Source: Thalassobaculum sp. OXR-137
GTDB taxonomy: Bacteria; Pseudomonadota; Alphaproteobacteria; Thalassobaculales; Thalassobaculaceae
NCBI RefSeq assembly: GCF_034377285.1
Contig: NZ_CP139715.1
Coordinates: 310,001 to 374,000, forward strand
Direction: 5' to 3'
Length of the DNA stretch: 64,000 bases
The translations under genes and the position numbers were made by a program. The notes under the pieces were generated by a model. It ran no database searches, had not been told where the DNA came from, and saw only the letters and a program-made list of their open reading frames with translations. The first letter of the stretch is position 1, and every line of letters begins with the position of its first letter. Shown piece after piece: positions 1 through 64,000 of this stretch.

Positions 1-91
1 TCCTCTGACGGGCGTCGCGGTAACCCGGGAATGGTCACTGCCCGGTCGGCAACGGTCAAGAGCCGCCGTATTCCACGGGCTTGCCGAAACG

Positions 92-123
92 AAAAGCGCC
101 GCCCCGAGGAGACGGGGCGGCGC
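92..123 (-). terminator. Rho-independent terminator of the iron-binding protein gene
   Basis: A perfect 11-bp GC-rich stem (96-106 with 113-123) closes a 6-nt loop. On the minus strand it is followed by TTTTC (91-95). It lies about 27 nt past the stop codon at 150, so it fits as the intrinsic terminator of that gene. Confidence 0.75.
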
Positions 124-149
124 CGAATGTCAGGTCTGCGCGGGACGAC

Positions 150-1232
150 TTATTTGTAGCCGACCTCGTCGTAGAGCTTCTGCGCCAGCGGCTGGTTCTC
201 GCCGAGCTTGGCCAGGTTCATGGTGTCCTGGCGGAACAGGCCGAGCCGGGCGACCGACGCGCTGAGCTCGACGCCCGGAACCGCCGGGTATTCGTCGTTA
301 CCGGCCGAGAAATACGCCTGGGCGCTGTCGGAGGCGAGGTACTCCAGGAACTTGACGGCGTTCTCCTTGTTCGGCGCGGTGGCGACCACGCCGGCGCCGG
401 AGATGTTCACATGGGCGCCGGTGGTGCTCTGGTTCGGGAAGATCCAGCCGATCTTCGCGATCTCGGTCTCGCCCAGTCCCTTCACCTCGCTGCGCAGGGC
501 GCGGGCGAAGTAGTAGGTATTGGCCAGCGCCACGCCGCACTCGCCGGAGACGATGGCGCGCAGCTGGTCGGTGTCGCCGCCCTGGGGATCGCGGGCGCGG
601 TTCTCGTAGACGCCGGCGGCCCAGTCCTTGGCCCCCTGCTCGCCCTTGTGCTCGATCTGCGCGGCCATCAGCGACAGCATGTAGACGTTCGAGCTGGAGC
701 GCGTGCAGACCATGCCCTTCAGCGCCGGGTCGGCCAGATCGTCATAGGTCTGGATCTGCAGCGGCGAGACCCGGTCCTTGTCGTAGAAGATGATCCGGGC
801 GCGCTGGGAGAAGCCGTACCAGAGGCCGTCCGGATGCCGCAGATGGGACGGAATCCGCGCTTCCAGATACTCGGTGCTGACCGGCTGGAAGATGCCCATC
901 TGCTCGGCCCGCCAGATCCGGCCGGCATCGACGGTCAGCAGCACGTCGGCGGGGCTGTTGCGCCCTTCGCTCTTGATGCGCTGGATCAGCTCGTCGGCAT
1001 TGCCCTCGATCCGGTTGATCTTGATGCCGGTCTTTTCCTCGAACTCCGAATAGAGGCGCTCGTCGGTGTCGTAGTGGCGCGAGGAATAGAGGTTGAGCTC
1101 GCCGGCCGCCGATGCCGGGGCCACGAAGCTGCCGGCCGCCGCCAGGGCGATCGCCGCACTGGTCGCGATCCGCGCCAGCACCCCGGTCAGGCCCTTCGGT
1201 CCGCCGCGCCGGATTCCTCCCAAACGATTCAT
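150..1232 (-). CDS. Fe(3+) ABC transporter periplasmic binding protein (FutA/FbpA-like)
   Basis: 360-aa ferric iron binding protein of the FbpA/FutA/AfuA family, acting in the periplasm. The start at 1232 is chosen because AGGAG lies just upstream; an in-frame start further up (1349) would precede the signal peptide with a non-conserved leader. The N-terminus has a twin-arginine-poor, hydrophobic Sec signal ending ASA-AG, then the family opening NLYSSRHYDTD. The YY pair in ANTYYFARAL matches the tyrosine iron ligands of FbpA. No permease or ATPase gene is adjacent inside the window. An iron-box-like sequence lies about 95 nt upstream. The substrate is inferred from family and tyrosines. Confidence 0.88.
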   Translation of the reverse strand: MNRLGGIRRGGPKGLTGVLARIATSAAIALAAAGSFVAPASAAGELNLYSSRHYDTDERLYSEFEEKTGIKINRIEGNADELIQRIKSEGRNSPADVLLTVDAGRIWRAEQMGIFQPVSTEYLEARIPSHLRHPDGLWYGFSQRARIIFYDKDRVSPLQIQTYDDLADPALKGMVCTRSSSNVYMLSLMAAQIEHKGEQGAKDWAAGVYENRARDPQGGDTDQLRAIVSGECGVALANTYYFARALRSEVKGLGETEIAKIGWIFPNQSTTGAHVNISGAGVVATAPNKENAVKFLEYLASDSAQAYFSAGNDEYPAVPGVELSASVARLGLFRQDTMNLAKLGENQPLAQKLYDEVGYK

Positions 1233-1323
1233 AATTGCTCTCCTGCAGATGGCTGCGTCTTCCCGGACGCCTGTCACTGTGAGCCGAGTCAGATGCCGCA
1301 CACGGCGCCACGAAGGGGGAGCA

Positions 1324-1350
1324 CTAATGAGAATGAATTGCACTGTCAAT
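1324..1350. promoter_or_regulatory. Possible Fur/iron-responsive operator
   Basis: An AT-rich patch in GC-rich surroundings contains AATGAGAATGAATTGCA, which resembles Fur-type boxes built on GATAAT/GAGAATGA repeats. It sits upstream of the iron-binding protein gene. The match is by eye only and is imperfect. Confidence 0.3.
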
Positions 1351-1430
1351 AAAGGTCGCCCGGTTGGCCACCGACTTCACGAAACCGTGAGATCGGCCCG
1401 GACGCCCAGACCCCGGGGACGGTTCGCGCG

Positions 1431-1607
1431 TCAGTTGATGCCGATGGCCGCGCAGAAAGTGACCCAGAGACCCGACAGCCGATAGGTGTCCGCGACCATC
1501 GGCAGGACCGCCAGGGCGGCGGTCAGCATGACGGCGAAGGCAAGATAGAACACCGTCGTCATGCGGCGGCCGCTCTCGTCGATGTCCCGGTCGTGTCGTT
1601 CGGTCAT
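1431..1607 (-). CDS. Small single-span membrane protein, function unknown
   Basis: 58-aa protein. The start at 1607 is preceded by CAGGAGAC, a good ribosome binding site. Residues about 16-35 form a hydrophobic helix (FYLAFAVMLTAALAVLPMVA) after a charged N-terminus rich in D, R and E. The C-terminus has a second, weakly hydrophobic stretch. I do not recognise a family. It is divergent from the MFS gene that starts at 1690, and the two could share a promoter region. Confidence 0.5.
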   Translation of the reverse strand: MTERHDRDIDESGRRMTTVFYLAFAVMLTAALAVLPMVADTYRLSGLWVTFCAAIGIN

Positions 1608-1689
1608 TGTCCGTCTCCTGGCGACACTATATGGCGTCGGTCTGGAGCATCGCCAGTCCGCGTCGATCCCTCCGAGCGAAAGCCGCGCC

Positions 1690-2847
1690 ATGACCTTCAA
1701 CCCGATCTCGGCACGCCTGTCCCTGTTCTACGCCGCCTATTTCGCGGTGGTCGGGATCATGCTGCCCTACTGGCCGGCCTGGCTGGAGAGCCGCGGCCTG
1801 TCGCCGGTGGCGATCGGCACCGTGCTCGCGGTCGGCTTCTGGGTGAAGCTGGCCGCCCATCCGGTGCTCGCGACGGTGGCGGACGCCACGGGTGCGCTCA
1901 AGCGGACCACCGTCCTGCTCGCCCTCGCCGGCTGCGCGGTCTACGGCGCCTTCTGGTTTGCCGAGCCGTTCTGGAGCTACCTGGTCCTCGCCGTCCTGCT
2001 GGGCTTCACCGTCCAGAGCATCATGCCGCTGGGCGAGGCGCTGGCCCTGAGCGAAGTCAAGCTGCGCGGCCTCGCCTACGGCCCGATCCGGATCTGGGGA
2101 TCGGTCTCCTTCATCGTCGCCGCCTTCGCCGTGGGCGCTGCCACCGAGCGGTTCGGCGATCCGGTCATCCTGCCGCTGCTCCTGGGCACGATGGTGGTGC
2201 TGGTGGCGAGCTGCCTGTGGCTGCCGGCGCACGGGGGACAGGCCCGCAAGCCCTGGTCCTGGACGGCCGCGGCCCGGCTGGTCTCCAACCGCCGCTATCT
2301 GGTGTTCATCGGCGCCGCCGGCTGCGCCCAGGCGAGCCATGCGGTGTTCTACGGCTTCGGCACGATCTCCTGGCGCGCGGTCGGGTTCGGCGAGAGCGCC
2401 ATCGGCGTGCTGTGGTCGCTGGGCGTGGTGGCCGAGATCGTCGTCTTCGCCCTGGCCGCCCGGCTCGGCCGCTTCGCCTCGGCCCCGGCTCTGCTGGCGA
2501 TCGCCGGGATCGGCGCCTTAATCCGCTGGCCGCTGACCGCCGTCACCCACGATCTCTACGCGGTCGGAGCGTTGCAGCTTCTGCACGGGCTGACCTTCGG
2601 CGCCGCCCATCTGGGGGCAATGCGCTACCTGCAGGACAACGCGCCCGAGGGGCTCGAGGCCACGGCCCAGGCCTTCTACTACGCCCTGGTGTCCGGCGTG
2701 GTGATGGGCATGGCCATGCCGGCGGCGGGTTTCTTCTACGAATCCTACGGTCAGCTCGCCTATCTGGCGATGGGCGTGCTCGGGATGATCGGCCTGGGGC
2801 TGTCGCTACTGCTGGCGGGTCTGATGAAAAATCCACACCAAATGTAG
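1690..2847 (+). CDS. MFS transporter, HcaT/phenylpropionate-permease-like
   Basis: 385-aa polytopic inner-membrane transporter of the MFS_1-like/HcaT subgroup. The N-terminus FYAAYFAVVGIMLPYWPAWL and the following GLSPVAIGTVLA are typical of that group, and about 12 hydrophobic segments can be seen. The start at 1690 is chosen because it begins the first transmembrane segment properly; longer in-frame starts add a non-hydrophobic leader. Substrate cannot be told from sequence. HcaT itself is a putative 3-phenylpropionate permease, but many relatives are uncharacterised. Confidence 0.8.
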   Translation: MTFNPISARLSLFYAAYFAVVGIMLPYWPAWLESRGLSPVAIGTVLAVGFWVKLAAHPVLATVADATGALKRTTVLLALAGCAVYGAFWFAEPFWSYLVLAVLLGFTVQSIMPLGEALALSEVKLRGLAYGPIRIWGSVSFIVAAFAVGAATERFGDPVILPLLLGTMVVLVASCLWLPAHGGQARKPWSWTAAARLVSNRRYLVFIGAAGCAQASHAVFYGFGTISWRAVGFGESAIGVLWSLGVVAEIVVFALAARLGRFASAPALLAIAGIGALIRWPLTAVTHDLYAVGALQLLHGLTFGAAHLGAMRYLQDNAPEGLEATAQAFYYALVSGVVMGMAMPAAGFFYESYGQLAYLAMGVLGMIGLGLSLLLAGLMKNPHQM

Positions 2848-2931
2848 AGAATTATTGGACCACCGCCGGGACCATCCATGATAGTCCGGATCCCCTTACG
2901 ACTCGCATCATGCTAGGGGGAATTCGATCCG

Positions 2932-3531
2932 ATGCCTTTGCCGTACTCACACCTCGCCGGTCTCGCGCTTGCGGGCCTCGCCCTGTCCGCCTGCGCCACC
3001 ATCACCAAAGGCGCCGACCAGACGGTGACCATTCAGACCGATCCCGCCGGCGCGGTGTGCCGCATGGAGCGCGAGGGGATGACCATCGCCGTCGTGAACC
3101 CGACGCCGGGAACCGTCCAGATCGACAAGTCGAAGAATGCGGTCGTGGTGAAATGCTCCGCCGACGGACATCAGGACACCTTCGCGACCCTCGCCTCCGA
3201 GTTCCAGGACATGACGGTGGGCAACGTGGTGTTCGGCGGCCTGATCGGCCTGGCCATCGACGCGAGCTCCGGGGCGATGAACCAGTACCCGTCCGAGATC
3301 ACCCTGCTGCTGGTGCCGGAGTCCTTCCCGACGGAGCAGAAGAAGGACACATTCTTCCAGAGCGCCATCGACCGGGCCCAGGCGCGCACCGACGCCGCCG
3401 TCGCCCAGATCAAGGCCGCGTGCAAGGACGACGATGGCTGCAAGCGCGAGGTCAGCGTGGCGGAGACCGCGGGCGCGACCGAGATCAGCCAGCTCAAGAG
3501 CCAGTGGGCGACCGCCAAGGTCGATAGCTGA
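2932..3531 (+). CDS. Outer-membrane/periplasmic lipoprotein with PEGA-like segment
   Basis: 199-aa predicted lipoprotein. The signal peptide ends in lipobox LSAC (Cys about residue 21). Residues about 25-75 (TVTIQTDPAGAVCRMEREG, then NPTPGTVQIDKSK) resemble a PEGA-type beta domain found in cell-surface lipoproteins. A hydrophobic glycine-rich stretch follows at about 98-112 (VVFGGLIGLAIDASSG), which is common in such proteins. The C-terminal third is charged and helical, with paired cysteines in KAACKDDDGCK. It stands alone between the MFS gene and convergent yciB. Function unknown. Confidence 0.7.
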   Translation: MPLPYSHLAGLALAGLALSACATITKGADQTVTIQTDPAGAVCRMEREGMTIAVVNPTPGTVQIDKSKNAVVVKCSADGHQDTFATLASEFQDMTVGNVVFGGLIGLAIDASSGAMNQYPSEITLLLVPESFPTEQKKDTFFQSAIDRAQARTDAAVAQIKAACKDDDGCKREVSVAETAGATEISQLKSQWATAKVDS

Positions 3532-3555
3532 TCCGATGACCGGGTGTGCGGCGGG

Positions 3556-4095
3556 TCAGGACTCCCCGCCGCGCACCGCCTTCATCAGCGGTGCCGCGCC
3601 GATGGCGGCCAGCACCGACAGGCCTGTCAGCCCGAACGCCTTGAAGGTGACCCACCCGTCGGTGGACAGGGTGCGCCACGCGACTTCGTTGGCGGCGGCC
3701 ATGATGCAGAAGGCGCAGATCCAGTAGATCGTCAGATTGCGCCAGGCGGTCTCATCCAGCTCCAGCACGCCGGCCAGGATGGTGCGCAGGAAGTACTTGC
3801 GGAACAGCAGCCCGATGCCGAGGCCGGCGGCGATCAGCAGGGTCGCCACGGTCGGCTTGATCTTCAGGAAGAAGGAATCGTCGAACACCAGGGCGAGGCC
3901 GCCGAAGATCGACACCAGCACCGCGCCGATCACCGGCATCCAGGGAATCCGGCGCTCGGCATAGACCGTGTAGGCGGTGGCGACGACCGTGGCCGCCACC
4001 AGCACCGCCGTCGCCGGCATGATCCCCCAGATGTAATTGGCCACGAAGAACAGGATCAGGGGGCCGTACTCGGTCAGGGCCCGGGTCCGGGTCAT
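3556..4095 (-). CDS. yciB: Inner-membrane protein YciB/septation protein A family
   Basis: 179 aa, the normal family length, with about five or six membrane spans. The N-terminal EYGPLILFFVANY and the central RKYFLRTILAGVLELDE / WRNLTIYWI segments are characteristic of YciB (IspZ/IspA), linked to cell-envelope integrity and septation. AAGGAG precedes the ATG. It lies 21 nt downstream of dusA on the same strand and is probably cotranscribed with it. Confidence 0.88.
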   Translation of the reverse strand: MTRTRALTEYGPLILFFVANYIWGIMPATAVLVAATVVATAYTVYAERRIPWMPVIGAVLVSIFGGLALVFDDSFFLKIKPTVATLLIAAGLGIGLLFRKYFLRTILAGVLELDETAWRNLTIYWICAFCIMAAANEVAWRTLSTDGWVTFKAFGLTGLSVLAAIGAAPLMKAVRGGES

Positions 4096-4116
4096 CGCGG
4101 TCTCCTTCGGGTGGGG

Positions 4117-5124
4117 TCAGGCAGCGTGTCTGGACTCGCCGGCGGGAACGATCGACGCCGCCTCGCGCAGCACGGCACCGGTGGCATCGTCGCCATACAT
4201 GGTCTCGGAGAGCCGGCGGCGCCACCCCCGGGCACCCGGAAGTCCCTGAAACAGGCCGAGCATGTGCCGGCCGATGGATTTCAGCGGCGTGCCGGCCTCC
4301 GCCCGCATCCGGTCGGCATACTCGGCCATGGCGTCCACCACGGCGTGCCGGTCCAGGGGTTGCGGCGCCTCGCCATAGACCCGGGCGTCGACCTCCGACA
4401 GCATCCACGGCGTCTGATAGGCCGCGCGGCCGACCATCATGCCGTCCAGCCCGGCACTCTCGGCCAGGGCGACGTCCAGGTCGCCGAGTCCGCCGTTGAG
4501 GTGGATCTCCAACTCCGGACGGGCCGCCTTCAGCCGCCGCACCCGGTCGTAATCGAGCGGCGGGACGTCGCGGTTCTCCTTGGGCGACAGGCCCTGGAGC
4601 CAGGCCTTGCGGGCATGGACGATGATCGTGGTGCAGCCGGCATCCACCACCCGGTCGACCAGCGCGTCGAGGGCCGTCTCCGGATCCTGGTCGTCGACGC
4701 CGATGCGGCATTTTACGGTGACCGGAATCGACACGGCGGCGCGCATGGCCGCGACCACCCGGCCCACGGTCTCCGGCTCGCGCATCAGGCAGGCGCCGAA
4801 CCGGCCGGACTGCACCCGGTCGGAGGGACAGCCGACATTGATGTTCACCTCGGCATAGCCCCAGTCCTCGGCGATCCTCGCCGCCTCGGCCATCGCCTCG
4901 GGCTCCGAGCCGCCGAGTTGCAGGGCCAGCGGGTGCTCCTGGGCCGAGTAGCCGAGCAGCCGCGACCGGTCGCCGAAACGCACCGCATCGGCGGTCACCA
5001 TCTCGGTGTACAGCACCGCGCGGCGTGTCAGCAGACGGTGGAACACCCGGCAATGCCGGTCGGTCCAGTCCATCATCGGCGCCACGGTGAAGCGGCGGTC
5101 CAAAGGTGCGATCGGGTGCGTCAT
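4117..5124 (-). CDS. dusA: tRNA-dihydrouridine(20/20a) synthase DusA
   Basis: 335-aa flavoenzyme that reduces uridine 20/20a in the tRNA D-loop. The N-terminus FTVAPMMDWTDRHCR gives the FMN-binding TIM-barrel entry. NVGCPSDRVQSGRFGACLM holds the catalytic cysteine segment typical of DusA rather than DusB or DusC. Length matches the family. It is followed by yciB after 21 nt. Confidence 0.93.
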   Translation of the reverse strand: MTHPIAPLDRRFTVAPMMDWTDRHCRVFHRLLTRRAVLYTEMVTADAVRFGDRSRLLGYSAQEHPLALQLGGSEPEAMAEAARIAEDWGYAEVNINVGCPSDRVQSGRFGACLMREPETVGRVVAAMRAAVSIPVTVKCRIGVDDQDPETALDALVDRVVDAGCTTIIVHARKAWLQGLSPKENRDVPPLDYDRVRRLKAARPELEIHLNGGLGDLDVALAESAGLDGMMVGRAAYQTPWMLSEVDARVYGEAPQPLDRHAVVDAMAEYADRMRAEAGTPLKSIGRHMLGLFQGLPGARGWRRRLSETMYGDDATGAVLREAASIVPAGESRHAA

Positions 5125-5192
5125 GGCGCGGGGTTTTACACGAAATCGGGTATCGACGTCAGCCCCGCTGGGTCGCCCCCCACCTCCACACT

Positions 5193-5300
5193 CACTCCCC
5201 GGATTTATTCCGGGGTAAGCGCCGGGCGCGACGTGACCGGAGATTACTTCCGAAGGATGAAGCCACCGATGGGTTCACCCCGGAATAAATCCGGGGAGTG
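5193..5300. repeat. Inverted repeat pair, 24-bp perfect arms
   Basis: The arms at 5193-5216 and 5277-5300 are exact reverse complements of each other, each being itself a small palindrome around GGATTTATTCC. They fill most of the gap between convergent-side ends of dusA's upstream region and rnhA. A degenerate relative occurs at about 43199-43232. Confidence 0.85.
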
Positions 5301-5316
5301 AGGAAGGGGGGAGAAG

Positions 5317-5778
5317 CTACCTTCGCTCCCGCATCGTCTTGATCGCCTCGCGGGCCAGCTCGTCGCAGCGTTCGTTCTCCGGGTGGCCGGCATGGCCCTT
5401 GACCCAGTGCCAGTCGACATCGTGGCGCTGGGTCGCCGCGTCGAGCCGCTCCCACAGGTCGCGGTTCTTCACCGGCTTCTTGTCGGCGGTCTTCCAGCCC
5501 CGGGCCTTCCAGGACTTCATCCACTTGGTGATGCCGTCGCGCACATAGGTGCTGTCGGTGGTCAGGTCGACCTGCATCCGCCGGGTCAGCGCCTCCAGGG
5601 CGGAGATCGCCGCCATCAGCTCCATGCGGTTGTTGGTGGTCTCCGCCTCGCCGCCGGAGAGCTCCTTCACGTTGCCGCGCCAGCGCAGCAGCGCGCCCCA
5701 GCCCCCCGGCCCCGGATTACCGCTGCACGCCCCGTCGGTGAAGACCTGGACCTTCTCCCCCGCCTCCTCGCCGCTCAT
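5317..5778 (-). CDS. rnhA: Ribonuclease HI
   Basis: 153-aa RNase HI, which cleaves RNA in RNA-DNA hybrids. All catalytic positions can be seen: Asp in [15 protein letters not shown], Glu in NNRMELMAA, Asp in TTDSTYV, His in [13 protein letters not shown] and the final Asp. The ATG at 5778 overlaps the thrB stop as ATGA, which fixes the start and makes translational coupling likely. It is the last gene of ispH-thrB-rnhA. Confidence 0.95.
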
Positions 5779-6737
5779 GTGAGGCCGTAGGCGGCGGGAC
5801 CGGACACGCCCTGATGGAAGCGCAGTTTCTGGTGGTACTCCATCGGATCCTTGGGTTTCACCAGCGCCCCTTCGGGATGGTTGAGCCAGTCGTACAGGCG
5901 GGTCAGCAGGAAGCGGATCGCCGAGCCGCGGGCCAGGATCGGCAGCGCCTCGCGTTCGGCAGCGCTCAGCGGCCGCACGCTCTCGTAACCCATCACCAGG
6001 TTCCGGGCCTTGGTCACGTTGAAGCTGCCGTCGGTCTCGAAGCACCAGGCGTTCAGGCAGATCGCCAGGTCGTAGGCCAGGATGTCGGTGCAGGCGAAAT
6101 AGAAGTCGATGAAGCCGGACAGCTTGTCGCCCAGGAAGAACACGTTGTCGGGGAACAGGTCGGCATGGATGGTGCCGACCGGCAGGTCGCGCGGCCAGTG
6201 CGCCTCCAGATGATGCAGCTCCATGTTCAGCTGGTTATGCATCGCGTGATAGATCTCGCGCTTCGGCAGCTCGCAGCTGTCGAACAGCGGACGCCAGCCG
6301 GCGACCGAGAGATTGTTCTCGCGCTTGCGCTCGTAATCCAGGCCGGCGACATGCATCTCGGCCATGCCGACACCCAGCTCGCGGCAGCAGGACGGGCGGA
6401 TACGGCGCCGCCAGACCCCGTTGACGAAGGTGACGATGGCGGCCGGACGGCCGTTCAGCTCGCGCAGGGTGGCGCCGTCGCGGCCCGGCACCGGGCTCGG
6501 CACGTTCAGCCCCTTCTTCGCCAGATGGCGCATCAGCTCGATGAAGAACGGCAGATCGTCCTTGTTCACCCGCTTCTCGTAGAGGGTGAGGATGAAGGTA
6601 TCCTTGGTGGTGCGGACCAGGAAGTTGGAGTTCTCGACCCCCTCGGCGATGCCGGAGAAGGAGACCAGCTCGCCCAGGTCGTACTCACCCAGGAAGGCTT
6701 CCAACTCCCCGTCGGAGATCTGCGTGTAGACCGCCAT
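5775..6737 (-). CDS. thrB: Homoserine kinase (ThrB, APH-fold type)
   Basis: 320-aa homoserine kinase of the aminoglycoside-phosphotransferase-like (Pseudomonas/alphaproteobacterial) class, a step of threonine synthesis in the cytoplasm. [13 protein letters not shown] carries the catalytic HxD-x4-N loop and [10 protein letters not shown] the metal-binding Asp. AAGGGA precedes the ATG. It lies 18 nt after ispH and overlaps rnhA by 4 nt. The ispH-thrB-rnhA order is a common alphaproteobacterial arrangement. Confidence 0.93.
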
Positions 6738-6755
6738 GTCCCTTGGATCCTTGCG

Positions 6756-7715
6756 TCAGGCAGGCGCGACGGCGCGGGGCAGCTTGAAGCGGACGTCCTC
6801 GCGGGCGACCTCCACTTCCTCCACGGTCACGGTAAAACGCTCGCGGCAGGCCGCGATGACCTGCTCGACCAGCAGCTCCGGCGCCGAGGCCCCGGCGGTC
6901 ACGCCAAGACGGCGCACCCCGGCGAGCCAGTCCATGTCCAGCTCCGCCGCCTTCTGAATCAGCCGGGAATCGTCGCAGCCGCAGACCTTACCGACTTCGA
7001 CCAGCCGCTTGGAGTTGGACGAGTTCGGCGCGCCGATCACCACCATCGCGTCGACCTGGGGGGCGATGGCCTTCACCGCCTCCTGGCGGTTGGTGGTGGC
7101 GTAGCAGATGTCTTCCTTCTTCGGCGCGGCGATCTCCGGGAAGCGGCGGCGCAGCGCTTCCACGATCCGGGCCGTGTCGTCCACCGACAGGGTCGTCTGG
7201 GTAACGAAGGCAAGGCCCTGCACGCCCGGCGGCGGGGTGAAGGTCTCGGCCTGGGTCTCGTCCTCGACCAGGCTGATCGCCCCGTCGGGAAGCTGGCCCA
7301 TGGTACCGATCACCTCCGGGTGGCCGGCATGGCCGATCAGGATGATGTGGCTGCCCATGCGGTGGTGCCGCTCGGCCTCCAGATGCACCTTGCTCACCAG
7401 CGGGCAGGTCGCGTCGACAAAGATCATCTCGCGCCGCTCGGCCTCGGCCGGCACCGATTTCGGCACGCCGTGGGCGCTGAACACCACCGGGCGGTCGAGC
7501 GGACATTCGTCCAGCTCCTCCACGAAGACCGCCCCCTGGGCTTCCAGGCTCTCCACCACATGGCGGTTGTGCACGATCTCGTGGCGCACGTAGACGGGGG
7601 CGCCCCATTTCTGCAGCGCCTGCTCGACGATCTGGATGGCCCGGTCGACGCCCGCGCAGAACCCGCGCGGGGCCGCGAGCACGATGGTCAGAGGCTGTTT
7701 CTGGTGCGCTGTCAT
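6756..7715 (-). CDS. ispH: 4-hydroxy-3-methylbut-2-enyl diphosphate reductase
   Basis: 319-aa [4Fe-4S] enzyme making IPP and DMAPP in the last step of the MEP isoprenoid pathway. The three cluster cysteines can be placed in [22 protein letters not shown] and [12 protein letters not shown], and PNSSNSKRL is the substrate-binding signature. ATG at 7715 is preferred over a GTG one codon upstream. Confidence 0.95.
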
Positions 7716-7788
7716 CACGCCCCGTTTTCCGACGAATGCGGGGCCGCCGTCAATGACCGCCGCATCCGTCCGTCCCGCGCCGGGTCAA

Positions 7789-7817
7789 TTGCACGCGGCG
7801 GGGGGGCGGGCTATCGT
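7789..7817 (+). promoter_or_regulatory. Candidate sigma70-type promoter
   Basis: TTGCAC (7789-7794), a 17-nt spacer and TATCGT (7812-7817) lie about 75 nt before the lipoprotein start at 7893. Four of six bases match at each element. Prediction by eye only. Confidence 0.35.
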
Positions 7818-7892
7818 CGGCCGACAGGCTTTTCCCGGCCGGACGCGATGCCGCGGCCAGCCGCCCTGCGACGGAACCGATAACGGACTCTG

Positions 7893-8411
7893 ATGCGTTC
7901 ACATCTTCTTCTGGCGGCTGCCGCCACGCTCGCCCTTTCCGCCTGCGCCAGCGAAAAGCCGGTGGAGCGCACCTGCCCGCCGGCGGCCGCCGTGGCCGGG
8001 ACCGAGCGGATGACCAGCTTCCGTCCGGGCGGCGGTCAGGACCTCACGGAAGTGGCCTTCACCGCCAAGGTCGATTCGGTCGAGTCGGTCTGCCGGTACG
8101 GTGACGAGGGCGTCGAGGTCGCGATGAACGTCCTGCTGAGCGCCGAGCGCGGTCCCGCCGACACGGCGCGCGAGGCCACGCTCCAGTATTTCGTCGCGAT
8201 CGAGAACGGCTCGGCCAACTTCATCGCCAAGGAAATCTACGACGTCACGCTGCCGTTCGAGGGCAACCGGCGGCGGATCGGCATCGTGGAGGAGGTCGAC
8301 ATCACGATTCCCACCCCGGCCGACAATGACTTCTCCGGGGTCCGGATCCTGGTGGGCCTGCAGATCACCCCCGAACAGGTCGAGTACAACAGGCGGACCA
8401 AGGGCCCCTGA
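7893..8411 (+). CDS. Small lipoprotein, function unknown
   Basis: 172 aa. A short signal peptide ends at LSAC (Cys about 18), so it should be lipidated. The mature part looks beta-rich (VAFTAKVDSVESVC, ATLQYFVAIENG, RIGIVEEVDITIP) and has a second cysteine pair (ERTCPP and ESVCRY) that could form a disulfide. No family is recognised. It precedes the glycine riboswitch and is probably a separate transcription unit. Confidence 0.6.
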   Translation: MRSHLLLAAAATLALSACASEKPVERTCPPAAAVAGTERMTSFRPGGGQDLTEVAFTAKVDSVESVCRYGDEGVEVAMNVLLSAERGPADTAREATLQYFVAIENGSANFIAKEIYDVTLPFEGNRRRIGIVEEVDITIPTPADNDFSGVRILVGLQITPEQVEYNRRTKGP

Positions 8412-8525
8412 GCCGGCCTGCCGACCGGGTTCGCGGCTTCTGCCGCCCCGGTTACGACCGGCGACGGCGCCGCGCCCGGCGGCCCTCGCGGATCGGACGA
8501 TCCGGCGCGGACGGCCAAGAAGCGG

Positions 8526-8553
8526 TTGCAGATTCCGTTTCTTCGGCTACTCT
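8526..8553 (+). promoter_or_regulatory. Weak candidate promoter of the gcv operon
   Basis: TTGCAG (8526-8531), a 16-nt spacer and TACTCT (8548-8553) would start transcription near 8560, just before the riboswitch. The -10 match is poor, so only the position argues for it. Confidence 0.25.
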
Positions 8554-8578
8554 CTGCGCCGTCATAACCCACGACCCT

Positions 8579-8780
8579 CGGGGGAGAGAGCGGCGGATCC
8601 GGCCGTATCTTGAACTTCCCCGGATCGCGGCGCCGCCGAAGGAGCAACCGCCCCCGGAAACTCTCAGGCGCCCGTACCCCGAGGTGAGGTGACTCTGGAG
8701 AGCGGGCGAGCGATCGCCCCACCGACGAGGAAAGCCGCAGCCCATCGCGGTCAATCTTTCAGGTCTCGGGACAGAGAGGG
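8579..8780 (+). ncRNA. Tandem glycine riboswitch
   Basis: Two glycine aptamers in series upstream of gcvT. Aptamer 1 shows GGGGAGAG (8581), GCCGCCGAAGGAGCAA (8631-8646) and AAACTCTCAGGC (8658-8669). The inter-aptamer link is GACTCTGGAGAG (8691-8702). Aptamer 2 ends with ATCTTTCAGGT (8753-8763) and GGACAGAGA (8769-8777). The order and spacing match the classical gcvT glycine element, which turns on glycine degradation when glycine is high. Between it and the start at 8830 a short hairpin (ACCGG/CCGGT, 8788-8801) could take part in the switch. Confidence 0.95.
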
Positions 8781-8829
8781 GGCGTGCACCGGAACCCCGG
8801 TCGCATGCACCCTTTGTCACGGAGTCTCG

Positions 8830-9927
8830 ATGACCGATGCCACGCTGAAGACCACCCCGCTCAATGCGCTCCACCGCGAGCTCGGCGCCAAGATGGTGCC
8901 CTTCGCCGGCTACGAGATGCCGGTGCAGTACCCGATGGGCGTGCTCGGCGAGCACAAGCACACGCGGGCCAAGGCCGGGCTGTTCGACGTCTCCCATATG
9001 GGTCAGGTGCGGATCGACGGCGAGAATGCAGCGACGGTCATGGAGACCCTGGTGCCGGGCGACATCGGCGGGCTGGCCGCCGGGCGCATGCGCTACACCC
9101 AGTTCACCAATGCCGAGGGCGGCATCCTGGACGACCTCATGGTCACCCATGCGGGCGACCACCTGTTCGTCGTCGTCAACGCCGCCTGCAAGGACCAGGA
9201 CATCGCGCTGATGAAGGACGCGTTCGGCGACCGGCTGAGCGTGCTGGAGGACCGGGCGCTGCTGGCGCTGCAGGGACCGGCGGCGGTCGACGTGCTGGCC
9301 GAACTGGCTCCCGAAGCGGCCGAGCTGACCTTCATGACCGGGGCGGCGATAGACGTGGCCGGCTTCCCCTGCTTCGTCACCCGCTCGGGCTATACCGGCG
9401 AGGACGGCTACGAGATTTCCGTCCCGGCCGACGGAGCCGAGGCCCTGGCGCGCAAACTGCTGGACCATGCGGATGTCGAGCCGATCGGTCTCGGCGCGCG
9501 GGATTCCCTGCGCCTGGAGGCCGGGCTCTGCCTCTACGGCCATGACATCGACACCACCACCTCCCCGGTGGAGGCGGCCCTGCTCTGGTCGATCGGCAAG
9601 CGCCGGCGCGAGGAGGGCGGTTTTCCGGGTGCCGCGCGCATCCAACAGGAAATCGCCGAGGGCACCACGCGCAAGCGGGTCGGCCTGAAACCGGAAGGCC
9701 GCGCCCCGGCCCGCGAGGGCGTCGAGATCGTGGATGCCGACGGCACGCCCATCGGCAAGGTCACCAGCGGCGGCTTCGGCCCCAGCGTCGAGGGCCCCGT
9801 CGCCATGGGCTACGTAGAGAGCGCCCACGCGGCGGTCGGCACCGCCGTCTCGCTCATGGTGCGCGGCAAGCCCCTGCCGGCGACGATCGTCAAACTGCCT
9901 TTCGTTACTCCTGGATATAAACGCTAA
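8830..9927 (+). CDS. gcvT: Glycine cleavage system T protein (aminomethyltransferase)
   Basis: 365-aa tetrahydrofolate-dependent aminomethyltransferase, which takes the aminomethyl group from lipoyl-GcvH and releases ammonia and methylene-THF. Conserved T-protein features are [20 protein letters not shown], the folate-side [12 protein letters not shown] and [19 protein letters not shown]. Start at 8830 follows CACGGAG. First gene of gcvT-gcvH-gcvP behind the glycine riboswitch. Confidence 0.96.
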
Positions 9928-9950
9928 AACAATCGCTTAGGAGCGGGACT

Positions 9951-10316
9951 ATGGTTGTTAAGTACACCGAAGACCACGAGTGGATCTCCGTCGACGGCGG
10001 TGTCGGCACCGTCGGCATCACCGGCCACGCCCAGGAACAGCTCGGCGACATCGTGTTCGTCGAACTGCCCGACGTCGGCAAGACCGTCGCCAAGGGCGAC
10101 GAGGCCGGCGTGGTGGAATCCGTGAAGGCCGCCAGCGAGATCTACGCCCCCGTGGCGGGCGAGATCGTCGAGGTCAACGAGGCCCTTGCCGACGCGCCGG
10201 GCACCGCCAATTCCGACCCGACCGGTGCCGGCTGGTTCTTCAAGGTGAAGCTCAGCGATCCGTCCGAGCTGGACGGTTTGATGGACGAAGCCGCCTACAA
10301 CGACCTGATCGGCTGA
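9951..10316 (+). CDS. gcvH: Glycine cleavage system H protein
   Basis: 121-aa lipoyl carrier protein. The lipoylated lysine is Lys59 in [14 protein letters not shown]. It shuttles the aminomethyl group from GcvP to GcvT. It lies 23 nt after gcvT with AGGAGCG before the ATG. Confidence 0.97.
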
Positions 10317-10354
10317 GCCGAGACACCCGAGCGCGTGCCCGCCTGGAGAACCCT

Positions 10355-13252
<2,898 letters not shown>

Positions 13253-13271
13253 TCCGCCGCCTCGCCCTTCT

Positions 13272-13410
13272 ACCCCCAACCGACTTCCTGGACGCCTCCG
13301 GCTCTATGCCGGGGGTGATCCAGGACCCTGTGATCGACGCCCGGCGCACGGTCCTGGATCGGTCCCCGGATCACCCCGGCGCCGGCTTCCGTCCAGGAAG
13401 TCGATTTGGG
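13272..13410. repeat. Long imperfect palindrome (GACTTCC family)
   Basis: The outer arms read CCAACCGACTTCCTGGACG and CGTCCAGGAAGTCGATTTGG, nearly exact reverse complements. The inside holds GTGATCCAGGACC and GGTCCTGGATC pieces. A second copy with the same architecture is at 57347-57471. It lies after gcvP in the 443-bp gap 13253-13695, which has no gene and is almost entirely repeat. Confidence 0.8.
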
Positions 13411-13470
13411 AGAAGGACGCGCGCCAGCACCTTGGTCCTGAAACAAGTTCAAGACCGGATCTTTCCCCCT

Positions 13471-13569
13471 GACCTCGCCCTGAGCAGCGTCCGCAGGACG
13501 CGTGTCGAAGGGCCGCTCCTGGTCCAGGCCCTTCGACACGCCCCTCCGGGGCTGCTCAGGCCGAGGTCG
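13471..13569. repeat. Inverted repeat pair (CCTCGCCCTGAGCAGC family), copy 1
   Basis: One unit at 13471-13514 begins GACCTCGCCCTGAGCAGC and ends GTGTCGAAGGGCC. It is followed by the inverted unit at 13528-13569. Other copies lie at 43251-43358 and 54208-54329, always intergenic and always as a head-to-head pair, like REP/BIME elements. Confidence 0.85.
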
Positions 13570-13590
13570 CGGGGTTGATATGTCGGAGGC

Positions 13591-13671
13591 TTGGTCCTGA
13601 AACGAGTTCAGGACGACGGTTTTAGTTTTGAAGAACGATACTTCGTCGTCCTGAACTCGTTTCAGGACCTA
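13591..13671. repeat. Inverted repeat with 26-bp perfect arms (TCCTGAA family)
   Basis: The left arm starts GGTCCTGAAACGAGTTCAGG and the right arm (from about 13645) is its exact reverse complement over 26 bp. A degenerate single unit is at 13434-13456. It could fold into a strong hairpin in the gap between gcvP and the convergent GMC gene. Related units occur at 28195-28270 and 21659-21742. Confidence 0.85.
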
Positions 13672-13695
13672 GCCACGGACGACAGAAGCAGCCCC

Positions 13696-15339
13696 CTAAG
13701 CCGCCGCCCGGTCCCCGGCGGCCGCCCGCCCGAGGATCATATCCGCCGCCTTCTCCGCGATCATCATGGTCGGCGCGTTGGTGTTGCCGCCGATCAGCCG
13801 CGGCATGATCGACGCATCGACCACGCGCAGCCCCTCGACCCCGTGCACCCTCAGTTCCTGATCGACCACCGCGTCCGGGTCGCTGCCCATGCGGCAGGTG
13901 CCGACCGGGTGGTAGATCGTCTCCGAGATCCGCCGGACATAGGCGTCGATCTGGTCGTCCGTGGTCACCGACGGGCCCGGGTTCAGCTCCTCGCCGCGCC
14001 AGCGGTCGAAGGCGGACTGCGCCACCCAGCCGCGCGCCATGCGCAGCCCGTCGCGGAACACCCGCCGGTCGTTCTCGGTGGCGTAGTAGTTCGCGAAGAT
14101 CCGGATCTTCGCCGCCGGGTCGGCCGAGGCCAGTTCCAGATGCCCGCGGCTCTCGGGACGGAGCTGGCACATGCGGATGGTGAAGCCGTCCTGGTCCATC
14201 CGGTCCTTCCACAGGTGCCACAGCCACGGCAGCCGCACCCGCTTGGCCCCCAGGCCGATCAGCATGTGCCACTGCATGTCCGGCATCTCCAGCTCGGGCC
14301 GGGTCTTCACGAAAGCCCCGCCCTCCGCCGGGAAGGTCGCCGCCGGACCGGTGCGGAACAGCGCCGCCTGGGCCATGGCCAGGGCCGCCCGGTCGAGCCG
14401 GATCAGGCTGTGCAGGGTCACCGGCTCCGGGCAGGCGTATTGCAGCGGGATATCCAGATGGTCCTGCAGGTTGCGCCCGACCCCGGGCAGGTCGTGCAGC
14501 GGGGCAACGCCGTGTTTCTTCAGGTGATCGGCCGGGCCGATGCCGGACAGCATCAGCACCTGGGGCGAGTTCAGCGCCCCGCCGGACAGGATCACCTCGC
14601 GCCGTGCATGCACCCGCTCCAGCGAGCCGCCCCGGGTGTATTCCACGCCAGTCGCGCGCCCGCCCTCCAGCACCACCCGATGGGTCAGGGCCGAGGTCTC
14701 CACCGTCAGGTTGGAGCGGCCCAGCGCCGGGCGCAGGTAGCACACCGCCGCACTGGCCCGCCGTCCGTCATGGATGGTGAAGTCGTAGCGGCAGACCCCT
14801 TCCTGCTCGGGGCCGTTGCAGTCGTCGATCCGGGTCATGCCGGCCTGCACCCCGGCGGCGACGAAGGCGTCATAGAGCGGGTTGTCGCCGCGCCCGCGCT
14901 GCACCTTCAGCGGGCCGGACGTGCCGTGCAGGGCGTCGGCGCGTCGGTCCACATGGCCTTCGGAGCGCTTGAAATAGGGCAGCACGTCGTCCCAGGCCCA
15001 GCCCCGGTTGCCGAGCTGCGCCCAGGTGTCGTAGTCGCGCGGATGGCCGCGCACATAGATCATCGAGTTGATGGAAGACGACCCGCCCAGCACCTTGCCG
15101 CGCGGCCAGTAGAGCCGGCGGTTGTCCAGATGCGGCTCCGGCTCGGTCCAGTAGCCCCAGCTATGCATGGACGAGCGCACCAGCTTGCCGGTGCCGAGCG
15201 GGATATGGATCAGCGGGTTCCAGTCCTTGCCCCCGGCTTCCAGCAGAAGCACCGAGACGTCCGGATCCGCACTCAGCCGGTTGGCGAGCACGCAGCCCGC
15301 CGAGCCGGCACCGACGATGATGTAATCGACCTCGCGCAT
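13696..15339 (-). CDS. GMC-family FAD oxidoreductase (choline/alcohol dehydrogenase-like)
   Basis: 547-aa flavoprotein of the glucose-methanol-choline family. The N-terminal DYIIVGAGSAGCVLANRL is the FAD dinucleotide fold. WPRGKVLGGSSSINSMIY is GMC signature 1, GGALNSPQVLMLSGIGP is signature 2, and HPVGTCRMG near residue 475 carries the active-site histidine. The C-terminus NTNAPTMMIAEKAADMI is typical. Length fits choline dehydrogenase-like enzymes, but the substrate cannot be assigned. No betaine aldehyde dehydrogenase gene is nearby. Confidence 0.88.
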   Translation of the reverse strand: MREVDYIIVGAGSAGCVLANRLSADPDVSVLLLEAGGKDWNPLIHIPLGTGKLVRSSMHSWGYWTEPEPHLDNRRLYWPRGKVLGGSSSINSMIYVRGHPRDYDTWAQLGNRGWAWDDVLPYFKRSEGHVDRRADALHGTSGPLKVQRGRGDNPLYDAFVAAGVQAGMTRIDDCNGPEQEGVCRYDFTIHDGRRASAAVCYLRPALGRSNLTVETSALTHRVVLEGGRATGVEYTRGGSLERVHARREVILSGGALNSPQVLMLSGIGPADHLKKHGVAPLHDLPGVGRNLQDHLDIPLQYACPEPVTLHSLIRLDRAALAMAQAALFRTGPAATFPAEGGAFVKTRPELEMPDMQWHMLIGLGAKRVRLPWLWHLWKDRMDQDGFTIRMCQLRPESRGHLELASADPAAKIRIFANYYATENDRRVFRDGLRMARGWVAQSAFDRWRGEELNPGPSVTTDDQIDAYVRRISETIYHPVGTCRMGSDPDAVVDQELRVHGVEGLRVVDASIMPRLIGGNTNAPTMMIAEKAADMILGRAAAGDRAAA

Positions 15340-15414
15340 GCCGGGAGTGTGGCGCGGGCCGGTCGGGCGCTCAATGGGGAAAGAGGCGGTCGCCGCGACG
15401 GCACGGGGGAGTGG

Positions 15415-15810
15415 TCAGGCAATGCCGAGAACGACGTCGATCCGGCTCTTCAGGGACTTCAGGGTCGGCGGTTTGACGATGAACGCATCGACGCCGAGCT
15501 TCACGGCTTCCTGGACGGTTGCGGACTCGTTGTGGGACGTCAGGAACACGACCGGGATCTCCCGGACCTTGAGCATCCGGGTGCGGCGCAACGCGCGCAG
15601 AAACGTCATCCCGTCCATCGGCGTCATCTCGATGTCGCAGACGATGACATCGGGCAGCTTGTCCATGCAGGCCCGCAATCCGGTCTCTCCGTCCTCGGCG
15701 CTGCGGACCGAGGCGAAACCCAGGACCTTCAAGGCCTGGACCGTGATCTTGCGCTGGATCTCGTCATCCTCGACCACGAGAGCATCGAGATCCTGATATA
15801 CGTCATCCAT
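15415..15810 (-). CDS. Single-domain response regulator (CheY-like)
   Basis: 131-aa receiver domain with no output domain. The acidic pair is VVEDDE (about 13-16), the phospho-acceptor is Asp59 in VIVCDIEMTPMDG, the Ser/Thr is in VFLTSHNE and the Lys in FIVKPPT. The start at 15810 overlaps the kinase stop by 8 nt, so the two are coupled. It probably takes phosphate from the HPt domain of the kinase in the same operon. Confidence 0.88.
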   Translation of the reverse strand: MDDVYQDLDALVVEDDEIQRKITVQALKVLGFASVRSAEDGETGLRACMDKLPDVIVCDIEMTPMDGMTFLRALRRTRMLKVREIPVVFLTSHNESATVQEAVKLGVDAFIVKPPTLKSLKSRIDVVLGIA

Positions 15811-18070
15811 CGTTTGCCCCGTTTTCGGCAACCGCCTGCCTGCGTGACCGCAACCTGATCGCCAACGCATTAGCCGCTCGCTCGAAGGACGTCCAGGCGT
15901 CGGTATCGCCGTCGTGTTCCAGACGCTCGCACGCCGCCGCCAGGGCGGCGGCCCCCACGGCGGCCGCGGCCCCGCGCAGGGCATGGGCCGTCCGGCGGCG
16001 GGTCTCAGCGTCCGCCACCGCGAGAGCCTGTCGGTCGGTTTCCAGCCGCCGGGCGAAGTCGCGCAGCAGAAGATCGACCATCTCCAGATCGCCGCCGCTC
16101 AGCTCTTCCAGTGCCGAGGTGTCGAGGACCTCGGTCTTCTCGTCGTCCACCGACGCCGGCACGGCCGCCGCCGCGCCGCCGCGCTCCACCCCCCGCTCGG
16201 CCCCTCGCTCAGCCCCCTGCTCAGCAGCCGCCAGGGCCGTCGCCAAACCGTCGAGCTGCACCGGCTTGACCAGCACCTGGCTCACCCCCGCTCGGCGGGC
16301 GGTCTCAATCTCCTCGGGCATGCCCGACGCCGTCAGCATGATCACCGGCGGATCGTCCTGTCCGCTGTCCCGCAAGGCCCGCATCAGCCCCAAGCCGTCG
16401 AGACGCGGCATGTGCCAATCGGTGATGATGAGATCCCAGGCGTCTGGATCGCCACGCCACGCGGCTAGGGCGGCCGCCCCATCCTCGACAATAGTGGCCG
16501 CGCATCCCAGCCGATCCAACTGGCGACCGATCACCCAGCGCAGAGTCGCGTCGTCTTCGGCCACCAGCACCCGCAGATGCGCACTCGGCACGCGGTGCGA
16601 CGGGGCGGCATCCGCATTCACCGTGGCGGCGGCCGGCATCGGCAGTGTTAATGTGAAGGTGCTGCCCTGTCCGGGTGTGCTGGCGACCGACAACGTCCCG
16701 CCCATGAGCTCCGCCAGTTGTCGCGAGACCGTCAGTCCCAGGCCGGTTCCGCCGAACCGCCGGGTCGTGCCGCTGTCCGCCTGCTCGAAAGGGTCAAAGA
16801 GGCGGCCGGCCGCGTCCGGCGAGATGCCGATCCCGGTATCCGACACGTCAACCCTCACCCAGCCGGCCCGGTCGCTGTCGGGGACCGCCAACACCGTGAC
16901 GCCGCCGGTCTCGGTGAACTTGAGGGCATTGCCGAGGAGATTGGCCAGGATCTGCTCGATCCGCGCGCTGTCGGCAACCACCGTCTTGGGAAGCGCGTCG
17001 TCGATGTGGACGGTGAGGCTCAGGCCCTTGGCGCCGGCCGCCGACGAGAACAGCTCGACGACGGCAAGCACGGAAGGCGCGAAAAGGAACGGCACCGGGT
17101 CGATATCCAGCTTGCCTGCCTCGATTTTCGACTGGTCCAGAAGCTGGTTCAACAGGCCCAGCAGGGATGTCGCCGATCTGCGGACAATGCCGGCCATCGT
17201 CTTCTGCTCGGCATCCAGGCCGGACTCTTCCAGGAGCTCGGCGGTCGCCAGGATGCCGGTCATGGGGGTCCGGATCTCATGGCTGACCGTCGCCAGAAAC
17301 GATGACTTAGCGCGGTTGGCGGATTCGGCGCTGTGCCGGGCCTGCGCCAGAATGGTCTCGCGCTCCAGGCGATAGGCCAGGGTCCGACGGGCGAAGATCA
17401 CGGCGATCGCCGCAGCGGCGGCAATGAGGGCAATCCCGGCGGCAGACGCATAGAAGCCGATCCGTGCGTAGCTGCGGGCGCTGTCGGTGACGTCCAGATA
17501 GGTCTCGAAGGCGCCGATGACCCGGCGGCCGGCGCCGTCGCCGGCAAAAACCGGCACATAGGTCTCGGCCACCACGATCCCGTCGCCGGTCGGGGCCGCA
17601 TCTGCTTCCGTTGGCCCAAATTCGCCGGAAGCCTGATGCTCGATGGTGGCGTGAACGCGGCCGCGCAACACGGAATCCACCCAGTAGGGGGAGCGGTTGA
17701 CGGTCCCGAGATCCGCCGGCTCGCTGGCGGCGATCGCCGTCCCTGCGGCATCGAAGATGATGAATTTCTCCAACCCGCCGATGCGCGAGGCGAGCGCGAT
17801 GGTGGAGCGGTCCTTCTCGGACAACTGACCGCCTTCAAACACCTGGTCGACCGACTCCAGCACGGAGATCAGCGCCGAAGACCAACTCTCGCCCCGCGCG
17901 ATCGCGTCGGCTTCCAGTTGGGTCGTCTGAATGCGGTTGATCGCCAGCACCAGAAGAATCGCCGTGATGGTCAGGATCGCCACCACGATGGCGGCGAACG
18001 CACCGGGGTAACGCCCGATGAACGGGACGGCGGCGCGCTCTGCGCTGTTGTGAGTGATGGGCGCTGGCAT
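15803..18070 (-). CDS. Hybrid sensor histidine kinase (HisKA-HATPase-REC-HPt)
   Basis: 755-aa membrane kinase. Transmembrane helix about 24-44, an extracytoplasmic sensor about 46-200, a second helix about 205-227, then HisKA with His264 (TVSHEIRTP), HATPase with N box NLLGNALKF (about 378-385), G1 DTGIGIS (411) and G2 GTGLGL (441). A receiver has Asp551 (IITDWHMPRLDG), followed by a short repeat linker EQGAERGAERGVERGG (617-632) and a C-terminal HPt with His696 (TAHALRG). The sensor resembles dCache/CHASE-type periplasmic domains, but no ligand can be named. The complete phosphorelay order is His-Asp-His, then the adjacent CheY-like protein. Confidence 0.9.
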   Translation of the reverse strand: MPAPITHNSAERAAVPFIGRYPGAFAAIVVAILTITAILLVLAINRIQTTQLEADAIARGESWSSALISVLESVDQVFEGGQLSEKDRSTIALASRIGGLEKFIIFDAAGTAIAASEPADLGTVNRSPYWVDSVLRGRVHATIEHQASGEFGPTEADAAPTGDGIVVAETYVPVFAGDGAGRRVIGAFETYLDVTDSARSYARIGFYASAAGIALIAAAAAIAVIFARRTLAYRLERETILAQARHSAESANRAKSSFLATVSHEIRTPMTGILATAELLEESGLDAEQKTMAGIVRRSATSLLGLLNQLLDQSKIEAGKLDIDPVPFLFAPSVLAVVELFSSAAGAKGLSLTVHIDDALPKTVVADSARIEQILANLLGNALKFTETGGVTVLAVPDSDRAGWVRVDVSDTGIGISPDAAGRLFDPFEQADSGTTRRFGGTGLGLTVSRQLAELMGGTLSVASTPGQGSTFTLTLPMPAAATVNADAAPSHRVPSAHLRVLVAEDDATLRWVIGRQLDRLGCAATIVEDGAAALAAWRGDPDAWDLIITDWHMPRLDGLGLMRALRDSGQDDPPVIMLTASGMPEEIETARRAGVSQVLVKPVQLDGLATALAAAEQGAERGAERGVERGGAAAAVPASVDDEKTEVLDTSALEELSGGDLEMVDLLLRDFARRLETDRQALAVADAETRRRTAHALRGAAAAVGAAALAAACERLEHDGDTDAWTSFERAANALAIRLRSRRQAVAENGANDG

Positions 18071-18230
18071 CGGTGCGGGTTATCGGGCCTCCGGGTTCGG
18101 ATGTCGCCCCTGATAGCCCGCCCGTCGGCCGGCAACCTTGACATCGATCAACCGCCACGCCTCCTCTCCGGCGCCATCCGGACTAAAGGTCAGAATGACG
18201 GGGTGAAACAAGGGCACTGTGGCGCATCCC

Positions 18231-21200
18231 TCAGTGGAAGTCCCGGCTGACCACCTTCAGGTCGGGTTTCACGTTGCGGGGATGGCGGATGCCTTCGGAG
18301 CGAGTGGCGCGGGCCGGGACCGGCGGTGCCTCCGGCTCGAAGACCGGTTCTGCCTCCCTTGCCTCGCGCATCGCCCGGCGGCGGTCGCTGTCGAGCTCCC
18401 GCTGTTTCTTGGCCTCGCTCTGCTCCGCGCGCTGGTCGGTGGTCGGACGGCGCACCTCGTCGGCATTGGCGGTCGCGCCGTCCAGGGCGCTGGCGAACCC
18501 GGCCCTGTCCAGGGTGCCGTCGGTCAGCGCCGCCAGCCGCCCGGTCAGATCCTCCAGATGCTCCACCACCACATGGACCACCCGGCCCTCGCGCTGCACC
18601 CGACCGGTGACGCCGAGCAACTTCGCCCCCAGCACCTCGCGGCGGTAGCGTTCGAACGTGTCGGCCCAGACCACCAGATTGGCGATGCCGGTCTCGTCCT
18701 CCAGGGTGATGAAGATCACCCCCTTGGCCGTGCCCGGCCGCTGGCGCACCAGCACCAGCCCGCCGAGCCGCACCCGCCGGCCGGCCCGGCCCAGCCCCGC
18801 ATCGCTCTCCAGCACCGAGCACGGCACCCGCCCCTCCTCCTGCAGCCGGCTACGCAGCAACGCGACCGGATGGGCCTTCAGCGACAGCCGCAGGGAGGCA
18901 TAGTCGTCCACCACCTCCTCGCCGATCGGCGCGGCCGGCAGCGCGACCTTGGCCTCGGCGGCGGCGAACAGCGGCAGGGCATCCTCCTCGTTTCCGGAGG
19001 CCGGCCCGTCCGGCGCGGTGGCCAGCGCCCGGGCGGCCCAGAACGCCTCGCGCCGCGACACCCCCAGGGAGCGGAACGCATCGCCGCGGGCCAGCACCTC
19101 CAGCACCGGCGCGCCGAGCCCGGCCCGGCGCCACAGGTCCAGCGGATCGCCGTACCCCGCCCCCCGCGCCGCCACCAGGACGGCCGCGTGCTCCTCCTTC
19201 ATCCCCTTGATCTGGCGCAGTCCCAGGCGCAGGGCCATGGCTCCGTCCGGCCGCGGCTCCAGGGTGCAGTCCCAGTGGCTGGCGTTCACGTCGGGCGGGC
19301 GGATCTCCACCCCGTGATCGCGGGCGTCGCGCACGATCTGCGCCGGCGCGTAGAAGCCCATGGGCTGGGAGTTCAGCAGGGCGGCGGCGAACACCGCCGG
19401 GTAGTGGCATTTCAGCCAGGACGAGACATAGACCAGCAGGGCGAAGCTGGCGGCGTGGCTTTCGGGAAAACCGTAGGTGCCGAAGCCCTCGATCTGCTTG
19501 AAGCAGCGCTCGGCGAACTCGGCCTCGTAGCCGCGCTCGATCATGCCCTGGACCAGCTTCTCGTTGAACTTGTGGATGTCGCCGCTGCGCTTGAAGGTGG
19601 CCATCGCCTTGCGCAGGCGGTCGGCCTCCGTCGGGGTGAAGCCGGCGGCGACGATGGCGATCTTCATCGCCTGCTCCTGGAACAGCGGCACACCCAGGGT
19701 CTTGCCCAGCACCGCGCGCAGCTCCGGCGACGGGAAGGTGACCGGCTCCTCCCCGTTGCGGCGGCGCAGATAGGGATGGACCATGTCGCCCTGGATCGGG
19801 CCCGGCCGCACGATCGCCACCTCCACCACCAGGTCGTAGAAGCAGCGCGGGCGCAGGCGCGGCAGCATCGCCATCTGCGCCCGGCTTTCCACCTGGAACA
19901 CGCCCAGACTGTCGCCCCGGCACAGCATGTCGTAGACGACCGGGTCCTCGGCGGGGATGGAGGCGAGGCTGTGGGACACGCCGTAATGCCGCTCCAGCAA
20001 CCCGAAGGCGCGGCGCACGCAGCTCAGCATCCCCAGGGCGAGCAGGTCGACCTTGAGGATGCCGAGGGCCTCCAGATCGTCCTTGTCCCATTCCACCACC
20101 GTGCGGTCTTCCATCGCCGCGTTCTCGATCGGCACCAGCTCGTCGAGCCGGCCGCGGGTGATGACGAAGCCGCCCACATGCTGGGACAGGTGGCGCGGGA
20201 AGCCGGCGAGCTGGCGGGCCAGCGCCAGGGCCAGGGCGAGGCGCCGGTCGTCGGGATCGAGCCCGATCTCGCGCACCCGCTCGTCGCTGACCGGATCGCC
20301 GCGCCAGCCCCAGACCTGGCCGGCCAGGGCGCCGACCGTATCCTCCGACAGGCCGAGCGCCTTGCCGACGTCGCGCAGGGCGGAACGGGCGCGGTAGCTG
20401 ATCACGGTGGCCGCCAGCCCGGCCCGCTCGCGGCCGTATTTGGCGTAGACGTACTGGATCACCTCCTCGCGCCGCTCGTGCTCGAAATCCACGTCGATGT
20501 CCGGCGGCTCGCCCCGCGCCTCGCTGACGAAGCGCTCGAACAGCAGATCGGCCTGGGCCGGGTCGACGGCGGTGATGCCGAGGCAGTAGCACACGGCCGA
20601 GTTCGCCGCCGAGCCGCGGCCCTGGCAGAGAATCCCCTTGGACCGGGCATAGCGGACCACGTCCTGCACGGTGAGGAAGTAGGGCGCGTAGTCGAGTCGG
20701 CCGATCAGGGCGAGTTCGTGGTCGAGCTGGGCCCGGACCTTGGCCGGAACGGCGCCGTCATAGCGCTCGTCCGCCCCCTCCAGGGTGAGCCGGATCAGGC
20801 GCTGCTGCGGGTCCTCGCCGGCGGCCACCTCGTCGGGATATTCGTATTTCAGCTCGTCCAGGGAGAACCGGCAGCGCCCGGCGAGGTCGACGGTGGCCGC
20901 CACCAGGGCGGGATGGTCGCGGAACAGCCGGGCCATCTCCTGCGGCGTCTTCAGGTGGCGCTCGGCATTGGCGGCGAGCCGGTAGCCGGCGGCGTCCACG
21001 GTCACGCCCTCGCGGATGCAGGTCAGGACGTCCTGCAGCGGCCGGCGCTCGGGCACGTGGATATGGACGTCGTTGGTCGCCACGGGGATCGCGCCGGCGG
21101 CCGCGGCCAGCTCGACCAGGGCGGCGACCCGGGCCGCGTCGTCGCCGCGGTAGAGCCGGCTGACCGCCAGATAGGTGTCGCCCGGACGCCGGGCCGCGGC

Positions 21201-21644
21201 GCGGGCGAGGTCGTCAGCGAAGGGGGTAAAGGCGGCGGCGTCCTCGGGCGGAACGAGAACCTGGAGCAGGCCCTCGTCCTGGGCCTCCAGATCGGCGCGG
21301 TACAGGTAGCACTCGCCCTTCGGCGCGCGGCGTCGGCCGAGGCTGATTAGCCGGGACAGCCGGCCATAGGCGGCCCGGTCCACCGGGAAGACCAGCCGGT
21401 CCGGGGCGTCCATCAGGTCGAGCCGGGCGCCGATCAGCAGCGGCAGGCCGACCTCCTTGGCCGCCACATGGGCGTGGACCACCCCGGCCAGGGTGTTGCG
21501 GTCGGTCACCGCCAGGGCGGCGAGCCCGAGGGATGCCGCCTGCTCCACCAGCTCCTCCCCATGGCTGCCGCCGCGCAGGAAGGAGAAGTTGGTGGTGACC
21601 TGCAGCTCGGCGTAGCGTGGGGTGGGGGAAACCGGTGGGCGCAT
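18231..21644 (-). CDS. dnaE2: Error-prone DNA polymerase DnaE2 (ImuC)
   Basis: 1137-aa C-family polymerase of the DnaE2/ImuC type, used for damage-induced mutagenic translesion synthesis. The N-terminal PHP domain begins AELQVTTNFSFLRGGSHG. The catalytic aspartates lie in PPDIDVDFEHERREE. The C-terminal OB-fold region includes VRLGGLVLVRQRPGTAKG. GAGAGGATC precedes the ATG. It is the third member of the imuA-imuB-dnaE2 cassette, separated from imuB by a VOC gene and a repeat pair. Confidence 0.95.
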   Translation of the reverse strand: MRPPVSPTPRYAELQVTTNFSFLRGGSHGEELVEQAASLGLAALAVTDRNTLAGVVHAHVAAKEVGLPLLIGARLDLMDAPDRLVFPVDRAAYGRLSRLISLGRRRAPKGECYLYRADLEAQDEGLLQVLVPPEDAAAFTPFADDLARAAARRPGDTYLAVSRLYRGDDAARVAALVELAAAAGAIPVATNDVHIHVPERRPLQDVLTCIREGVTVDAAGYRLAANAERHLKTPQEMARLFRDHPALVAATVDLAGRCRFSLDELKYEYPDEVAAGEDPQQRLIRLTLEGADERYDGAVPAKVRAQLDHELALIGRLDYAPYFLTVQDVVRYARSKGILCQGRGSAANSAVCYCLGITAVDPAQADLLFERFVSEARGEPPDIDVDFEHERREEVIQYVYAKYGRERAGLAATVISYRARSALRDVGKALGLSEDTVGALAGQVWGWRGDPVSDERVREIGLDPDDRRLALALALARQLAGFPRHLSQHVGGFVITRGRLDELVPIENAAMEDRTVVEWDKDDLEALGILKVDLLALGMLSCVRRAFGLLERHYGVSHSLASIPAEDPVVYDMLCRGDSLGVFQVESRAQMAMLPRLRPRCFYDLVVEVAIVRPGPIQGDMVHPYLRRRNGEEPVTFPSPELRAVLGKTLGVPLFQEQAMKIAIVAAGFTPTEADRLRKAMATFKRSGDIHKFNEKLVQGMIERGYEAEFAERCFKQIEGFGTYGFPESHAASFALLVYVSSWLKCHYPAVFAAALLNSQPMGFYAPAQIVRDARDHGVEIRPPDVNASHWDCTLEPRPDGAMALRLGLRQIKGMKEEHAAVLVAARGAGYGDPLDLWRRAGLGAPVLEVLARGDAFRSLGVSRREAFWAARALATAPDGPASGNEEDALPLFAAAEAKVALPAAPIGEEVVDDYASLRLSLKAHPVALLRSRLQEEGRVPCSVLESDAGLGRAGRRVRLGGLVLVRQRPGTAKGVIFITLEDETGIANLVVWADTFERYRREVLGAKLLGVTGRVQREGRVVHVVVEHLEDLTGRLAALTDGTLDRAGFASALDGATANADEVRRPTTDQRAEQSEAKKQRELDSDRRRAMREAREAEPVFEPEAPPVPARATRSEGIRHPRNVKPDLKVVSRDFH

Positions 21645-21658
21645 GATCCTCTCTCCCC

Positions 21659-21742
21659 GTCATCCTGGGCTCGATCCAGGAACTTTATGTCCAAGACCCG
21701 CCTGTCCGACCGGTGGATCCCGGATCAAGTCCGGGATGACGA
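21659..21742. repeat. Inverted repeat pair (CCCGGATCAAGTCCGGGA family)
   Basis: Units at 21659-21682 (CGTCATCCTGGGCTCGATCC) and 21716-21742 (ATCCCGGATCAAGTCCGGGA, then TGACG) lie head to head between the VOC gene and dnaE2. The same consensus recurs at 28195-28270. Confidence 0.75.
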
Positions 21743-21764
21743 CGTGAGGTGTCGGCCTCGTCCC

Positions 21765-22196
21765 TCACGCCTGCCACAGGAAACAGCCGTCCTCGGTGAG
21801 CGGGGAGAACGGGTTCCAGGCGATCTCCCAGAGATGACCGTCCGGATCGGCGAAATAGCCGGCATAGCCGCCCCAGAACGTCTCCGCCGCCGGCTTCTGC
21901 GGGTGCGCGCCCGCCGCCACGGCTTCGGCCATGACCGCGTCCACCTCGGCGCGCGAGCGGGTGTTGTGGGCCAGCGCCACCGACGGGCGCACCGCCTCTG
22001 CCGGCCCCGTCAGCTTGGCATCTTCGGCGAAGGCCTCGCGGCCGTAGAGCGCCAGCACCAGACCGCCGAGCTGGAAGCACACGATGCCTTCCGTCTCGCC
22101 GGACACCACCGCCCAGCCGAGGCCGGTCTCGTAGAACCGCCGGCTGCGCTCCAGATCGGCCACCGCCAGAGTGATCAGGCTGACCCGCTGTTCCAT
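21765..22196 (-). CDS. VOC (glyoxalase/bleomycin resistance) family protein
   Basis: 143 aa with the two beta-alpha-beta modules of the vicinal oxygen chelate fold. The N-terminus VSLITLAVADLERSRRFYE and the C-terminal FADPDGHLWEIAWNP are typical. Such proteins include glyoxalases, isomerases and dioxygenases; the role here is unknown. It sits inside the imuB-dnaE2 interval, 29 nt after imuB, so it should be SOS-induced with them if no other promoter exists. Confidence 0.85.
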   Translation of the reverse strand: MEQRVSLITLAVADLERSRRFYETGLGWAVVSGETEGIVCFQLGGLVLALYGREAFAEDAKLTGPAEAVRPSVALAHNTRSRAEVDAVMAEAVAAGAHPQKPAAETFWGGYAGYFADPDGHLWEIAWNPFSPLTEDGCFLWQA

Positions 22197-22225
22197 TCTC
22201 GTCTCCGTCGCTGCGTTCCGGCCGC

Positions 22226-23866
22226 TCAGGCGAACAGGCCGTGCATGAACCATTGCGGCGCCTCGCCCCGTTCGGCCAGACCCTCGCGGTAGAGCCAGAA
22301 GCGCTGGCCGTCGCGCGCCTCCAGACGGAAATAGTCGCGGGTGCGGCCGCCGCGCCGTTGGCCGGCCGGCAGGTCCTCCCACCATTCCGGCGCGATCCGC
22401 TCCGGCCCGGCGGCCCGGGCGATGCGGTAGTCGACGCCGCGCCAGCGGAACCGGGCCGGCGGGTGGTCGGGCAGCAGGGCCGTCGCCTGCACCGGCTCGG
22501 GACGGCGCAGCAAGCGGGCCGGCCGCGGCACCGGCGGATGGACCGCAGTGGACCAGCGCGAGACGCTGGCCGGCGGGGCGGCCTGCTCCGCGCGTTCGGG
22601 GATGTGGCTCTCCACCGGTTCCAGGCGGTGCACCCGGTCCTCGCCCAGGCGGTTGGCCAGGCGGTCGACCAGGTCCTGCACGCCTTCGTCCATCCGTCCC
22701 GTCGCCGGCGCGCCGAGCAGGGCACCGGCGAGCGCCTTCTGCGCCTCCTCCCGTCCCTCGACCCGCTCGGCCTCGATCACCATGACGTCGATGCCGAAGC
22801 CGGGATCGAGCTTGTCCAGATGCTCGGCAATCAGCCGGAACAGGGCAACCGGATCGCGCACCGGCCGGCCGGTGCCGACGGTCAGCGAGCGCACGTCGCC
22901 CTCGGCCCGGAAGAAGTCGACCCGCAGCCGCCGCAGCCCCGAACGCTCCCGTTCCAGCCGGTCGCACAGCCGCTCCAGCAGCCGGCGCACCCCGTGCTCG
23001 ATATCCTCGCGCAGGCCCACCGGCTCCGGCAGGCCGAGGCGGACCCGGTGCGGCGCCGGCGGGCTGAGCGGCTCGATCGGTTCGTGCTGGTTGCCGGCGG
23101 CCTGATCCAGGCGGCGGGCGAGCTCGGGGCCGAACCGGGCGGCGAGCGGGGCGCGCGGCAGCCCGGCCACGTCGCCGATCGCGCGTAACCCGCTGCGGGC
23201 CAGGGCCTCGGCGGTGGCACCCGGCACCCGCAGGGCGACGACCGGCAGCCTGGCGATCGCCGCGATCCCGGCCCCCGGCGGCACCACCACGTCGGGGCGG
23301 CGGGTGGCCGCGGCCCGGGTCACCGCCCAGGCGATGCCCGGCGTATCGGCCATGCAGGCCCGCGCGGTATAGCCGAAGCCGGCCAGCCGGTTCACCAGGT
23401 CGGCCACCATCTCCCCATCGCCGCCGAACAGGTGGCTGGCCCCGGTGGCGTCGAGCCACAGGGCGGCGTCGCCGCCGATCCCGCCGGTCAAGCAGGCGGA
23501 GGCCGGGTCGAAGGCGACCAGCGGGGTATAGCGCACGCACCAGGCGGCGAGGTCGCGCAGCGCCGCCCGGTCGGCCGCCGCGTCCCAATCGGCGACGGTC
23601 AGGTCCGGCGTGAGGGCGCGGGCATCGGCCAGCGCCATGCCGGGGGCGAGCCCGGCCACCCCGGCGGCGAGCCCGGCGATCACCCGACGCCCCCGCTCGG
23701 TGGCGACCACGGCCTGTACCGGATCGGCGCCGCCCCGCTCCGCCGCGGGGCGCCCCCTTCCCAGCCGCTCCACCGCGAAATGCGGCAACCAGAGCGCGAT
23801 CACCCGGCGCCCCCGTTCGGCCCGGAAGGCCGGGTGCTGCCCCGTCATCGCGTTACCCGTCGTCAT
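22226..23866 (-). CDS. imuB: ImuB, catalytically inactive Y-family polymerase homologue
   Basis: 546-aa mutasome protein that links ImuA and DnaE2 to the beta clamp. The N-terminus reads IALWLPHFAVERL, where active Y-family polymerases carry a DxDxF metal-binding motif, so catalysis is not expected, as in other ImuB proteins. The helix-hairpin-helix region is LARSGLRAIGDVAGLPRAPL. The C-terminus with RFRWRGVDYRIARAAGPERI and WWEDLPAGQ and the tail FMHGLF is typical. It overlaps imuA by ATGA. Confidence 0.93.
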   Translation of the reverse strand: MTTGNAMTGQHPAFRAERGRRVIALWLPHFAVERLGRGRPAAERGGADPVQAVVATERGRRVIAGLAAGVAGLAPGMALADARALTPDLTVADWDAAADRAALRDLAAWCVRYTPLVAFDPASACLTGGIGGDAALWLDATGASHLFGGDGEMVADLVNRLAGFGYTARACMADTPGIAWAVTRAAATRRPDVVVPPGAGIAAIARLPVVALRVPGATAEALARSGLRAIGDVAGLPRAPLAARFGPELARRLDQAAGNQHEPIEPLSPPAPHRVRLGLPEPVGLREDIEHGVRRLLERLCDRLERERSGLRRLRVDFFRAEGDVRSLTVGTGRPVRDPVALFRLIAEHLDKLDPGFGIDVMVIEAERVEGREEAQKALAGALLGAPATGRMDEGVQDLVDRLANRLGEDRVHRLEPVESHIPERAEQAAPPASVSRWSTAVHPPVPRPARLLRRPEPVQATALLPDHPPARFRWRGVDYRIARAAGPERIAPEWWEDLPAGQRRGGRTRDYFRLEARDGQRFWLYREGLAERGEAPQWFMHGLFA

Positions 23867-24672
23867 GCCGCCACCTCCTCGTCGTTCCGGTCACCGATCC
23901 GCGGAATCTGCGCGGGGATCGCCGCCGGTATCGCTTCCTCCAGTCCGCCCGTTGCCGGGTTCCAGGCGACCCGCCAGCGTCCCGGCCGGCCGCGGCGTGC
24001 CCGCTCCAGGGTCACGTCCCAGACCGGGCGGGTGTCGTGGGGGCCGTAGGGCGACGGGGCGGCGGTCACCTGCCAGCGGGTCTCCACCGCCAGCGGCACC
24101 CGGTCCCCTTCCCCGTGCCGGGTGACCAGACGGGGGCGCAGGATCAGGCCGGTCACCCCGCTCTTCTCGGCGGCGAGCTGCAGGCGGCGGCTGGCGGTCA
24201 CCTCGCCCCGGCGGGCGGGATCGAGCTCGGCGACCACCGCGGCGAGGCCGGGCACCGACAGCCCCTCCTCCATCGCCCAGAGCCGGTCGGCCTCCTCCGC
24301 CGCATCGACGAAGATCACCCGGGCGGGATCGAGGCCGAGCGAGGCCAGTCCCCGGGCCGAGGGCGCGCCGCCCAGCACATTGGCGTGGCGCGCGCACCAC
24401 AGAACCGGGCCGTCGCCGAGCCGGGCGAGCAGCGCGCAGGCGAAGCCGAACACCGCCGCGTCGCGCACTTCGGAGCGGGCCTCGCCCACCAGCTCGTGCA
24501 CCCGGCCGAGCGCCAGCCCGCCCTCCGGCAGATGCGCCGCCAGGGCGTCGCAGCCCAGCGCGGCCGTCCGCGCCGGCAGGCCGGTGTCGTAGGCACGCTC
24601 CAGCCGGCGGATCTCCGCCATCAGGGCATCGCGGTCTGGCCTCGCACGGGCGGCATGGATAGGATCGGCCAT
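23863..24672 (-). CDS. imuA: ImuA, RecA-like mutasome protein
   Basis: 269-aa ImuA (SulA/RecA-like) accessory of damage-induced mutagenesis. The RecA-related core is seen at VHELVGEARSEVRDAAVFGF and PVLWCARHANVLGG. C-terminal WDVTLERARRGRPGRW matches the ImuA tail. First gene of imuA-imuB-VOC-dnaE2, with an SOS box about 40-50 nt upstream. Confidence 0.9.
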   Translation of the reverse strand: MADPIHAARARPDRDALMAEIRRLERAYDTGLPARTAALGCDALAAHLPEGGLALGRVHELVGEARSEVRDAAVFGFACALLARLGDGPVLWCARHANVLGGAPSARGLASLGLDPARVIFVDAAEEADRLWAMEEGLSVPGLAAVVAELDPARRGEVTASRRLQLAAEKSGVTGLILRPRLVTRHGEGDRVPLAVETRWQVTAAPSPYGPHDTRPVWDVTLERARRGRPGRWRVAWNPATGGLEEAIPAAIPAQIPRIGDRNDEEVAA

Positions 24673-24709
24673 CGTTCGCTCCGGGATGGATCGGGGCAGG
24701 GGAACGAAT

Positions 24710-24724
24710 GTTCTTGTTTTGTTC
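24710..24724. promoter_or_regulatory. Alphaproteobacterial SOS (LexA) box
   Basis: GTTC-TTGTTTT-GTTC is an exact match to the alphaproteobacterial LexA operator GTTC-N7-GTTC. It lies between imuA (start 24672, minus) and the thioesterase gene (start 24741, plus). LexA here should repress imuA-imuB-VOC-dnaE2 and may also affect the divergent gene. Confidence 0.88.
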
Positions 24725-24740
24725 TAATACGGATCGCGTC

Positions 24741-25199
24741 ATGAGTCAAACTGACACACCCGCCGCCGGTGCCTCTCCCGGCGGCACGTCCGAGTCCCTC
24801 GAGGAGCTGGTCGGCTTCAACGCCACCCTGGGCTTCCGGCTGGTGGAATGGACGCCGGAGCACGCGATCATGGAGCTCGACATCCAGGAGCATCACCTGA
24901 ACCGGTCCGGCGTGCTGCATGGCGGGGTGATGGCGACGCTGATCGACGCGGTCTGCGGCTATTGCGGGGTGTGGCGTCCGGCGGGCGAACCGCCGGCCAA
25001 GGCGCTGACCCTCACGCTCACCACCAACTTCATGGGCCAGAGCCGCGAGGGCACGGTGCGCGCGAAGGCGGTGCGCAAGGGCGGCGGGCGCAAGATCTTC
25101 TTCGCCTGGGGCGAGGTCACCGATGCCGAGGGCAACGTGCTGGCCATGGGCGAAGGCTCCTACCGCATCCGTAGCAGCGATCCCTACAGCAAGTCTTAG
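24741..25199 (+). CDS. PaaI-family hotdog thioesterase
   Basis: 152-aa acyl-CoA thioesterase of the PaaI/YdiI hotdog group. The core is NRSGVLHGGVMATLIDAVCGY, in which HGG and the downstream Asp match active-site positions. C-terminal ALTLTLTTNFMGQSREGTV is also typical. Start at 24741 is preferred because an ATG 33 nt upstream would put the SOS box inside the coding region. Substrate unknown. Confidence 0.85.
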   Translation: MSQTDTPAAGASPGGTSESLEELVGFNATLGFRLVEWTPEHAIMELDIQEHHLNRSGVLHGGVMATLIDAVCGYCGVWRPAGEPPAKALTLTLTTNFMGQSREGTVRAKAVRKGGGRKIFFAWGEVTDAEGNVLAMGEGSYRIRSSDPYSKS

Positions 25200-25204
25200 C
25201 TCGG

Positions 25205-25456
25205 TTAGGGAATCCGCTCGTCGATCTCGTCGCCGGAGCCGGCCTCGTCGTCATAGCCGTGGCGGCTGGAATAGAACACCAGCGCCATCAGCCCGGCGGT
25301 CAGCCAGAAGGTGAACAGCGCGCCCAGACCCAGGGCGAGATAGCCGTGGATGCTCATCGCCTGGCCGCCCGACCCCTCCCACAGCCACATCGCCCCGACG
25401 GCGACGAGGGCGATGAGAACGCCGGACAGGCCGATGACCGAAACAGTAGCGCGCAT
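25205..25456 (-). CDS. Small two-span membrane protein, function unknown
   Basis: 83 aa from ATG at 25456, which has GGAGGT four bases upstream. Two hydrophobic helices (about 5-25 and 40-63) are followed by an acidic tail (YDDEAGSGDEIDERIP). It is convergent with the thioesterase gene, 5 nt apart. No family recognised. Confidence 0.6.
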   Translation of the reverse strand: MRATVSVIGLSGVLIALVAVGAMWLWEGSGGQAMSIHGYLALGLGALFTFWLTAGLMALVFYSSRHGYDDEAGSGDEIDERIP

Positions 25457-25573
25457 GGGTACCTCCACCCCGTAAGATGGGGCGGGGACGTCTCAGCGCC
25501 AGCTTTGCAGGTCACACGAGTTCGTGCACAAATAGGCGGCCCGATGGAAATGCATCAGGACAAGGAGGACGCC

Positions 25574-26458
25574 ATGGCTACCGCGCTCACCGCCGACCAG
25601 ATCGACGCCTTCAACCGGGACGGCTTTCTCGTCGTCGAGAACGCGGTCACGCCCGAGCAGCTCGCCGCCCTGAAGGCCGATCTCGCCGGATGGGTGGAGG
25701 AGAGCCGGGCCCATGACGAGCCGTTCGGCCCGCAGACCGTGGACGGCCGCGCCCGCTTCGACATGGGCGCCGAACACACGGCCGAGCACCCCGCCCTGCG
25801 CCGGGTGAACAACCCGTCGGACATCTCGCCGGCCTATCTCGACGTGATGACCAATGCCCGCACGGTCGACATGATCGCCGACCTGATCGGCCCGAACCTG
25901 AAGTTCCACCACTGCAAGATCAACGTGAAGCTGCCGGGTACGAAGACCGAGGTCGGCTACCATCAGGATTTCGCCTTCACCCCGCACACCAACGACGACG
26001 TGATCACCGCGCTGCTGATGCTGGACGACGTGACCGAGGAGAACGGCTGCCTCATGGTGGTGCCGGGCACCCATCGCGGCCCGATGCACACCCTGTTCGA
26101 GAACGGCGTCTTCGTCGGCAAGATGCGCCCGGAGGCCGAGGCGGAGATGAAGGCGAAGCAGGTTGCGGTGACCGGCCCGGCGGGCGCGGTCTGCCTGATG
26201 CACACCCGCCTCGCCCACGGTTCGGCCGCCAACGCCTCCCAGCGGCCGCGCGGCCTGTATATCTGCGTCTACACCGCCGCCGACGCGGTACCGATCGCCC
26301 GCAACCCGATGGCCAACCCGAACGAGGGCAAGATCGTGCGCGGCCAGGAGAGCCCGGTGGCCCGGATGATCCCGATCGAGGTCGAACTGCCGAAGCAGCC
26401 GAAATCGGCGTCGTTCTTCACCGTCCAGGGCCAGGAGTCGCGCCGCGCCAGCGCCTGA
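25574..26458 (+). CDS. Phytanoyl-CoA dioxygenase (PhyH) family protein
   Basis: 294-aa Fe(II)/2-oxoglutarate oxygenase relative. The iron facial triad is placed in GYHQDFAF (HxD) and LAHGSAANAS (distal His). N-terminal FNRDGFLVVENAVTPEQLAAL is the usual PhyH opening. CAAGGAGGA lies before the ATG. It is followed after 25 nt by an aldo-keto reductase relative and then a DUF1028 gene on the same strand, probably one transcript. The substrate is not predictable. Confidence 0.88.
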   Translation: MATALTADQIDAFNRDGFLVVENAVTPEQLAALKADLAGWVEESRAHDEPFGPQTVDGRARFDMGAEHTAEHPALRRVNNPSDISPAYLDVMTNARTVDMIADLIGPNLKFHHCKINVKLPGTKTEVGYHQDFAFTPHTNDDVITALLMLDDVTEENGCLMVVPGTHRGPMHTLFENGVFVGKMRPEAEAEMKAKQVAVTGPAGAVCLMHTRLAHGSAANASQRPRGLYICVYTAADAVPIARNPMANPNEGKIVRGQESPVARMIPIEVELPKQPKSASFFTVQGQESRRASA

Positions 26459-26483
26459 CCGCCCCGACCGGATATCCGTCCCC

Positions 26484-27425
26484 ATGCCCGTCGCCCCCCG
26501 CCGGCTCGGCCGTACCGGATGGACCGTGTCCGAGCTCAGCCTGTCCTGCGCCGAGCCCTGGTCGGGGCGCTGGATGGACGAGGCCTCGGCCGTCGCCCTG
26601 ATCCGGCAGGCGGTGAAGCTCGGCATCACCGGCTTCCATACCGGCCCGGCCTATGCCGCCGCGCGGGCCCAGGAGCGGCTGGGCAAGGCCCTGCGCACCC
26701 TGGGGCCGGAACGCGACGGCCTGCTGATCTCCACCTGCGTCGGCACCGTCCGGCTCGGCCGCAGCCATGTCGCCCGCGACTTCTCTCCCGATACGGTGGA
26801 ACAGCAGGTGGCGGAGAGCCTGGACCGCCTGGGTCTCGACCGGCTGCCGCTGGTCTGTCTCGACCGGCCGGAGATGGCGTATCTGAGCGACGACCTGCTC
26901 GACACCCTGGCGGCGCTCAAGGGCGAAGGGGCGGCCGACCTGATCGGCATCGCCGGCACGCCGCAGCAGATCGCCGCCGGCCGCGCCGCCGCCCGGGGAA
27001 CGGGACTGATCGACGTGATCATGCCGAGCTACAGCCCGGCCGATCAGGACAGCGAGACGGCGATCGAGCATGCCGCCCGCGACGGGCTCGGGGTGATCGC
27101 CACCGGAACCCTGGCCCGCCTGAGCTTCGCCCCGCTGGACGCCGACTGGTCGCTGCCGCGCACCTGGTGGCAGGCCAGGCGGCGGCTGGCCGACCGGCTG
27201 GTGGCGAGCCACCATGTCGGCCGGGCGCAGCGCTGCCGGTTCCTCACCGCGGTGCCCGGCTGGACGGCGGCCCAGGCCTGCCTCGGCTTCGTGCTGTCCC
27301 ATCCCGACGTGCACAGCGCCGCCTTCGCCACCGCCGACCTGCGGCACCTGCACGAGAATGCCGAGGCCAGCGGTCGCGACTTGCCGGTGGAGGTGATCCG
27401 CCGCATCGTCGCAGCGCACGGCTGA
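26484..27425 (+). CDS. Aldo-keto reductase family protein with altered catalytic residues
   Basis: 313-aa TIM-barrel protein of the aldo-keto reductase family (LGRTGWTVSELSLSC opening; VEQQVAESLDRLGLDRLPLV). Aligning by eye to active members, the tetrad Asp-Tyr-Lys-His reads His52-Tyr57-Cys85-Asp127: FHTGPAY for the usual FDTA..Y, ISTCVG for the usual TKVG, and CLDRPE for the usual LHxPD. Only the tyrosine is kept. The NADPH-binding C-terminus is also divergent. It may be a non-catalytic relative or have a different chemistry. Confidence 0.75.
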   Translation: MPVAPRRLGRTGWTVSELSLSCAEPWSGRWMDEASAVALIRQAVKLGITGFHTGPAYAAARAQERLGKALRTLGPERDGLLISTCVGTVRLGRSHVARDFSPDTVEQQVAESLDRLGLDRLPLVCLDRPEMAYLSDDLLDTLAALKGEGAADLIGIAGTPQQIAAGRAAARGTGLIDVIMPSYSPADQDSETAIEHAARDGLGVIATGTLARLSFAPLDADWSLPRTWWQARRRLADRLVASHHVGRAQRCRFLTAVPGWTAAQACLGFVLSHPDVHSAAFATADLRHLHENAEASGRDLPVEVIRRIVAAHG

Positions 27426-27467
27426 TCCACCCGCCGATCCCCCAGCCATCCGCCAAGGAGCCGCCCC

Positions 27468-28184
27468 ATGACCTGGTCCATCGTTGCCCGCGATCCGTCC
27501 AGCGGACAGATCGGCATCGCCATCTCTTCCAGGGTGATCGCCGTCGGCGCGCTCTGCCCGATGTTCCGCGACGGGGCGGGGGCCCTGTCCTCCCAGTCCT
27601 ACACCAGCCCGGTCGCCGGCGAGCGGCTGCTGGAGGCGCTGGCGAACGGGACCGGCGGGCAGACGGCGATCGAGCACGCCTTGGCCGGCGATGACGGGCA
27701 CATGTGGCGGCAGATCCACGGGGTCGATGCGGCCGGCCGGCCCTTCGCCCATACCGGGGAGAGCTGCATCGACTGGTGCGGCCATTGGACGGGCGAGGCG
27801 GTCTCGATCGCCGGCAACATGCTGGCCGGGCCGCAGGTGCTGGACGCGACGGTGACCGCCTGGAGCGAGGGCGAGGAGCGCTCCTTCGCCGACCGGCTGC
27901 TGGGCGCGCTGGAGGCGGGTCAGGCGGCCGGCGGCGACAAGCGGGGCCGGCAGTCCGCGGCGCTCCTCGTGCGCGGCGCCGAGGTGCATGCGGCGGTCGA
28001 CCTGCGGGTCGACGAGCACCCGGATCCCGTGGCCGAGCTGCGCCGGATCTTCGATCTGTTCTGGGCGGAGCGGCGGCCGTACATGGCGACCCTGCCGACC
28101 CGCGCCGACCGCAGCGGCATCTACGATCCGCAGGAACGCGAGGCGTTCATCGCGGCGTGGAAGGCGACGAATGGTGTGGTCTAA
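27468..28184 (+). CDS. DUF1028 protein (Ntn-hydrolase-like)
   Basis: 238-aa DUF1028 protein. N-terminal TWSIVARDPSSGQIGIAISS and VAVGALCPMFRDGAGAL-type residues, followed by GNMLAGPQVLDA, are characteristic. The family resembles Ntn hydrolases and often neighbours peptide or amide catabolism genes; no activity is proven. It is preceded after 42 nt by the aldo-keto reductase relative, with CAAGGAG before the ATG. Confidence 0.88.
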   Translation: MTWSIVARDPSSGQIGIAISSRVIAVGALCPMFRDGAGALSSQSYTSPVAGERLLEALANGTGGQTAIEHALAGDDGHMWRQIHGVDAAGRPFAHTGESCIDWCGHWTGEAVSIAGNMLAGPQVLDATVTAWSEGEERSFADRLLGALEAGQAAGGDKRGRQSAALLVRGAEVHAAVDLRVDEHPDPVAELRRIFDLFWAERRPYMATLPTRADRSGIYDPQEREAFIAAWKATNGVV

Positions 28185-28194
28185 CCACACCTGC

Positions 28195-28270
28195 CGTCGT
28201 CCTGAACCTGTTTCAGGACCAAGCAGCGGACGGGTCAGCGGCTTGGTCCCGGATCAAGTCCGGGACGACG
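28195..28270. repeat. Inverted repeat pair (TCCTGAA / CCCGGATCAAGTCCGGGA family)
   Basis: CGTCGTCCTGAACCTGTTTC at 28195 continues to CAGGACCAAG (28222), and CTTGGTCCCGGATCAAGTCC from 28242 continues to GGGACGACG (28270). The flanks are reverse complements. It lies in the convergent gap between the DUF1028 and glutathione transferase genes, where it could act as a bidirectional terminator. Confidence 0.8.
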
Positions 28271-28296
28271 ATTTTGGGTGAGGTGGAAGACCCCGC

Positions 28297-28917
28297 TCAG
28301 GTGAGCGGCAGGTCGATCCATTTCTTGAAGCCCTTGGTCGCCCGGCAGTTCTGCATCCAGGCGTCCAGGTTCGGCGTGGACGGCCGGTCCTTGACCAGGG
28401 TGACGAAGCGGTAGGCCTGGATGGCCACCGGGATGTCGGCCATGGTCAGGTTGTCGCCCATGATGAACTTCCGGCCCTCCAGCCGCCTGTCGAGAATGGC
28501 GTAGACCGAGTTGCCCTTCTCGATGGCGGCGCCGATCGCCGCCATGTCGCGGTCGGCCTCGGCGGTGCGCACCAGGCCCCAGAAGATCGGCGTCATGAAC
28601 GGCAGCACCGTGGTCTGCTGCCAGTCCATCCAGCGGTCCGCATCCGCGTAGTCCTGCGGGTCCGTCGGGCAGAGGGTGCCCTTGCCGTGCTTGGCGGCGA
28701 GATAGCGGGTGCAGGCGTTCGACTCCCACAGCACGAAATCGCCGTCGATGATCGTCGGCACCACGCTGTTCGGGTTCAGTTCGGTATAGGCCTTCTCCTT
28801 GGTCTTGCCGAACGGGCCGCCGTAATCCTCGCGCTCGAAGGGAACGCCCAGTTCCTCGCAGACCCACAGAACCTTCTGGACGTTGGCCGAATTCGCCCGA
28901 CCCAGGATCTTCAGCAT
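28297..28917 (-). CDS. Glutathione S-transferase family protein
   Basis: 206 aa with an N-terminal thioredoxin-like domain (MLKILGRANSANVQKVLWVC; cis-Pro in SVVPTI; ESNACTRYL glutathione-binding) and a helical C-terminal domain ending PLT. A Ser rather than Cys is near the N-terminal active-site position (RANSANV). AGGGAGAAGG precedes the ATG. It is the last gene of the strand that also carries pyrE and the liv-type genes, 25 nt from pyrE. Confidence 0.88.
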   Translation of the reverse strand: MLKILGRANSANVQKVLWVCEELGVPFEREDYGGPFGKTKEKAYTELNPNSVVPTIIDGDFVLWESNACTRYLAAKHGKGTLCPTDPQDYADADRWMDWQQTTVLPFMTPIFWGLVRTAEADRDMAAIGAAIEKGNSVYAILDRRLEGRKFIMGDNLTMADIPVAIQAYRFVTLVKDRPSTPNLDAWMQNCRATKGFKKWIDLPLT

Positions 28918-28942
28918 TCCCTTCTCCCTCTTCGCAGCGCGC

Positions 28943-29629
28943 TTACGCCGTCACGGTGCGGTGGCGCGCGTCCCATTCTTCCGGATTGGCGAGAAACGCC
29001 CGGACCTCGGCAAGCTGCTCGGCGGAGTAGCCGTGCCGCTCGGCGACCGACAGCACGTCCCACCAGGTGCACAGGCCGTGCAGGTCCACGCCCTTCTCCT
29101 TGAGAGTGGTCACACTCTGCGGAAACACGCCGTAATGGAAGACCACAAAACAGTGAGCGACCTGCATCCCCGCCTCGCGGATCGCGTCGATGAAGGAGAT
29201 CTTGCTGCCGCCGTCGGTCGCCAGATCCTCCACCAGCAGGACCCGGGCGCCGTCGCGCACCTCGCCCTCGATCCGGGCGTTGCGGCCGAAGCCCTTGGGC
29301 TTCTTGCGCACATAGAGCATCGGCAGGTCGAGCGAGTCGGCCATCCAGGCGGCGAAGGGAATGCCCGCGGTCTCGCCGCCGGCCACCATGTCGAAGGCCT
29401 CGGCCCCGGCGAGCGCGGTGAGCTGCTCCACGCCCATCTCCATCAGCCGGCGCCGGGCGCGCGGGAAGGAGATGATCTTGCGGCAGTCCACATAGACCGG
29501 CGACAGGCGGCCGGAGGTGAAGGTGAACGGCTCCTCCGGGCGGATATGGATCGCCTGGATCTCCAGCAGGATGTCGGCGGCGGTCTGCGCGGGTGTACGA
29601 CGCCAGTCAGGCGAAAGGGTGCCGGTCAT
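28943..29629 (-). CDS. pyrE: Orotate phosphoribosyltransferase
   Basis: 228-aa OPRTase making orotidine 5'-phosphate in pyrimidine synthesis. The PRPP-binding loop is RVLLVEDLATDGGSK. FTFTSGRLSPVYVDCR and AGGETAGIPFAAW are family motifs. Start at 29629 has GCAGGAGATC upstream; a longer in-frame start would overlap the upstream ATPase gene. It lies 34 nt after that gene and may be read from the same transcript. Confidence 0.95.
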   Translation of the reverse strand: MTGTLSPDWRRTPAQTAADILLEIQAIHIRPEEPFTFTSGRLSPVYVDCRKIISFPRARRRLMEMGVEQLTALAGAEAFDMVAGGETAGIPFAAWMADSLDLPMLYVRKKPKGFGRNARIEGEVRDGARVLLVEDLATDGGSKISFIDAIREAGMQVAHCFVVFHYGVFPQSVTTLKEKGVDLHGLCTWWDVLSVAERHGYSAEQLAEVRAFLANPEEWDARHRTVTA

Positions 29630-29663
29630 GAAGGATCTCCTGCAGGGATGGGGAGACCTTCTC

Positions 29664-30383
29664 TTACGCGCGCTCCGAACCAGCGTCCAGCATGGCGGAT
29701 GCGACCACGCCCGCGTCGATGCGCTCGGCCGGCACATCCAGCACCACCACGCCCCGGCGCAGCACGATGGCCCGGTCGGCGACCGCCAGCGCCCGGGGTA
29801 CGGCCTGCTCCGCCAGCACGACCGCCACCCCCGACTCGGCGAGGCCGCGGATGGCGGCGAAGACGTCGTCCAGCACCACCGGCGCCAGGCCGATGGACGG
29901 CTCGTCCAGCAGGATGACCGTCGGCTCGGCGATCACGGCGCGGGCGATGGCGAGCATCTGCTGCTGCCCCCCGGACAGGGTCCAGGCCAGGGCGTCCCGG
30001 CGCTCCGCCAGAACAGGGAACAGGGCGCAGACCCGGTCGAACGCCTTTGCGCGCGCCGCCGCCGGACCGACCGCGGCGACGTCCAGGGTCTCGGCCACGG
30101 TCAGACCGGGGAACAGCCGCCGCCCTTCCGGGCACCAGCCGATGCCGGCGCGCACCCGCTGTTCCAGCCGCAGGTGGGTGACGTCCCTGCCGTCGACCCT
30201 GATCGCGCCGGCGGTCACCGGGTCGGCGCCGGCCACGGCGCGGATCAGGCTCGACTTGCCCGCGCCGTTCGCCCCCATGACCGCGACCACCTCGCCGGCC
30301 CCGCAGGAGAAGCTGGCCTGATCGACCGCCACGCCCTCGGCATGGGTCACCGTCAGCCCGTCCAGTTCCAGGCGCTGGGTCAT
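29664..30383 (-). CDS. ABC transporter ATP-binding protein, LivF-type
   Basis: 239-aa ATPase of the branched-chain amino acid (HAAT) importer class. Walker A MGANGAGKSSLI, signature LSGGQQQMLAIARA, Walker B VILLDEPSIGLAP. Its ATG overlaps the stop of the fused permease-ATPase gene as TGATG. Part of the TPP-riboswitch operon, so the cargo is predicted to be thiamine-related, not a branched-chain amino acid. Confidence 0.9.
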   Translation of the reverse strand: MTQRLELDGLTVTHAEGVAVDQASFSCGAGEVVAVMGANGAGKSSLIRAVAGADPVTAGAIRVDGRDVTHLRLEQRVRAGIGWCPEGRRLFPGLTVAETLDVAAVGPAAARAKAFDRVCALFPVLAERRDALAWTLSGGQQQMLAIARAVIAEPTVILLDEPSIGLAPVVLDDVFAAIRGLAESGVAVVLAEQAVPRALAVADRAIVLRRGVVVLDVPAERIDAGVVASAMLDAGSERA

Positions 30384-32041
30384 CAGGCGGCCTCTTCCCC
30401 GAGGTACGCGGCGACCACGGCCGGATCGGCGCGCACGGCATCGGTCAATCCGGCGGCCAGCACCCGGCCCGCATCCAGGCAGACCAGCCGGTCGGCGATC
30501 GGCAGCAGGAAGTCCATGCCGTGCTCGACCACCACCACCGCCATCCCGTCCCCCGCGAGATCGCGCAGCAGCCGGGCGAGGTCGGCCCGCTCCGACGCGC
30601 TCAGCCCCGAGGCCGGTTCGTCCAGCAGCAGGACGGTGGGGCCCGTGGCCAGCGCCCGGGCGATGTCCAGGCGCCGCCGGTCGGCCGGACCCAGGGACGC
30701 TGTGGCGGCGCGCGCCTTGTGCGCCAGTCCGACCCGCTCCAGCGCGGCCATGCCGGCGGCGGCCGGAGCGGCGGCGGAGACCGCCGCCAGCACGTCGACC
30801 CCGTCGGGGATCTCCGGATGCTGGAAGCCCCGGGCGAGGCCCAGGGCGGCGCGGGCGCGGGGCGGCTGGGCCAGCAGCGGGATGGCATCCAGCCGGACGA
30901 TCCCGCCATCGGCGCTCTCCAGCCCGGTGACGATGTTGAGCAGGGTGGTCTTGCCGGATCCGTTGGCGCCGATGATGCCGGTCACCTCGCCGGCGCGGGC
31001 GTCGAATCCGGCCCCGTCCAGCGCCTGAACCCCGCCGAACCGCTTGGTCAGCTTCTCGGCGCGCAGCACCGAGATCTTGCGGCCCTTGGCCCGCAGCGGC
31101 TGCGGCACCGGTCCGGGCAGGTCGGGCAGGACCTTTGCCAGCAGCCCATCGATCCCGCGCGGCAGCAGGATCACCGCGGCCAGCAGCACGACGCCATAGG
31201 CCAGCAGATAGGCCTGCTCCAGCCCGCGGAACACCTCCGGCAGCGGCACCAGCAGGACCGAGCCGACGACCGCGCCCCACGCACTGCCCCGGCCGCCGAC
31301 CACGGCGATCGCCAGCAGGGTGACCATGACGTCGAACCGGGCGACGGCGGGAGAGACGACGCCGAGGCCGAGAGCCTGGAACCCGCCGGCGAACCCGGCC
31401 AGCGCGCCGGCGACGGCGAAGACCAGCAGCCGGGCGCCGACCGGGTCGAGGCCCAGGGCGATTGCGGTCAGCGGCGCATCGCGCAGGGTCGCTAGCCGCG
31501 CGGCCCTCCCGGATGCGGTCACCCACCAGAAGATTCCGAGCGCCAGCGCCACGCCGCCCCAGACCACCGCGAGCAGGCGCCAGCCGCCGCCGAGGTCGAG
31601 GCCGAGCACCGTCAGCGGCGGGATGCCATACATCCCGTTCGCCCCGCCGGTGACCTCCAGATTGGTCACGGCGAGCAGGACGAGCTGGGCCAGACCGAGG
31701 GTGGCCAGCGCCACGTAATGGGACTCTAGCCGGGCGATGGGGATCGCGACCAGCGCGCCGGCCAGAGCCGGCACCACGATCGACAGGCCGAGCCCGGCCA
31801 GCGGCGGCCAGCCCCAGCTCACGGTCGCCAGCGCCAGGGCATAGGCGCCGACGGCGAACAGCGCGCCCTGGCTCAGCGCCAGCAGCCCGAGCCGTCCGAA
31901 GACGAGCTGGAAGCCGATCGCGGCGATGGCGTAGGTTCCGGCCAGGGTGGCGATCCGCAGGGCGTAATCGTCCCCGGCGCCGATCAGGGCACCGCCCGCC
32001 GCCAGCAGCAGCACGGCGTAGACAAGGCTGCGTCTGTTCAC
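30383..32041 (-). CDS. Fused LivM-type permease and LivG-type ATPase
   Basis: 552-aa fusion. Residues 1 to about 300 are a LivM permease with about 8 to 10 membrane spans (LVFGRLGLLALSQGALFAVG; VVGGRGSAWGAVVGS). Residues about 325-552 are a LivG ATPase: Walker A IGANGSGKTTLLN, signature LGPADRRRLDIARAL, in which the usual SGGQ is replaced, and Walker B VLLLDEPASGLS. The GTG start lies 21 nt after the LivH-type gene. The fusion is known in some HAAT systems but separate genes are usual. Part of the TPP operon. Confidence 0.88.
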   Translation of the reverse strand: MNRRSLVYAVLLLAAGGALIGAGDDYALRIATLAGTYAIAAIGFQLVFGRLGLLALSQGALFAVGAYALALATVSWGWPPLAGLGLSIVVPALAGALVAIPIARLESHYVALATLGLAQLVLLAVTNLEVTGGANGMYGIPPLTVLGLDLGGGWRLLAVVWGGVALALGIFWWVTASGRAARLATLRDAPLTAIALGLDPVGARLLVFAVAGALAGFAGGFQALGLGVVSPAVARFDVMVTLLAIAVVGGRGSAWGAVVGSVLLVPLPEVFRGLEQAYLLAYGVVLLAAVILLPRGIDGLLAKVLPDLPGPVPQPLRAKGRKISVLRAEKLTKRFGGVQALDGAGFDARAGEVTGIIGANGSGKTTLLNIVTGLESADGGIVRLDAIPLLAQPPRARAALGLARGFQHPEIPDGVDVLAAVSAAAPAAAGMAALERVGLAHKARAATASLGPADRRRLDIARALATGPTVLLLDEPASGLSASERADLARLLRDLAGDGMAVVVVEHGMDFLLPIADRLVCLDAGRVLAAGLTDAVRADPAVVAAYLGEEAA

Positions 32042-32062
32042 TCCACCCTCACTGCGGACCGT

Positions 32063-32953
32063 TCATGCCCGGCGCCCCTCGGCCTCGCCGAAGAGACCCT
32101 GGGGACGCAGCATGAGCAGGACCAGCACCCCGAGATAAAGCATCGCTTCGGCCACCAGATAGGAGACCGCGGCGGCGACCATCACCTCGAACACGGCGAT
32201 CAGCAGCGCGGCGAGTGCCGCTCCCCAGATCCGGCCCCAGCCGCCGACCACCACGGCGATATACGCCTTCAGCATGAAACCCGCGCCGTCGGTCGGCGTC
32301 ACGAAATACTGGTTGGACAGCAGCAACCCCGCGCCGCCGGCCAGCGCCCCGGCCAGAGCGAAGGTGGCGCCGATTGTGATCCGCAGGTCGATGCCGCAGG
32401 CCCTGGCCATTTCCGGATCCTGCGCCGCCGCCCGCAGCCGCCGGCCGAACCGGGTCCGGTGCAGCAGAATGTGGACCGCCGCGCAGAGCACGCCCGCCAC
32501 GGCGATGGTCGCGAGCTGCTGGTAGGACAGCGCCGCGCCCAGCAGTTCGACCATGCCGCCCCCCACCAGCGGAGGACCGACACGGGGCTGCGGCCCGGCA
32601 CCCAGCGCGATCGCGTGCTGCAGGATCAGGCCCACGGCGATGGTCGAGATGAACACCGAGACCGGCGGCGCCCGGCGCAAGGGCACGTAGGCGACCGCCG
32701 CCAGCAGCACGCCGCCGGCCGCCATCGCGGCCAGGACCGCCGGCAACAGGATCAGCCCCGGAACCGGCAGGCCGTCCGGCAGGAGACTCGCCAGCGCGAC
32801 TGCCGCGAATCCGCCGGCCATCACCAGGTCGCCATGGGCGAAATTAACCGCACCCACGGCATTGATGATCAGCACAAAACCTAATGCTGTCAGCGCGTAA
32901 GCCGAGCCGAGCGCGAGCGCCGTCGCAAGCAATTGGAGAGCCGTTTCCACCAT
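32063..32953 (-). CDS. ABC transporter permease, LivH-type
   Basis: 296-aa inner-membrane permease with about 8 spans. LGFVLIINAVGAVNFAHGDL is the LivH signature near the N-terminus, and VVGGWGRIWGAALAALLI is the C-terminal coupling region. It follows the binding protein by 27 nt. Belongs to the TPP-riboswitch operon. Confidence 0.92.
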   Translation of the reverse strand: MVETALQLLATALALGSAYALTALGFVLIINAVGAVNFAHGDLVMAGGFAAVALASLLPDGLPVPGLILLPAVLAAMAAGGVLLAAVAYVPLRRAPPVSVFISTIAVGLILQHAIALGAGPQPRVGPPLVGGGMVELLGAALSYQQLATIAVAGVLCAAVHILLHRTRFGRRLRAAAQDPEMARACGIDLRITIGATFALAGALAGGAGLLLSNQYFVTPTDGAGFMLKAYIAVVVGGWGRIWGAALAALLIAVFEVMVAAAVSYLVAEAMLYLGVLVLLMLRPQGLFGEAEGRRA

Positions 32954-32980
32954 GCCCGCATTATATCAGCGAGAACCGGG

Positions 32981-34126
32981 TCAGCGGATACCGTCGACGT
33001 TGTCGTAGCGCTTCTTCACCGACGGCACCCGCGTCTGCCCGTCGTAGCACAGGATGATGGCGTCATGGGCCATGTTGCCGGTGCCGTCGGAGACATACTC
33101 CATGGCGAGCCCTTGGTAGCGGTGCCCGGCGAGCCAGTCCCTGACCTGGGAGGCGGTGCGCGCCCCGTCGGCGAGCGCCGCCAGCACCATGTTCATGCCG
33201 TCATACTGCGCCAGCGCGAAGGCGTCGGGCTCGGCCTGAAAGCGGGCGCGGTAGGCCTTGGCGAAGGCGGCGATCTCCGGCGTGCTTTCGGAGATCGGCG
33301 AGGACGCGCTTTCGGCGCAGACGCCGGCCAGGGCGGCGGGCTCGACCAGGGCGGCGGTGGTCGGCTGGTGCAGGGCCGAGCCCGCGACGATCTTGCCGGC
33401 GAAGCCGCGCTCATGGGCCTGGCGCACGGCGAGCGCGGTGGGGCCTGAGTGGAGCTGCAGCAGGATACCGTCCGCCCCGGCCGCCGCCACCCGCTCCAGG
33501 GCGGGCACGAAGTCCTTCACGCCCGGATCGACGGCTTCCTCCAGCACCGGCTCGACGCCGAGTTCCGCCAGGACGCGGACCAGCTCGGCATGGCCGCTCT
33601 GGCCGTAGGCGGTGGTCTGGTACAGGATCGCCGGCTTCTCCATGCCGAGCTCCTCGACCGCATAGCGGGCCTGGGCAACCTTCACCACCGCGTCGGTCGG
33701 GAAGAAGCGGAACACCACGTCGTAGCCGAGTTCGGTCAGCTTGGCGGTGCCGGACACGGTGATCAGCGGCACGTCGGCCCGGTCGGCGATCGGCGCCATG
33801 GCGAGCATCTGGGTGCCAAAGATCGGCGCGGCGATGGCGACCGGATTCTGCCGGTCCAGCGCCCGGCGCAGGGCGGTGACGGCGACTTCCGGCGAGGTGG
33901 CGGTGTCGGCCACGTCATAGGCGACGGCGACCCCGTCCGGCGGATTGTCCAGGGCCAGGACGGCACCGTTGCGCTGAGCGGTGCCCTCCAGCGCCAGAAA
34001 GCCGGTGATCGGCACCAGCACGGAAACCGCAAGCGGATCGTCGGCCCGGGCGGTCTGCGCGGCACCGGCCAGGATCGCGGCGGCGGCACCGAGACTCGCG
34101 AGGGAACGGGCAAAAGGCAAAGGCAT
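32981..34126 (-). CDS. Periplasmic binding protein of a Liv-type ABC importer under a TPP riboswitch
   Basis: 381-aa type I periplasmic binding protein of the leucine/isoleucine/valine-binding class. The signal peptide ends TARA-DD. LAVSVLVPITGFLALEGTA is the N-terminal lobe start and EIAAFAKAYRARFQAEPDAFAL the C-terminal lobe. CGAGGAGTGAG lies before the ATG. About 80 nt upstream is a TPP riboswitch on the same strand, which makes thiamine, HMP or a degradation product the predicted ligand. Amino-acid contacts used by LivJ are not obviously conserved, but I cannot align it. Confidence 0.85.
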   Translation of the reverse strand: MPLPFARSLASLGAAAAILAGAAQTARADDPLAVSVLVPITGFLALEGTAQRNGAVLALDNPPDGVAVAYDVADTATSPEVAVTALRRALDRQNPVAIAAPIFGTQMLAMAPIADRADVPLITVSGTAKLTELGYDVVFRFFPTDAVVKVAQARYAVEELGMEKPAILYQTTAYGQSGHAELVRVLAELGVEPVLEEAVDPGVKDFVPALERVAAAGADGILLQLHSGPTALAVRQAHERGFAGKIVAGSALHQPTTAALVEPAALAGVCAESASSPISESTPEIAAFAKAYRARFQAEPDAFALAQYDGMNMVLAALADGARTASQVRDWLAGHRYQGLAMEYVSDGTGNMAHDAIILCYDGQTRVPSVKKRYDNVDGIR

Positions 34127-34204
34127 GGCGTCTCACTCCTCGGGACGGCTTTCCGGGGGAGGGACCGAGCGTTCGGCGTTCTCGAAGGAGGGCAATCGAC
34201 AAGC

Positions 34205-34295
34205 GCCGTGACGACTCCCTCCGCCGGCGCGACCCGGTTCAGGTTCGATGGGTTTGATCTCAGCCCCCGTCGGGAGGCACCCCAGCATCACCCCG
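34205..34295 (-). ncRNA. TPP (THI-element) riboswitch
   Basis: On the minus strand the order is GGGGTGCC (34285-34278), GGGGGCTGAGATC, AAACCC, GAACCTGAACC, GGGTCGCGCCGGCG and GGAGGGAGTC (to 34211). These are the conserved THI-box blocks, with CTGAGA, GAACCTGA and the CCGG...GCCGGCG stem. It precedes the Liv-type binding protein gene. A stretch TCCCTCC at about 34158-34164 (minus strand) could pair with GGAGGGA to form an alternative structure. Confidence 0.93.
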
Positions 34296-34433
34296 CGACC
34301 ATGAGCCCTGCCCCGGCCCGTGTCAAATCCCACAATACGTGCACTTGATTCCAGTAATTCTCTTTTTTAACGTTGTCTTGTCGGGAGCAGCGTCCATGCG
34401 TTGATGGAAGCGGCTGGGTTGGGGGACCGCGAC

Positions 34434-35963
34434 ATGAACACGGACACGACTGAGATAGCGCGCGCGTCACCGCAGAGCCCGCCCCGGCCGGCGGACCGGC
34501 GTCGGCGGTATTTTGCCCGGTTCCTGACCATGCTGCTGCTGGGCCTCACGCTCCAGAGCATCGATCCTTTCGGCTTCCTGCAATACACCGAGAAAAAGAC
34601 CCTCGACCTGTTCAGCTTCATGATGGGGCCCGAGCTGCCGTCGACGTGGAACCAGGAAATGGCGGTGGTGCTGATCGACGATGTCTTCGTCGAGACCCAC
34701 TCGAAATGGCCGATGCCCTATATCGACCATGCCCGGGTGCTGAAGAAGATCCTGACCTTCGAGCCCAGAGCGGTTTTCGTCGACCTGCTCTTCACCAAGG
34801 ACAAGGACGTCAAGGGCATCGTGCCGCTGATCCTGGTGCTCAACGAATACAAGCGGAAGAACATCAAGGTCTTCGTCACATCGGCGGAATCCCGCTCCGG
34901 GATGCTGCCGCAGATCGCCAATCTCGTGACGCCGGTGACCACGCGGCTGACCCGGGACGAGATCGACTACCTGGATTACCGGCTGTGGCGCGAAAGCTCG
35001 ATGACCCATCAGGCGCCGGCCAACGCCCTGATCGGTGCGTATTGCGCGCGCATGCCGCGCGATCCGGAGCGCCACGAGGCCTGGGGCCTGGCCTGCAGCC
35101 GGCTCCTCGATCCCAAGCAGCGCGGCACTGAGTCCGAGACCGTGGTGCTGCCCAACCCCAACGCCAAATCGGAGCTGGAGCGCGGCCGGGACTCCGAGAC
35201 CAAGGTCACCCTCAGCTTCGACTCCGAGACCATGCTGCTGCTTTGGGGAACCGAGGAGGCCGAGGCCAACTGGAAGGCGTTCAGGTGCAATCCGGAGGTC
35301 GGCACCAGCTGGCACGGTCAGGTGATCAACTGGGTCTCGCTGGAGCCGGAGGACACGCTGCAACGCTGTCCGCGATATCCCACGCTGCTGCTGGACAATC
35401 TGCTGGGCGGCTTTCCCGACGACAAGCTGGCGGAATACCTGACCGACAAGATCGTGTTCTACGGGCCGGAGATCGAGGGCGCGACAGTGTGGACCGCGCC
35501 GCCCACCCATGAGGCGCTGTCCGCTACCTACACCCACGCCACCGCGCTCGAAAACCTGCTGATGTTCGGCAAGGACTACTACGTGATGGACAGGAAGGTC
35601 CTGGGCGTCAGCCTGAAAAGCCTCTTCGAGCTGACGATCTGGACCGTGCTGTGCCTGGTGGTCTCCTTCGGGGCCGCCGTGCTGAAGCCGATCGCCCCCG
35701 GGCCAGAGCATTCGATCGGCTACCGCTTCCTGTTCGACCTCTCGTCCTTCGTGATGCTCAGCATGGTCGGCATCCTGCTGACGACGGTTCAGGTCGCCGC
35801 CTTCCACATCGCGCCGGCGAACCTGCTGGGGATCATCTCCATCGTCTTCGCCATCTCGTCCGTCCACAGCTCCGAGTACTTCGGCTACCTGGAGGACCGC
35901 CTGCAGACCCTGATGCGGTCGCTCAGCTTTCCGCCTCCGCAACCCCAGCGCCCCCGTCCGTGA
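34434..35963 (+). CDS. CHASE2-domain membrane protein without an output domain
   Basis: 509 aa. A transmembrane helix at about 30-48 (FLTMLLLGLTLQS) leads into a large extracytoplasmic CHASE2-like domain (about 55-385: AVVLIDDVFVE, HARVLKKILTFEPRAVFVDLLF, DKIVFYGPE). Three further helices follow (about 400-480), and the protein ends shortly after in a proline-rich tail, with no kinase, cyclase or GGDEF domain. Start at 34434 is chosen for GGGGGACC upstream; in-frame ATG/TTG at 34404/34401 are alternatives. It is followed by an exported protein and an M48 peptidase on the same strand, so a sensing role in that unit is inferred. Confidence 0.75.
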   Translation: MNTDTTEIARASPQSPPRPADRRRRYFARFLTMLLLGLTLQSIDPFGFLQYTEKKTLDLFSFMMGPELPSTWNQEMAVVLIDDVFVETHSKWPMPYIDHARVLKKILTFEPRAVFVDLLFTKDKDVKGIVPLILVLNEYKRKNIKVFVTSAESRSGMLPQIANLVTPVTTRLTRDEIDYLDYRLWRESSMTHQAPANALIGAYCARMPRDPERHEAWGLACSRLLDPKQRGTESETVVLPNPNAKSELERGRDSETKVTLSFDSETMLLLWGTEEAEANWKAFRCNPEVGTSWHGQVINWVSLEPEDTLQRCPRYPTLLLDNLLGGFPDDKLAEYLTDKIVFYGPEIEGATVWTAPPTHEALSATYTHATALENLLMFGKDYYVMDRKVLGVSLKSLFELTIWTVLCLVVSFGAAVLKPIAPGPEHSIGYRFLFDLSSFVMLSMVGILLTTVQVAAFHIAPANLLGIISIVFAISSVHSSEYFGYLEDRLQTLMRSLSFPPPQPQRPRP

Positions 35964-36001
35964 CTGCTGCCCCGAGCACGGCCAACCAGAAGGACCCGCG
36001 C

Positions 36002-36382
36002 ATGACCGGATCATGGAACAGAAGAACGGCGATACTGCTGTTGGCCGGATTCTGCGGCATCGGCCTGGCGCCGTTGCCCGCCGCCTCGGAGCAGGTCGTG
36101 ATCGAGAAGCTGCTCAGCAACGATCTGCCGCTGTATCAGCCAGAGACCATGGCCGAGCTGAACCGGCTGTCGGCCGCCGCCGCTCAGCAGCGGCTTCCGC
36201 TCGACGCGCAGCTCAACGAGATGGGCATGTACGACGCGGTGATCGACGGCAAGAAGGTCTGGATCAACCCGGCCGACGTCGTCACCTCGGACGCCGCCGC
36301 GCTGAAGGAGCGGTGCCACGCGAATGCGGGAACCCAGGCGAGCTCGAGCACCGCCCGCGCGTTCGGGAGCGGCTGTCAATGA
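36002..36382 (+). CDS. Small exported protein between CHASE2 and M48 genes
   Basis: 126 aa. A signal peptide (RTAILLLAGFCGIGLAPLPAAS) precedes a mature part of about 95 residues with two cysteines (ALKERCHANAG and the C-terminal GSGCQ). The phrase LNEMGMYDAVIDGKKVWINPADVV is a possible short folded domain. No family recognised. It begins 38 nt after the CHASE2 stop and overlaps the M48 start as ATGA, so it belongs to the same unit. Confidence 0.7.
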   Translation: MTGSWNRRTAILLLAGFCGIGLAPLPAASEQVVIEKLLSNDLPLYQPETMAELNRLSAAAAQQRLPLDAQLNEMGMYDAVIDGKKVWINPADVVTSDAAALKERCHANAGTQASSSTARAFGSGCQ

Positions 36383-37446
36383 CCGCCCCCCGCGTCACAA
36401 GGTATGTCGCCGCTCTGCTCGTCGCGGGCGCGGCCCTGACGACGGTCCTTTCGACAGGAAGCGCCGTCGCCGATCCGGGCGACGACAATCAGACCGGCCC
36501 CGTCACCACCCGGGAGATCGGACGGGACCGGCTGTTCAGCGTGTTCCAGAGCCATTACGGCGAGGTGAAGGCCCGGCCGGAGGCGATGCGCCAACGCCTC
36601 ACCGCCGACCGGCGCGCGATGGAGAAGGAAGGCTACGTCTTTCTCGATGCCCCCAAGACCAACAAGTACCTGAACGCCGTCCTCGCGAACTGCCTGTCCA
36701 CCGTCGGACCGCGGCCCAACCTGCCGGTCACCGTCAACCTGATCGCCTCCTATTCGAAGACCGGGGAGCCGATGAGCACGATCCTGGCGAACCGCAGCGG
36801 GCTGATCCTGATCTCGGTCGGCACGCTCCAGCTTCTGGACAGCCCGCTGGAGCTCGGCTTCCTGCTGGCGCACGAGTACGGCCACGTCGCCATGCAGCAC
36901 CCCAACAACTCGGCCGAGTTCGAAGCCATGCTGGAAAGCGATGCGTCGGCCGGCGCGCGGACGGCGGTCGGCGCCTTCAAGCACTTCGCCGGCAACAAGA
37001 GCTTCGAGAACATGCTGAAGCGCCGGCACGAGGACCACGCCGATTTCTACGGGATCGATGCCATGCGGGAGTGCGGCTACAACACCGCCCTCGCCTTCAA
37101 GGTCCTGGAGACGATCGGCGACTGGCACTCGGAGACGTCGGTCTTCGAGACCCAGCGCGAGTTGGAGGCCCGCAACAAATCCAAGGACCAGGAGAAGGAA
37201 GGGCTGGGCGGCATCTTCAAGGGGCTCGGCACCGCCTTCGCCACCGGGCTCACCGCCCTGTCGGATTCAGAGGAACACCACACCCGCTCGCAGACCGACC
37301 GGCGCCAGCTCCTGAACCTCTACGAGAAGGAGTACTACAAGGCGCCGAAATTCGACATGAACAAGATGCGGGACGCCCTGGCCCAGTGGCGGGTCTTCAA
37401 GGAATCGACCGAATGGGCGGCACTCAAGAAGCGCTACGGCGGCTAG
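36379..37446 (+). CDS. M48-family metallopeptidase
   Basis: 355-aa exported zinc peptidase. A signal peptide ends AVA-DP. The HExxH zinc site is LAHEYGHVAMQHP (about residue 173) and the third ligand lies in RHEDHADFYGID. No transmembrane segment or TPR repeats can be seen, so it resembles the LoiP/BepA-type periplasmic group but is short. The ATGA overlap with the upstream gene implies coupling. A hairpin terminator follows. Confidence 0.85.
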   Translation: MTAPRVTRYVAALLVAGAALTTVLSTGSAVADPGDDNQTGPVTTREIGRDRLFSVFQSHYGEVKARPEAMRQRLTADRRAMEKEGYVFLDAPKTNKYLNAVLANCLSTVGPRPNLPVTVNLIASYSKTGEPMSTILANRSGLILISVGTLQLLDSPLELGFLLAHEYGHVAMQHPNNSAEFEAMLESDASAGARTAVGAFKHFAGNKSFENMLKRRHEDHADFYGIDAMRECGYNTALAFKVLETIGDWHSETSVFETQRELEARNKSKDQEKEGLGGIFKGLGTAFATGLTALSDSEEHHTRSQTDRRQLLNLYEKEYYKAPKFDMNKMRDALAQWRVFKESTEWAALKKRYGG

Positions 37447-37462
37447 GCCCGCTCAAAGGAGA

Positions 37463-37490
37463 GCAACCTCCGGGCCGGGAGGTTGCTTCC
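37463..37490 (+). terminator. Hairpin terminator of the CHASE2-M48 unit
   Basis: A 9-bp perfect stem GCAACCTCC/GGAGGTTGC around a 6-nt loop lies 17 nt after the M48 stop. Only TTCC follows, so the U-tract is weak; it may be a bidirectional barrier to the convergent chemoreceptor gene. Confidence 0.6.
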
Positions 37491-37515
37491 GTGGTGCTCC
37501 GCGTGACCCCAGACG

Positions 37516-39525
37516 CTACGCCGCCTGGACCTCGTGGATGAACCGGTCGATGGCCGTCTTGATCTCGCCGGCCTCGGTGCTGGTCTGGCGTGCCGCCTCG
37601 GTCACGCCGCCCACGGTCACCGACGTGCGGTCGGTCGCGTCGCTCACCCGCGTGATGCTCTCGGAGAGCTGCTCGGTACCCCGGGCCGCTTCCAGCATGT
37701 TGCGGGTGATCTCCGAGGTCGCCGCCTTCTGTTCCTCCACCGCCGCCGCGATCGCCGCGGAGATCGAATTCACCTCCTCGATCCGATCCACGATCTCGCG
37801 CACCGCCTCGACCGACGCGACGCAGGACGCCTGAACCCGCCGGATCTTCTCGGCGATCTCCTCGGTCGCCTTGCCGGTCTGGGTCGCCAGGCTCTTCACC
37901 TCCGAGGCGACGACCGCGAAGCCCTTGCCGGCATCCCCGGCGCGGGCGGCCTCGATGGTGGCGTTCAGGGCCAGCAGGTTGGTCTGGTCGGCGATGCTGT
38001 TGATCAGCTCGACCACCTGGACGATGGATTCCGACTGATCCTTCAGCTCCTCGATCGCCATCAGGGTGTCGCGGGCCCGGTCGGAGGTCGTCTCCACCGA
38101 GGTGCTGGCCCGGGTGACCTGGCCGACGATCTCCCCGAACGAGGAGTCCATCTCCTCGGCCGCCGCCGACACGCTCTGCACGTTCGCCGCCGTCTGCCCG
38201 GAGGCCGCCGCGGCATTCGTGCTCTGCTCCTTGGTCTCGGCCGCCACGCCCGTGAGCGTGTCCGCGGAGTGGGACAGCTCGTCCGACACCCCGCGCAGGG
38301 CGTCCAGCCGCTCGGCGATCCGGGTCTGGAAATCCTGGATCGCCCGCTCGACCGCCTCGGCCCGTCGGTCGCGCGCCTCCTGCTGACGCTCTTCCTCGGC
38401 CTCCAGCGCCTTGGCGCGGATCATGTTTTCCTTGAACACCTGAACCGCCCGGGCCATCAGCCCGATCTCGTCCTTCTGTTCCGTCGACGGAATGTCGGCG
38501 TCCAGATCGCCCTCGGACAGGCGGCCCATGGCACGGGTCAGCGCGATGATCGGCCGGGCGATGCTGCGGCCGATGACGACGGCGGCCAGCGCGCCCAGCA
38601 GCACCATGACCGCCGAAACCGACACCGCGACCAGCAGGGAGGTCTCGACATTGGACTGCATCGCCGACCCGATGCCGTCCTGGATCTCCTCGTACGCGTC
38701 CCGCATCGTGTCGATCAGCTCGGCGGCCTCCGGGCCGATCCGCTCGAGGGTGCCCACCGTGGCCGCCGTACGCTGCGCGAACAGGGCGTTGAGGTTCCCG
38801 ACGCCCGCCTGGAACTCGGCCTGGGTGGCCGACAGCCGCTGCAGCGCCGCGGCATCGGCCGCGCCGCGCAGCGTGTCGAGGTGATCGGCGATCTTCGCGT
38901 TGGCGGCCAACGCGTCCTTCATGTGGTCGGCGTTACGCGACTCGGTGAACTCCAGGGTCGCCCCAAGCATGCCCTCGATGTCGTTGGACAGCATGGTCAG
39001 GACGGAGATCGTCCAGCTGGCGTCGACATCGTCGGCCATCGCCGACATCAGCGTGTCGACCTCGGCGGTCAGGCTCGCCGCCTGGCCCCGCAGGTCGCGC
39101 TCGAGGAGCCGCGCGCGCTTGTCCAGATCGACGACCTGGTCGATGCCGGCGCCATAGGTCTCCATCATCTCGTGCAGCGTCTTCAGCCGGCGCGCCTGAT
39201 CCGGATCGACGATCGTCTCCATGGTCTCGTCGATCAGGCCGATCGCGGCGGCCAGGCCCGCGCGGGCGCTGTCGATGACGGTGCGATTGGCCCCCGCGAT
39301 CACGTCCTTGGTGTAGATGCGCGTCGTCAGGACCTCGGCCTGCACCCGGCTGAGCTGGTTGGAATTCATTGCGGTGCTGCGGTACTCACCGACGAGCTGG
39401 CGCGACTCCAGCAGATTGAAACTGACGATTCCCGCCATGACCGCCAGAAGCGCCAGGATGACGCCGAACGCCCCCGTCAGGCGCGTGCCGATCTTCATGT
39501 TGGTCATCGTGTTACCGATACCCAT
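37516..39525 (-). CDS. Methyl-accepting chemotaxis protein
   Basis: 669-aa chemoreceptor. Transmembrane helix about 14-36, a four-helix-bundle periplasmic domain to about 300, second helix about 300-322, HAMP ([23 protein letters not shown]) then a cytoplasmic signalling domain. The hairpin tip is [20 protein letters not shown] followed by [20 protein letters not shown]. The family is clear, the ligand is not. GGAGAGTGGGAA precedes the ATG. The upstream 39590-39650 stretch is strongly AT-rich and should hold its promoter and that of the divergent gene. Confidence 0.93.
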
Positions 39526-39589
39526 TTCCCACTCTCCAAAAAGGGACTTCTCGTTCGGCGCGCACTCTCTCTCCCAGCAGTTAACCGTT

Positions 39590-39650
39590 TATGAATATCT
39601 AAAATTTTTTGTTTTAAATCAGCATGTTAGAATCATAATAAAAACTGACG
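39590..39650. promoter_or_regulatory. AT-rich divergent promoter region
   Basis: Runs such as ATCTAAAATTTTTTG and AATCATAATAAAAACTG stand out from GC-rich surroundings between the divergent chemoreceptor (39525) and plus-strand gene (39720). No single -35/-10 pair is convincing. Confidence 0.4.
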
Positions 39651-39719
39651 CGCGCCGGAGAGCGGGGGCGCCGCTGCCCGGGCTAGGCGCGGTGTCGCGG
39701 CTGCGCCATTCTTGCCCCC

Positions 39720-40466
39720 ATGTTGCGCGAGGCATTCGATTGGATCCGCACCCCGTCCCTGCCGCTGGCGCGCCGGTCGGGGCATCTCGGGGAGTTCGTG
39801 GCCATCGCCGCGCGCCGGCAGCGCAACGCCGCCGCCTGGGCGGGGCACGAGGCCCGGTCGCGGGCCGCCGTCATGCGGGCGGCGCAGGCCGGCGATCCGG
39901 ACGGGACGGCCCTGATCCTCGGCGCCGGCCATGTGAACGACGTCCCGCTCGAGGCGCTGAGCGGTCGGTTCCGGTCCGTCGTGCTGGTGGACCTGGCCTT
40001 CTCCCGGCGGACCCGGCGTCTGGCCGACAGTCTCGGCAACGTGGTCTGCCGCCTGCACGACGTCACCGAGAGCCTCGACGCGCTGGCGGAGATCCGCCCG
40101 CCCGCCGCCTGGCTGGACGACCCGTCCATCGGCTTCGTCGCCTCGGTGAACCTGATCTCGCAGCTCGCGACGGTCGCCACCCGGCACCGCGACGATGCCG
40201 AGGCGGAGAGGATCGGATGCGACCTGGGGGAGGCGCATCTCGCCTGGCTCGCCGCCTTCTCCTGCCCGACCTGCCTGGTGGCCGACCGGGAGATCGAGAT
40301 CCTGGACGAGAGCGGTGCCGTGATCGCGACGCTCGACCCGAACAAGGGCGCCCGCCTGCCGGAGGGCGACGAGGAATGGCTGTGGGACATCGCCCCGCGC
40401 GGCGAGATCGACCGGCGTTATTCGGTGCGCCACCGGGTGGTCGCGGTGGATCGCATAAACCGCTGA
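39720..40466 (+). CDS. Uncharacterised protein with Rossmann-like segment
   Basis: 248 aa. TALILGAGHVNDVPLEALS followed by VVLVDLAF looks like a glycine-rich nucleotide/SAM-binding loop and an acidic strand end, so a methyltransferase-like fold is possible. A cysteine pair occurs in FSCPTCLVAD. No family can be named. It is 116 nt ahead of the GNAT-C39 fusion gene, same strand, so shared function is conceivable. Start ATG at 39720 is the only clear one. Confidence 0.55.
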   Translation: MLREAFDWIRTPSLPLARRSGHLGEFVAIAARRQRNAAAWAGHEARSRAAVMRAAQAGDPDGTALILGAGHVNDVPLEALSGRFRSVVLVDLAFSRRTRRLADSLGNVVCRLHDVTESLDALAEIRPPAAWLDDPSIGFVASVNLISQLATVATRHRDDAEAERIGCDLGEAHLAWLAAFSCPTCLVADREIEILDESGAVIATLDPNKGARLPEGDEEWLWDIAPRGEIDRRYSVRHRVVAVDRINR

Positions 40467-40582
40467 CCAGCCATGCGAAAATCACGATTGCGGCGGATCG
40501 CGGAATGGCCGAAGAGCGGAATGTCGAGACCGGCATCGCGTTGCCTGATGCGCCGGCCGTCCTGGGGGCCTATCCTACTTCG

Positions 40583-41719
40583 ATGAACCAACTTCGCGCG
40601 GAGTCCACCTCCGCCCCGGACCTGCGTCCGGCCACCGTCGCCGACATCCCGGCGCTGCTCGAGATCGAAGCCGCCTGCTTCGATAGCGACCGCCTGACCC
40701 GGCGCAGCTTCCACCGCATGCTGACCCGCGCCAAGGCCAGCCTCTTCGTCGCCGAACAGGCGTCCGGCATCATCCTGGGATATGGGCTCGTCCTGTTCCA
40801 TGCGGGCACGGCGCTCGCCCGGCTGTACTCCATCGCCGTGCGTCCGCAAGCCGCCGGCGCCGGCATCGGCACCGCCCTGATCGAGCACGCGGAAAAGGTG
40901 ACTCGCGCACACGAATGCGTCGCCCTGCGGCTGGAGGTGCGCGCCGACAACGCCGCCGCCATCGCCCTGTACGAACGGCTCGGCTACCGCCGCCTGCGGG
41001 TCCTGCCGCATTACTACGAGGACGACGGCGACGGCTGGCGCTACGAGAAGCGGCTGCATTGGGTGCCGGGCTCGAACGGCCCGCATGTGCCGTATATCCA
41101 CCAGACCACCGACTTCACCTGCGGTCCGGCCAGTCTGATGATGGCGATGGCGGCGCTGAAGCCCGGCTCCGTCCCGGATCCGGACGAGGAGCTGCGGATC
41201 TGGCGCGAGGCCACCACCATCTTCATGACGTCGGGCCATGGCGGCTGCGGACCGCGCGGCCTGGCACTCGCCGCCCATCACCGCGGTTTCCGCGCGTGGG
41301 TCTGTATCAGCCAGGAAGGCACCCTGTTCATCGACACGGTGCGCTCGCCGGCCAAGAAACAGGTGCTGCAGCGGGTCCAGGCCATGCTGACCAAGGACCT
41401 GATCAAGGCCGGGGTGAGGGTCGACGTCACCCGGTCGACGCCGGACGACCTGGAGAAGGCGATCGCCGCCGGCTGGATCCCGCTGATGCTGGTCAGCTCC
41501 TACCGCTTCAACGCCGAGAAGGCGCCCCACTGGGTCGTCGTCACCGGCGTCGACGACAGATTTATCATGGTGCATGACCCGGATATGGACGAGGACCTGT
41601 TGAAATCCGATATGGACTGCACCCATGTGCCAATACCTAGGTCGGCCTTCACCTCCATGACGCGGTTCGGGCGGTCGCGCCTGCAGGCGGTCGTCTACAT
41701 CGCGAACGGAGACGCTTGA
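40583..41719 (+). CDS. GNAT acetyltransferase / C39-like peptidase fusion protein
   Basis: 378-aa two-domain protein. Residues about 13-150 are a RimI-like GNAT fold (LRPATVADIPALLEIEAACF; LYSIAVRPQAAGAGIGTALI acetyl-CoA loop; NAAAIALYERLGYR). Residues about 165-375 are a papain-like C39 peptidase domain: catalytic Cys in TTDFTCGPASLMMA and His in APHWVVVTGVDD. An upstream start at 40505 would add 26 residues. It ends exactly where the RimK-like gene begins, a conserved pairing seen in proteobacteria. Substrate unknown. Confidence 0.85.
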   Translation: MNQLRAESTSAPDLRPATVADIPALLEIEAACFDSDRLTRRSFHRMLTRAKASLFVAEQASGIILGYGLVLFHAGTALARLYSIAVRPQAAGAGIGTALIEHAEKVTRAHECVALRLEVRADNAAAIALYERLGYRRLRVLPHYYEDDGDGWRYEKRLHWVPGSNGPHVPYIHQTTDFTCGPASLMMAMAALKPGSVPDPDEELRIWREATTIFMTSGHGGCGPRGLALAAHHRGFRAWVCISQEGTLFIDTVRSPAKKQVLQRVQAMLTKDLIKAGVRVDVTRSTPDDLEKAIAAGWIPLMLVSSYRFNAEKAPHWVVVTGVDDRFIMVHDPDMDEDLLKSDMDCTHVPIPRSAFTSMTRFGRSRLQAVVYIANGDA

Positions 41720-43186
41720 GTGACACAGCCCGTTATTCTCATCGACCGGCCGAGCGATCTGCCGACCGCGCCGGAAGGTCTGCGTGTCGTCGCCACGTCC
41801 GACTACCTCACCGACCCGAAATCCGCCGGCAAGGCGCCGGTGCGGATCATCAACCTGTCCCGCGACCTGGTCTATCTCGGCCAGGGCTACTACGCCTCGC
41901 TGCTGGCCGACGCGCGCGGCCACAAGGTGCTGCCGACGGCGGCGACCATCCTGGCGCTGAAGGACCGGGGCCGGGTCTGGACCGGGGTGCGCGCGGTGGA
42001 GCGGGTGCTGACCCGGGCGCTGAGCAGGATGAAGGAAGCGCCGGAGGCGTCGTTTTCGATCGACGTCTATTTCGGCCGGACCCAGGACGCCCGGTTCGCC
42101 CGGGTCGCCCGCGAGGCGTTCGACCGGTTCCGCGCGCCAATCCTGCGGGTCAAGGTCACCCTGGACGCGACCTGGGGCTTCTATGTCCGCACCGTCAGCC
42201 AGCGCACCATCGACGAGCTGCGGGCCGACGAGCACGACACCTTCGCCGCCGCGCTCGACGCGCATACGCGGCGCGAGTGGCGCGACCCGTCGGCTAAGCG
42301 GCCGGTGCGCTATACGCTGGCGGTCCTGATCGATCCCAAGGAGCCGATGCCGCCCTCCGATCCCAAGGCGCTGGACGCCCTGGAGCGGGTCGGCGCGAAG
42401 ATGGGCGTGTCGGTGGAGCGCATCCGCACCCGCGACTATGCCCGGCTGTCGGAATTCGACGCCCTGTTCATCCGCATGACCACCGCCCTGGACAACCCGA
42501 CCTGGCGCTTCGCCCGCAAGGCCGAGGACGAGGGCATGCCGGTGATCGACGACCCGACCTCGATGCTGCGCTGTACCAACAAGGTCTATCTGGCGGAAAC
42601 CCTGCTGGCCAAGGGCGTGCCGGCGCCGAAGACCCTAATCCTGGACTCCAAGGGCCTGACCAAGGCGGCGAACGAGCTGGGCTTCCCGATCGTGCTGAAG
42701 ATCCCCGACGGCTCGTTCTCGCGCGGGGTGTTCAAGGCCGAGACCCCGGCGGAGCTGAAGAAGATCGCCAAGACCCTGTTCGCCGACAGCGACCTGATCC
42801 TGGCCCAGGAATTCATGCCGACCGATTTCGACTGGCGGGTCGGGGTGCTCGACGGCCAGCCGCTCTTCGTGTCCCAGTACAAGATGGCGCCGAAGCACTG
42901 GCAGATCTACAACCACGGCGCCACCGGCCGGGGCAAATCCGGCGGCTTCGCCACCTTCGCGGTGCAGGACACGCCCAAGGACGTGCTCGACGTGGCGATG
43001 AAGGCGGCGAACCTGATGGGCAGCGGGCTGTACGGCGTCGACCTGAAGCAGAACGACCGCGGCGTGTTCGTCGTGGAAGTGAACGACAACCCGAACATCG
43101 ACCAGGGCGTGGAAGACAAGGTGCTCAAGGACAAGCTCTACGAGCGCCTGATCGACAGCTTCATCACGCGCATAAAGGCGCGGTAA
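41720..43186 (+). CDS. RimK-like ATP-grasp ligase
   Basis: 488-aa RimK-family protein. An N-terminal RimK-like domain (about 1-200) is followed by a pre-ATP-grasp region and ATP-grasp domain (about 280-480): GFPIVLKIPDGSFSRGVF, WRVGVLDGQPLFVSQY, and metal-binding VFVVEVNDNPNIDQG. GTG start at 41720 touches the preceding TGA with no spacer, so translation is coupled. ATP-grasp ligases join an acid to an amine; RimK itself adds glutamates, but the substrate here is unknown. Confidence 0.85.
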   Translation: MTQPVILIDRPSDLPTAPEGLRVVATSDYLTDPKSAGKAPVRIINLSRDLVYLGQGYYASLLADARGHKVLPTAATILALKDRGRVWTGVRAVERVLTRALSRMKEAPEASFSIDVYFGRTQDARFARVAREAFDRFRAPILRVKVTLDATWGFYVRTVSQRTIDELRADEHDTFAAALDAHTRREWRDPSAKRPVRYTLAVLIDPKEPMPPSDPKALDALERVGAKMGVSVERIRTRDYARLSEFDALFIRMTTALDNPTWRFARKAEDEGMPVIDDPTSMLRCTNKVYLAETLLAKGVPAPKTLILDSKGLTKAANELGFPIVLKIPDGSFSRGVFKAETPAELKKIAKTLFADSDLILAQEFMPTDFDWRVGVLDGQPLFVSQYKMAPKHWQIYNHGATGRGKSGGFATFAVQDTPKDVLDVAMKAANLMGSGLYGVDLKQNDRGVFVVEVNDNPNIDQGVEDKVLKDKLYERLIDSFITRIKAR

Positions 43187-43198
43187 GTGTAATCGTTC

Positions 43199-43232
43199 CA
43201 CACTCCCCGTCCCGGATTTACTCTGGGATTGC
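43199..43232. repeat. Degenerate copy of the 5193-5300 repeat
   Basis: CACTCCCCGTCCCGGATTTA then CTCTGGGATTG resembles one arm of the repeat at 5193-5300 with several changes. Confidence 0.4.
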
Positions 43233-43250
43233 TGTTTTCGAGTCCGGCAA

Positions 43251-43358
43251 CGGCCCTTCGACACGCGCCCATAGGGGCGCTGCTCAGGGCGAGGTCAGAG
43301 ATTAATTTTCAGACCTCGCCCTGAGCAGCCCCCGCGACAGCGGGGGCGTGTCGAAGGG
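43251..43358. repeat. Inverted repeat pair (CCTCGCCCTGAGCAGC family), copy 2
   Basis: GGCCCTTCGACACGCGCCC...CTGCTCAGGGCGAGGTC (43252-43296) and its reverse-complement-type unit GACCTCGCCCTGAGCAGCCC...GTGTCGAAGGG (43312-43358) face each other around a 15-nt AT-rich spacer. It fills the gap before the dehydrogenase gene. The match to the copies at 13471 and 54208 is strong. Confidence 0.85.
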
Positions 43359-43425
43359 TTGCCCCGGACCCGCGCTCAAGCCACCATCGCGCCCAACCAA
43401 AGCAAGAAACCAACCGGAGGCGCCT

Positions 43426-44442
43426 GTGGCCCGCTATACCGTTCTTACTCCCGATGCCCAGCACGACGACGACCACCGGGTCGAGCGCGAGGTCGCCGGG
43501 AGCGATGTCGACTTCATCCACTACACCACCGCCGACGCCTCCGACGTCCCCGACGAGACCTGGGAGAAGGTGGACGCCCTGCTGGTCTGGCACGTGCTGC
43601 CGATCGACCAGCGGGTCCTGTCGCGGCTGAAGAACTGCAAGATCATCGTGCGCTGCGGCGTCGGCTTCGACCATATCGACCTGGCCTCGGCGGGGGCCGC
43701 CGGCATCCCGGTGTCGAACTGCCCGGATTACGGCACCAACGAAGTGGCCGACCACGCCATCGCCATGATGCTGACCTTCAGCCGGGGGCTGACCGCCTAT
43801 CACCGCACCATGACCGCCGACCCGGCCGGTAACTTCCACTGGAACCGGGGCGAGCCGCGGCGGATCCGGCACAAGACCTTCGGCGTGGTCGGGTTCGGAC
43901 GCATCGGCACCGCCGCCCTGCTGCGGGCCAAGGCCTTCGGCATGCACATCGTCGGCTACGACAAATACGCCCCGCGCGGCCAGGAGATCGCCCTGGAGAT
44001 CGAGCGGGTGGAGAGCCTGGAGGAGGTGCTGGAGCGGGCCGACGTGCTGAGCATCCACACCCCGCTGACCGACGAGACCCGCGGCATGATCGACGCCGCC
44101 GCCCTGAAGCGGATGAAGTCGGACGCGATCCTGATCAACACCGCCCGCGGTCCGATCGTCGACACCGCCGCGCTCATCGAGGCCCTGCGCAACAACGAGA
44201 TTTCCGCCGCCGGGCTCGACGTGCTGCCGGTGGAGCCGGCCAGCCTGGACGATCCGCTGGTGAAGGCCTTCGCCGAACAGCCGGACTGGCTGAAGGACCG
44301 CCTGATCCTCACCCCGCACGCCGCCTTCAACAGCGAGGCCGGCCGCTACGACGCGCGGGCGAACTCGACCAAGACGATGATGCGCTACCTGGAGACGGGC
44401 GAGCTGTGGAACTGCGTCAACGGCGCGTTCCTGAAGGCTTGA
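43426..44442 (+). CDS. D-2-hydroxyacid dehydrogenase family protein (C-terminal-binding-protein-like)
   Basis: 338-aa NAD-dependent dehydrogenase of the D-2-hydroxyacid/CtBP family. The Rossmann loop is VVGFGRIGTAALL, and the catalytic Arg, Glu and His can be placed in INTARGPIVD, LDVLPVEPA and LTPHAAFNSE. GTG start at 43426 with GGAGG five bases before. Its 3' end overlaps the convergent PAS gene by 26 bp. Substrate not predictable. Confidence 0.87.
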   Translation: MARYTVLTPDAQHDDDHRVEREVAGSDVDFIHYTTADASDVPDETWEKVDALLVWHVLPIDQRVLSRLKNCKIIVRCGVGFDHIDLASAGAAGIPVSNCPDYGTNEVADHAIAMMLTFSRGLTAYHRTMTADPAGNFHWNRGEPRRIRHKTFGVVGFGRIGTAALLRAKAFGMHIVGYDKYAPRGQEIALEIERVESLEEVLERADVLSIHTPLTDETRGMIDAAALKRMKSDAILINTARGPIVDTAALIEALRNNEISAAGLDVLPVEPASLDDPLVKAFAEQPDWLKDRLILTPHAAFNSEAGRYDARANSTKTMMRYLETGELWNCVNGAFLKA

Positions 44443-45004
44443 ACGCCCCGTCCAGGGGCAGTTGCTGGGAATAGACCAGGATCTGGGACACCGTCGTCCC
44501 ATCCTCGGAGAACGGGAGCAGGATCGTGTCCTCATGGACCGGCCTGCTCCTGTCGTCGAGAAAGGTGACCCGGTCGTAGATCGGGCATTTCGACTGACGC
44601 ACCGCCTCGTAATGGGCCAGCGCATTCTCCAGGGATTCTGCGTAGAACCCCTCCTCGACCAGACGTCCCGTGGGGTTGTGTCCGCGATTGGCGACCTCGG
44701 TGCCGCCGACGACCCGGTAGCGGAAGATGCCGGCGCCGTCGGAGCGGACCCCCTCCACATCGATCAGCAGAAGGCGCGGCAGCAGCCGCGGCACATCCAT
44801 CGGATCGAAATCCGCCCGGCTGGGCATGGCCCGGGTGCCGCGCTTGTCGTTCCAATAGGTGAGCAGCGTCCGGATCGCAGAGACCACGGAGGCCGGCAGC
44901 TCGTCCGGCGTACCAGCGCCCAGCTTCTCCAACAGATCCTCCGCCGCCCACCCCGTCACACCCAACGGCGCCGGAATAGTGGGCGCGCCGGTGAAAGCGG
45001 TCAA
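44417..45004 (-). CDS. PAS-domain protein (PAS_5 type)
   Basis: 195 aa, with a single PAS fold of the alphaproteobacterial PAS_5 group: MDVPRLLPRLLLIDVEG, IFRYRVVGGTEVANRGHNPTG, then DRVTFLDDRSRPVHEDTILL. No kinase or output domain. TTG start at 45004 preceded by GGAGAGGG. A second member is at 55993. Ligand or partner unknown. Confidence 0.75.
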   Translation of the reverse strand: MTAFTGAPTIPAPLGVTGWAAEDLLEKLGAGTPDELPASVVSAIRTLLTYWNDKRGTRAMPSRADFDPMDVPRLLPRLLLIDVEGVRSDGAGIFRYRVVGGTEVANRGHNPTGRLVEEGFYAESLENALAHYEAVRQSKCPIYDRVTFLDDRSRPVHEDTILLPFSEDGTTVSQILVYSQQLPLDGAFKPSGTRR

Positions 45005-45096
45005 CTCGACCCTCTCCAGGGCTCGGAACGGGATGGCGACCCGCTGCGGGCGTGCGTAGACTGGCGGCTTCAGAGACGACGATCTGGAGCCGATCC

Positions 45097-45786
45097 ATGC
45101 CCATGTCCGCCGCCGAACGCGCCCTGCGCCAGGAGGTGATCGACACCTGCATCAAGATGAATGCTCTGGGCATCAACCAGGGCACATCCGGCAATGCCAG
45201 CGTGCGGGTGTCAGAAAATCCGGAGGACGGGTTCTTCATCACCCCGTCCTCGATCCCCTACGAGGAGATCGCGCCGGAGGACATCGTCACGATGAAACTA
45301 GACGGCAGCCATTCCGACAACCGGCGGCCGTCGAGCGAGTGGCGCTTCCATCTGGACATCATGCGTGCCCGGCCGGACTGCGGCGCCATCGTTCATACCC
45401 ACGGCATGTTCGCCACCACGCTCGCCTGCCTGCGCATGGAGATCCCGGCCTTCCACTACATGATCGCCCAGGCCGGCGGCTCCACCATCCGCTGCTCCGA
45501 CTACGCGACCTTCGGGACCCAGGAACTGTCGGACACCGCCCTGGAGGCGCTGAAGGACCGCAAGGCCTGCCTGCTGGCCAATCACGGCATGATCGCCATC
45601 GGCCCCAACCTGAAGAAGGCGCTGGCCCTGGCCGTGGAGGTCGAGACCCTGGCGGCCATGTACTGGCGCACCCTGCAGGTCGGAAAGCCGGTGATCCTGC
45701 CCGACGACGAGATCGCGCGGGTCGGCGAGAAATTCGGAACCATGGGCTACGGCGCGGTAGACGCGAAGAAAGCGGGGACGGCATGA
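45097..45786 (+). CDS. Class II aldolase/adducin family protein
   Basis: 229 aa. The zinc-binding aldolase fold is seen in GTSGNASVRV, HTHGMFATTLACL (HxH metal ligands) and LLANHGMIAIG (third His). Such proteins include L-fuculose-phosphate aldolase and related sugar-acid enzymes. Start at 45097 has CTGGAG upstream. It overlaps the aminotransferase gene by ATGA. Confidence 0.87.
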   Translation: MPMSAAERALRQEVIDTCIKMNALGINQGTSGNASVRVSENPEDGFFITPSSIPYEEIAPEDIVTMKLDGSHSDNRRPSSEWRFHLDIMRARPDCGAIVHTHGMFATTLACLRMEIPAFHYMIAQAGGSTIRCSDYATFGTQELSDTALEALKDRKACLLANHGMIAIGPNLKKALALAVEVETLAAMYWRTLQVGKPVILPDDEIARVGEKFGTMGYGAVDAKKAGTA

Positions 45787-47114
45787 GCAGTGCAGGCAGC
45801 AACGCGACTCTGGAAGCCGCCTATTCCGAAGCGGCGGAGCGGTTCACCGCCGCCAATCCGAAGAGCGCCGCGATCCAGGAGCAGGCGCTGGCCGCCATGC
45901 CCGGCGGCAACACCCGCACCGTCCTGCACTACCACCCCTACCCCCTGCGCTTCGCCCGGGGCGAGGGCTGCCGGCTGTGGGACGTGGACGGGCACGAGTA
46001 TGTCGACTACCTGGGCGAATACACCGCCGGGCTCTACGGCCACAGCGAGTCGGTGATCCGCGACGCCATCAAGCAGGCAGCCGATGACGGCTGGGTGCTG
46101 GGCGGGCCGACCCTGCAGGAGGCGCGGCTGGCCGAGGCCATCGTCAACCGCTTCCCGGCGCTGGAGCGGGTGCGCTTCACCAATTCCGGCACCGAGGCCA
46201 ACATGATGGCGCTGGCCACCGCCCGCGCCTTCACCGGCCGCGACCGGGTCATGGTGTTCAAGGGCGGCTATCACGGCGGGGTGCTGTACTTCTCCGGCTC
46301 GCCGTTGAACGCGCCGTTCGACTACGTCATGGGCGACTACAACGACGCCGAGGGCAGCGCGGCGCTGATCCGCGAGCAGGGCGACCGGCTGGCCGCGGTG
46401 CTGGTCGAGCCGATGTCCGGGTCCGGCGGCTGCTTGCCCGGGTCCGAGGCCTTCCTGAAGGCGCTGCGGAGTGCGACCCAGGAGACCGGCGCGCTGCTGA
46501 TCTTCGACGAGGTCATGACCTCCCGCCTGTCGCCGACCGGCCTGCACGGTCTGCTCGGCATCACCCCGGACCTGATCTCCCTCGGCAAGTATCTGGGCGG
46601 CGGGCTGAGCTTCGGCGCCTTCGGCGGCCGGGCCGACATCCTGGCCAAGTTCGACCCGCGCCAGCCGGGCGCCTGGCCCCATGCCGGGACGTTCAACAAC
46701 AACGTCTTCACCATGTCCGCCGGGCTGGCCGGCCTGACCCATGTCTACACGCCGGAGCGGGCGATCTCCCTCAACGCCGACGGCGACGCCATGCGGGCCC
46801 GCCTGCAGAAGGCGATCGAGGATCGCGGCCTGCCGCTGGCGATGACCGGGCGGGGCTCGATGATGGCATTGCATGCCGGGCGCACCGCCCCCACCTCTCC
46901 GCCGGAAGCGGGGCGGCGCAACCGGCGGCTGGTCGACCTGATGCACCTGGATCTGATCCAGGGCGGCATCTACACCGCCCGACGGGGCATGATGGTGCTG
47001 TCGCTGCCGATGGACCAGGCGGCGTTCGACACGCTTGCAGCCGCCTTCGAGGAGTTCCTGGACAGCCGTCGGGGCGTGATCGAGGCGGCGTTGGCGGAGG
47101 AGAGCGTGGCATGA
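45783..47114 (+). CDS. Class III aminotransferase (glutamate-1-semialdehyde aminomutase-like)
   Basis: 443-aa PLP enzyme of aminotransferase class III. SGTEANMMALATARAFTGR, LIFDEVMTSR and the PLP lysine in ISLGKYLGGGLSFGAFGG are present. It resembles GSA aminomutase-type but is not hemL by context; hemL has a stricter motif set. It starts inside the aldolase stop (ATGA), so the two act in one pathway, perhaps on an amino sugar acid or D-amino acid. Confidence 0.87.
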   Translation: MSSAGSNATLEAAYSEAAERFTAANPKSAAIQEQALAAMPGGNTRTVLHYHPYPLRFARGEGCRLWDVDGHEYVDYLGEYTAGLYGHSESVIRDAIKQAADDGWVLGGPTLQEARLAEAIVNRFPALERVRFTNSGTEANMMALATARAFTGRDRVMVFKGGYHGGVLYFSGSPLNAPFDYVMGDYNDAEGSAALIREQGDRLAAVLVEPMSGSGGCLPGSEAFLKALRSATQETGALLIFDEVMTSRLSPTGLHGLLGITPDLISLGKYLGGGLSFGAFGGRADILAKFDPRQPGAWPHAGTFNNNVFTMSAGLAGLTHVYTPERAISLNADGDAMRARLQKAIEDRGLPLAMTGRGSMMALHAGRTAPTSPPEAGRRNRRLVDLMHLDLIQGGIYTARRGMMVLSLPMDQAAFDTLAAAFEEFLDSRRGVIEAALAEESVA

Positions 47115-47127
47115 GGGAGAGGGTGGC

Positions 47128-47382
47128 ATGAGCCTGTTCGCGCGACTGGCCCGCGAAGCCGTAAGGCGGGCGGCGTCCGACCCCCGTCTGCGGGCGAAAG
47201 CGGCCGAGATCGCCGGCGAGGCGGCCCGCCGCGCCCGGCCGACGGTGGAGAATGCCGGCCGCCACATCATCGAGACGGCCCGCGAGACCTCGACAGGCGG
47301 CAGCTTCGCCGACGATCCGCTCGGCTATGCGAAGCGCTTCAAATCGAAGCTGCTGCCGCCGGACGACGGAAGCGCGCGGTGA
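47128..47382 (+). CDS. Small Ala/Arg-rich helical protein, unknown
   Basis: 84 aa with an amphipathic helix (LARLAREAVRRAASDPRLRA) and a disordered tail. Good ATG with GAGAGGG before it, 13 nt after the aminotransferase stop. Function unknown. Confidence 0.5.
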   Translation: MSLFARLAREAVRRAASDPRLRAKAAEIAGEAARRARPTVENAGRHIIETARETSTGGSFADDPLGYAKRFKSKLLPPDDGSAR

Positions 47383-47534
47383 GCGCCAAGCCTGGCATGG
47401 TTACCGGGCCTTAACGCCAATCCGTAACCACACTTTACGAATGCGATCCCATTTTGCCATTTCGGGATCGAATTTGCGATTCACGCCGCGATATGCCATA
47501 TACATCGTAGGTTCAACGACGGTGTCACAGCTCC

Positions 47535-47774
47535 ATGATCAGCGGGTTGCTCGCGCCGATCTGGGATTCGCATATCGCCAGCCCGGACAAGGTCCGGATC
47601 GCCGGCGACGGTAGCGGTGTGCCGAACGAACCCGCCCAACAGCCCCTGGTCCGCGGACGGCCCGCCGGCGATGTCGCCGAGATGGATCTGATCGAACGCC
47701 TCGACTACATCCGCGAGACCGGCCGGGCGGCACTGAACCGCCAGCGCGCCAAGGTGGTCGACATCCTGGCCTGA
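47535..47774 (+). CDS. Small hypothetical protein
   Basis: 79 aa, mostly polar, with a helical C-terminus (VAEMDLIERLDYIRETGRAALNRQRA). No signal peptide. The 150-bp gap before it is richer in AT than average. Not in any family I know; may not be expressed. Confidence 0.4.
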   Translation: MISGLLAPIWDSHIASPDKVRIAGDGSGVPNEPAQQPLVRGRPAGDVAEMDLIERLDYIRETGRAALNRQRAKVVDILA

Positions 47775-47834
47775 CCGCCCAAGACCTTCATTTTCCCTGG
47801 AAATTTCCGCGGTCGCGCCGTGCGGCCGAATCTT

Positions 47835-47865
47835 CTTGAAACCACATTCAAGCAAATTATATAAA
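47835..47865 (+). promoter_or_regulatory. Strong sigma70-like promoter with overlapping inverted repeat
   Basis: TTGAAA (47836-47841), an 18-nt spacer and TATAAA (47860-47865). The palindrome CTTGAA-N6-TTCAAG (47835-47852) covers the -35 element and may be an operator. It lies 38 nt before the start of the gene at 47903, in an AT-rich island. Confidence 0.6.
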
Positions 47866-47902
47866 ATTATCAGAAAATGATTTGTAACCGGGAGCAACGG
47901 TC

Positions 47903-48157
47903 ATGGCGATCGGCCCCACAGGATTACCGGTTCTTCCCCCGCTCGACGGCCAGCGGGGCGCAGTCACCGACGCCTCGGAGCGTCGGGCGGATGCCCGTGC
48001 GTCCCGCGCCGGCACCGAGCGGCCGCAGGAGACCGTATTCGCGGAACCGCTGGACGAGACCGAGCGCCGGCAATTCGACCTGGAGCGGACGGCCGATCAG
48101 GTGCGTCTGCTCAACCCCAACGCACCGCGCGGGTCCATTCTCAACATTGTGGTCTAA
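47903..48157 (+). CDS. Small hypothetical protein behind a strong promoter
   Basis: 84 aa, acidic and Arg-rich in the middle with a hydrophobic C-terminus (PRGSILNIVV). CGGGAGCAACGG precedes the ATG. No signal peptide or membrane segment. Function unknown. Promoter with inverted repeat lies upstream. Confidence 0.5.
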   Translation: MAIGPTGLPVLPPLDGQRGAVTDASERRADARASRAGTERPQETVFAEPLDETERRQFDLERTADQVRLLNPNAPRGSILNIVV

Positions 48158-48189
48158 GAGCGGTTCGTCGCCGCGGCCAGACCACCGCC

Positions 48190-48591
48190 TCACACGTCGC
48201 GCGGCGTCCACTCGTTGGAAAACAGCCAGGCCATCGCCTCGCGCCTGCTCATGAAGATCCTCGTGCAGCCGGGCGCCGACCGGTTCCGATAATCCGCCCA
48301 GAGCTCGGCGATGCCGAGATCGGTCTCCCGTCCGAACACGCCTGCCGCGCGGTCCGCGTGACCGCCCATCCGCTCGACGCGTTCCGTCTCCATCGACTTG
48401 AAGGCCGCCGCGGTGAGTTCGCTCAGGTCGGCGTAGCGCAGGTCCACCAGCACCCGGACGGTGCCGGGCTGCAACCCGAGCGACCGGCGCACGGTGCGGG
48501 ATCGCATCATGTCGTCGACGGTCAACGGGCCCGTATAGGTCAGTTGGATCAGCCGCCGCGTCTCATCGTAGATCCAGTCGAGTTCCGCCAT
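48190..48591 (-). CDS. STAS/SpoIIAA-like protein
   Basis: 133 aa. IRLIQLTYTGPLTVDDMM-type opening and VRVLVDLRYADLSELTAAAF look like the STAS-like/SpoIIAA-like fold common in proteobacteria, with an amphipathic last helix. Start at 48591 has GGAG before it. Sits 79 nt downstream of hyuB on the same strand. Role unknown. Confidence 0.55.
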   Translation of the reverse strand: MAELDWIYDETRRLIQLTYTGPLTVDDMMRSRTVRRSLGLQPGTVRVLVDLRYADLSELTAAAFKSMETERVERMGGHADRAAGVFGRETDLGIAELWADYRNRSAPGCTRIFMSRREAMAWLFSNEWTPRDV

Positions 48592-48670
48592 TCCGGCTCC
48601 GTCAGCGGGGCGCTCTCCCCAGAACGCCCCGCCACCGGTTATCCGCAACTCAGCGGCGAGCGACAAGACC

Positions 48671-50365
48671 TCAATCGTCGCCTGCGACAAGCTGCGGCTC
48701 GGTCCAGCCATAGGCCTCGCGGGCCGCGGCCTCGCTGACGAAGCCGTCGCGCACGTCGATGGCGAGGGTCGCCGCATCGCGGTCGGCCGGATTGCCCAGC
48801 CCGCCGCCGCCCGGCATCTCCAGCACCAGCGTGTCGCCCGCCGGGATCGTCTGGCGTCCCTTGCCCTGCAGCTTCGGGCCGGACTTCAGATAGATCTTTC
48901 CGGTCGCCCCGTTCGCCCCGCCGTTACGGCCGCGCGGCGGATGGATGACCCGGTCGAACATCGAGGAGATGGCGAACGGCCTGCCGTCGGCATGGGCGAT
49001 CTCCATCACCTGGCCGGTGCCGCCGCGATAGGTGCCCGCACCGCCGGAATCCGTCCGGTACTCCTTCTTCCAGAAGATCAGCGGGGCGATGGTCTCGTTC
49101 ACCTCGACCGGGGTGTTGCGCACGCCCGACGGGAAGGAGGTCGCGTCCATGCCGTCCTTGCCCGGACGCGCGCCGGTGCCGCCGGTGTGGAAGGTGTTCA
49201 TGGCGAAGGGCCGGCTGTCGCCGTAATCGCCGTCGACGATCCCGCGGCCGCCGAGCAGCACCGGATTCCACAGGCAGCTCGTGCCCTCGGCCGGCACCTT
49301 GTCCGGGATGATGTGGTTCAGGCAGCCGAGCATGACGTCCGGCAGCATCTGGCCGATCACGTGGCGGGCGGCCACGGCACAGGGCGGCGGGGCGTTCAGG
49401 ATCGAGCCCTCGGGCGCGGTGATCCGGATCACGCCGAGCGAGCCGGCATTGTTCGGGATCGACCCGCCGATCACGCAGCGCACGCCGAAGCTGGCATAGG
49501 CCTGGGTATAGGTCAGCGGCACGTTGATGCCGTAGCGCGAGGTGCCGGACGTCCCCTCGAAATCGATGTCGATCCCGTCGTCGGACACGGTCAGCGAGCC
49601 GACCAGGTCGACCTCGCTCTCGAACCCGTCGATCCGCATGGAGTTGTGGTAGGTGCCCTTGGGCAGCTTGCCGATCTCCTCCAGCATCCCGGCGCGGGAG
49701 CTGTCGATGATGTGGCGGCCGAGCTCGCCGAGATCGGCCATGCCGAACTCGCGCATCATCTCCACCAGCCGGCGCCCGCCGACCTCGTTGCAGGCCATCA
49801 GGGAGTAGATGTCGCCTTCCACCTCGATCGGGTTGCGGACGTTCACCTTGATCAGGTGCAGCAGGCCGCGATCGACCTCGCCCTCGCGGGCCAGCGGCAT
49901 GATCGGGATGTTGATCCCTTCCTCGTAGACCTGCCGGCCATCCGGCCCGAAGCCGCGGCCGCCGATATCCACCACATGGGAGGTGCAGGCGAACAGACCG
50001 ACCGGCTTGCCGTCCAGGAAAGTCGGGGTGACGACGGTGATGTCGTTCAGGTGGCCGGTGCCCTTCCACGGATCGTTGGTGATGTAGACGTCGCCGTCCT
50101 TCATCGTCTCGATCGGGTAGACCTCCAGGAAGAACCCGACCGAGGCGGCCATGGCGTTGACGTGGCCGGGGGTGCCGGTCACCGCCTGGGCCAGCATCTG
50201 GCCGTCGGTGTCGAACACGCCGGCGGAGATGTCGCCGGCCTCCCGCGCGGAGGTGGAAAAGGCCGTGCGCACGAGGGTCTGGGCCTGCTCCTCCACGACG
50301 GAGAGCAGACGGTTCCACTGGATCTGGATGTGGATCTGGTCGAGGGCCGAACGGTTGGTGCTCAT
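48671..50365 (-). CDS. hyuB: Hydantoinase/oxoprolinase subunit B (HyuB)
   Basis: 564-aa B subunit of the N-methylhydantoinase/acetone carboxylase/oxoprolinase superfamily. SAREAGDISAGVFDTDGQML, ITNDPWKGTGHLNDIT and the glycine-rich NGGANGATGKIYL and MPGGGGLGNP are typical. Start at 50365 fits GGAG at 8-nt spacing. It follows hyuA by 11 nt. ATP-dependent opening of a cyclic amide is the likely reaction; the substrate is unknown. Confidence 0.92.
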   Translation of the reverse strand: MSTNRSALDQIHIQIQWNRLLSVVEEQAQTLVRTAFSTSAREAGDISAGVFDTDGQMLAQAVTGTPGHVNAMAASVGFFLEVYPIETMKDGDVYITNDPWKGTGHLNDITVVTPTFLDGKPVGLFACTSHVVDIGGRGFGPDGRQVYEEGINIPIMPLAREGEVDRGLLHLIKVNVRNPIEVEGDIYSLMACNEVGGRRLVEMMREFGMADLGELGRHIIDSSRAGMLEEIGKLPKGTYHNSMRIDGFESEVDLVGSLTVSDDGIDIDFEGTSGTSRYGINVPLTYTQAYASFGVRCVIGGSIPNNAGSLGVIRITAPEGSILNAPPPCAVAARHVIGQMLPDVMLGCLNHIIPDKVPAEGTSCLWNPVLLGGRGIVDGDYGDSRPFAMNTFHTGGTGARPGKDGMDATSFPSGVRNTPVEVNETIAPLIFWKKEYRTDSGGAGTYRGGTGQVMEIAHADGRPFAISSMFDRVIHPPRGRNGGANGATGKIYLKSGPKLQGKGRQTIPAGDTLVLEMPGGGGLGNPADRDAATLAIDVRDGFVSEAAAREAYGWTEPQLVAGDD

Positions 50366-50376
50366 GGTCATTCTCC

Positions 50377-52491
50377 TCACGCCGCCGTCTTGTGCTTGGC
50401 GGTCAGGATCAGGTAGCCGAGGCCGTCCACCTTGGCATTGAAGGTCGACGTCACGACGGTCGTGGTCTGGTCCTCGACGATCAGCGCCGGGCCGGCCACG
50501 GTCATGCCGGGCGCGAGGTCCGTGCGGGCATGGATGGCGTAGTCGGCATCGCGCTGCAGGTCGGGATCGAACACCACGCGGCTGTCGATCGGCGCGGCGG
50601 TGCCGGCACCCGACGCGGCCTCCACCGGTTCCGGCGCCGGCGCGATCGGGGCGGCGACGGTCAGGGTCCAGGACAGGATCTCCGGCTCCACGTCGGGGAT
50701 CGTGCGGCCGTAGAGCTTGGCGTATTCCGTCTCGAAGGACTTGCGGATCGCGTCGCCGTCGGCGGCGGTCAGGTCGCCTTCCGGCAGCGGCACGGTGATC
50801 TCGTGACCCTGACCCGAGTAGCGCATATAGGCGACCCGGGTCTCGGACAGCTCGACCCCGGCGGCCGCCGCGCTGACGATGGCGCGGGCCTCGTCCGACA
50901 TGCCGGTCAGCAGCGCGTTCACCGAGCCGGCGTCGAAGTCGGAGAGCAGCAGGTAGCGGCTGCGCACCACCTCGTAGGAGACCGGGGCGCGCAGGAAACC
51001 GATGGCCGAGCCGACGCCGGCGCCGGTCGGCACCACGATGGTATCGATCGCCAGCTTCTCGGCCAGCCGGGCGGCATGCAGCGGCGCGGCGCCGCCGAAG
51101 GCGATCATCGCGCGGGCGGAGATGTCCTTGCCCCATTCGATGGCATGGACGCGGGCGGCGTTGGCCATGTTCTCGTCGACGATCTCGGCCAGCGCGAAAG
51201 CGGCGAGCCGGCCTTCCAACTGCATCGGCGCGCCGACATCGGTCGCCACCGCCTTCTCGGACGCGGCCACGTCAAGCGCCACGGAGCCGCCGGCGAAGCG
51301 GGCCGGATCGACCTTGCCCATGACCACGTCGCCGTCGGTCACGGTCGGCCGCTCGCCGCCGCGGCCGTAGCAGGCCGGGCCCGGCTCGGAGCCGGCACTC
51401 TCCGGGCCGACCTGCAGCCGGCCCATGCTGTCCACATGGGCGATGGAGCCGCCGCCGGCACCGATCTCCACCATCTCGATGGCCGGGATGCGCACCGGCA
51501 GGCCGCTCCCCTTCATGTTGCGGTAGACCCGGGCCACCTCGAAGGTGCGAGTCATCTGCGGCGCGTAATTGTCGATCAGGCAGATCTTCGCCGTGGTGCC
51601 GCCCATGTCGTAGGAGACGACGTTGGCGAGGCCGCATTCCTTGGCGATCTCGGTCGCCAGGATGGCGCCGCCGGCCGGGCCGGACTCGACCAGCCGGATC
51701 GGGAAGCGCACGGCGGTATCCAGGTCGGTCAGGCCGCCGCCGGACGTCATCAGCAGGAACGGGCAGCCGAAGCCGCGCGACCGCATCTCGTCCTCCAGCT
51801 TGCGCAGATAGCCGGCCATCTTCGGCTGAACATAGGCATTGGCCGAGGCGGTGGACTGGCGCTCGTACTCGCGGATTTCCGGGCAGACCTCGCAGGACAG
51901 GGTGATCGCCAGGTTCGGCCGCGCCTCGGCGATGATCTCGGCCACCCGCGTCTCATGGGCCCCGTTGGCGTAGGAGTGCAGCAGGCCGATGGCCACCGCC
52001 TCAACCCCGTTCGCCTCGAACTGCGGCAGCAGCGCGCGCACGCTGTCCTCGTCGAGGTCAATGAGCACCTCGCCGCGGTAGTTCATGCGCTCGCGCACCG
52101 ACCAGCGCAGGTAGCGCGGGACGATCGGATCCGGCCGGTCGATGTTGATGTCGTACTGCTCGAACCGGTTCTCCTGCGCCATCTCCACGGAGTCCCGGTG
52201 ACCCTCGGTGGTGATCAGCGCCGTCTTCGCCCCCTTGCGCTCGATCAGCGCGTTGGTGGCCAGCGTCGTGCCGTGGATGATCAGGGTCACGTCGCCCGGC
52301 GCGATCCCGGCCTCAGCGACGGCTTTCTCCACCCCGTCGATCACCCCCTGCTCCGGCGCCCGCGGCGTGGTCAGGACCTTGGAGGTGACGCGGCGGCCGT
52401 CGGCGGCGGGGTCGCCGATCTCGAGGGCCACGTCGGTGAAGGTGCCGCCGACATCGACGGCAAGACGAACGGACTGGGGGTTAGCGCCCAT
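50377..52491 (-). CDS. hyuA: Hydantoinase/oxoprolinase subunit A (HyuA)
   Basis: 704-aa ATPase-like subunit. VRLAVDVGGTFTDVALE, TLIIHGTTLATNALIERKGA, VVSYDMGGTTAKICLI and AFGGAAPLHAARLAE are the actin-like ATPase motifs of the family. Start at 52491 is chosen because the upstream in-frame leader is not conserved-looking. Divergent from the amidohydrolase gene at 52714. Forms the hyuA-hyuB operon. Confidence 0.93.
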   Translation of the reverse strand: MGANPQSVRLAVDVGGTFTDVALEIGDPAADGRRVTSKVLTTPRAPEQGVIDGVEKAVAEAGIAPGDVTLIIHGTTLATNALIERKGAKTALITTEGHRDSVEMAQENRFEQYDINIDRPDPIVPRYLRWSVRERMNYRGEVLIDLDEDSVRALLPQFEANGVEAVAIGLLHSYANGAHETRVAEIIAEARPNLAITLSCEVCPEIREYERQSTASANAYVQPKMAGYLRKLEDEMRSRGFGCPFLLMTSGGGLTDLDTAVRFPIRLVESGPAGGAILATEIAKECGLANVVSYDMGGTTAKICLIDNYAPQMTRTFEVARVYRNMKGSGLPVRIPAIEMVEIGAGGGSIAHVDSMGRLQVGPESAGSEPGPACYGRGGERPTVTDGDVVMGKVDPARFAGGSVALDVAASEKAVATDVGAPMQLEGRLAAFALAEIVDENMANAARVHAIEWGKDISARAMIAFGGAAPLHAARLAEKLAIDTIVVPTGAGVGSAIGFLRAPVSYEVVRSRYLLLSDFDAGSVNALLTGMSDEARAIVSAAAAGVELSETRVAYMRYSGQGHEITVPLPEGDLTAADGDAIRKSFETEYAKLYGRTIPDVEPEILSWTLTVAAPIAPAPEPVEAASGAGTAAPIDSRVVFDPDLQRDADYAIHARTDLAPGMTVAGPALIVEDQTTTVVTSTFNAKVDGLGYLILTAKHKTAA

Positions 52492-52713
52492 GGCAGACAA
52501 TCGATCCTGAGTTTGCGGTGCAGCATTTTGGAAGAGAAGGATCGTTCCCACGATTGGACGCCACGTCAACGCCTGTATGCGCGAGAAGCGTCCCTAACGT
52601 CGATTTGGAGGTCTTTCGGCCGCCGCGCATGTGGGGCTAGACTCCTTGCCGACCCCGCCCGTTTCCCGGCGCCCGCCTCCCCGGCTGCCGCGCCCCACAG
52701 AATGGAGTTCCCC

Positions 52714-54177
52714 ATGAGCGGTCCGTCCGCCCCCGGCACCACCGTCATCCGCAACGCCGCCTGGATCGTCGCCTGGGACGCCAAGGAGAGCCGCCACGTC
52801 TACCTGAAGGGGGGAGACGTGGTCTTCGCCAACGGCGTGGTGACCCAGGTGGGCGGCCGCTATACCGGCGAGGTCGATGTGGAGATGGACGGCTCCGAGC
52901 GCATGGTGATGCCGGGCCTGGTCAACATCCACTCGCACCCGACCAGCGAGCCGCTGCGCAAGGGCGTGACCGACGAGATCCGCAGCCCCGGCTTCTTCCA
53001 TTCCTCGCTCTACGAGTTCCTCACCATCTTCGAGAACGACCCCGAGGGGCTGGCCGCGAGCCTGCGGGTCGCCATGGCCGAGCTGCTGACCAGCGGCGTG
53101 ACCACTGTGGTCGACTATTCCTTCCCGTTCGACGCCTGGCTCGACGTGCTGGCCGAGTCCGGCATCCGCGCCTGCGTGGCGCCGATGTTCAAGGACGCCA
53201 AATGGTACACCAATGACGGCCACCAGCTTCAGTACGACTGGGACGAGACCGGGGGCGGACGGGCCGGGATGGAAAAGGCGATGCGCACCATCGACCTCGC
53301 CAACCAGCACCCCTCGGGCCGCCTGATGGGCATGATGGCGCCGGCGCAGATCGACACCTGCTCGGCCGACCTGCTGCGCGACAGCTTCGACTACGCCAAG
53401 GAACGGAACCTGCCCTGGCAGACCCACGCCGCCCAGTCGGTGAACGAGTTCCAGGAGATGATCCGCCGCCACGGCCGCACCCCGGTGCAGTGGATGAGCG
53501 ATATCGGCGTGCTGGGCGAGCACGCGATCATCGGCCACGGCATCTTCCTCGACCATCACCCCTGGGTGCACTGGTCGACCCGCGAGGACCTGCGCCTGCT
53601 GGCCGACAGCGGCACCACCGTCGCCCATTGCCCGACCGTGTTCATGCGCCGCGGCATCACCCTGCGCACCTTCGGCGGCTATGTGCGCGAGGGCATCAAC
53701 ATGGGCATCGGCACCGACACCTATCCGCACAATTTCCTGGAGGAGATGCGCAACGTCGCCACGGTGGCCCGCACCATCGCCGAGACGGTGGACGACCTGA
53801 ACACCTCCGACATCTTCAACGCCGCCACGGTCGGCGGGGCCCGGGCCTTGCGCCGCGACGATATCGGCAAGCTGGCGGTCGGTTGCCGCGCCGATCTGGT
53901 CTGCGTCGACCTGACCGCGCCGTCGATGATGCCGGTGCGCGAGCCGATCCGCTCGCTGATCTATGCCGCCACCGACCGGGGCATCCGCGACGTGTTCGTG
54001 GACGGCAACCAGGTGGTGAAGGACGGCGCGGTGACGACCATCGACCTGCGCGCCGCCCTGGACGAGCTGCAGGCCGCACAGGAACGCTCGTTCTCCAGCA
54101 TCCCGACCCGAGACTGGGCCGGCCGCACCGTCGACCAGATGGCCCCGATGGTGTTCGAGACGCGGGAGAGCCTGTGA
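52714..54177 (+). CDS. Amidohydrolase family protein (cytosine deaminase/SsnA-like)
   Basis: 487-aa metal-dependent hydrolase. VNIHSHPTSEPLRK carries the HxH ligands, QTHAAQSVNE a further His, and IGTDTYPHN the catalytic Asp. The N-terminal strand domain and the C-terminal RSLIYAATDRGIRDVFVDGN are typical of deaminase/hydrolase members. ATG at 52714 has TGGAG before it. Its divergence from hyuA-hyuB suggests joint degradation of a cyclic or heterocyclic nitrogen compound; the compound is unknown. Confidence 0.87.
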   Translation: MSGPSAPGTTVIRNAAWIVAWDAKESRHVYLKGGDVVFANGVVTQVGGRYTGEVDVEMDGSERMVMPGLVNIHSHPTSEPLRKGVTDEIRSPGFFHSSLYEFLTIFENDPEGLAASLRVAMAELLTSGVTTVVDYSFPFDAWLDVLAESGIRACVAPMFKDAKWYTNDGHQLQYDWDETGGGRAGMEKAMRTIDLANQHPSGRLMGMMAPAQIDTCSADLLRDSFDYAKERNLPWQTHAAQSVNEFQEMIRRHGRTPVQWMSDIGVLGEHAIIGHGIFLDHHPWVHWSTREDLRLLADSGTTVAHCPTVFMRRGITLRTFGGYVREGINMGIGTDTYPHNFLEEMRNVATVARTIAETVDDLNTSDIFNAATVGGARALRRDDIGKLAVGCRADLVCVDLTAPSMMPVREPIRSLIYAATDRGIRDVFVDGNQVVKDGAVTTIDLRAALDELQAAQERSFSSIPTRDWAGRTVDQMAPMVFETRESL

Positions 54178-54207
54178 GGCCTTAACCCAGCCCTTCGCGT
54201 GATCCCC

Positions 54208-54329
54208 GGCCCTTCGACACGGCCCCCGGCTAACCGCCGGGGTCCTGCTCGGGGCGAGGTCGAAGGGCGAAATTTTAGACCTCGCCCTGAGCAGCCCCCG
54301 GACTTGATCCGGGGGCGTGTCGAAGGGCC
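54208..54329. repeat. Inverted repeat pair (CCTCGCCCTGAGCAGC family), copy 3
   Basis: Unit GGCCCTTCGACACGGCCCCC to CGGGGCGAGGTCGAAGG (54208-54268) faces GACCTCGCCCTGAGCAGCCC to GTGTCGAAGGGCC (54278-54329). The second unit has a CCCGGACTTGATCCGGGG insert, which matches the other repeat family's core, so the elements combine. Confidence 0.85.
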
Positions 54330-54402
54330 TCTACACGAAGAATGCCCCAAAAGGCGCCCGCAAGAGGCGCTCCGCGATAAAACCCCTGGGAGGAACCACC
54401 GC

Positions 54403-54957
54403 ATGGCCCGCGTTCCGTATCTCACGCCGGACGACCTCGCGCCCGAGGACCAGGATCTGCTGAAGCGACCGATCACCCTGCACCGGGCGCTGGCGAACAG
54501 CCCCGGCATGGCCCGCGCCTTCGGCACCATCGGCGGCCATATCCGCTACGGCAGCGGCCTCGATCCTCGGCTGCGCGAGCTCGCCATCATCCAGGTCGGC
54601 TACCTCACCCGCAGCCCCTACGAATACTCCCACCACTGCCGCCTCGGCGTAGAGCAGTTCGGAGTCAGTGCCGAGGACATCCACGCCATCAGCCGCGAGA
54701 CCGAGGCCGAGTGCAGCGGCGGCTTCCCCGAGCTGGAGACCGCCGTACTGCGCGCCGCCCGCGAGATGGTCACCGAGATGGCGGTCACCGACACCGCCTA
54801 CGCCACCCTGGAAGCCGGGATCGACCGGGCGGATCTGGTCGACCTCATCGTCACCATCGGCTTCTACTGCGGGGTGGTTCGGATCCTCGCCAGCCTGCAG
54901 ATCGACGTGGAGGACGACTACGCCCCCTGGCTGGAGCAGTTCCCGCTCCCGGCCTGA
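54403..54957 (+). CDS. Carboxymuconolactone decarboxylase family protein
   Basis: 184-aa CMD-domain protein (AhpD-like alpha fold). LDPRLRELAIIQVGYLTRSP and YEYSHHCRLGVEQFG mark the domain. It lacks the CxxC seen in the related gene at 56720. GGGAGGAACC precedes the ATG. It is followed 34 nt later by an SDR gene, and both share GGGAGGAAC-type ribosome sites. Confidence 0.85.
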   Translation: MARVPYLTPDDLAPEDQDLLKRPITLHRALANSPGMARAFGTIGGHIRYGSGLDPRLRELAIIQVGYLTRSPYEYSHHCRLGVEQFGVSAEDIHAISRETEAECSGGFPELETAVLRAAREMVTEMAVTDTAYATLEAGIDRADLVDLIVTIGFYCGVVRILASLQIDVEDDYAPWLEQFPLPA

Positions 54958-54991
54958 ACCACAAGAACACGATCAACCGGGAGGAACGGGC

Positions 54992-55804
54992 ATGCGCCTG
55001 AAGGACAAGGTCGCCATCGTCGTCGGCGGCGGACAGCAGCCGGGCGAAACCCTGGGCAACGGCCGCGCCGTCGCCCTGCGCTTCGGACAGGAAGGGGCCA
55101 TGGTGCTGGTCGTCGACAAGGACCTGGCCTCGGCGCAGGACACGGTCGCGATGATCGCCCAGGATGGCGGCACCGCCTCCGCCTTCCAGGCCGACATCAC
55201 CGACGAGGAGAGTTGCCGCGCCATGGCGGCCGCCTGCGTCGAGCGCTACGGCCGGATCGACATCCTGCACAACAATGTCGGCATGTCCTTGGGCGACCGG
55301 CCGACGCCGGAGATGGACATGGAGGTCTGGGACCGGCTGTTCGACATGAACCTCAAGGGCATGGTCATGACCTGCAAGCATGTGCTGCCGGTCATGCGCG
55401 ACCAGCGCTCGGGCGTGATCCTGAACGTCTCCTCCACCTCCTCGATCAGCGGCCGGACGGAGCCGACCGCCCGCAGCGGCGTCGCGTACAAGACCAGCAA
55501 GGGGGCGGTGAACACCCTCACCCACCATCTGGCCGTCGAAAACGCCGAGTTCGGCATCCGCGCCAACGCCATCCTGCCGGGTCTGATGGACACGCCGATG
55601 GCGATCGAGCGCCGGGCGCGGGAGCGCAACATCGACCGCGAGGAGGTCCGCCGGGAGCGCAACGCCCGCGTCCCCCTGCTCGGCCGCATGGGCTCCGCCT
55701 GGGACGTGGCCAATGCCGCCCTGTTCCTCGCCTCCGACGAGGCGGGCTACGTCACCGGGCTGATCATGCCGGTGGATGGCGGCCTGACATCGGTGCGCGG
55801 ATAG
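54992..55804 (+). CDS. SDR-family oxidoreductase
   Basis: 270-aa short-chain dehydrogenase/reductase. VAIVVGGGQQPGETLGNGRA is a cofactor loop slightly longer than the usual TGxxxGxG. The catalytic Ser lies in NVSSTSSISG and YxxxK is AYKTSKG. C-terminal PVDGGLTSVRG is normal. Follows the CMD-domain gene by 34 nt. Substrate unknown. Confidence 0.88.
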   Translation: MRLKDKVAIVVGGGQQPGETLGNGRAVALRFGQEGAMVLVVDKDLASAQDTVAMIAQDGGTASAFQADITDEESCRAMAAACVERYGRIDILHNNVGMSLGDRPTPEMDMEVWDRLFDMNLKGMVMTCKHVLPVMRDQRSGVILNVSSTSSISGRTEPTARSGVAYKTSKGAVNTLTHHLAVENAEFGIRANAILPGLMDTPMAIERRARERNIDREEVRRERNARVPLLGRMGSAWDVANAALFLASDEAGYVTGLIMPVDGGLTSVRG

Positions 55805-55992
55805 GCCGGCGCAGCCCCCTGTCGGCCGCCGGCACAACCCAGTTGTGCATCCGCGTCCGCCCTCGGTGACCTTAGCGGGAGAAGGGGTGACATCCGCTCG
55901 GGAGTGTGGTCGCGTTGCGGTCGACGACGACCGTCAACGCCGGATCTCACGACGTGGGGCAGGACCGCGACCCGGCGCGGCGGCACAGGAGA

Positions 55993-56646
55993 ATGCGCTT
56001 GGTAGACCGCACCGTCGACCCCGACTGGGTCGAGCCGACCGACGCGGAGCTTGATGCGGCCGCCACCGCGATCATCGAGGGCTGTCCGCCGAGCCGCCTG
56101 AGCGCCGACTGCCTCGCCTGCTTCTTCGCGACCTCGCCGGACACGCTCGAGAACACGAAGCTGAGCTTCCTGTTCTCCTACTGGCAGAAACACACCGACC
56201 CGCAGACCGGCCGCCAGAACCGGGCGGAGTTCGACATGCTCACCCTGCTGCCGGCGGTGGGCAATATCATGATCCTCGACGTGCTGCGCGACGGCTTCGA
56301 CGCCCGCTACCGGCTCTACGGCACCGGCGTGGCGGCCCATGCGGGCCGCGACTGGACCGGCGAGAGGGTCTCGGACATGAACCGGGTGACCCGGAACAAC
56401 CTGGCGCTGATGTATCGCGCGATCTACCTCGCGGCCTATCGGGCGCGGCGCCCGATCTACAGCCTTCACCGCTCGCCCGACTGGGTGAGCGCGAAATGCT
56501 GGCGCCGCGTCGTCCTGCCGATGACCTACGAGGGCGAGGTCTGCTCCCAGTTCATTGTCGGCAACATCCCGGTCGATCCGTTCAACCTCTCCCGCGAGGA
56601 CCAGGCGCGCCAGCAGGCGCGGGTGCGCAAAAAGACCACGGAGTAG
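55993..56646 (+). CDS. PAS-domain protein (PAS_5 type)
   Basis: 217 aa. LTLLPAVGNIMILDVL, ARYRLYGTGVAAHAGRDWTG and WRRVVLPMTYEGEVCSQFIV follow the PAS_5 pattern also seen at 44417. No output domain. Start at 55993 is preferred to a GTG at 55906, though AGGAG is close to it. Placed between an SDR and an AhpD-like gene, so it may sense a metabolite of that route. Confidence 0.7.
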   Translation: MRLVDRTVDPDWVEPTDAELDAAATAIIEGCPPSRLSADCLACFFATSPDTLENTKLSFLFSYWQKHTDPQTGRQNRAEFDMLTLLPAVGNIMILDVLRDGFDARYRLYGTGVAAHAGRDWTGERVSDMNRVTRNNLALMYRAIYLAAYRARRPIYSLHRSPDWVSAKCWRRVVLPMTYEGEVCSQFIVGNIPVDPFNLSREDQARQQARVRKKTTE

Positions 56647-56719
56647 ACGCGAGACTCTCCTGTACCGGCCGTCGGGGCGTCGGTGTACCGTCGCACGACC
56701 AACCGGGAGGGCGCATCGC

Positions 56720-57325
56720 ATGACCTGGATAAACACCGTCCCCTACGAGGACGCCACCGGCCGCCTGAAGACCCTGTACGACCGGGTGAAGGGGCCGGGC
56801 GACAACGTCGACAACATCATGATGGCGCATTCGCTGCGGCCGCACTCGATGGAGGGGCACATGACCCTCTACAAGTACGTGCTGCACCATGCGGCCAACA
56901 CGGTGCCCAAGCATTTCCTGGAGACCATCGGCGTGCAGGTCAGCCTGCTGAACGGCTGTTCCTACTGCGTGGAGCACCACTTCCAGGGGCTGCGCCGGCT
57001 GCTCGCCGACGACGACCGGGCGAACGAGATCCGCGGCGCGCTGGAGGCCGGCGATTTCGCCCCCGCCTTCGACAGGAAACACCGGGCCGCCCTGCGTTAT
57101 GCCGAGCACCTGACCCGCGATCCGGCGACCATGACCGCCGATATGGTGGAGGAGATGCGGTCGGTCGGCTGGGACGACGGCGAGATTCTGGAGATCAACC
57201 AGGTCACCGCCTATTTCGGCTACGCCAACCGCACGGTGTTGGGCCTCGGCGTGAACACCGAGGGCGACATCCTCGGCCTGTCCCCGGGCGACAACACGGA
57301 CCCGGACAACTGGCAGCACGGGTAG
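56720..57325 (+). CDS. AhpD-like/peroxidase-related CMD protein
   Basis: 201-aa peroxidase-related CMD protein. The redox CxxC is GCSYCVEHHFQGL, the AhpD active site; ALRYAEHLTRDPATM and the final part are typical of the uncharacterised peroxidase-related family. GGGAGG precedes the ATG. Likely reduces peroxides or acts on a lactone. Confidence 0.85.
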   Translation: MTWINTVPYEDATGRLKTLYDRVKGPGDNVDNIMMAHSLRPHSMEGHMTLYKYVLHHAANTVPKHFLETIGVQVSLLNGCSYCVEHHFQGLRRLLADDDRANEIRGALEAGDFAPAFDRKHRAALRYAEHLTRDPATMTADMVEEMRSVGWDDGEILEINQVTAYFGYANRTVLGLGVNTEGDILGLSPGDNTDPDNWQHG

Positions 57326-57346
57326 GGGCAGTCACTTCCCTACCTT

Positions 57347-57471
57347 ACCCCAAACCGACTTCCCGGACGGAACCCCGGCCTTGCGCCGGGGGTCGATCCG
57401 GGACCCTGACGCGGCGGCGTCGGTGCATGATCCTGGACAGTGCTCCGCACTTCCAGGAAGTCGAGTATGGG
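57347..57471. repeat. Long imperfect palindrome (GACTTCC family), copy 2
   Basis: ACCCCAAACCGACTTCCCGGA to CTTCCAGGAAGTCGAGTATGG mirrors the element at 13272-13410, including the internal GATCCGGGACC and GATCCTGGA parts. It lies at the last host gene before the prophage end. Confidence 0.7.
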
Positions 57472-57587
57472 ATGGGGGGGGGTGGATTTCCCCTACGCCA
57501 GCACCTCTGTAGCCGGACCGCAGGTTTTGGAGTCCGGGACAGCAGGTTTTGTAGCACATGCATTCTCCACGGCCGGTAGCTCGCACT

Positions 57588-58403
57588 TCATCGGTTCGTC
57601 ACGATCAGCTCTCGCCTCCGGACGTCGGCAGCTGCGGGGTTGATCGTGTAGGACAGCTCGACCTCGAGCAAGCGCCGGCGGCCGAATAGCTCTCGCGCCT
57701 GGTCGCAATCGTTGATGCTGAGAACGAACGCCCCGGCCAGGCCTTCCAGGTGGTCGGCTATGCGGCGATGGTCGACGGCCGAGAACAGCTCCGCTCCATA
57801 GTCGTCCTCGCACCCGATGTAGGGCGGGTCCAAGTAGAACAGGGTGTAGGGCCGGTCGTAGCGGGCTAGGAAGGCTCCCGCGTCGAGACGCTCGATCACC
57901 ACGCCTTCGAGGCGCTGGTGGACCCTCCTCAGCAGCCGCATGACCCGGCTTGGCTGGAAGCGCGCAGGGGAACCGGGGTCGACACCGAAGGTCCTGGACG
58001 TGGCCTTGCCTCCGAATCCCGCATACTGGAGGTAAAGGAACCGGGCAGCCCGCTCGATGTCCGTGAGGCTCTCCGGATCCTGTCGGGCCAGGCGCTCAAA
58101 CTCGGCCCTGCCCATCAGCTTGCCTGACAGCTCCTCGGCCAGAGCTGCAGGGTGTCGCTGCGCGATGCGGAACAGGTTCACGACGTCGTCGCTCGCGTCG
58201 TTGATCACCTCGGCCGCCGCCCGTCTCGGCCGCCGCATGAAGACGCCGCCCATGCCTATGAAGGGCTCGGCATAGCATCGGTGCGGAATCCTCAGGATCT
58301 CTTTCACGATGCGGCCGGCGAGCGCCCGCTTGCCGCCAAGCCAGGGCGCGAGGCCCTGAAGCACGTCCACTTCGTCTTGGAACAATCTCGGAGTCGACTC
58401 CAT
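57588..58403 (-). CDS. D12-class N6-adenine DNA methyltransferase, phage type
   Basis: 271-aa DNA adenine methylase of the Dam/D12 class. Motif for SAM binding is seen in LAPWLGGKRALAGRIV and CYAEPFIGMGGVF; the catalytic DPPY is TLFYLDPPYIGCEDD. It sits at the prophage end, in the same strand as the tail genes but separated by a 209-nt non-coding stretch with three hairpins. Phages often use such an enzyme to modify their own DNA. Recognition sequence not predictable. Confidence 0.88.
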   Translation of the reverse strand: MESTPRLFQDEVDVLQGLAPWLGGKRALAGRIVKEILRIPHRCYAEPFIGMGGVFMRRPRRAAAEVINDASDDVVNLFRIAQRHPAALAEELSGKLMGRAEFERLARQDPESLTDIERAARFLYLQYAGFGGKATSRTFGVDPGSPARFQPSRVMRLLRRVHQRLEGVVIERLDAGAFLARYDRPYTLFYLDPPYIGCEDDYGAELFSAVDHRRIADHLEGLAGAFVLSINDCDQARELFGRRRLLEVELSYTINPAAADVRRRELIVTNR

Positions 58404-58511
58404 CGCTGTACCTTCCTACGCTCGCCGTTCCCCCGCGCGGGGAGGGCGGGACCGGCGACCTGGTTGTCCATGGCGGCCGGTGTATCCGGTGCGGGGGTCC
58501 ATCCCGCGGCT

Positions 58512-58552
58512 CGGGCTGTTAGCGCAGCCCGTCCCCCGCCCGGAAGCGGGGG
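58512..58552. terminator. Paired GC hairpins between tail genes and methylase
   Basis: Hairpin 1: CGGGCTG/CAGCCCG (58512-58531). Hairpin 2: CCCCCGC/GCGGGGG (58533-58552). Neither has a clear U-tract on the minus strand, so a terminator between tail operon and methylase is only likely. Confidence 0.4.
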
Positions 58553-58557
58553 CAGTA

Positions 58558-58596
58558 TTTAAACGGCGTTCAAATGCAGTCGATGGACCGTTTAAA
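58558..58596. repeat. Inverted repeat TTTAAACGG/CCGTTTAAA
   Basis: 9-bp perfect arms around a 21-nt loop in a 209-nt gap with no gene (58404-58612). Could be a regulator site or a hairpin of the tail mRNA end. Confidence 0.5.
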
Positions 58597-58612
58597 CGCC
58601 TTCCGGCGGCCG

Positions 58613-59260
58613 TTACGGCCAGCCTGCCATGATGTCGATGGCGGTCAGATCAGCCTGGGTTTCGGCGTCGTCCACCTCTCCATAGAGACTGTTCTCATTC
58701 TCTTGGCAGGCGGCAACGTGGTCCTCGATCGCCCGAAGCATGTCTGTTGCGATCGCCGCCGTCAGGGTCACCCGAGCCTTGCCGCGAGTGACGACGGGGA
58801 TGGTGCCAGCCGAATTGGTGCGGGTGATCTTGGCGATTGCCCGATCAAGTTCGACCGCTGCCTCGTGTGTCGTTGAGACTTCGACGTCGAATCCACCGAT
58901 CGACGCGGTCGTGCCGCCATTTCGCCGACGACGGAACTCCTCGGTGATCGCCTCTTTCAGCACTGCCTTCCGCTCGGCCAACGGCAGAAACTCCAAGTGA
59001 TAGGAGCGGCCGACATGCTTCAGCTCAGCGTCGATCGACATTTCCGGCGTCTGTCCGAGGGTTTGGCCAAGGCCCGGTGTTGGAGGCGGGAGATCTACCA
59101 CTGGCCAGTAACCGACACCGTCTAGGTCCGGATAGGTACTCGCGAACAAGCTAAGGTCCGTCAACGTGTCGAGAGCTAGACCGACAAGGAAGTCGGGCAA
59201 TGCGCCAACTTCCCCAACGCTTGTAGGCCCGGACAGCTCCACTCTTTGCCAGTCGGTCAT
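58613..59260 (-). CDS. Phage tail-fibre-associated protein (DUF4376-like C-terminus)
   Basis: 215 aa. The C-terminal half, from AITEEFRRRRNGG to the end IDIMAGWP, matches the pattern of DUF4376 domains of phage tail-fibre assembly proteins (conserved GWP end; HVAACQENENSLYGEVDDA). It is the last gene of the tail block, 7 nt after the glycine-rich gene. Confidence 0.65.
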   Translation of the reverse strand: MTDWQRVELSGPTSVGEVGALPDFLVGLALDTLTDLSLFASTYPDLDGVGYWPVVDLPPPTPGLGQTLGQTPEMSIDAELKHVGRSYHLEFLPLAERKAVLKEAITEEFRRRRNGGTTASIGGFDVEVSTTHEAAVELDRAIAKITRTNSAGTIPVVTRGKARVTLTAAIATDMLRAIEDHVAACQENENSLYGEVDDAETQADLTAIDIMAGWP

Positions 59261-59267
59261 GTCAGCC

Positions 59268-60113
59268 TCAGATCAGTTTAAAGGAGCCAGCGCCGGTGAA
59301 CGTGACGATCTTGTACAAGCCGTCATTTGCCACCGAAAAACTTCCAGTAGCGACAAGCGTTCCTTCCGATGCCAGGAAGCGAACGATGACAACACCGGAA
59401 CCACCGGTTTGGCCGTCGTCGTAGCCTGTTGAGCCGCCACCCAAACCGCCATTACCTGAGTTATTGGTGGCGCCGGGAAATGACGGGCCCCCATTCGTCA
59501 CGCCAGCCTGTCCGCCAGCGGCGTAGGTTACAGGTGATCCTGTGATGGATGAGCTTCGCCCCGGCCCGGCAGCGGTTCCGCCCCCGTTTGTACCGCCTGC
59601 GCCAGCCCCGCCTGGGCCAGTTGAACCAAAGCCGTAGCTTGCAGAGTTGAATTTGACCGATGACGATGATCCGGTGATACAGCCGCCACCCGAACCGCCG
59701 TCAAAGCCGCTGCCGTTTCCTGTTCCCGCCCCACCCGGCGTATACGGAGCGCCACCACCACCGCCGCCGTTAACGGCCCAACGAAAGGCGAACGTTGCCT
59801 CTCCGCTCTCGCCGCGTTGCGCCACATTGCCGGCAGCGGAAGTCGTGGCACCGCCCCGTCCGCCCAGACCCGGCCTGATTGGGTAATCGACGCCTTTTTG
59901 AATGGTGAATGGCGTAGTGATTTCAAGAAACTCACCACCGCCGCCTCCAGCGCCGATGGCGCCTACATCAACAGACCCTCCTCCTCCTCCGCCGCCGCCG
60001 CCAACAAGGAGCAGCGCAGCAATCGTTGCCAGCGCAGCACCACGCACCGCCTTTGAGTAACCTGGCGGCGTCCCGGACGGCCTTCCCCCGGCTGGCTGCA
60101 TCGGGTGCGCCAT
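59268..60113 (-). CDS. Polyglycine-rich phage tail/receptor-binding protein
   Basis: 281 aa with long glycine runs (GGGGGGGGG, GGGGGG, GGSGGG, GGAGTGNGSG), a pattern seen in phage tail-tip adhesins that fold as polyglycine helices. A hydrophobic run (AALATIAALLLV, about 27-38) precedes the first Gly block. The C-terminus IVTFTGAGSFKLI resembles the terminal beta strand of glycine-rich tail domains. Overlaps the upstream gene stop by one base (TGATG). Confidence 0.7.
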   Translation of the reverse strand: MAHPMQPAGGRPSGTPPGYSKAVRGAALATIAALLLVGGGGGGGGGSVDVGAIGAGGGGGEFLEITTPFTIQKGVDYPIRPGLGGRGGATTSAAGNVAQRGESGEATFAFRWAVNGGGGGGAPYTPGGAGTGNGSGFDGGSGGGCITGSSSSVKFNSASYGFGSTGPGGAGAGGTNGGGTAAGPGRSSSITGSPVTYAAGGQAGVTNGGPSFPGATNNSGNGGLGGGSTGYDDGQTGGSGVVIVRFLASEGTLVATGSFSVANDGLYKIVTFTGAGSFKLI

Positions 60114-60535
60114 CAGAAGTCGTGCCCCTCGGCCACGATCACGACGCCGCCGCCGAGCGCGACGGCGATGGTAGCGCCGAGCACCGCGTCTGCCGGCAGA
60201 TCCAGGAACGTGTACTGATCCTCCGGATCGATAACGGTAACCCGCCCGGCATTAGCCGTTGTGTTGGTGACAGTGTACGCCGGGATGAGGGCATCGAGGC
60301 GCGGAAGATAGGTCCACGTTGATCCCTCGTCGGTCGACAGAAAGAACCGAACCGCCGTCGCCGTCACCGTGGCCCGCGCCCCGGCGTAGAGGCCGGAAAT
60401 GCGCCGGCCGTTCGCTCCAGCCGTGGCAACGGTCGTAATCGCGCCAGTGCCATCCGTCGCGGTGTTGGCCGAGGTGATTGCCGCCGTCTCGATCTTCGGG
60501 ACCTGCGGCCAGGCGGGCGTGTTGGTCAGTGCCAT
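60113..60535 (-). CDS. Phage virion-associated protein, unknown
   Basis: 140 aa, beta-rich, with repeated Ala/Thr/Gly (TATDGTGAITTVATAGANG) and FFLSTDEGSTWTYL. Resembles small tail-fibre-type or decoration proteins but no family is recognised. Lies between two tail genes on the same strand. Confidence 0.6.
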   Translation of the reverse strand: MALTNTPAWPQVPKIETAAITSANTATDGTGAITTVATAGANGRRISGLYAGARATVTATAVRFFLSTDEGSTWTYLPRLDALIPAYTVTNTTANAGRVTVIDPEDQYTFLDLPADAVLGATIAVALGGGVVIVAEGHDF

Positions 60536-60551
60536 GATGTTATCTCCTCTC

Positions 60552-61115
60552 TCAGCTAAGTGCGTAGGCGATGCCGGCGATCAGACCGAGATTGACCGAG
60601 ATGGTGCGCGTCTCGTTGCCGCCTTCGTTTTGAGTGGCCATGTCGATGCCGGCGCCAGGTAGGAGCGCCTCCTCCAGGTGCTTCGGTGTGTCGTCATTGG
60701 CGGACACTCTCACGCCGTTCACGGCCGCCGCCGCATCGGTCGCCGACTGCTCGGCCTTGGCCGCGTGGTGCTTGGCCGAGTAGCGTCCCGCTTCGACCTC
60801 AGTGTCTTCGTCGGCGTCCGCCCACTGCTCAGCTTTGTCGCGGGCCGTACCCGCTGCACTCGCAGCGCCGGCAGCGGCTATTGCCGAGAGGCCGGCCGCG
60901 TCGGCGGCGTCCGATGCGTCAGAAGCATCGCCGCTGGCAGCCGTCGCCTTCGTCGCGACCTCGCTTCCGACGACGCCGAGCGCCTCGGCCAGGGCCGGCA
61001 GGTTCTCGGTGTGTCCGTCGTTGCCGAAACCACCGGGGTTGGCGTCGGTCTTGGACCCAGAGTTCCAATATCCGGCCAGGAGCCGGCTGATCGCTGTCGC
61101 AAAGTCGATAGCCAT
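60552..61115 (-). CDS. Phage tail-fibre-like protein with Ala-rich coil
   Basis: 187 aa. The middle is an Ala/Asp/Ser-rich coil (KATAASGDASDASDAADAAG) followed by KAEQWADADEDTEVEAGRYS, typical of tail-fibre shaft ends. C-terminal ISVNLGLIAGIAYAL is a beta-strand cap. 16 nt upstream of the next gene. Confidence 0.65.
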   Translation of the reverse strand: MAIDFATAISRLLAGYWNSGSKTDANPGGFGNDGHTENLPALAEALGVVGSEVATKATAASGDASDASDAADAAGLSAIAAAGAASAAGTARDKAEQWADADEDTEVEAGRYSAKHHAAKAEQSATDAAAAVNGVRVSANDDTPKHLEEALLPGAGIDMATQNEGGNETRTISVNLGLIAGIAYALS

Positions 61116-61124
61116 GCTGATCTC

Positions 61125-61979
61125 CTATCCCTGCATTTCTTCAAAGCGGAGCGTGACCGACCAGTCGCCGGTTTCGTCGACCTGGCGCGGCGGGCTCACC
61201 ACGGTCATGACGGCGGGGAAAACCTCCCGAAACTCGTGCACCAAGTCGGTTCGATCCGGGTCAAAGACGATCGGGTGCTCGTCATCGAGCAGGGCGCGGT
61301 CGTAGATCGCCATGGCCTCGACCTTGGTCAGAGACGAGAAGCTGACCGTGTGCACGCGGGCGTTGGTACGGCGTGACTTGATCACCCGGCCGCCGGTGGT
61401 GACTTCTTCCTGAGTGCGCCGGCCGATGGCCAGCTCTCGGCCCCAATCGTAGGTCCAGCCAGGTGTCAACGCGGCGGTCGCTGCTAGGTATCCGATGTCG
61501 AAGTCCTTGCCAGCTTCGGCGACATCGCGGACGTCCAGCTCGACCAGAATACTGTCCGGCGAGCAGAAGAGCGGAAACCGGATCGGTTTATGGCGGGCAT
61601 AGCCCTGGATGTCCTTGAGGCGCGGCTTTCCCGTGTACCAATTGCTTTGTTCGAAGGGCAGCGACGACGTCGGGTAGATGCGCCCGAAGATGTCGTGCCA
61701 TCCGATCTGCTGCAGCGTGGTCTCCCCCTCGTAGCAGGTGACTCTGTAGCGACTGTCGAGCAGTGCTGTGTGACCGCCGATCAGGAGATCGGTCAGATAC
61801 ACCTTGCGGTCGAAGGTGATCAGGAACTGGCTCGCCTCGAGGTCGGACGGATCGGCGCACCGTGCCGGTTTGCTGACAATCCGGGGATCCAGGACGTTGT
61901 CGAGCGTGCCGCCCCAGCTGCCGCCGGACAGGGTGGCGTCGAGCGCCAGGTTGTCGAGGAGGATACGACCTGTCGTCAT
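61125..61979 (-). CDS. Phage tail-tip/baseplate protein, unknown
   Basis: 284 aa with the start TTGRILLDNLALDATLSGG. It contains aromatic and charged motifs (GRIYPTSSLPFEQSNWYTG; DWSVTLRFEEMQG) but no known domain. It starts 2 nt before the stop of the next upstream gene is reached (61981), so it is in the tail operon. Confidence 0.65.
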   Translation of the reverse strand: MTTGRILLDNLALDATLSGGSWGGTLDNVLDPRIVSKPARCADPSDLEASQFLITFDRKVYLTDLLIGGHTALLDSRYRVTCYEGETTLQQIGWHDIFGRIYPTSSLPFEQSNWYTGKPRLKDIQGYARHKPIRFPLFCSPDSILVELDVRDVAEAGKDFDIGYLAATAALTPGWTYDWGRELAIGRRTQEEVTTGGRVIKSRRTNARVHTVSFSSLTKVEAMAIYDRALLDDEHPIVFDPDRTDLVHEFREVFPAVMTVVSPPRQVDETGDWSVTLRFEEMQG

Positions 61980-61980
61980 C

Positions 61981-63597
61981 TCAGCCCCACAGTCTCAAGG
62001 TGAGCTGACCGCCGGTCGGCCGGCCGGGCTGGGCAGCCATGACGATCATCACCCGGTCGATATCGTCGGCGCTGTACCGGAGCCGGACCTCCGCCTTGCC
62101 GATGCCAGGATCGGCCAACAGGTCGAGCCACTCTTCATCCTGCTCCACGGTGACCACCCACTCCGCGAACGGCGTGCCGTCCTCGCGCACCGACATGCAG
62201 TCGAAGAGCAGCTCGGCGACGTCGGTCAGGTCCGCCGGATCGCGTAGCGCGGTCTCCAGGTCGATCGAGCGGACATTGGGCCACCAGAGGTCGCGCAGCG
62301 CGGTGTCCTTCTTGATGCCGGTCCGCCACTCCCGACGCAGGCGCTCCTCGGCGTCAGTGCCCCATATGCTGCCGGCCAGGTTGCTGCGCGAATGGGTCTG
62401 GTAGAGCCGGCCGCCGCGTACCGTGACGGACCATACTGGCCGGCTGACCTCGGGATCGCCCGGCCGAATGGAGATGATGTCGACGTCATCGATCGTGCGA
62501 TCCGGCGAGCCGGTCGGCAGGTGCAGCTTGCCGATCTGCCACACGCCCAGCGGATCCGGCAGGACCCAGCAGGCGATCGACCGGGCCAAGGCCTCGATGA
62601 CGCGCGCGGTCGACGTTCGCTCGGCGATGTAGAGCCCGACCTTCGCCGTCTCGGAGATCGCCGCGAAGGTGGGGCCTATCGTGGCCGCCGGATCCTGTCT
62701 CTCGATCAGCGCGGCGATCAGCTCCGGAGCGGTGTCGAGGTAGCCCACACCGGCGACCAGATCGACCGCACCCTTCACGCCGGCGGTGACCACTCCGCCG
62801 AAGGACTGGTTGACCTTCAGCAGCCCTCGGCCGAGGTCGGTGACCCGATGGCCCGCAGACGGACTAGCGCTGTCGAAGGCAGATCCGGACACGTCCCCGT
62901 CGTCGGTCAGGCCGGTGGCGGCCCCGCGATCGTAGATCGCCGAATACTCCTCCATCTCGCCGGCGTGGGCCTGGGCGACCTGGGCGGTCGCGTTGACCCA
63001 TATCAGCGGGATGTTGGCGGTAACCAGGTCGCCAAGTGCCAGCGGCTTGACGCTGTCCTTGAGATCGTCGGCGGTGCCCTCGTAGCCGGTAGCTCCGCTG
63101 TTGGATCCGTCGAAGGTCTCTTCCTGGATGTCGTTCTCCAGGTCCGCCCGGCGATCGTAGATCGGGATCTCCAGTCGGCTCGGCCGACTGCCGGTGACGT
63201 CCCAGGCCGGCGCCTCCGGTCGCGCGTCGACGATCTTGCGGAAGTCGGCCGCAAAGGAGCGTTCCTCCTCTTCGTCCGTCTTGATCTCGCCCCACCAGAC
63301 GCGCACGGCCGTGAAGATGGAGCCGCGGTACTGGTTGAGGGCGCCATCGGCATTGGAGAGCACCAGAGCACCCGTGCCGAGCGCTCCGGTGAGCCGGGAG
63401 GCGTCGGCGAAGACCTCGAGCCCGATCGACGGGGCCTCCAGAATCCGGCTGTCATAGGACTGGTTCGGGCGATTGGCATCCGTCGAAGGCCAAGGGCGCA
63501 TCGGCAGGTCGCTGAGATAGAGCGTCGTCGGCGACGTGCCGTCGGCCGCGGTCAGGTCGACCTCGGCAAGGTAGGCCATGATGCGCCCGCGGCTCAT
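61981..63597 (-). CDS. Large phage tail-tip protein
   Basis: 538 aa. Opening MAYLAEVDLTAADGTSPTTL with LYLSD is preceded by MSRGRI. Repeated patterns such as IPIYDRRADLENDIQEETFDG and WSVTVRGGRLYQTHS suit a tail-hub or fibre-attachment protein. Start at 63597 is supported by ATGA overlap with the upstream gene stop. Confidence 0.7.
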   Translation of the reverse strand: MSRGRIMAYLAEVDLTAADGTSPTTLYLSDLPMRPWPSTDANRPNQSYDSRILEAPSIGLEVFADASRLTGALGTGALVLSNADGALNQYRGSIFTAVRVWWGEIKTDEEEERSFAADFRKIVDARPEAPAWDVTGSRPSRLEIPIYDRRADLENDIQEETFDGSNSGATGYEGTADDLKDSVKPLALGDLVTANIPLIWVNATAQVAQAHAGEMEEYSAIYDRGAATGLTDDGDVSGSAFDSASPSAGHRVTDLGRGLLKVNQSFGGVVTAGVKGAVDLVAGVGYLDTAPELIAALIERQDPAATIGPTFAAISETAKVGLYIAERTSTARVIEALARSIACWVLPDPLGVWQIGKLHLPTGSPDRTIDDVDIISIRPGDPEVSRPVWSVTVRGGRLYQTHSRSNLAGSIWGTDAEERLRREWRTGIKKDTALRDLWWPNVRSIDLETALRDPADLTDVAELLFDCMSVREDGTPFAEWVVTVEQDEEWLDLLADPGIGKAEVRLRYSADDIDRVMIVMAAQPGRPTGGQLTLRLWG

Positions 63598-64000
63598 GAT
63601 GACCTCTTCGACAGCTGCATGGAGAGATCGCGGATCTGGCGACCCTGGTCGGCGATGGTCATCCCCATGCGCTCCACCTGGCCGGCCAGATCTGCCGTGG
63701 CCATGGCCTGGCGATCGCCGGCCGAGTAGATCGCCGAGGTGGTCCGGCCGATCGCGCCGACCAGCGGCGTCATGTCCATGGTGTTGGTGTTCGCCGGCCG
63801 GGACATCAGCGCCAGCGACTGCTGGGCGTTGAAGACGTGCATCGGCCCGCCGGTGTAGAGCAGCTCGCCGGGGTGCACGATCGCCGGACCGCCGGGATGC
63901 CAGCCGCCCTTTTCGTACTCTCGCCCTTCCGCGATGCCATACTCGTAAGCGTGTTGATATGCGAGCTGGTTCAGGCGGACGCGTAGTTGATCCGGGTCGG
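63594..64000 (-). CDS. C-terminal part of a phage tail protein (cut by window edge)
   Basis: The frame stays open to the right edge and ends at 63594. Visible C-terminus of about 135 aa includes AYQHAYEYGIAEGREYEKGG, WHPGGPAIVHPGELLYTGG, an SALMSRPANT-type stretch and a final coil (QVERMGMTIADQGRQIRDL). This looks like the end of a tape-measure or long tail protein. The ATG-less codon at 63878 (GTG) is probably internal. Confidence 0.6.
   Translation of the reverse strand, partial: DPDQLRVRLNQLAYQHAYEYGIAEGREYEKGGWHPGGPAIVHPGELLYTGGPMHVFNAQQSLALMSRPANTNTMDMTPLVGAIGRTTSAIYSAGDRQAMATADLAGQVERMGMTIADQGRQIRDLSMQLSKRSS

Follow-up and report, generated by a model that had tools for sequence, protein, structure and literature searches.

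A TPP riboswitch-linked Liv-type ABC operon in Alphaproteobacteria: a putative importer of the thiazole half of thiamine

Vitamin importers under TPP control are well established as a type of system; thiazole uptake is an acknowledged gap. The TPP-controlled uptake systems listed in PMC6593275 and PMC10881298 are ThiT, ThiBPQ, PnuT, ThiV, ThiXYZ, YkoEDC, CytX, ThiW, ThiU, omr1, and ThiPerm. No HAAT-type system appears in these lists, nor among the TPP-controlled uptake systems named in the first-pass annotation of the present locus. A literature text search for THI or TPP together with HAAT returned nothing; this search covered article text, and a database-only annotation of the operon may exist. 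ThiW and ThiU occur in auxotrophs for hydroxyethylthiazole (HET) (PMC6593275), and thiW can carry a TPP riboswitch (PMC6478431). In that survey of gut bacteria, ThiW accounted for only 64% of HET auxotrophs, leaving the rest with no known importer (PMC6593275). A delta-thiG strain of E. coli grows on sub-picomolar cHET, the 2-carboxylate of HET, and the sequence identity of the high-affinity cHET transporters of this species was stated to be unknown by Paerl et al. (PMC5899164).

The window (the whole 64,000-nt stretch of DNA analysed) contains a TPP riboswitch followed by a four-gene Liv-type operon, with these features:

34198..34294, minus strand: TPP riboswitch aptamer (THI element, RF00059); cmscan, 57.0 bits
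34136..34140, minus strand: likely Shine-Dalgarno sequence AGGAG of the binding-protein gene, read from the sequence, 9 nt 5' of the ATG at 34126
32981..34126, minus strand: periplasmic binding protein (SBP) of type I and 381 aa, with signal peptide; Pfam PF13458 (Peripla_BP_6), 6e-49
32063..32953, minus strand: LivH-type permease; Pfam PF02653 (BPD_transp_2), 9e-37
30383..32041, minus strand: LivM permease-LivG ATPase fusion; PF02653, PF00005, and PF12399 in a single 552-aa frame
29664..30383, minus strand: LivF-type ATPase; PF00005 (ABC_tran), 1.4e-30
28943..29629, minus strand: pyrE, orotate phosphoribosyltransferase, the next gene downstream; NCBIfam NF001729, 1e-103, above cut-off
28297..28917, minus strand: glutathione S-transferase-like gene after pyrE; Pfam GST_N/GST_C, a neighbour marking the syntenic slot

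The THI element proposed in front of the SBP gene was recovered at 34198-34294 (-) by RF00059 over the full model length (1-105), with 57.0 bits (E 1.6e-8) against a gathering score of 54.3 bits. The conserved core comprises CTGAGA at 34263-34258, GAACCTGA at 34246-34239, and GCGGAGGGA at 34224-34216, and the P1 helix GUGAUG/CGUCAC is readable at 34291-34286 / 34213-34208. The aptamer ends 71 nt before the binding-protein start (34126). The fold of the leader RNA showed no extra stability relative to shuffles (z 0.21 and 0.47), and a scan of the riboswitch leader detected no terminator. Repression of the operon by TPP, whether transcriptional or translational, is predicted. The whole 5.65-Mb genome has just three TPP riboswitches, the other two lying before ThiX-ThiY and before ThiM, the HET kinase, which is TPP-controlled in this genome.

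The tight succession of SBP, LivH, LivM-LivG fusion, and LivF described by the first-pass annotation was borne out by the Pfam matches and the spacing: the gaps are 27 nt (SBP-LivH) and 21 nt (LivH-LivMG), and the LivMG stop overlaps the LivF start (TGATG). The fusion contains BPD_transp_2, ABC_tran, and BCA_ABC_TP_C domains and is kept in orthologs. This is the HAAT architecture, in which a type I SBP is combined with a pair of BPD_transp_2 permease domains and a pair of Liv-type ATPase domains. The ThiE gene is grouped with tkt-gap-fba.

Riboswitches in orthologous loci were matched with a lineage model. The element lies directly 5' of the SBP gene in 72 of the 78 named loci with upstream DNA (~92%), the named loci being those of Thalassobaculum, Nisaea, Azospirillum, Skermanella, and SAR116; orthologous operons are thus THI-linked, a point on which the initial proposal depended. 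In other families of the class, 20/28 orthologs are riboswitch-linked. The linkage is still seen at ~50% protein identity, where the genomic surroundings are unrelated and adjacent thi genes are lacking. The pairing of the riboswitch with Liv is old, and it is not due to chance, because the genome has so few TPP riboswitches and the arrangement recurs in orthologous loci.

Within the window's family, either Liv or thiO-thiG-thiE fills the riboswitch-linked slot preceding pyrE-GST, never both together. Three genomes of one group (g9) have TPP-thiO-thiG-thiE-pyrE-GST in the place taken elsewhere by TPP-Liv-pyrE-GST. Family members with several sites combine a pyrimidine module (ThiC, ThiXY, or ThiY-TenA in these TPP regulons) or ThiBPQ with Liv or thiO-thiG, again never both; TPP-ThiBPQ is found beside TPP-Liv in genomes G008 and G027. 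The pyrE gene is probably a neighbour outside the transporter. It trails both cassettes, and orotate has no relation to HMP chemistry; therefore, we treated pyrE as a slot marker and rejected its linkage as a hint of pyrimidine cargo.

The presence of the riboswitch-linked operon is associated with the loss of the thiazole synthase ThiG. Among the ThiE+ genomes of a class sample of 385, ThiG was absent from 19/22 carriers of riboswitch-linked Liv (present in 3/22) vs. 56/230 genomes with no Liv (present in 174/230; Fisher 1.2e-8). Carriers thus mostly lack part of the de novo thiamine synthesis, a check that the first-pass annotation had proposed. Two of the three THI-linked carriers having ThiG come from one family (f52). 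For Liv orthologs lacking the riboswitch, ThiG was absent from 2/8 and present in 6/8 (Fisher 1.0), which indicates no association; a tree-based paired test of THI vs. ThiG within Liv carriers yielded 5 pairs, too few to decide. In an 80-genome set, ThiG was found in 3/35 THI-Liv vs. 21/29 no-Liv genomes (p 2e-7), and ThiC in 8/35 vs. 9/29 (p 0.57), that is, no association. ThiC+ genomes were devoid of ThiG in 7/9 cases with THI-Liv vs. 0/9 with no Liv, so that the ThiC+ThiG- combination occurred only alongside Liv in the genomes compared; the genomes are related, these cases representing about three lineages (Nisaea, one other genus, and one incomplete MAG). A Thi4-type thiazole synthase was rejected as a hidden source, PF01946 having given Rossmann-motif noise only.

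Because it is found mostly in species lacking the thiazole-making enzyme, the operon is a good candidate for a thiazole (or B1) importer. We infer both the import direction and the cargo, and assign a probability of roughly 0.58 to the operon importing the thiazole moiety of thiamine, whether as HET, as cHET, or as a phosphorylated form of one of these. In the proposed mechanism, scarce TPP would leave the aptamer empty and allow the expression of SBP-LivH-LivMG-LivF. The periplasmic SBP would capture the thiazole, and the LivH/LivM permease pair with the LivG/LivF ATPases would carry it inward. ThiE would then join it with HMP-PP, supplied by ThiC or by ThiXY/TenA salvage, to yield thiamine phosphate and, subsequently, TPP. 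Carriers display the profile expected of a thiazole importer (riboswitch-linked, ThiG lost, ThiE kept), with exceptions in 3/22 class-sample carriers. The new Liv/HAAT-type thiamine-related importer suggested by the first-pass annotation is accordingly supported by the riboswitch score, the ortholog linkage, and the synthesis loss. Its guesses at the cargo fared unequally: HMP and FAMP are disfavoured, thiazole, covered just as 'another salvage product', is the best supported, and thiamine or its phosphates are a less likely alternative.

Several points count against thiazole, among them the three THI-linked carriers with ThiG and the relatedness of the genomes. Thiazole import also leaves the pyrE linkage unaccounted for, and the expected companion, the HET kinase ThiM, is missing from most THI-linked carriers, being present in 4/16 carriers of the window's family and 0/20 others. 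With ThiM in just 4/36 THI-linked carriers, HET as the cargo would need an unknown kinase, and we know of no HET kinase other than ThiM. An operon-borne kinase filling this gap was rejected: any genes separating LivF from pyrE are variable, and by eye none resembles a kinase. The cargo may tentatively be specified as a thiazole vitamer that bears a phosphate or a carboxyl group (HET-P, cHET, or cHET-P) and would feed ThiE without ThiM.

The scarcity of ThiM also makes the import of intact thiamine or TMP/TPP the main rival explanation. Such ThiBPQ-like uptake would render thiazole synthesis dispensable and would account for the riboswitch and the ThiG loss with no need of ThiM; moreover, no class-level Liv+ ThiG- genome has a true ThiB scoring above cut-off. 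However, nearly all carriers retain ThiE, and 9/36 retain ThiC; both would be pointless if whole thiamine entered the cell. TPK (thiamine pyrophosphokinase) is absent from all carriers, which rules it out as a thiamine-salvage route; imported thiamine would therefore need another kinase. In addition, G008 and G027 have TPP-ThiBPQ alongside TPP-Liv. On balance, we regard thiamine import as a minority reading with an appreciable chance of being right.

A pyrimidine cargo (HMP, FAMP, or AmMP) would fit the lack of ThiC in many carriers and the fact that TPP-linked pyrimidine importers are common. It is nevertheless improbable, because ThiC, ThiXY, or TenA serve that half of the molecule and Liv tracks the loss of ThiG, not that of ThiC. 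TPP-linked ThiXY or ThiY is already present in most Liv-carrying genomes of the window's family, and four Nisaea genomes additionally synthesise the pyrimidine via ThiC.

The AlphaFold model of the SBP (pLDDT 93.3) has LivJ/LivK, AmiC, and aromatic-acid binders as its closest folds (Z 44.1 vs. LivJ 4gnr and 43.7 vs. LivK 3td9). Its relatives by fold and sequence, binders of amino acids, amides, and aromatic acids, would suit a conventional HAAT importer of amino acids or aromatic acids whose riboswitch reflects a use other than the supply of thiamine parts. However, the acidic residue that binds the ligand ammonium in amino-acid binders (D in 3td9 and 4gnr) is replaced by Ser250, conserved as Ser in 39/40 orthologs. 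Anabaena 4obb has N at the equivalent site and a bound keto acid, and its N280D mutant binds valine. Amino-acid specificity is thus not supported, and the many-family riboswitch linkage and the thiO-thiG-thiE swap point to the supply of thiamine parts, making such a conventional importer as improbable as a pyrimidine importer. A riboswitch left over from an earlier thiO-thiG-thiE operon, in front of a transporter that now has no thiamine role, would agree with the thiO-thiG-thiE occupancy of the slot in some relatives, but is very improbable given a linkage lasting to such low identity away from thi genes.

If thiazole import is correct, it would account for the vitamin B1 supply of SAR116, Nisaea, Thalassobaculum, and many further alphaproteobacteria, and would correct the branched-chain amino-acid transporter annotation of these Liv genes. 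Nisaea-type genomes (ThiC without ThiG) would be obligate thiazole consumers. The phosphorylated or carboxylated vitamer, if it is the cargo, would define a thiazole-salvage route in Alphaproteobacteria.

Compared with known systems, the operon resembles the HAAT/Liv importer (LivJ/K-HMGF) in domain architecture, Pfam families, and SBP fold, but differs in its fused LivM-LivG, Ser250, and control by a TPP riboswitch; on the operon proteins, every NCBIfam Liv model stays below its cut-off. The best NCBIfam matches of LivH, LivG, and LivF are models of the urea importer UrtABCDE, an identity rejected since all scores fall far below the equivalog cut-offs of UrtB, UrtD, and UrtE, reaching roughly one half to two thirds of them (142.5 vs. 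250.3, 150.6 vs. 304.1, and 196.3 vs. 285.8 bits). The pyrimidine importer ThiXYZ is also a TPP-controlled ABC importer of the same genomes; its NMT1/THI5-type SBP belongs to an unrelated class and serves the other half of thiamine. ThiBPQ, the TPP-controlled ABC importer of thiamine/TMP/TPP, co-occurs with the operon in G008 and G027, where true ThiB is a separate gene of a different SBP family; the operon SBP matches PF13458 and has no NCBIfam match to TIGR01254 (ThiB). With ThiW/ThiU, for which HET import is predicted in gut bacteria (PMC6593275), the operon would have this cargo in common, whereas its proteins match HAAT-type families only (Pfam, NCBIfam). The uptake of cHET by E. coli (PMC5899164) corresponds to what such a transporter would provide physiologically, and the phosphorylated or carboxylated vitamer, if it is the operon's cargo, would attach a sequence to the type of thiazole transporter for which Paerl et al. 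had none.

The gene for a type I periplasmic binding protein (SBP) of a Liv-type transporter lies on the minus strand, 71 nt past a TPP riboswitch aptamer, and is followed by LivH, a 552-aa LivM–LivG fusion, and LivF. Spacers of 27 nt (SBP–LivH) and 21 nt (LivH–LivMG) separate these genes, and the LivMG stop overlaps the LivF start.

34198-34294, minus strand: TPP riboswitch aptamer RF00059, 57.0 bits against a gathering score of 54.3
28943-29629, minus strand: pyrE, downstream of the Liv operon, with a GST-like gene next

The 5.65-Mb genome contains three TPP riboswitches in total, the other two preceding ThiX-ThiY and ThiM. If this riboswitch behaves as characterised ones do, TPP would switch off Liv expression, and the binding-protein architecture points to import rather than export. 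In several families the Liv operon has pyrE on its downstream side, at 36 of 108 loci altogether (including L123-L128, L139, L145-L147, and L161-L174), and pyrE also lies behind thiO-thiG-thiE in genomes of group g9 within the window's family f1. This orotate phosphoribosyltransferase gene may be co-transcribed with TPP-riboswitch operons. Elsewhere in the window, a tandem glycine riboswitch (8571-8776, plus strand; 58.1 and 44.1 bits) showed the usual arrangement before gcvT, with gcvP farther on. A binding protein at ~225-1106 (minus strand) scored 61 bits with the ThiB model, under the cut-off of 93.4, and by sequence resembles an iron(III) binding protein rather than ThiB.

A class-wide sample of 385 genomes yielded a single clear SBP ortholog in each of 31 (44–91% identity in the alignment); the closest named relative is Thalassobaculum litoreum (SBP 91%), and Nisaea, Azospirillum, Skermanella, and SAR116 are among the named hosts. 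RF00059 scored above gathering directly upstream of 17 of the 28 orthologs outside the window's family. Three more of these 28 (L124, L126, L128) had an upstream match to the lineage model R1, which was built from sites including 17 of these riboswitches, so that its scores on those follow by construction. In a separate organism-named collection, one model match lay just upstream in 72 of 80 loci, or 72/78 when two of the eight unmatched loci, beginning inside or at the SBP gene, are set aside; these loci partly duplicate class-sample genomes, and independent evidence of linkage comes from the Rfam matches. LivH and the LivMG fusion accompanied the SBP in 100/108 loci. The Liv-linked riboswitches (34198-34294 and the L121-L147 sites) form a sequence subclass with a nearly absent P3a arm (alignment A3) and carry ACCC a few nucleotides after CTGAGA; the ThiX, ThiC, and ThiM sites in these genomes differ in this respect. 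This distinctness suggests a long-standing vertical descent of the subclass with the operon. The SBP orthologs at L145, L146, and L148 (genomes G226, G220, and G390) have no riboswitch and possibly a different function; those at L146 and L148 are solitary, without LivHMGF, in ThiG-containing genomes.

The regulon points to the thiazole half of thiamine (HET, cHET, or a phosphate) as the probable cargo. In f1, the TPP regulon is modular, combining a pyrimidine part (ThiC, ThiXY, or ThiY-TenA) or ThiBPQ with either Liv or thiO-thiG; no f1 genome held both of the latter in its riboswitch regulon. In three low-GC g9 genomes, thiO-thiG-thiE fills the slot between the riboswitch and pyrE-GST. At two g9 loci (L077, L084), a TPP riboswitch precedes ThiY-TenA-ThiZ-ThiX, a complete pyrimidine salvage cassette, and thiO-thiG-thiE is retained in these relatives. 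Among ThiE-containing genomes of the class sample, the thiazole synthase ThiG was absent from 19/22 with riboswitch-linked Liv versus 56/230 without Liv (Fisher 1.2e-8), and in a set of 80 genomes the Liv contrast was significant for ThiG (p 2e-7) but not for ThiC (p 0.57), these p-values ignoring relatedness. Liv orthologs without the riboswitch resembled the background (ThiG absent in 2/8, same ThiE-containing sample). Within the 80-genome set, ThiG was present in 9/9 ThiC-containing genomes without Liv and absent from 7/9 with riboswitch-linked Liv. These seven genomes produce the pyrimidine half and retain ThiE, except for one incomplete MAG, and searches for ThiG and Thi4 found neither as a thiazole source. 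By family, the contrast of Liv without ThiG against ThiG without Liv appeared in at least three (f1, f81, f103), and its reverse was not seen among riboswitch-linked carriers. G001 and G005, one-contig 1.5-Mb genomes with the genus label of the 5.6-Mb window genome, have ThiE and ThiM, without ThiG, a riboswitch match, or Liv; their size may mean a wrong label or extreme genome reduction.

HET use requires the kinase ThiM, which was present in 4 of 16 riboswitch-linked f1 carriers, including the window genome, in 0/20 other carriers, and in 28/56 genomes with ThiE but neither ThiG nor Liv (by our count). Given this rarity, HET would be phosphorylated by another kinase, or the cargo would be pre-phosphorylated or be thiamine phosphate. 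Plain thiamine is disfavored by the absence of thiamine pyrophosphokinase from the carriers. ThiG occurs in three riboswitch-linked carriers, including both of family f52; since importers are common in prototrophs (PMC3766115), these weaken but do not break the case for thiazole import.

The AlphaFold model of the SBP (mean pLDDT 93.3) gave LivJ/LivK, AmiC, and aromatic-acid binders as top fold matches (Z 41–44). The amino-acid binders 3td9 and 4gnr have Asp at the position aligned with Ser250; an Anabaena protein has Asn there in its keto-acid-bound structure (4obb), replaced by Asp in a valine-binding mutant (4nv3). Among the orthologs, Ser occupies this site in 39/40, Gly104 is invariant, and His226 and His253 are nearly so. 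As a lead only, a hand alignment suggests that Gly104 and His226 may correspond to LivJ Ser79 and Tyr202. Ser250 argues against alpha-amino acids and is compatible with acids, heterocycles, and phosphates.

In a TPP-regulon survey of 255 genomes (PMC3766115), the main text names neither branched-chain nor thiazole transporters in those terms, and the passages compared from two aquatic B1 papers list no HAAT system. A gut vitamin survey gives ThiW/ThiU as the HET transporters, ThiW accounting for 64% of HET auxotrophs (PMC6593275), and Paerl et al. describe the sequence identity of the thiazole transport systems as unknown (PMC5899164). TPP-controlled vitamer uptake is thus of a known kind; the novelty is a transporter family without such known use in that role, with thiazole as its probable cargo.
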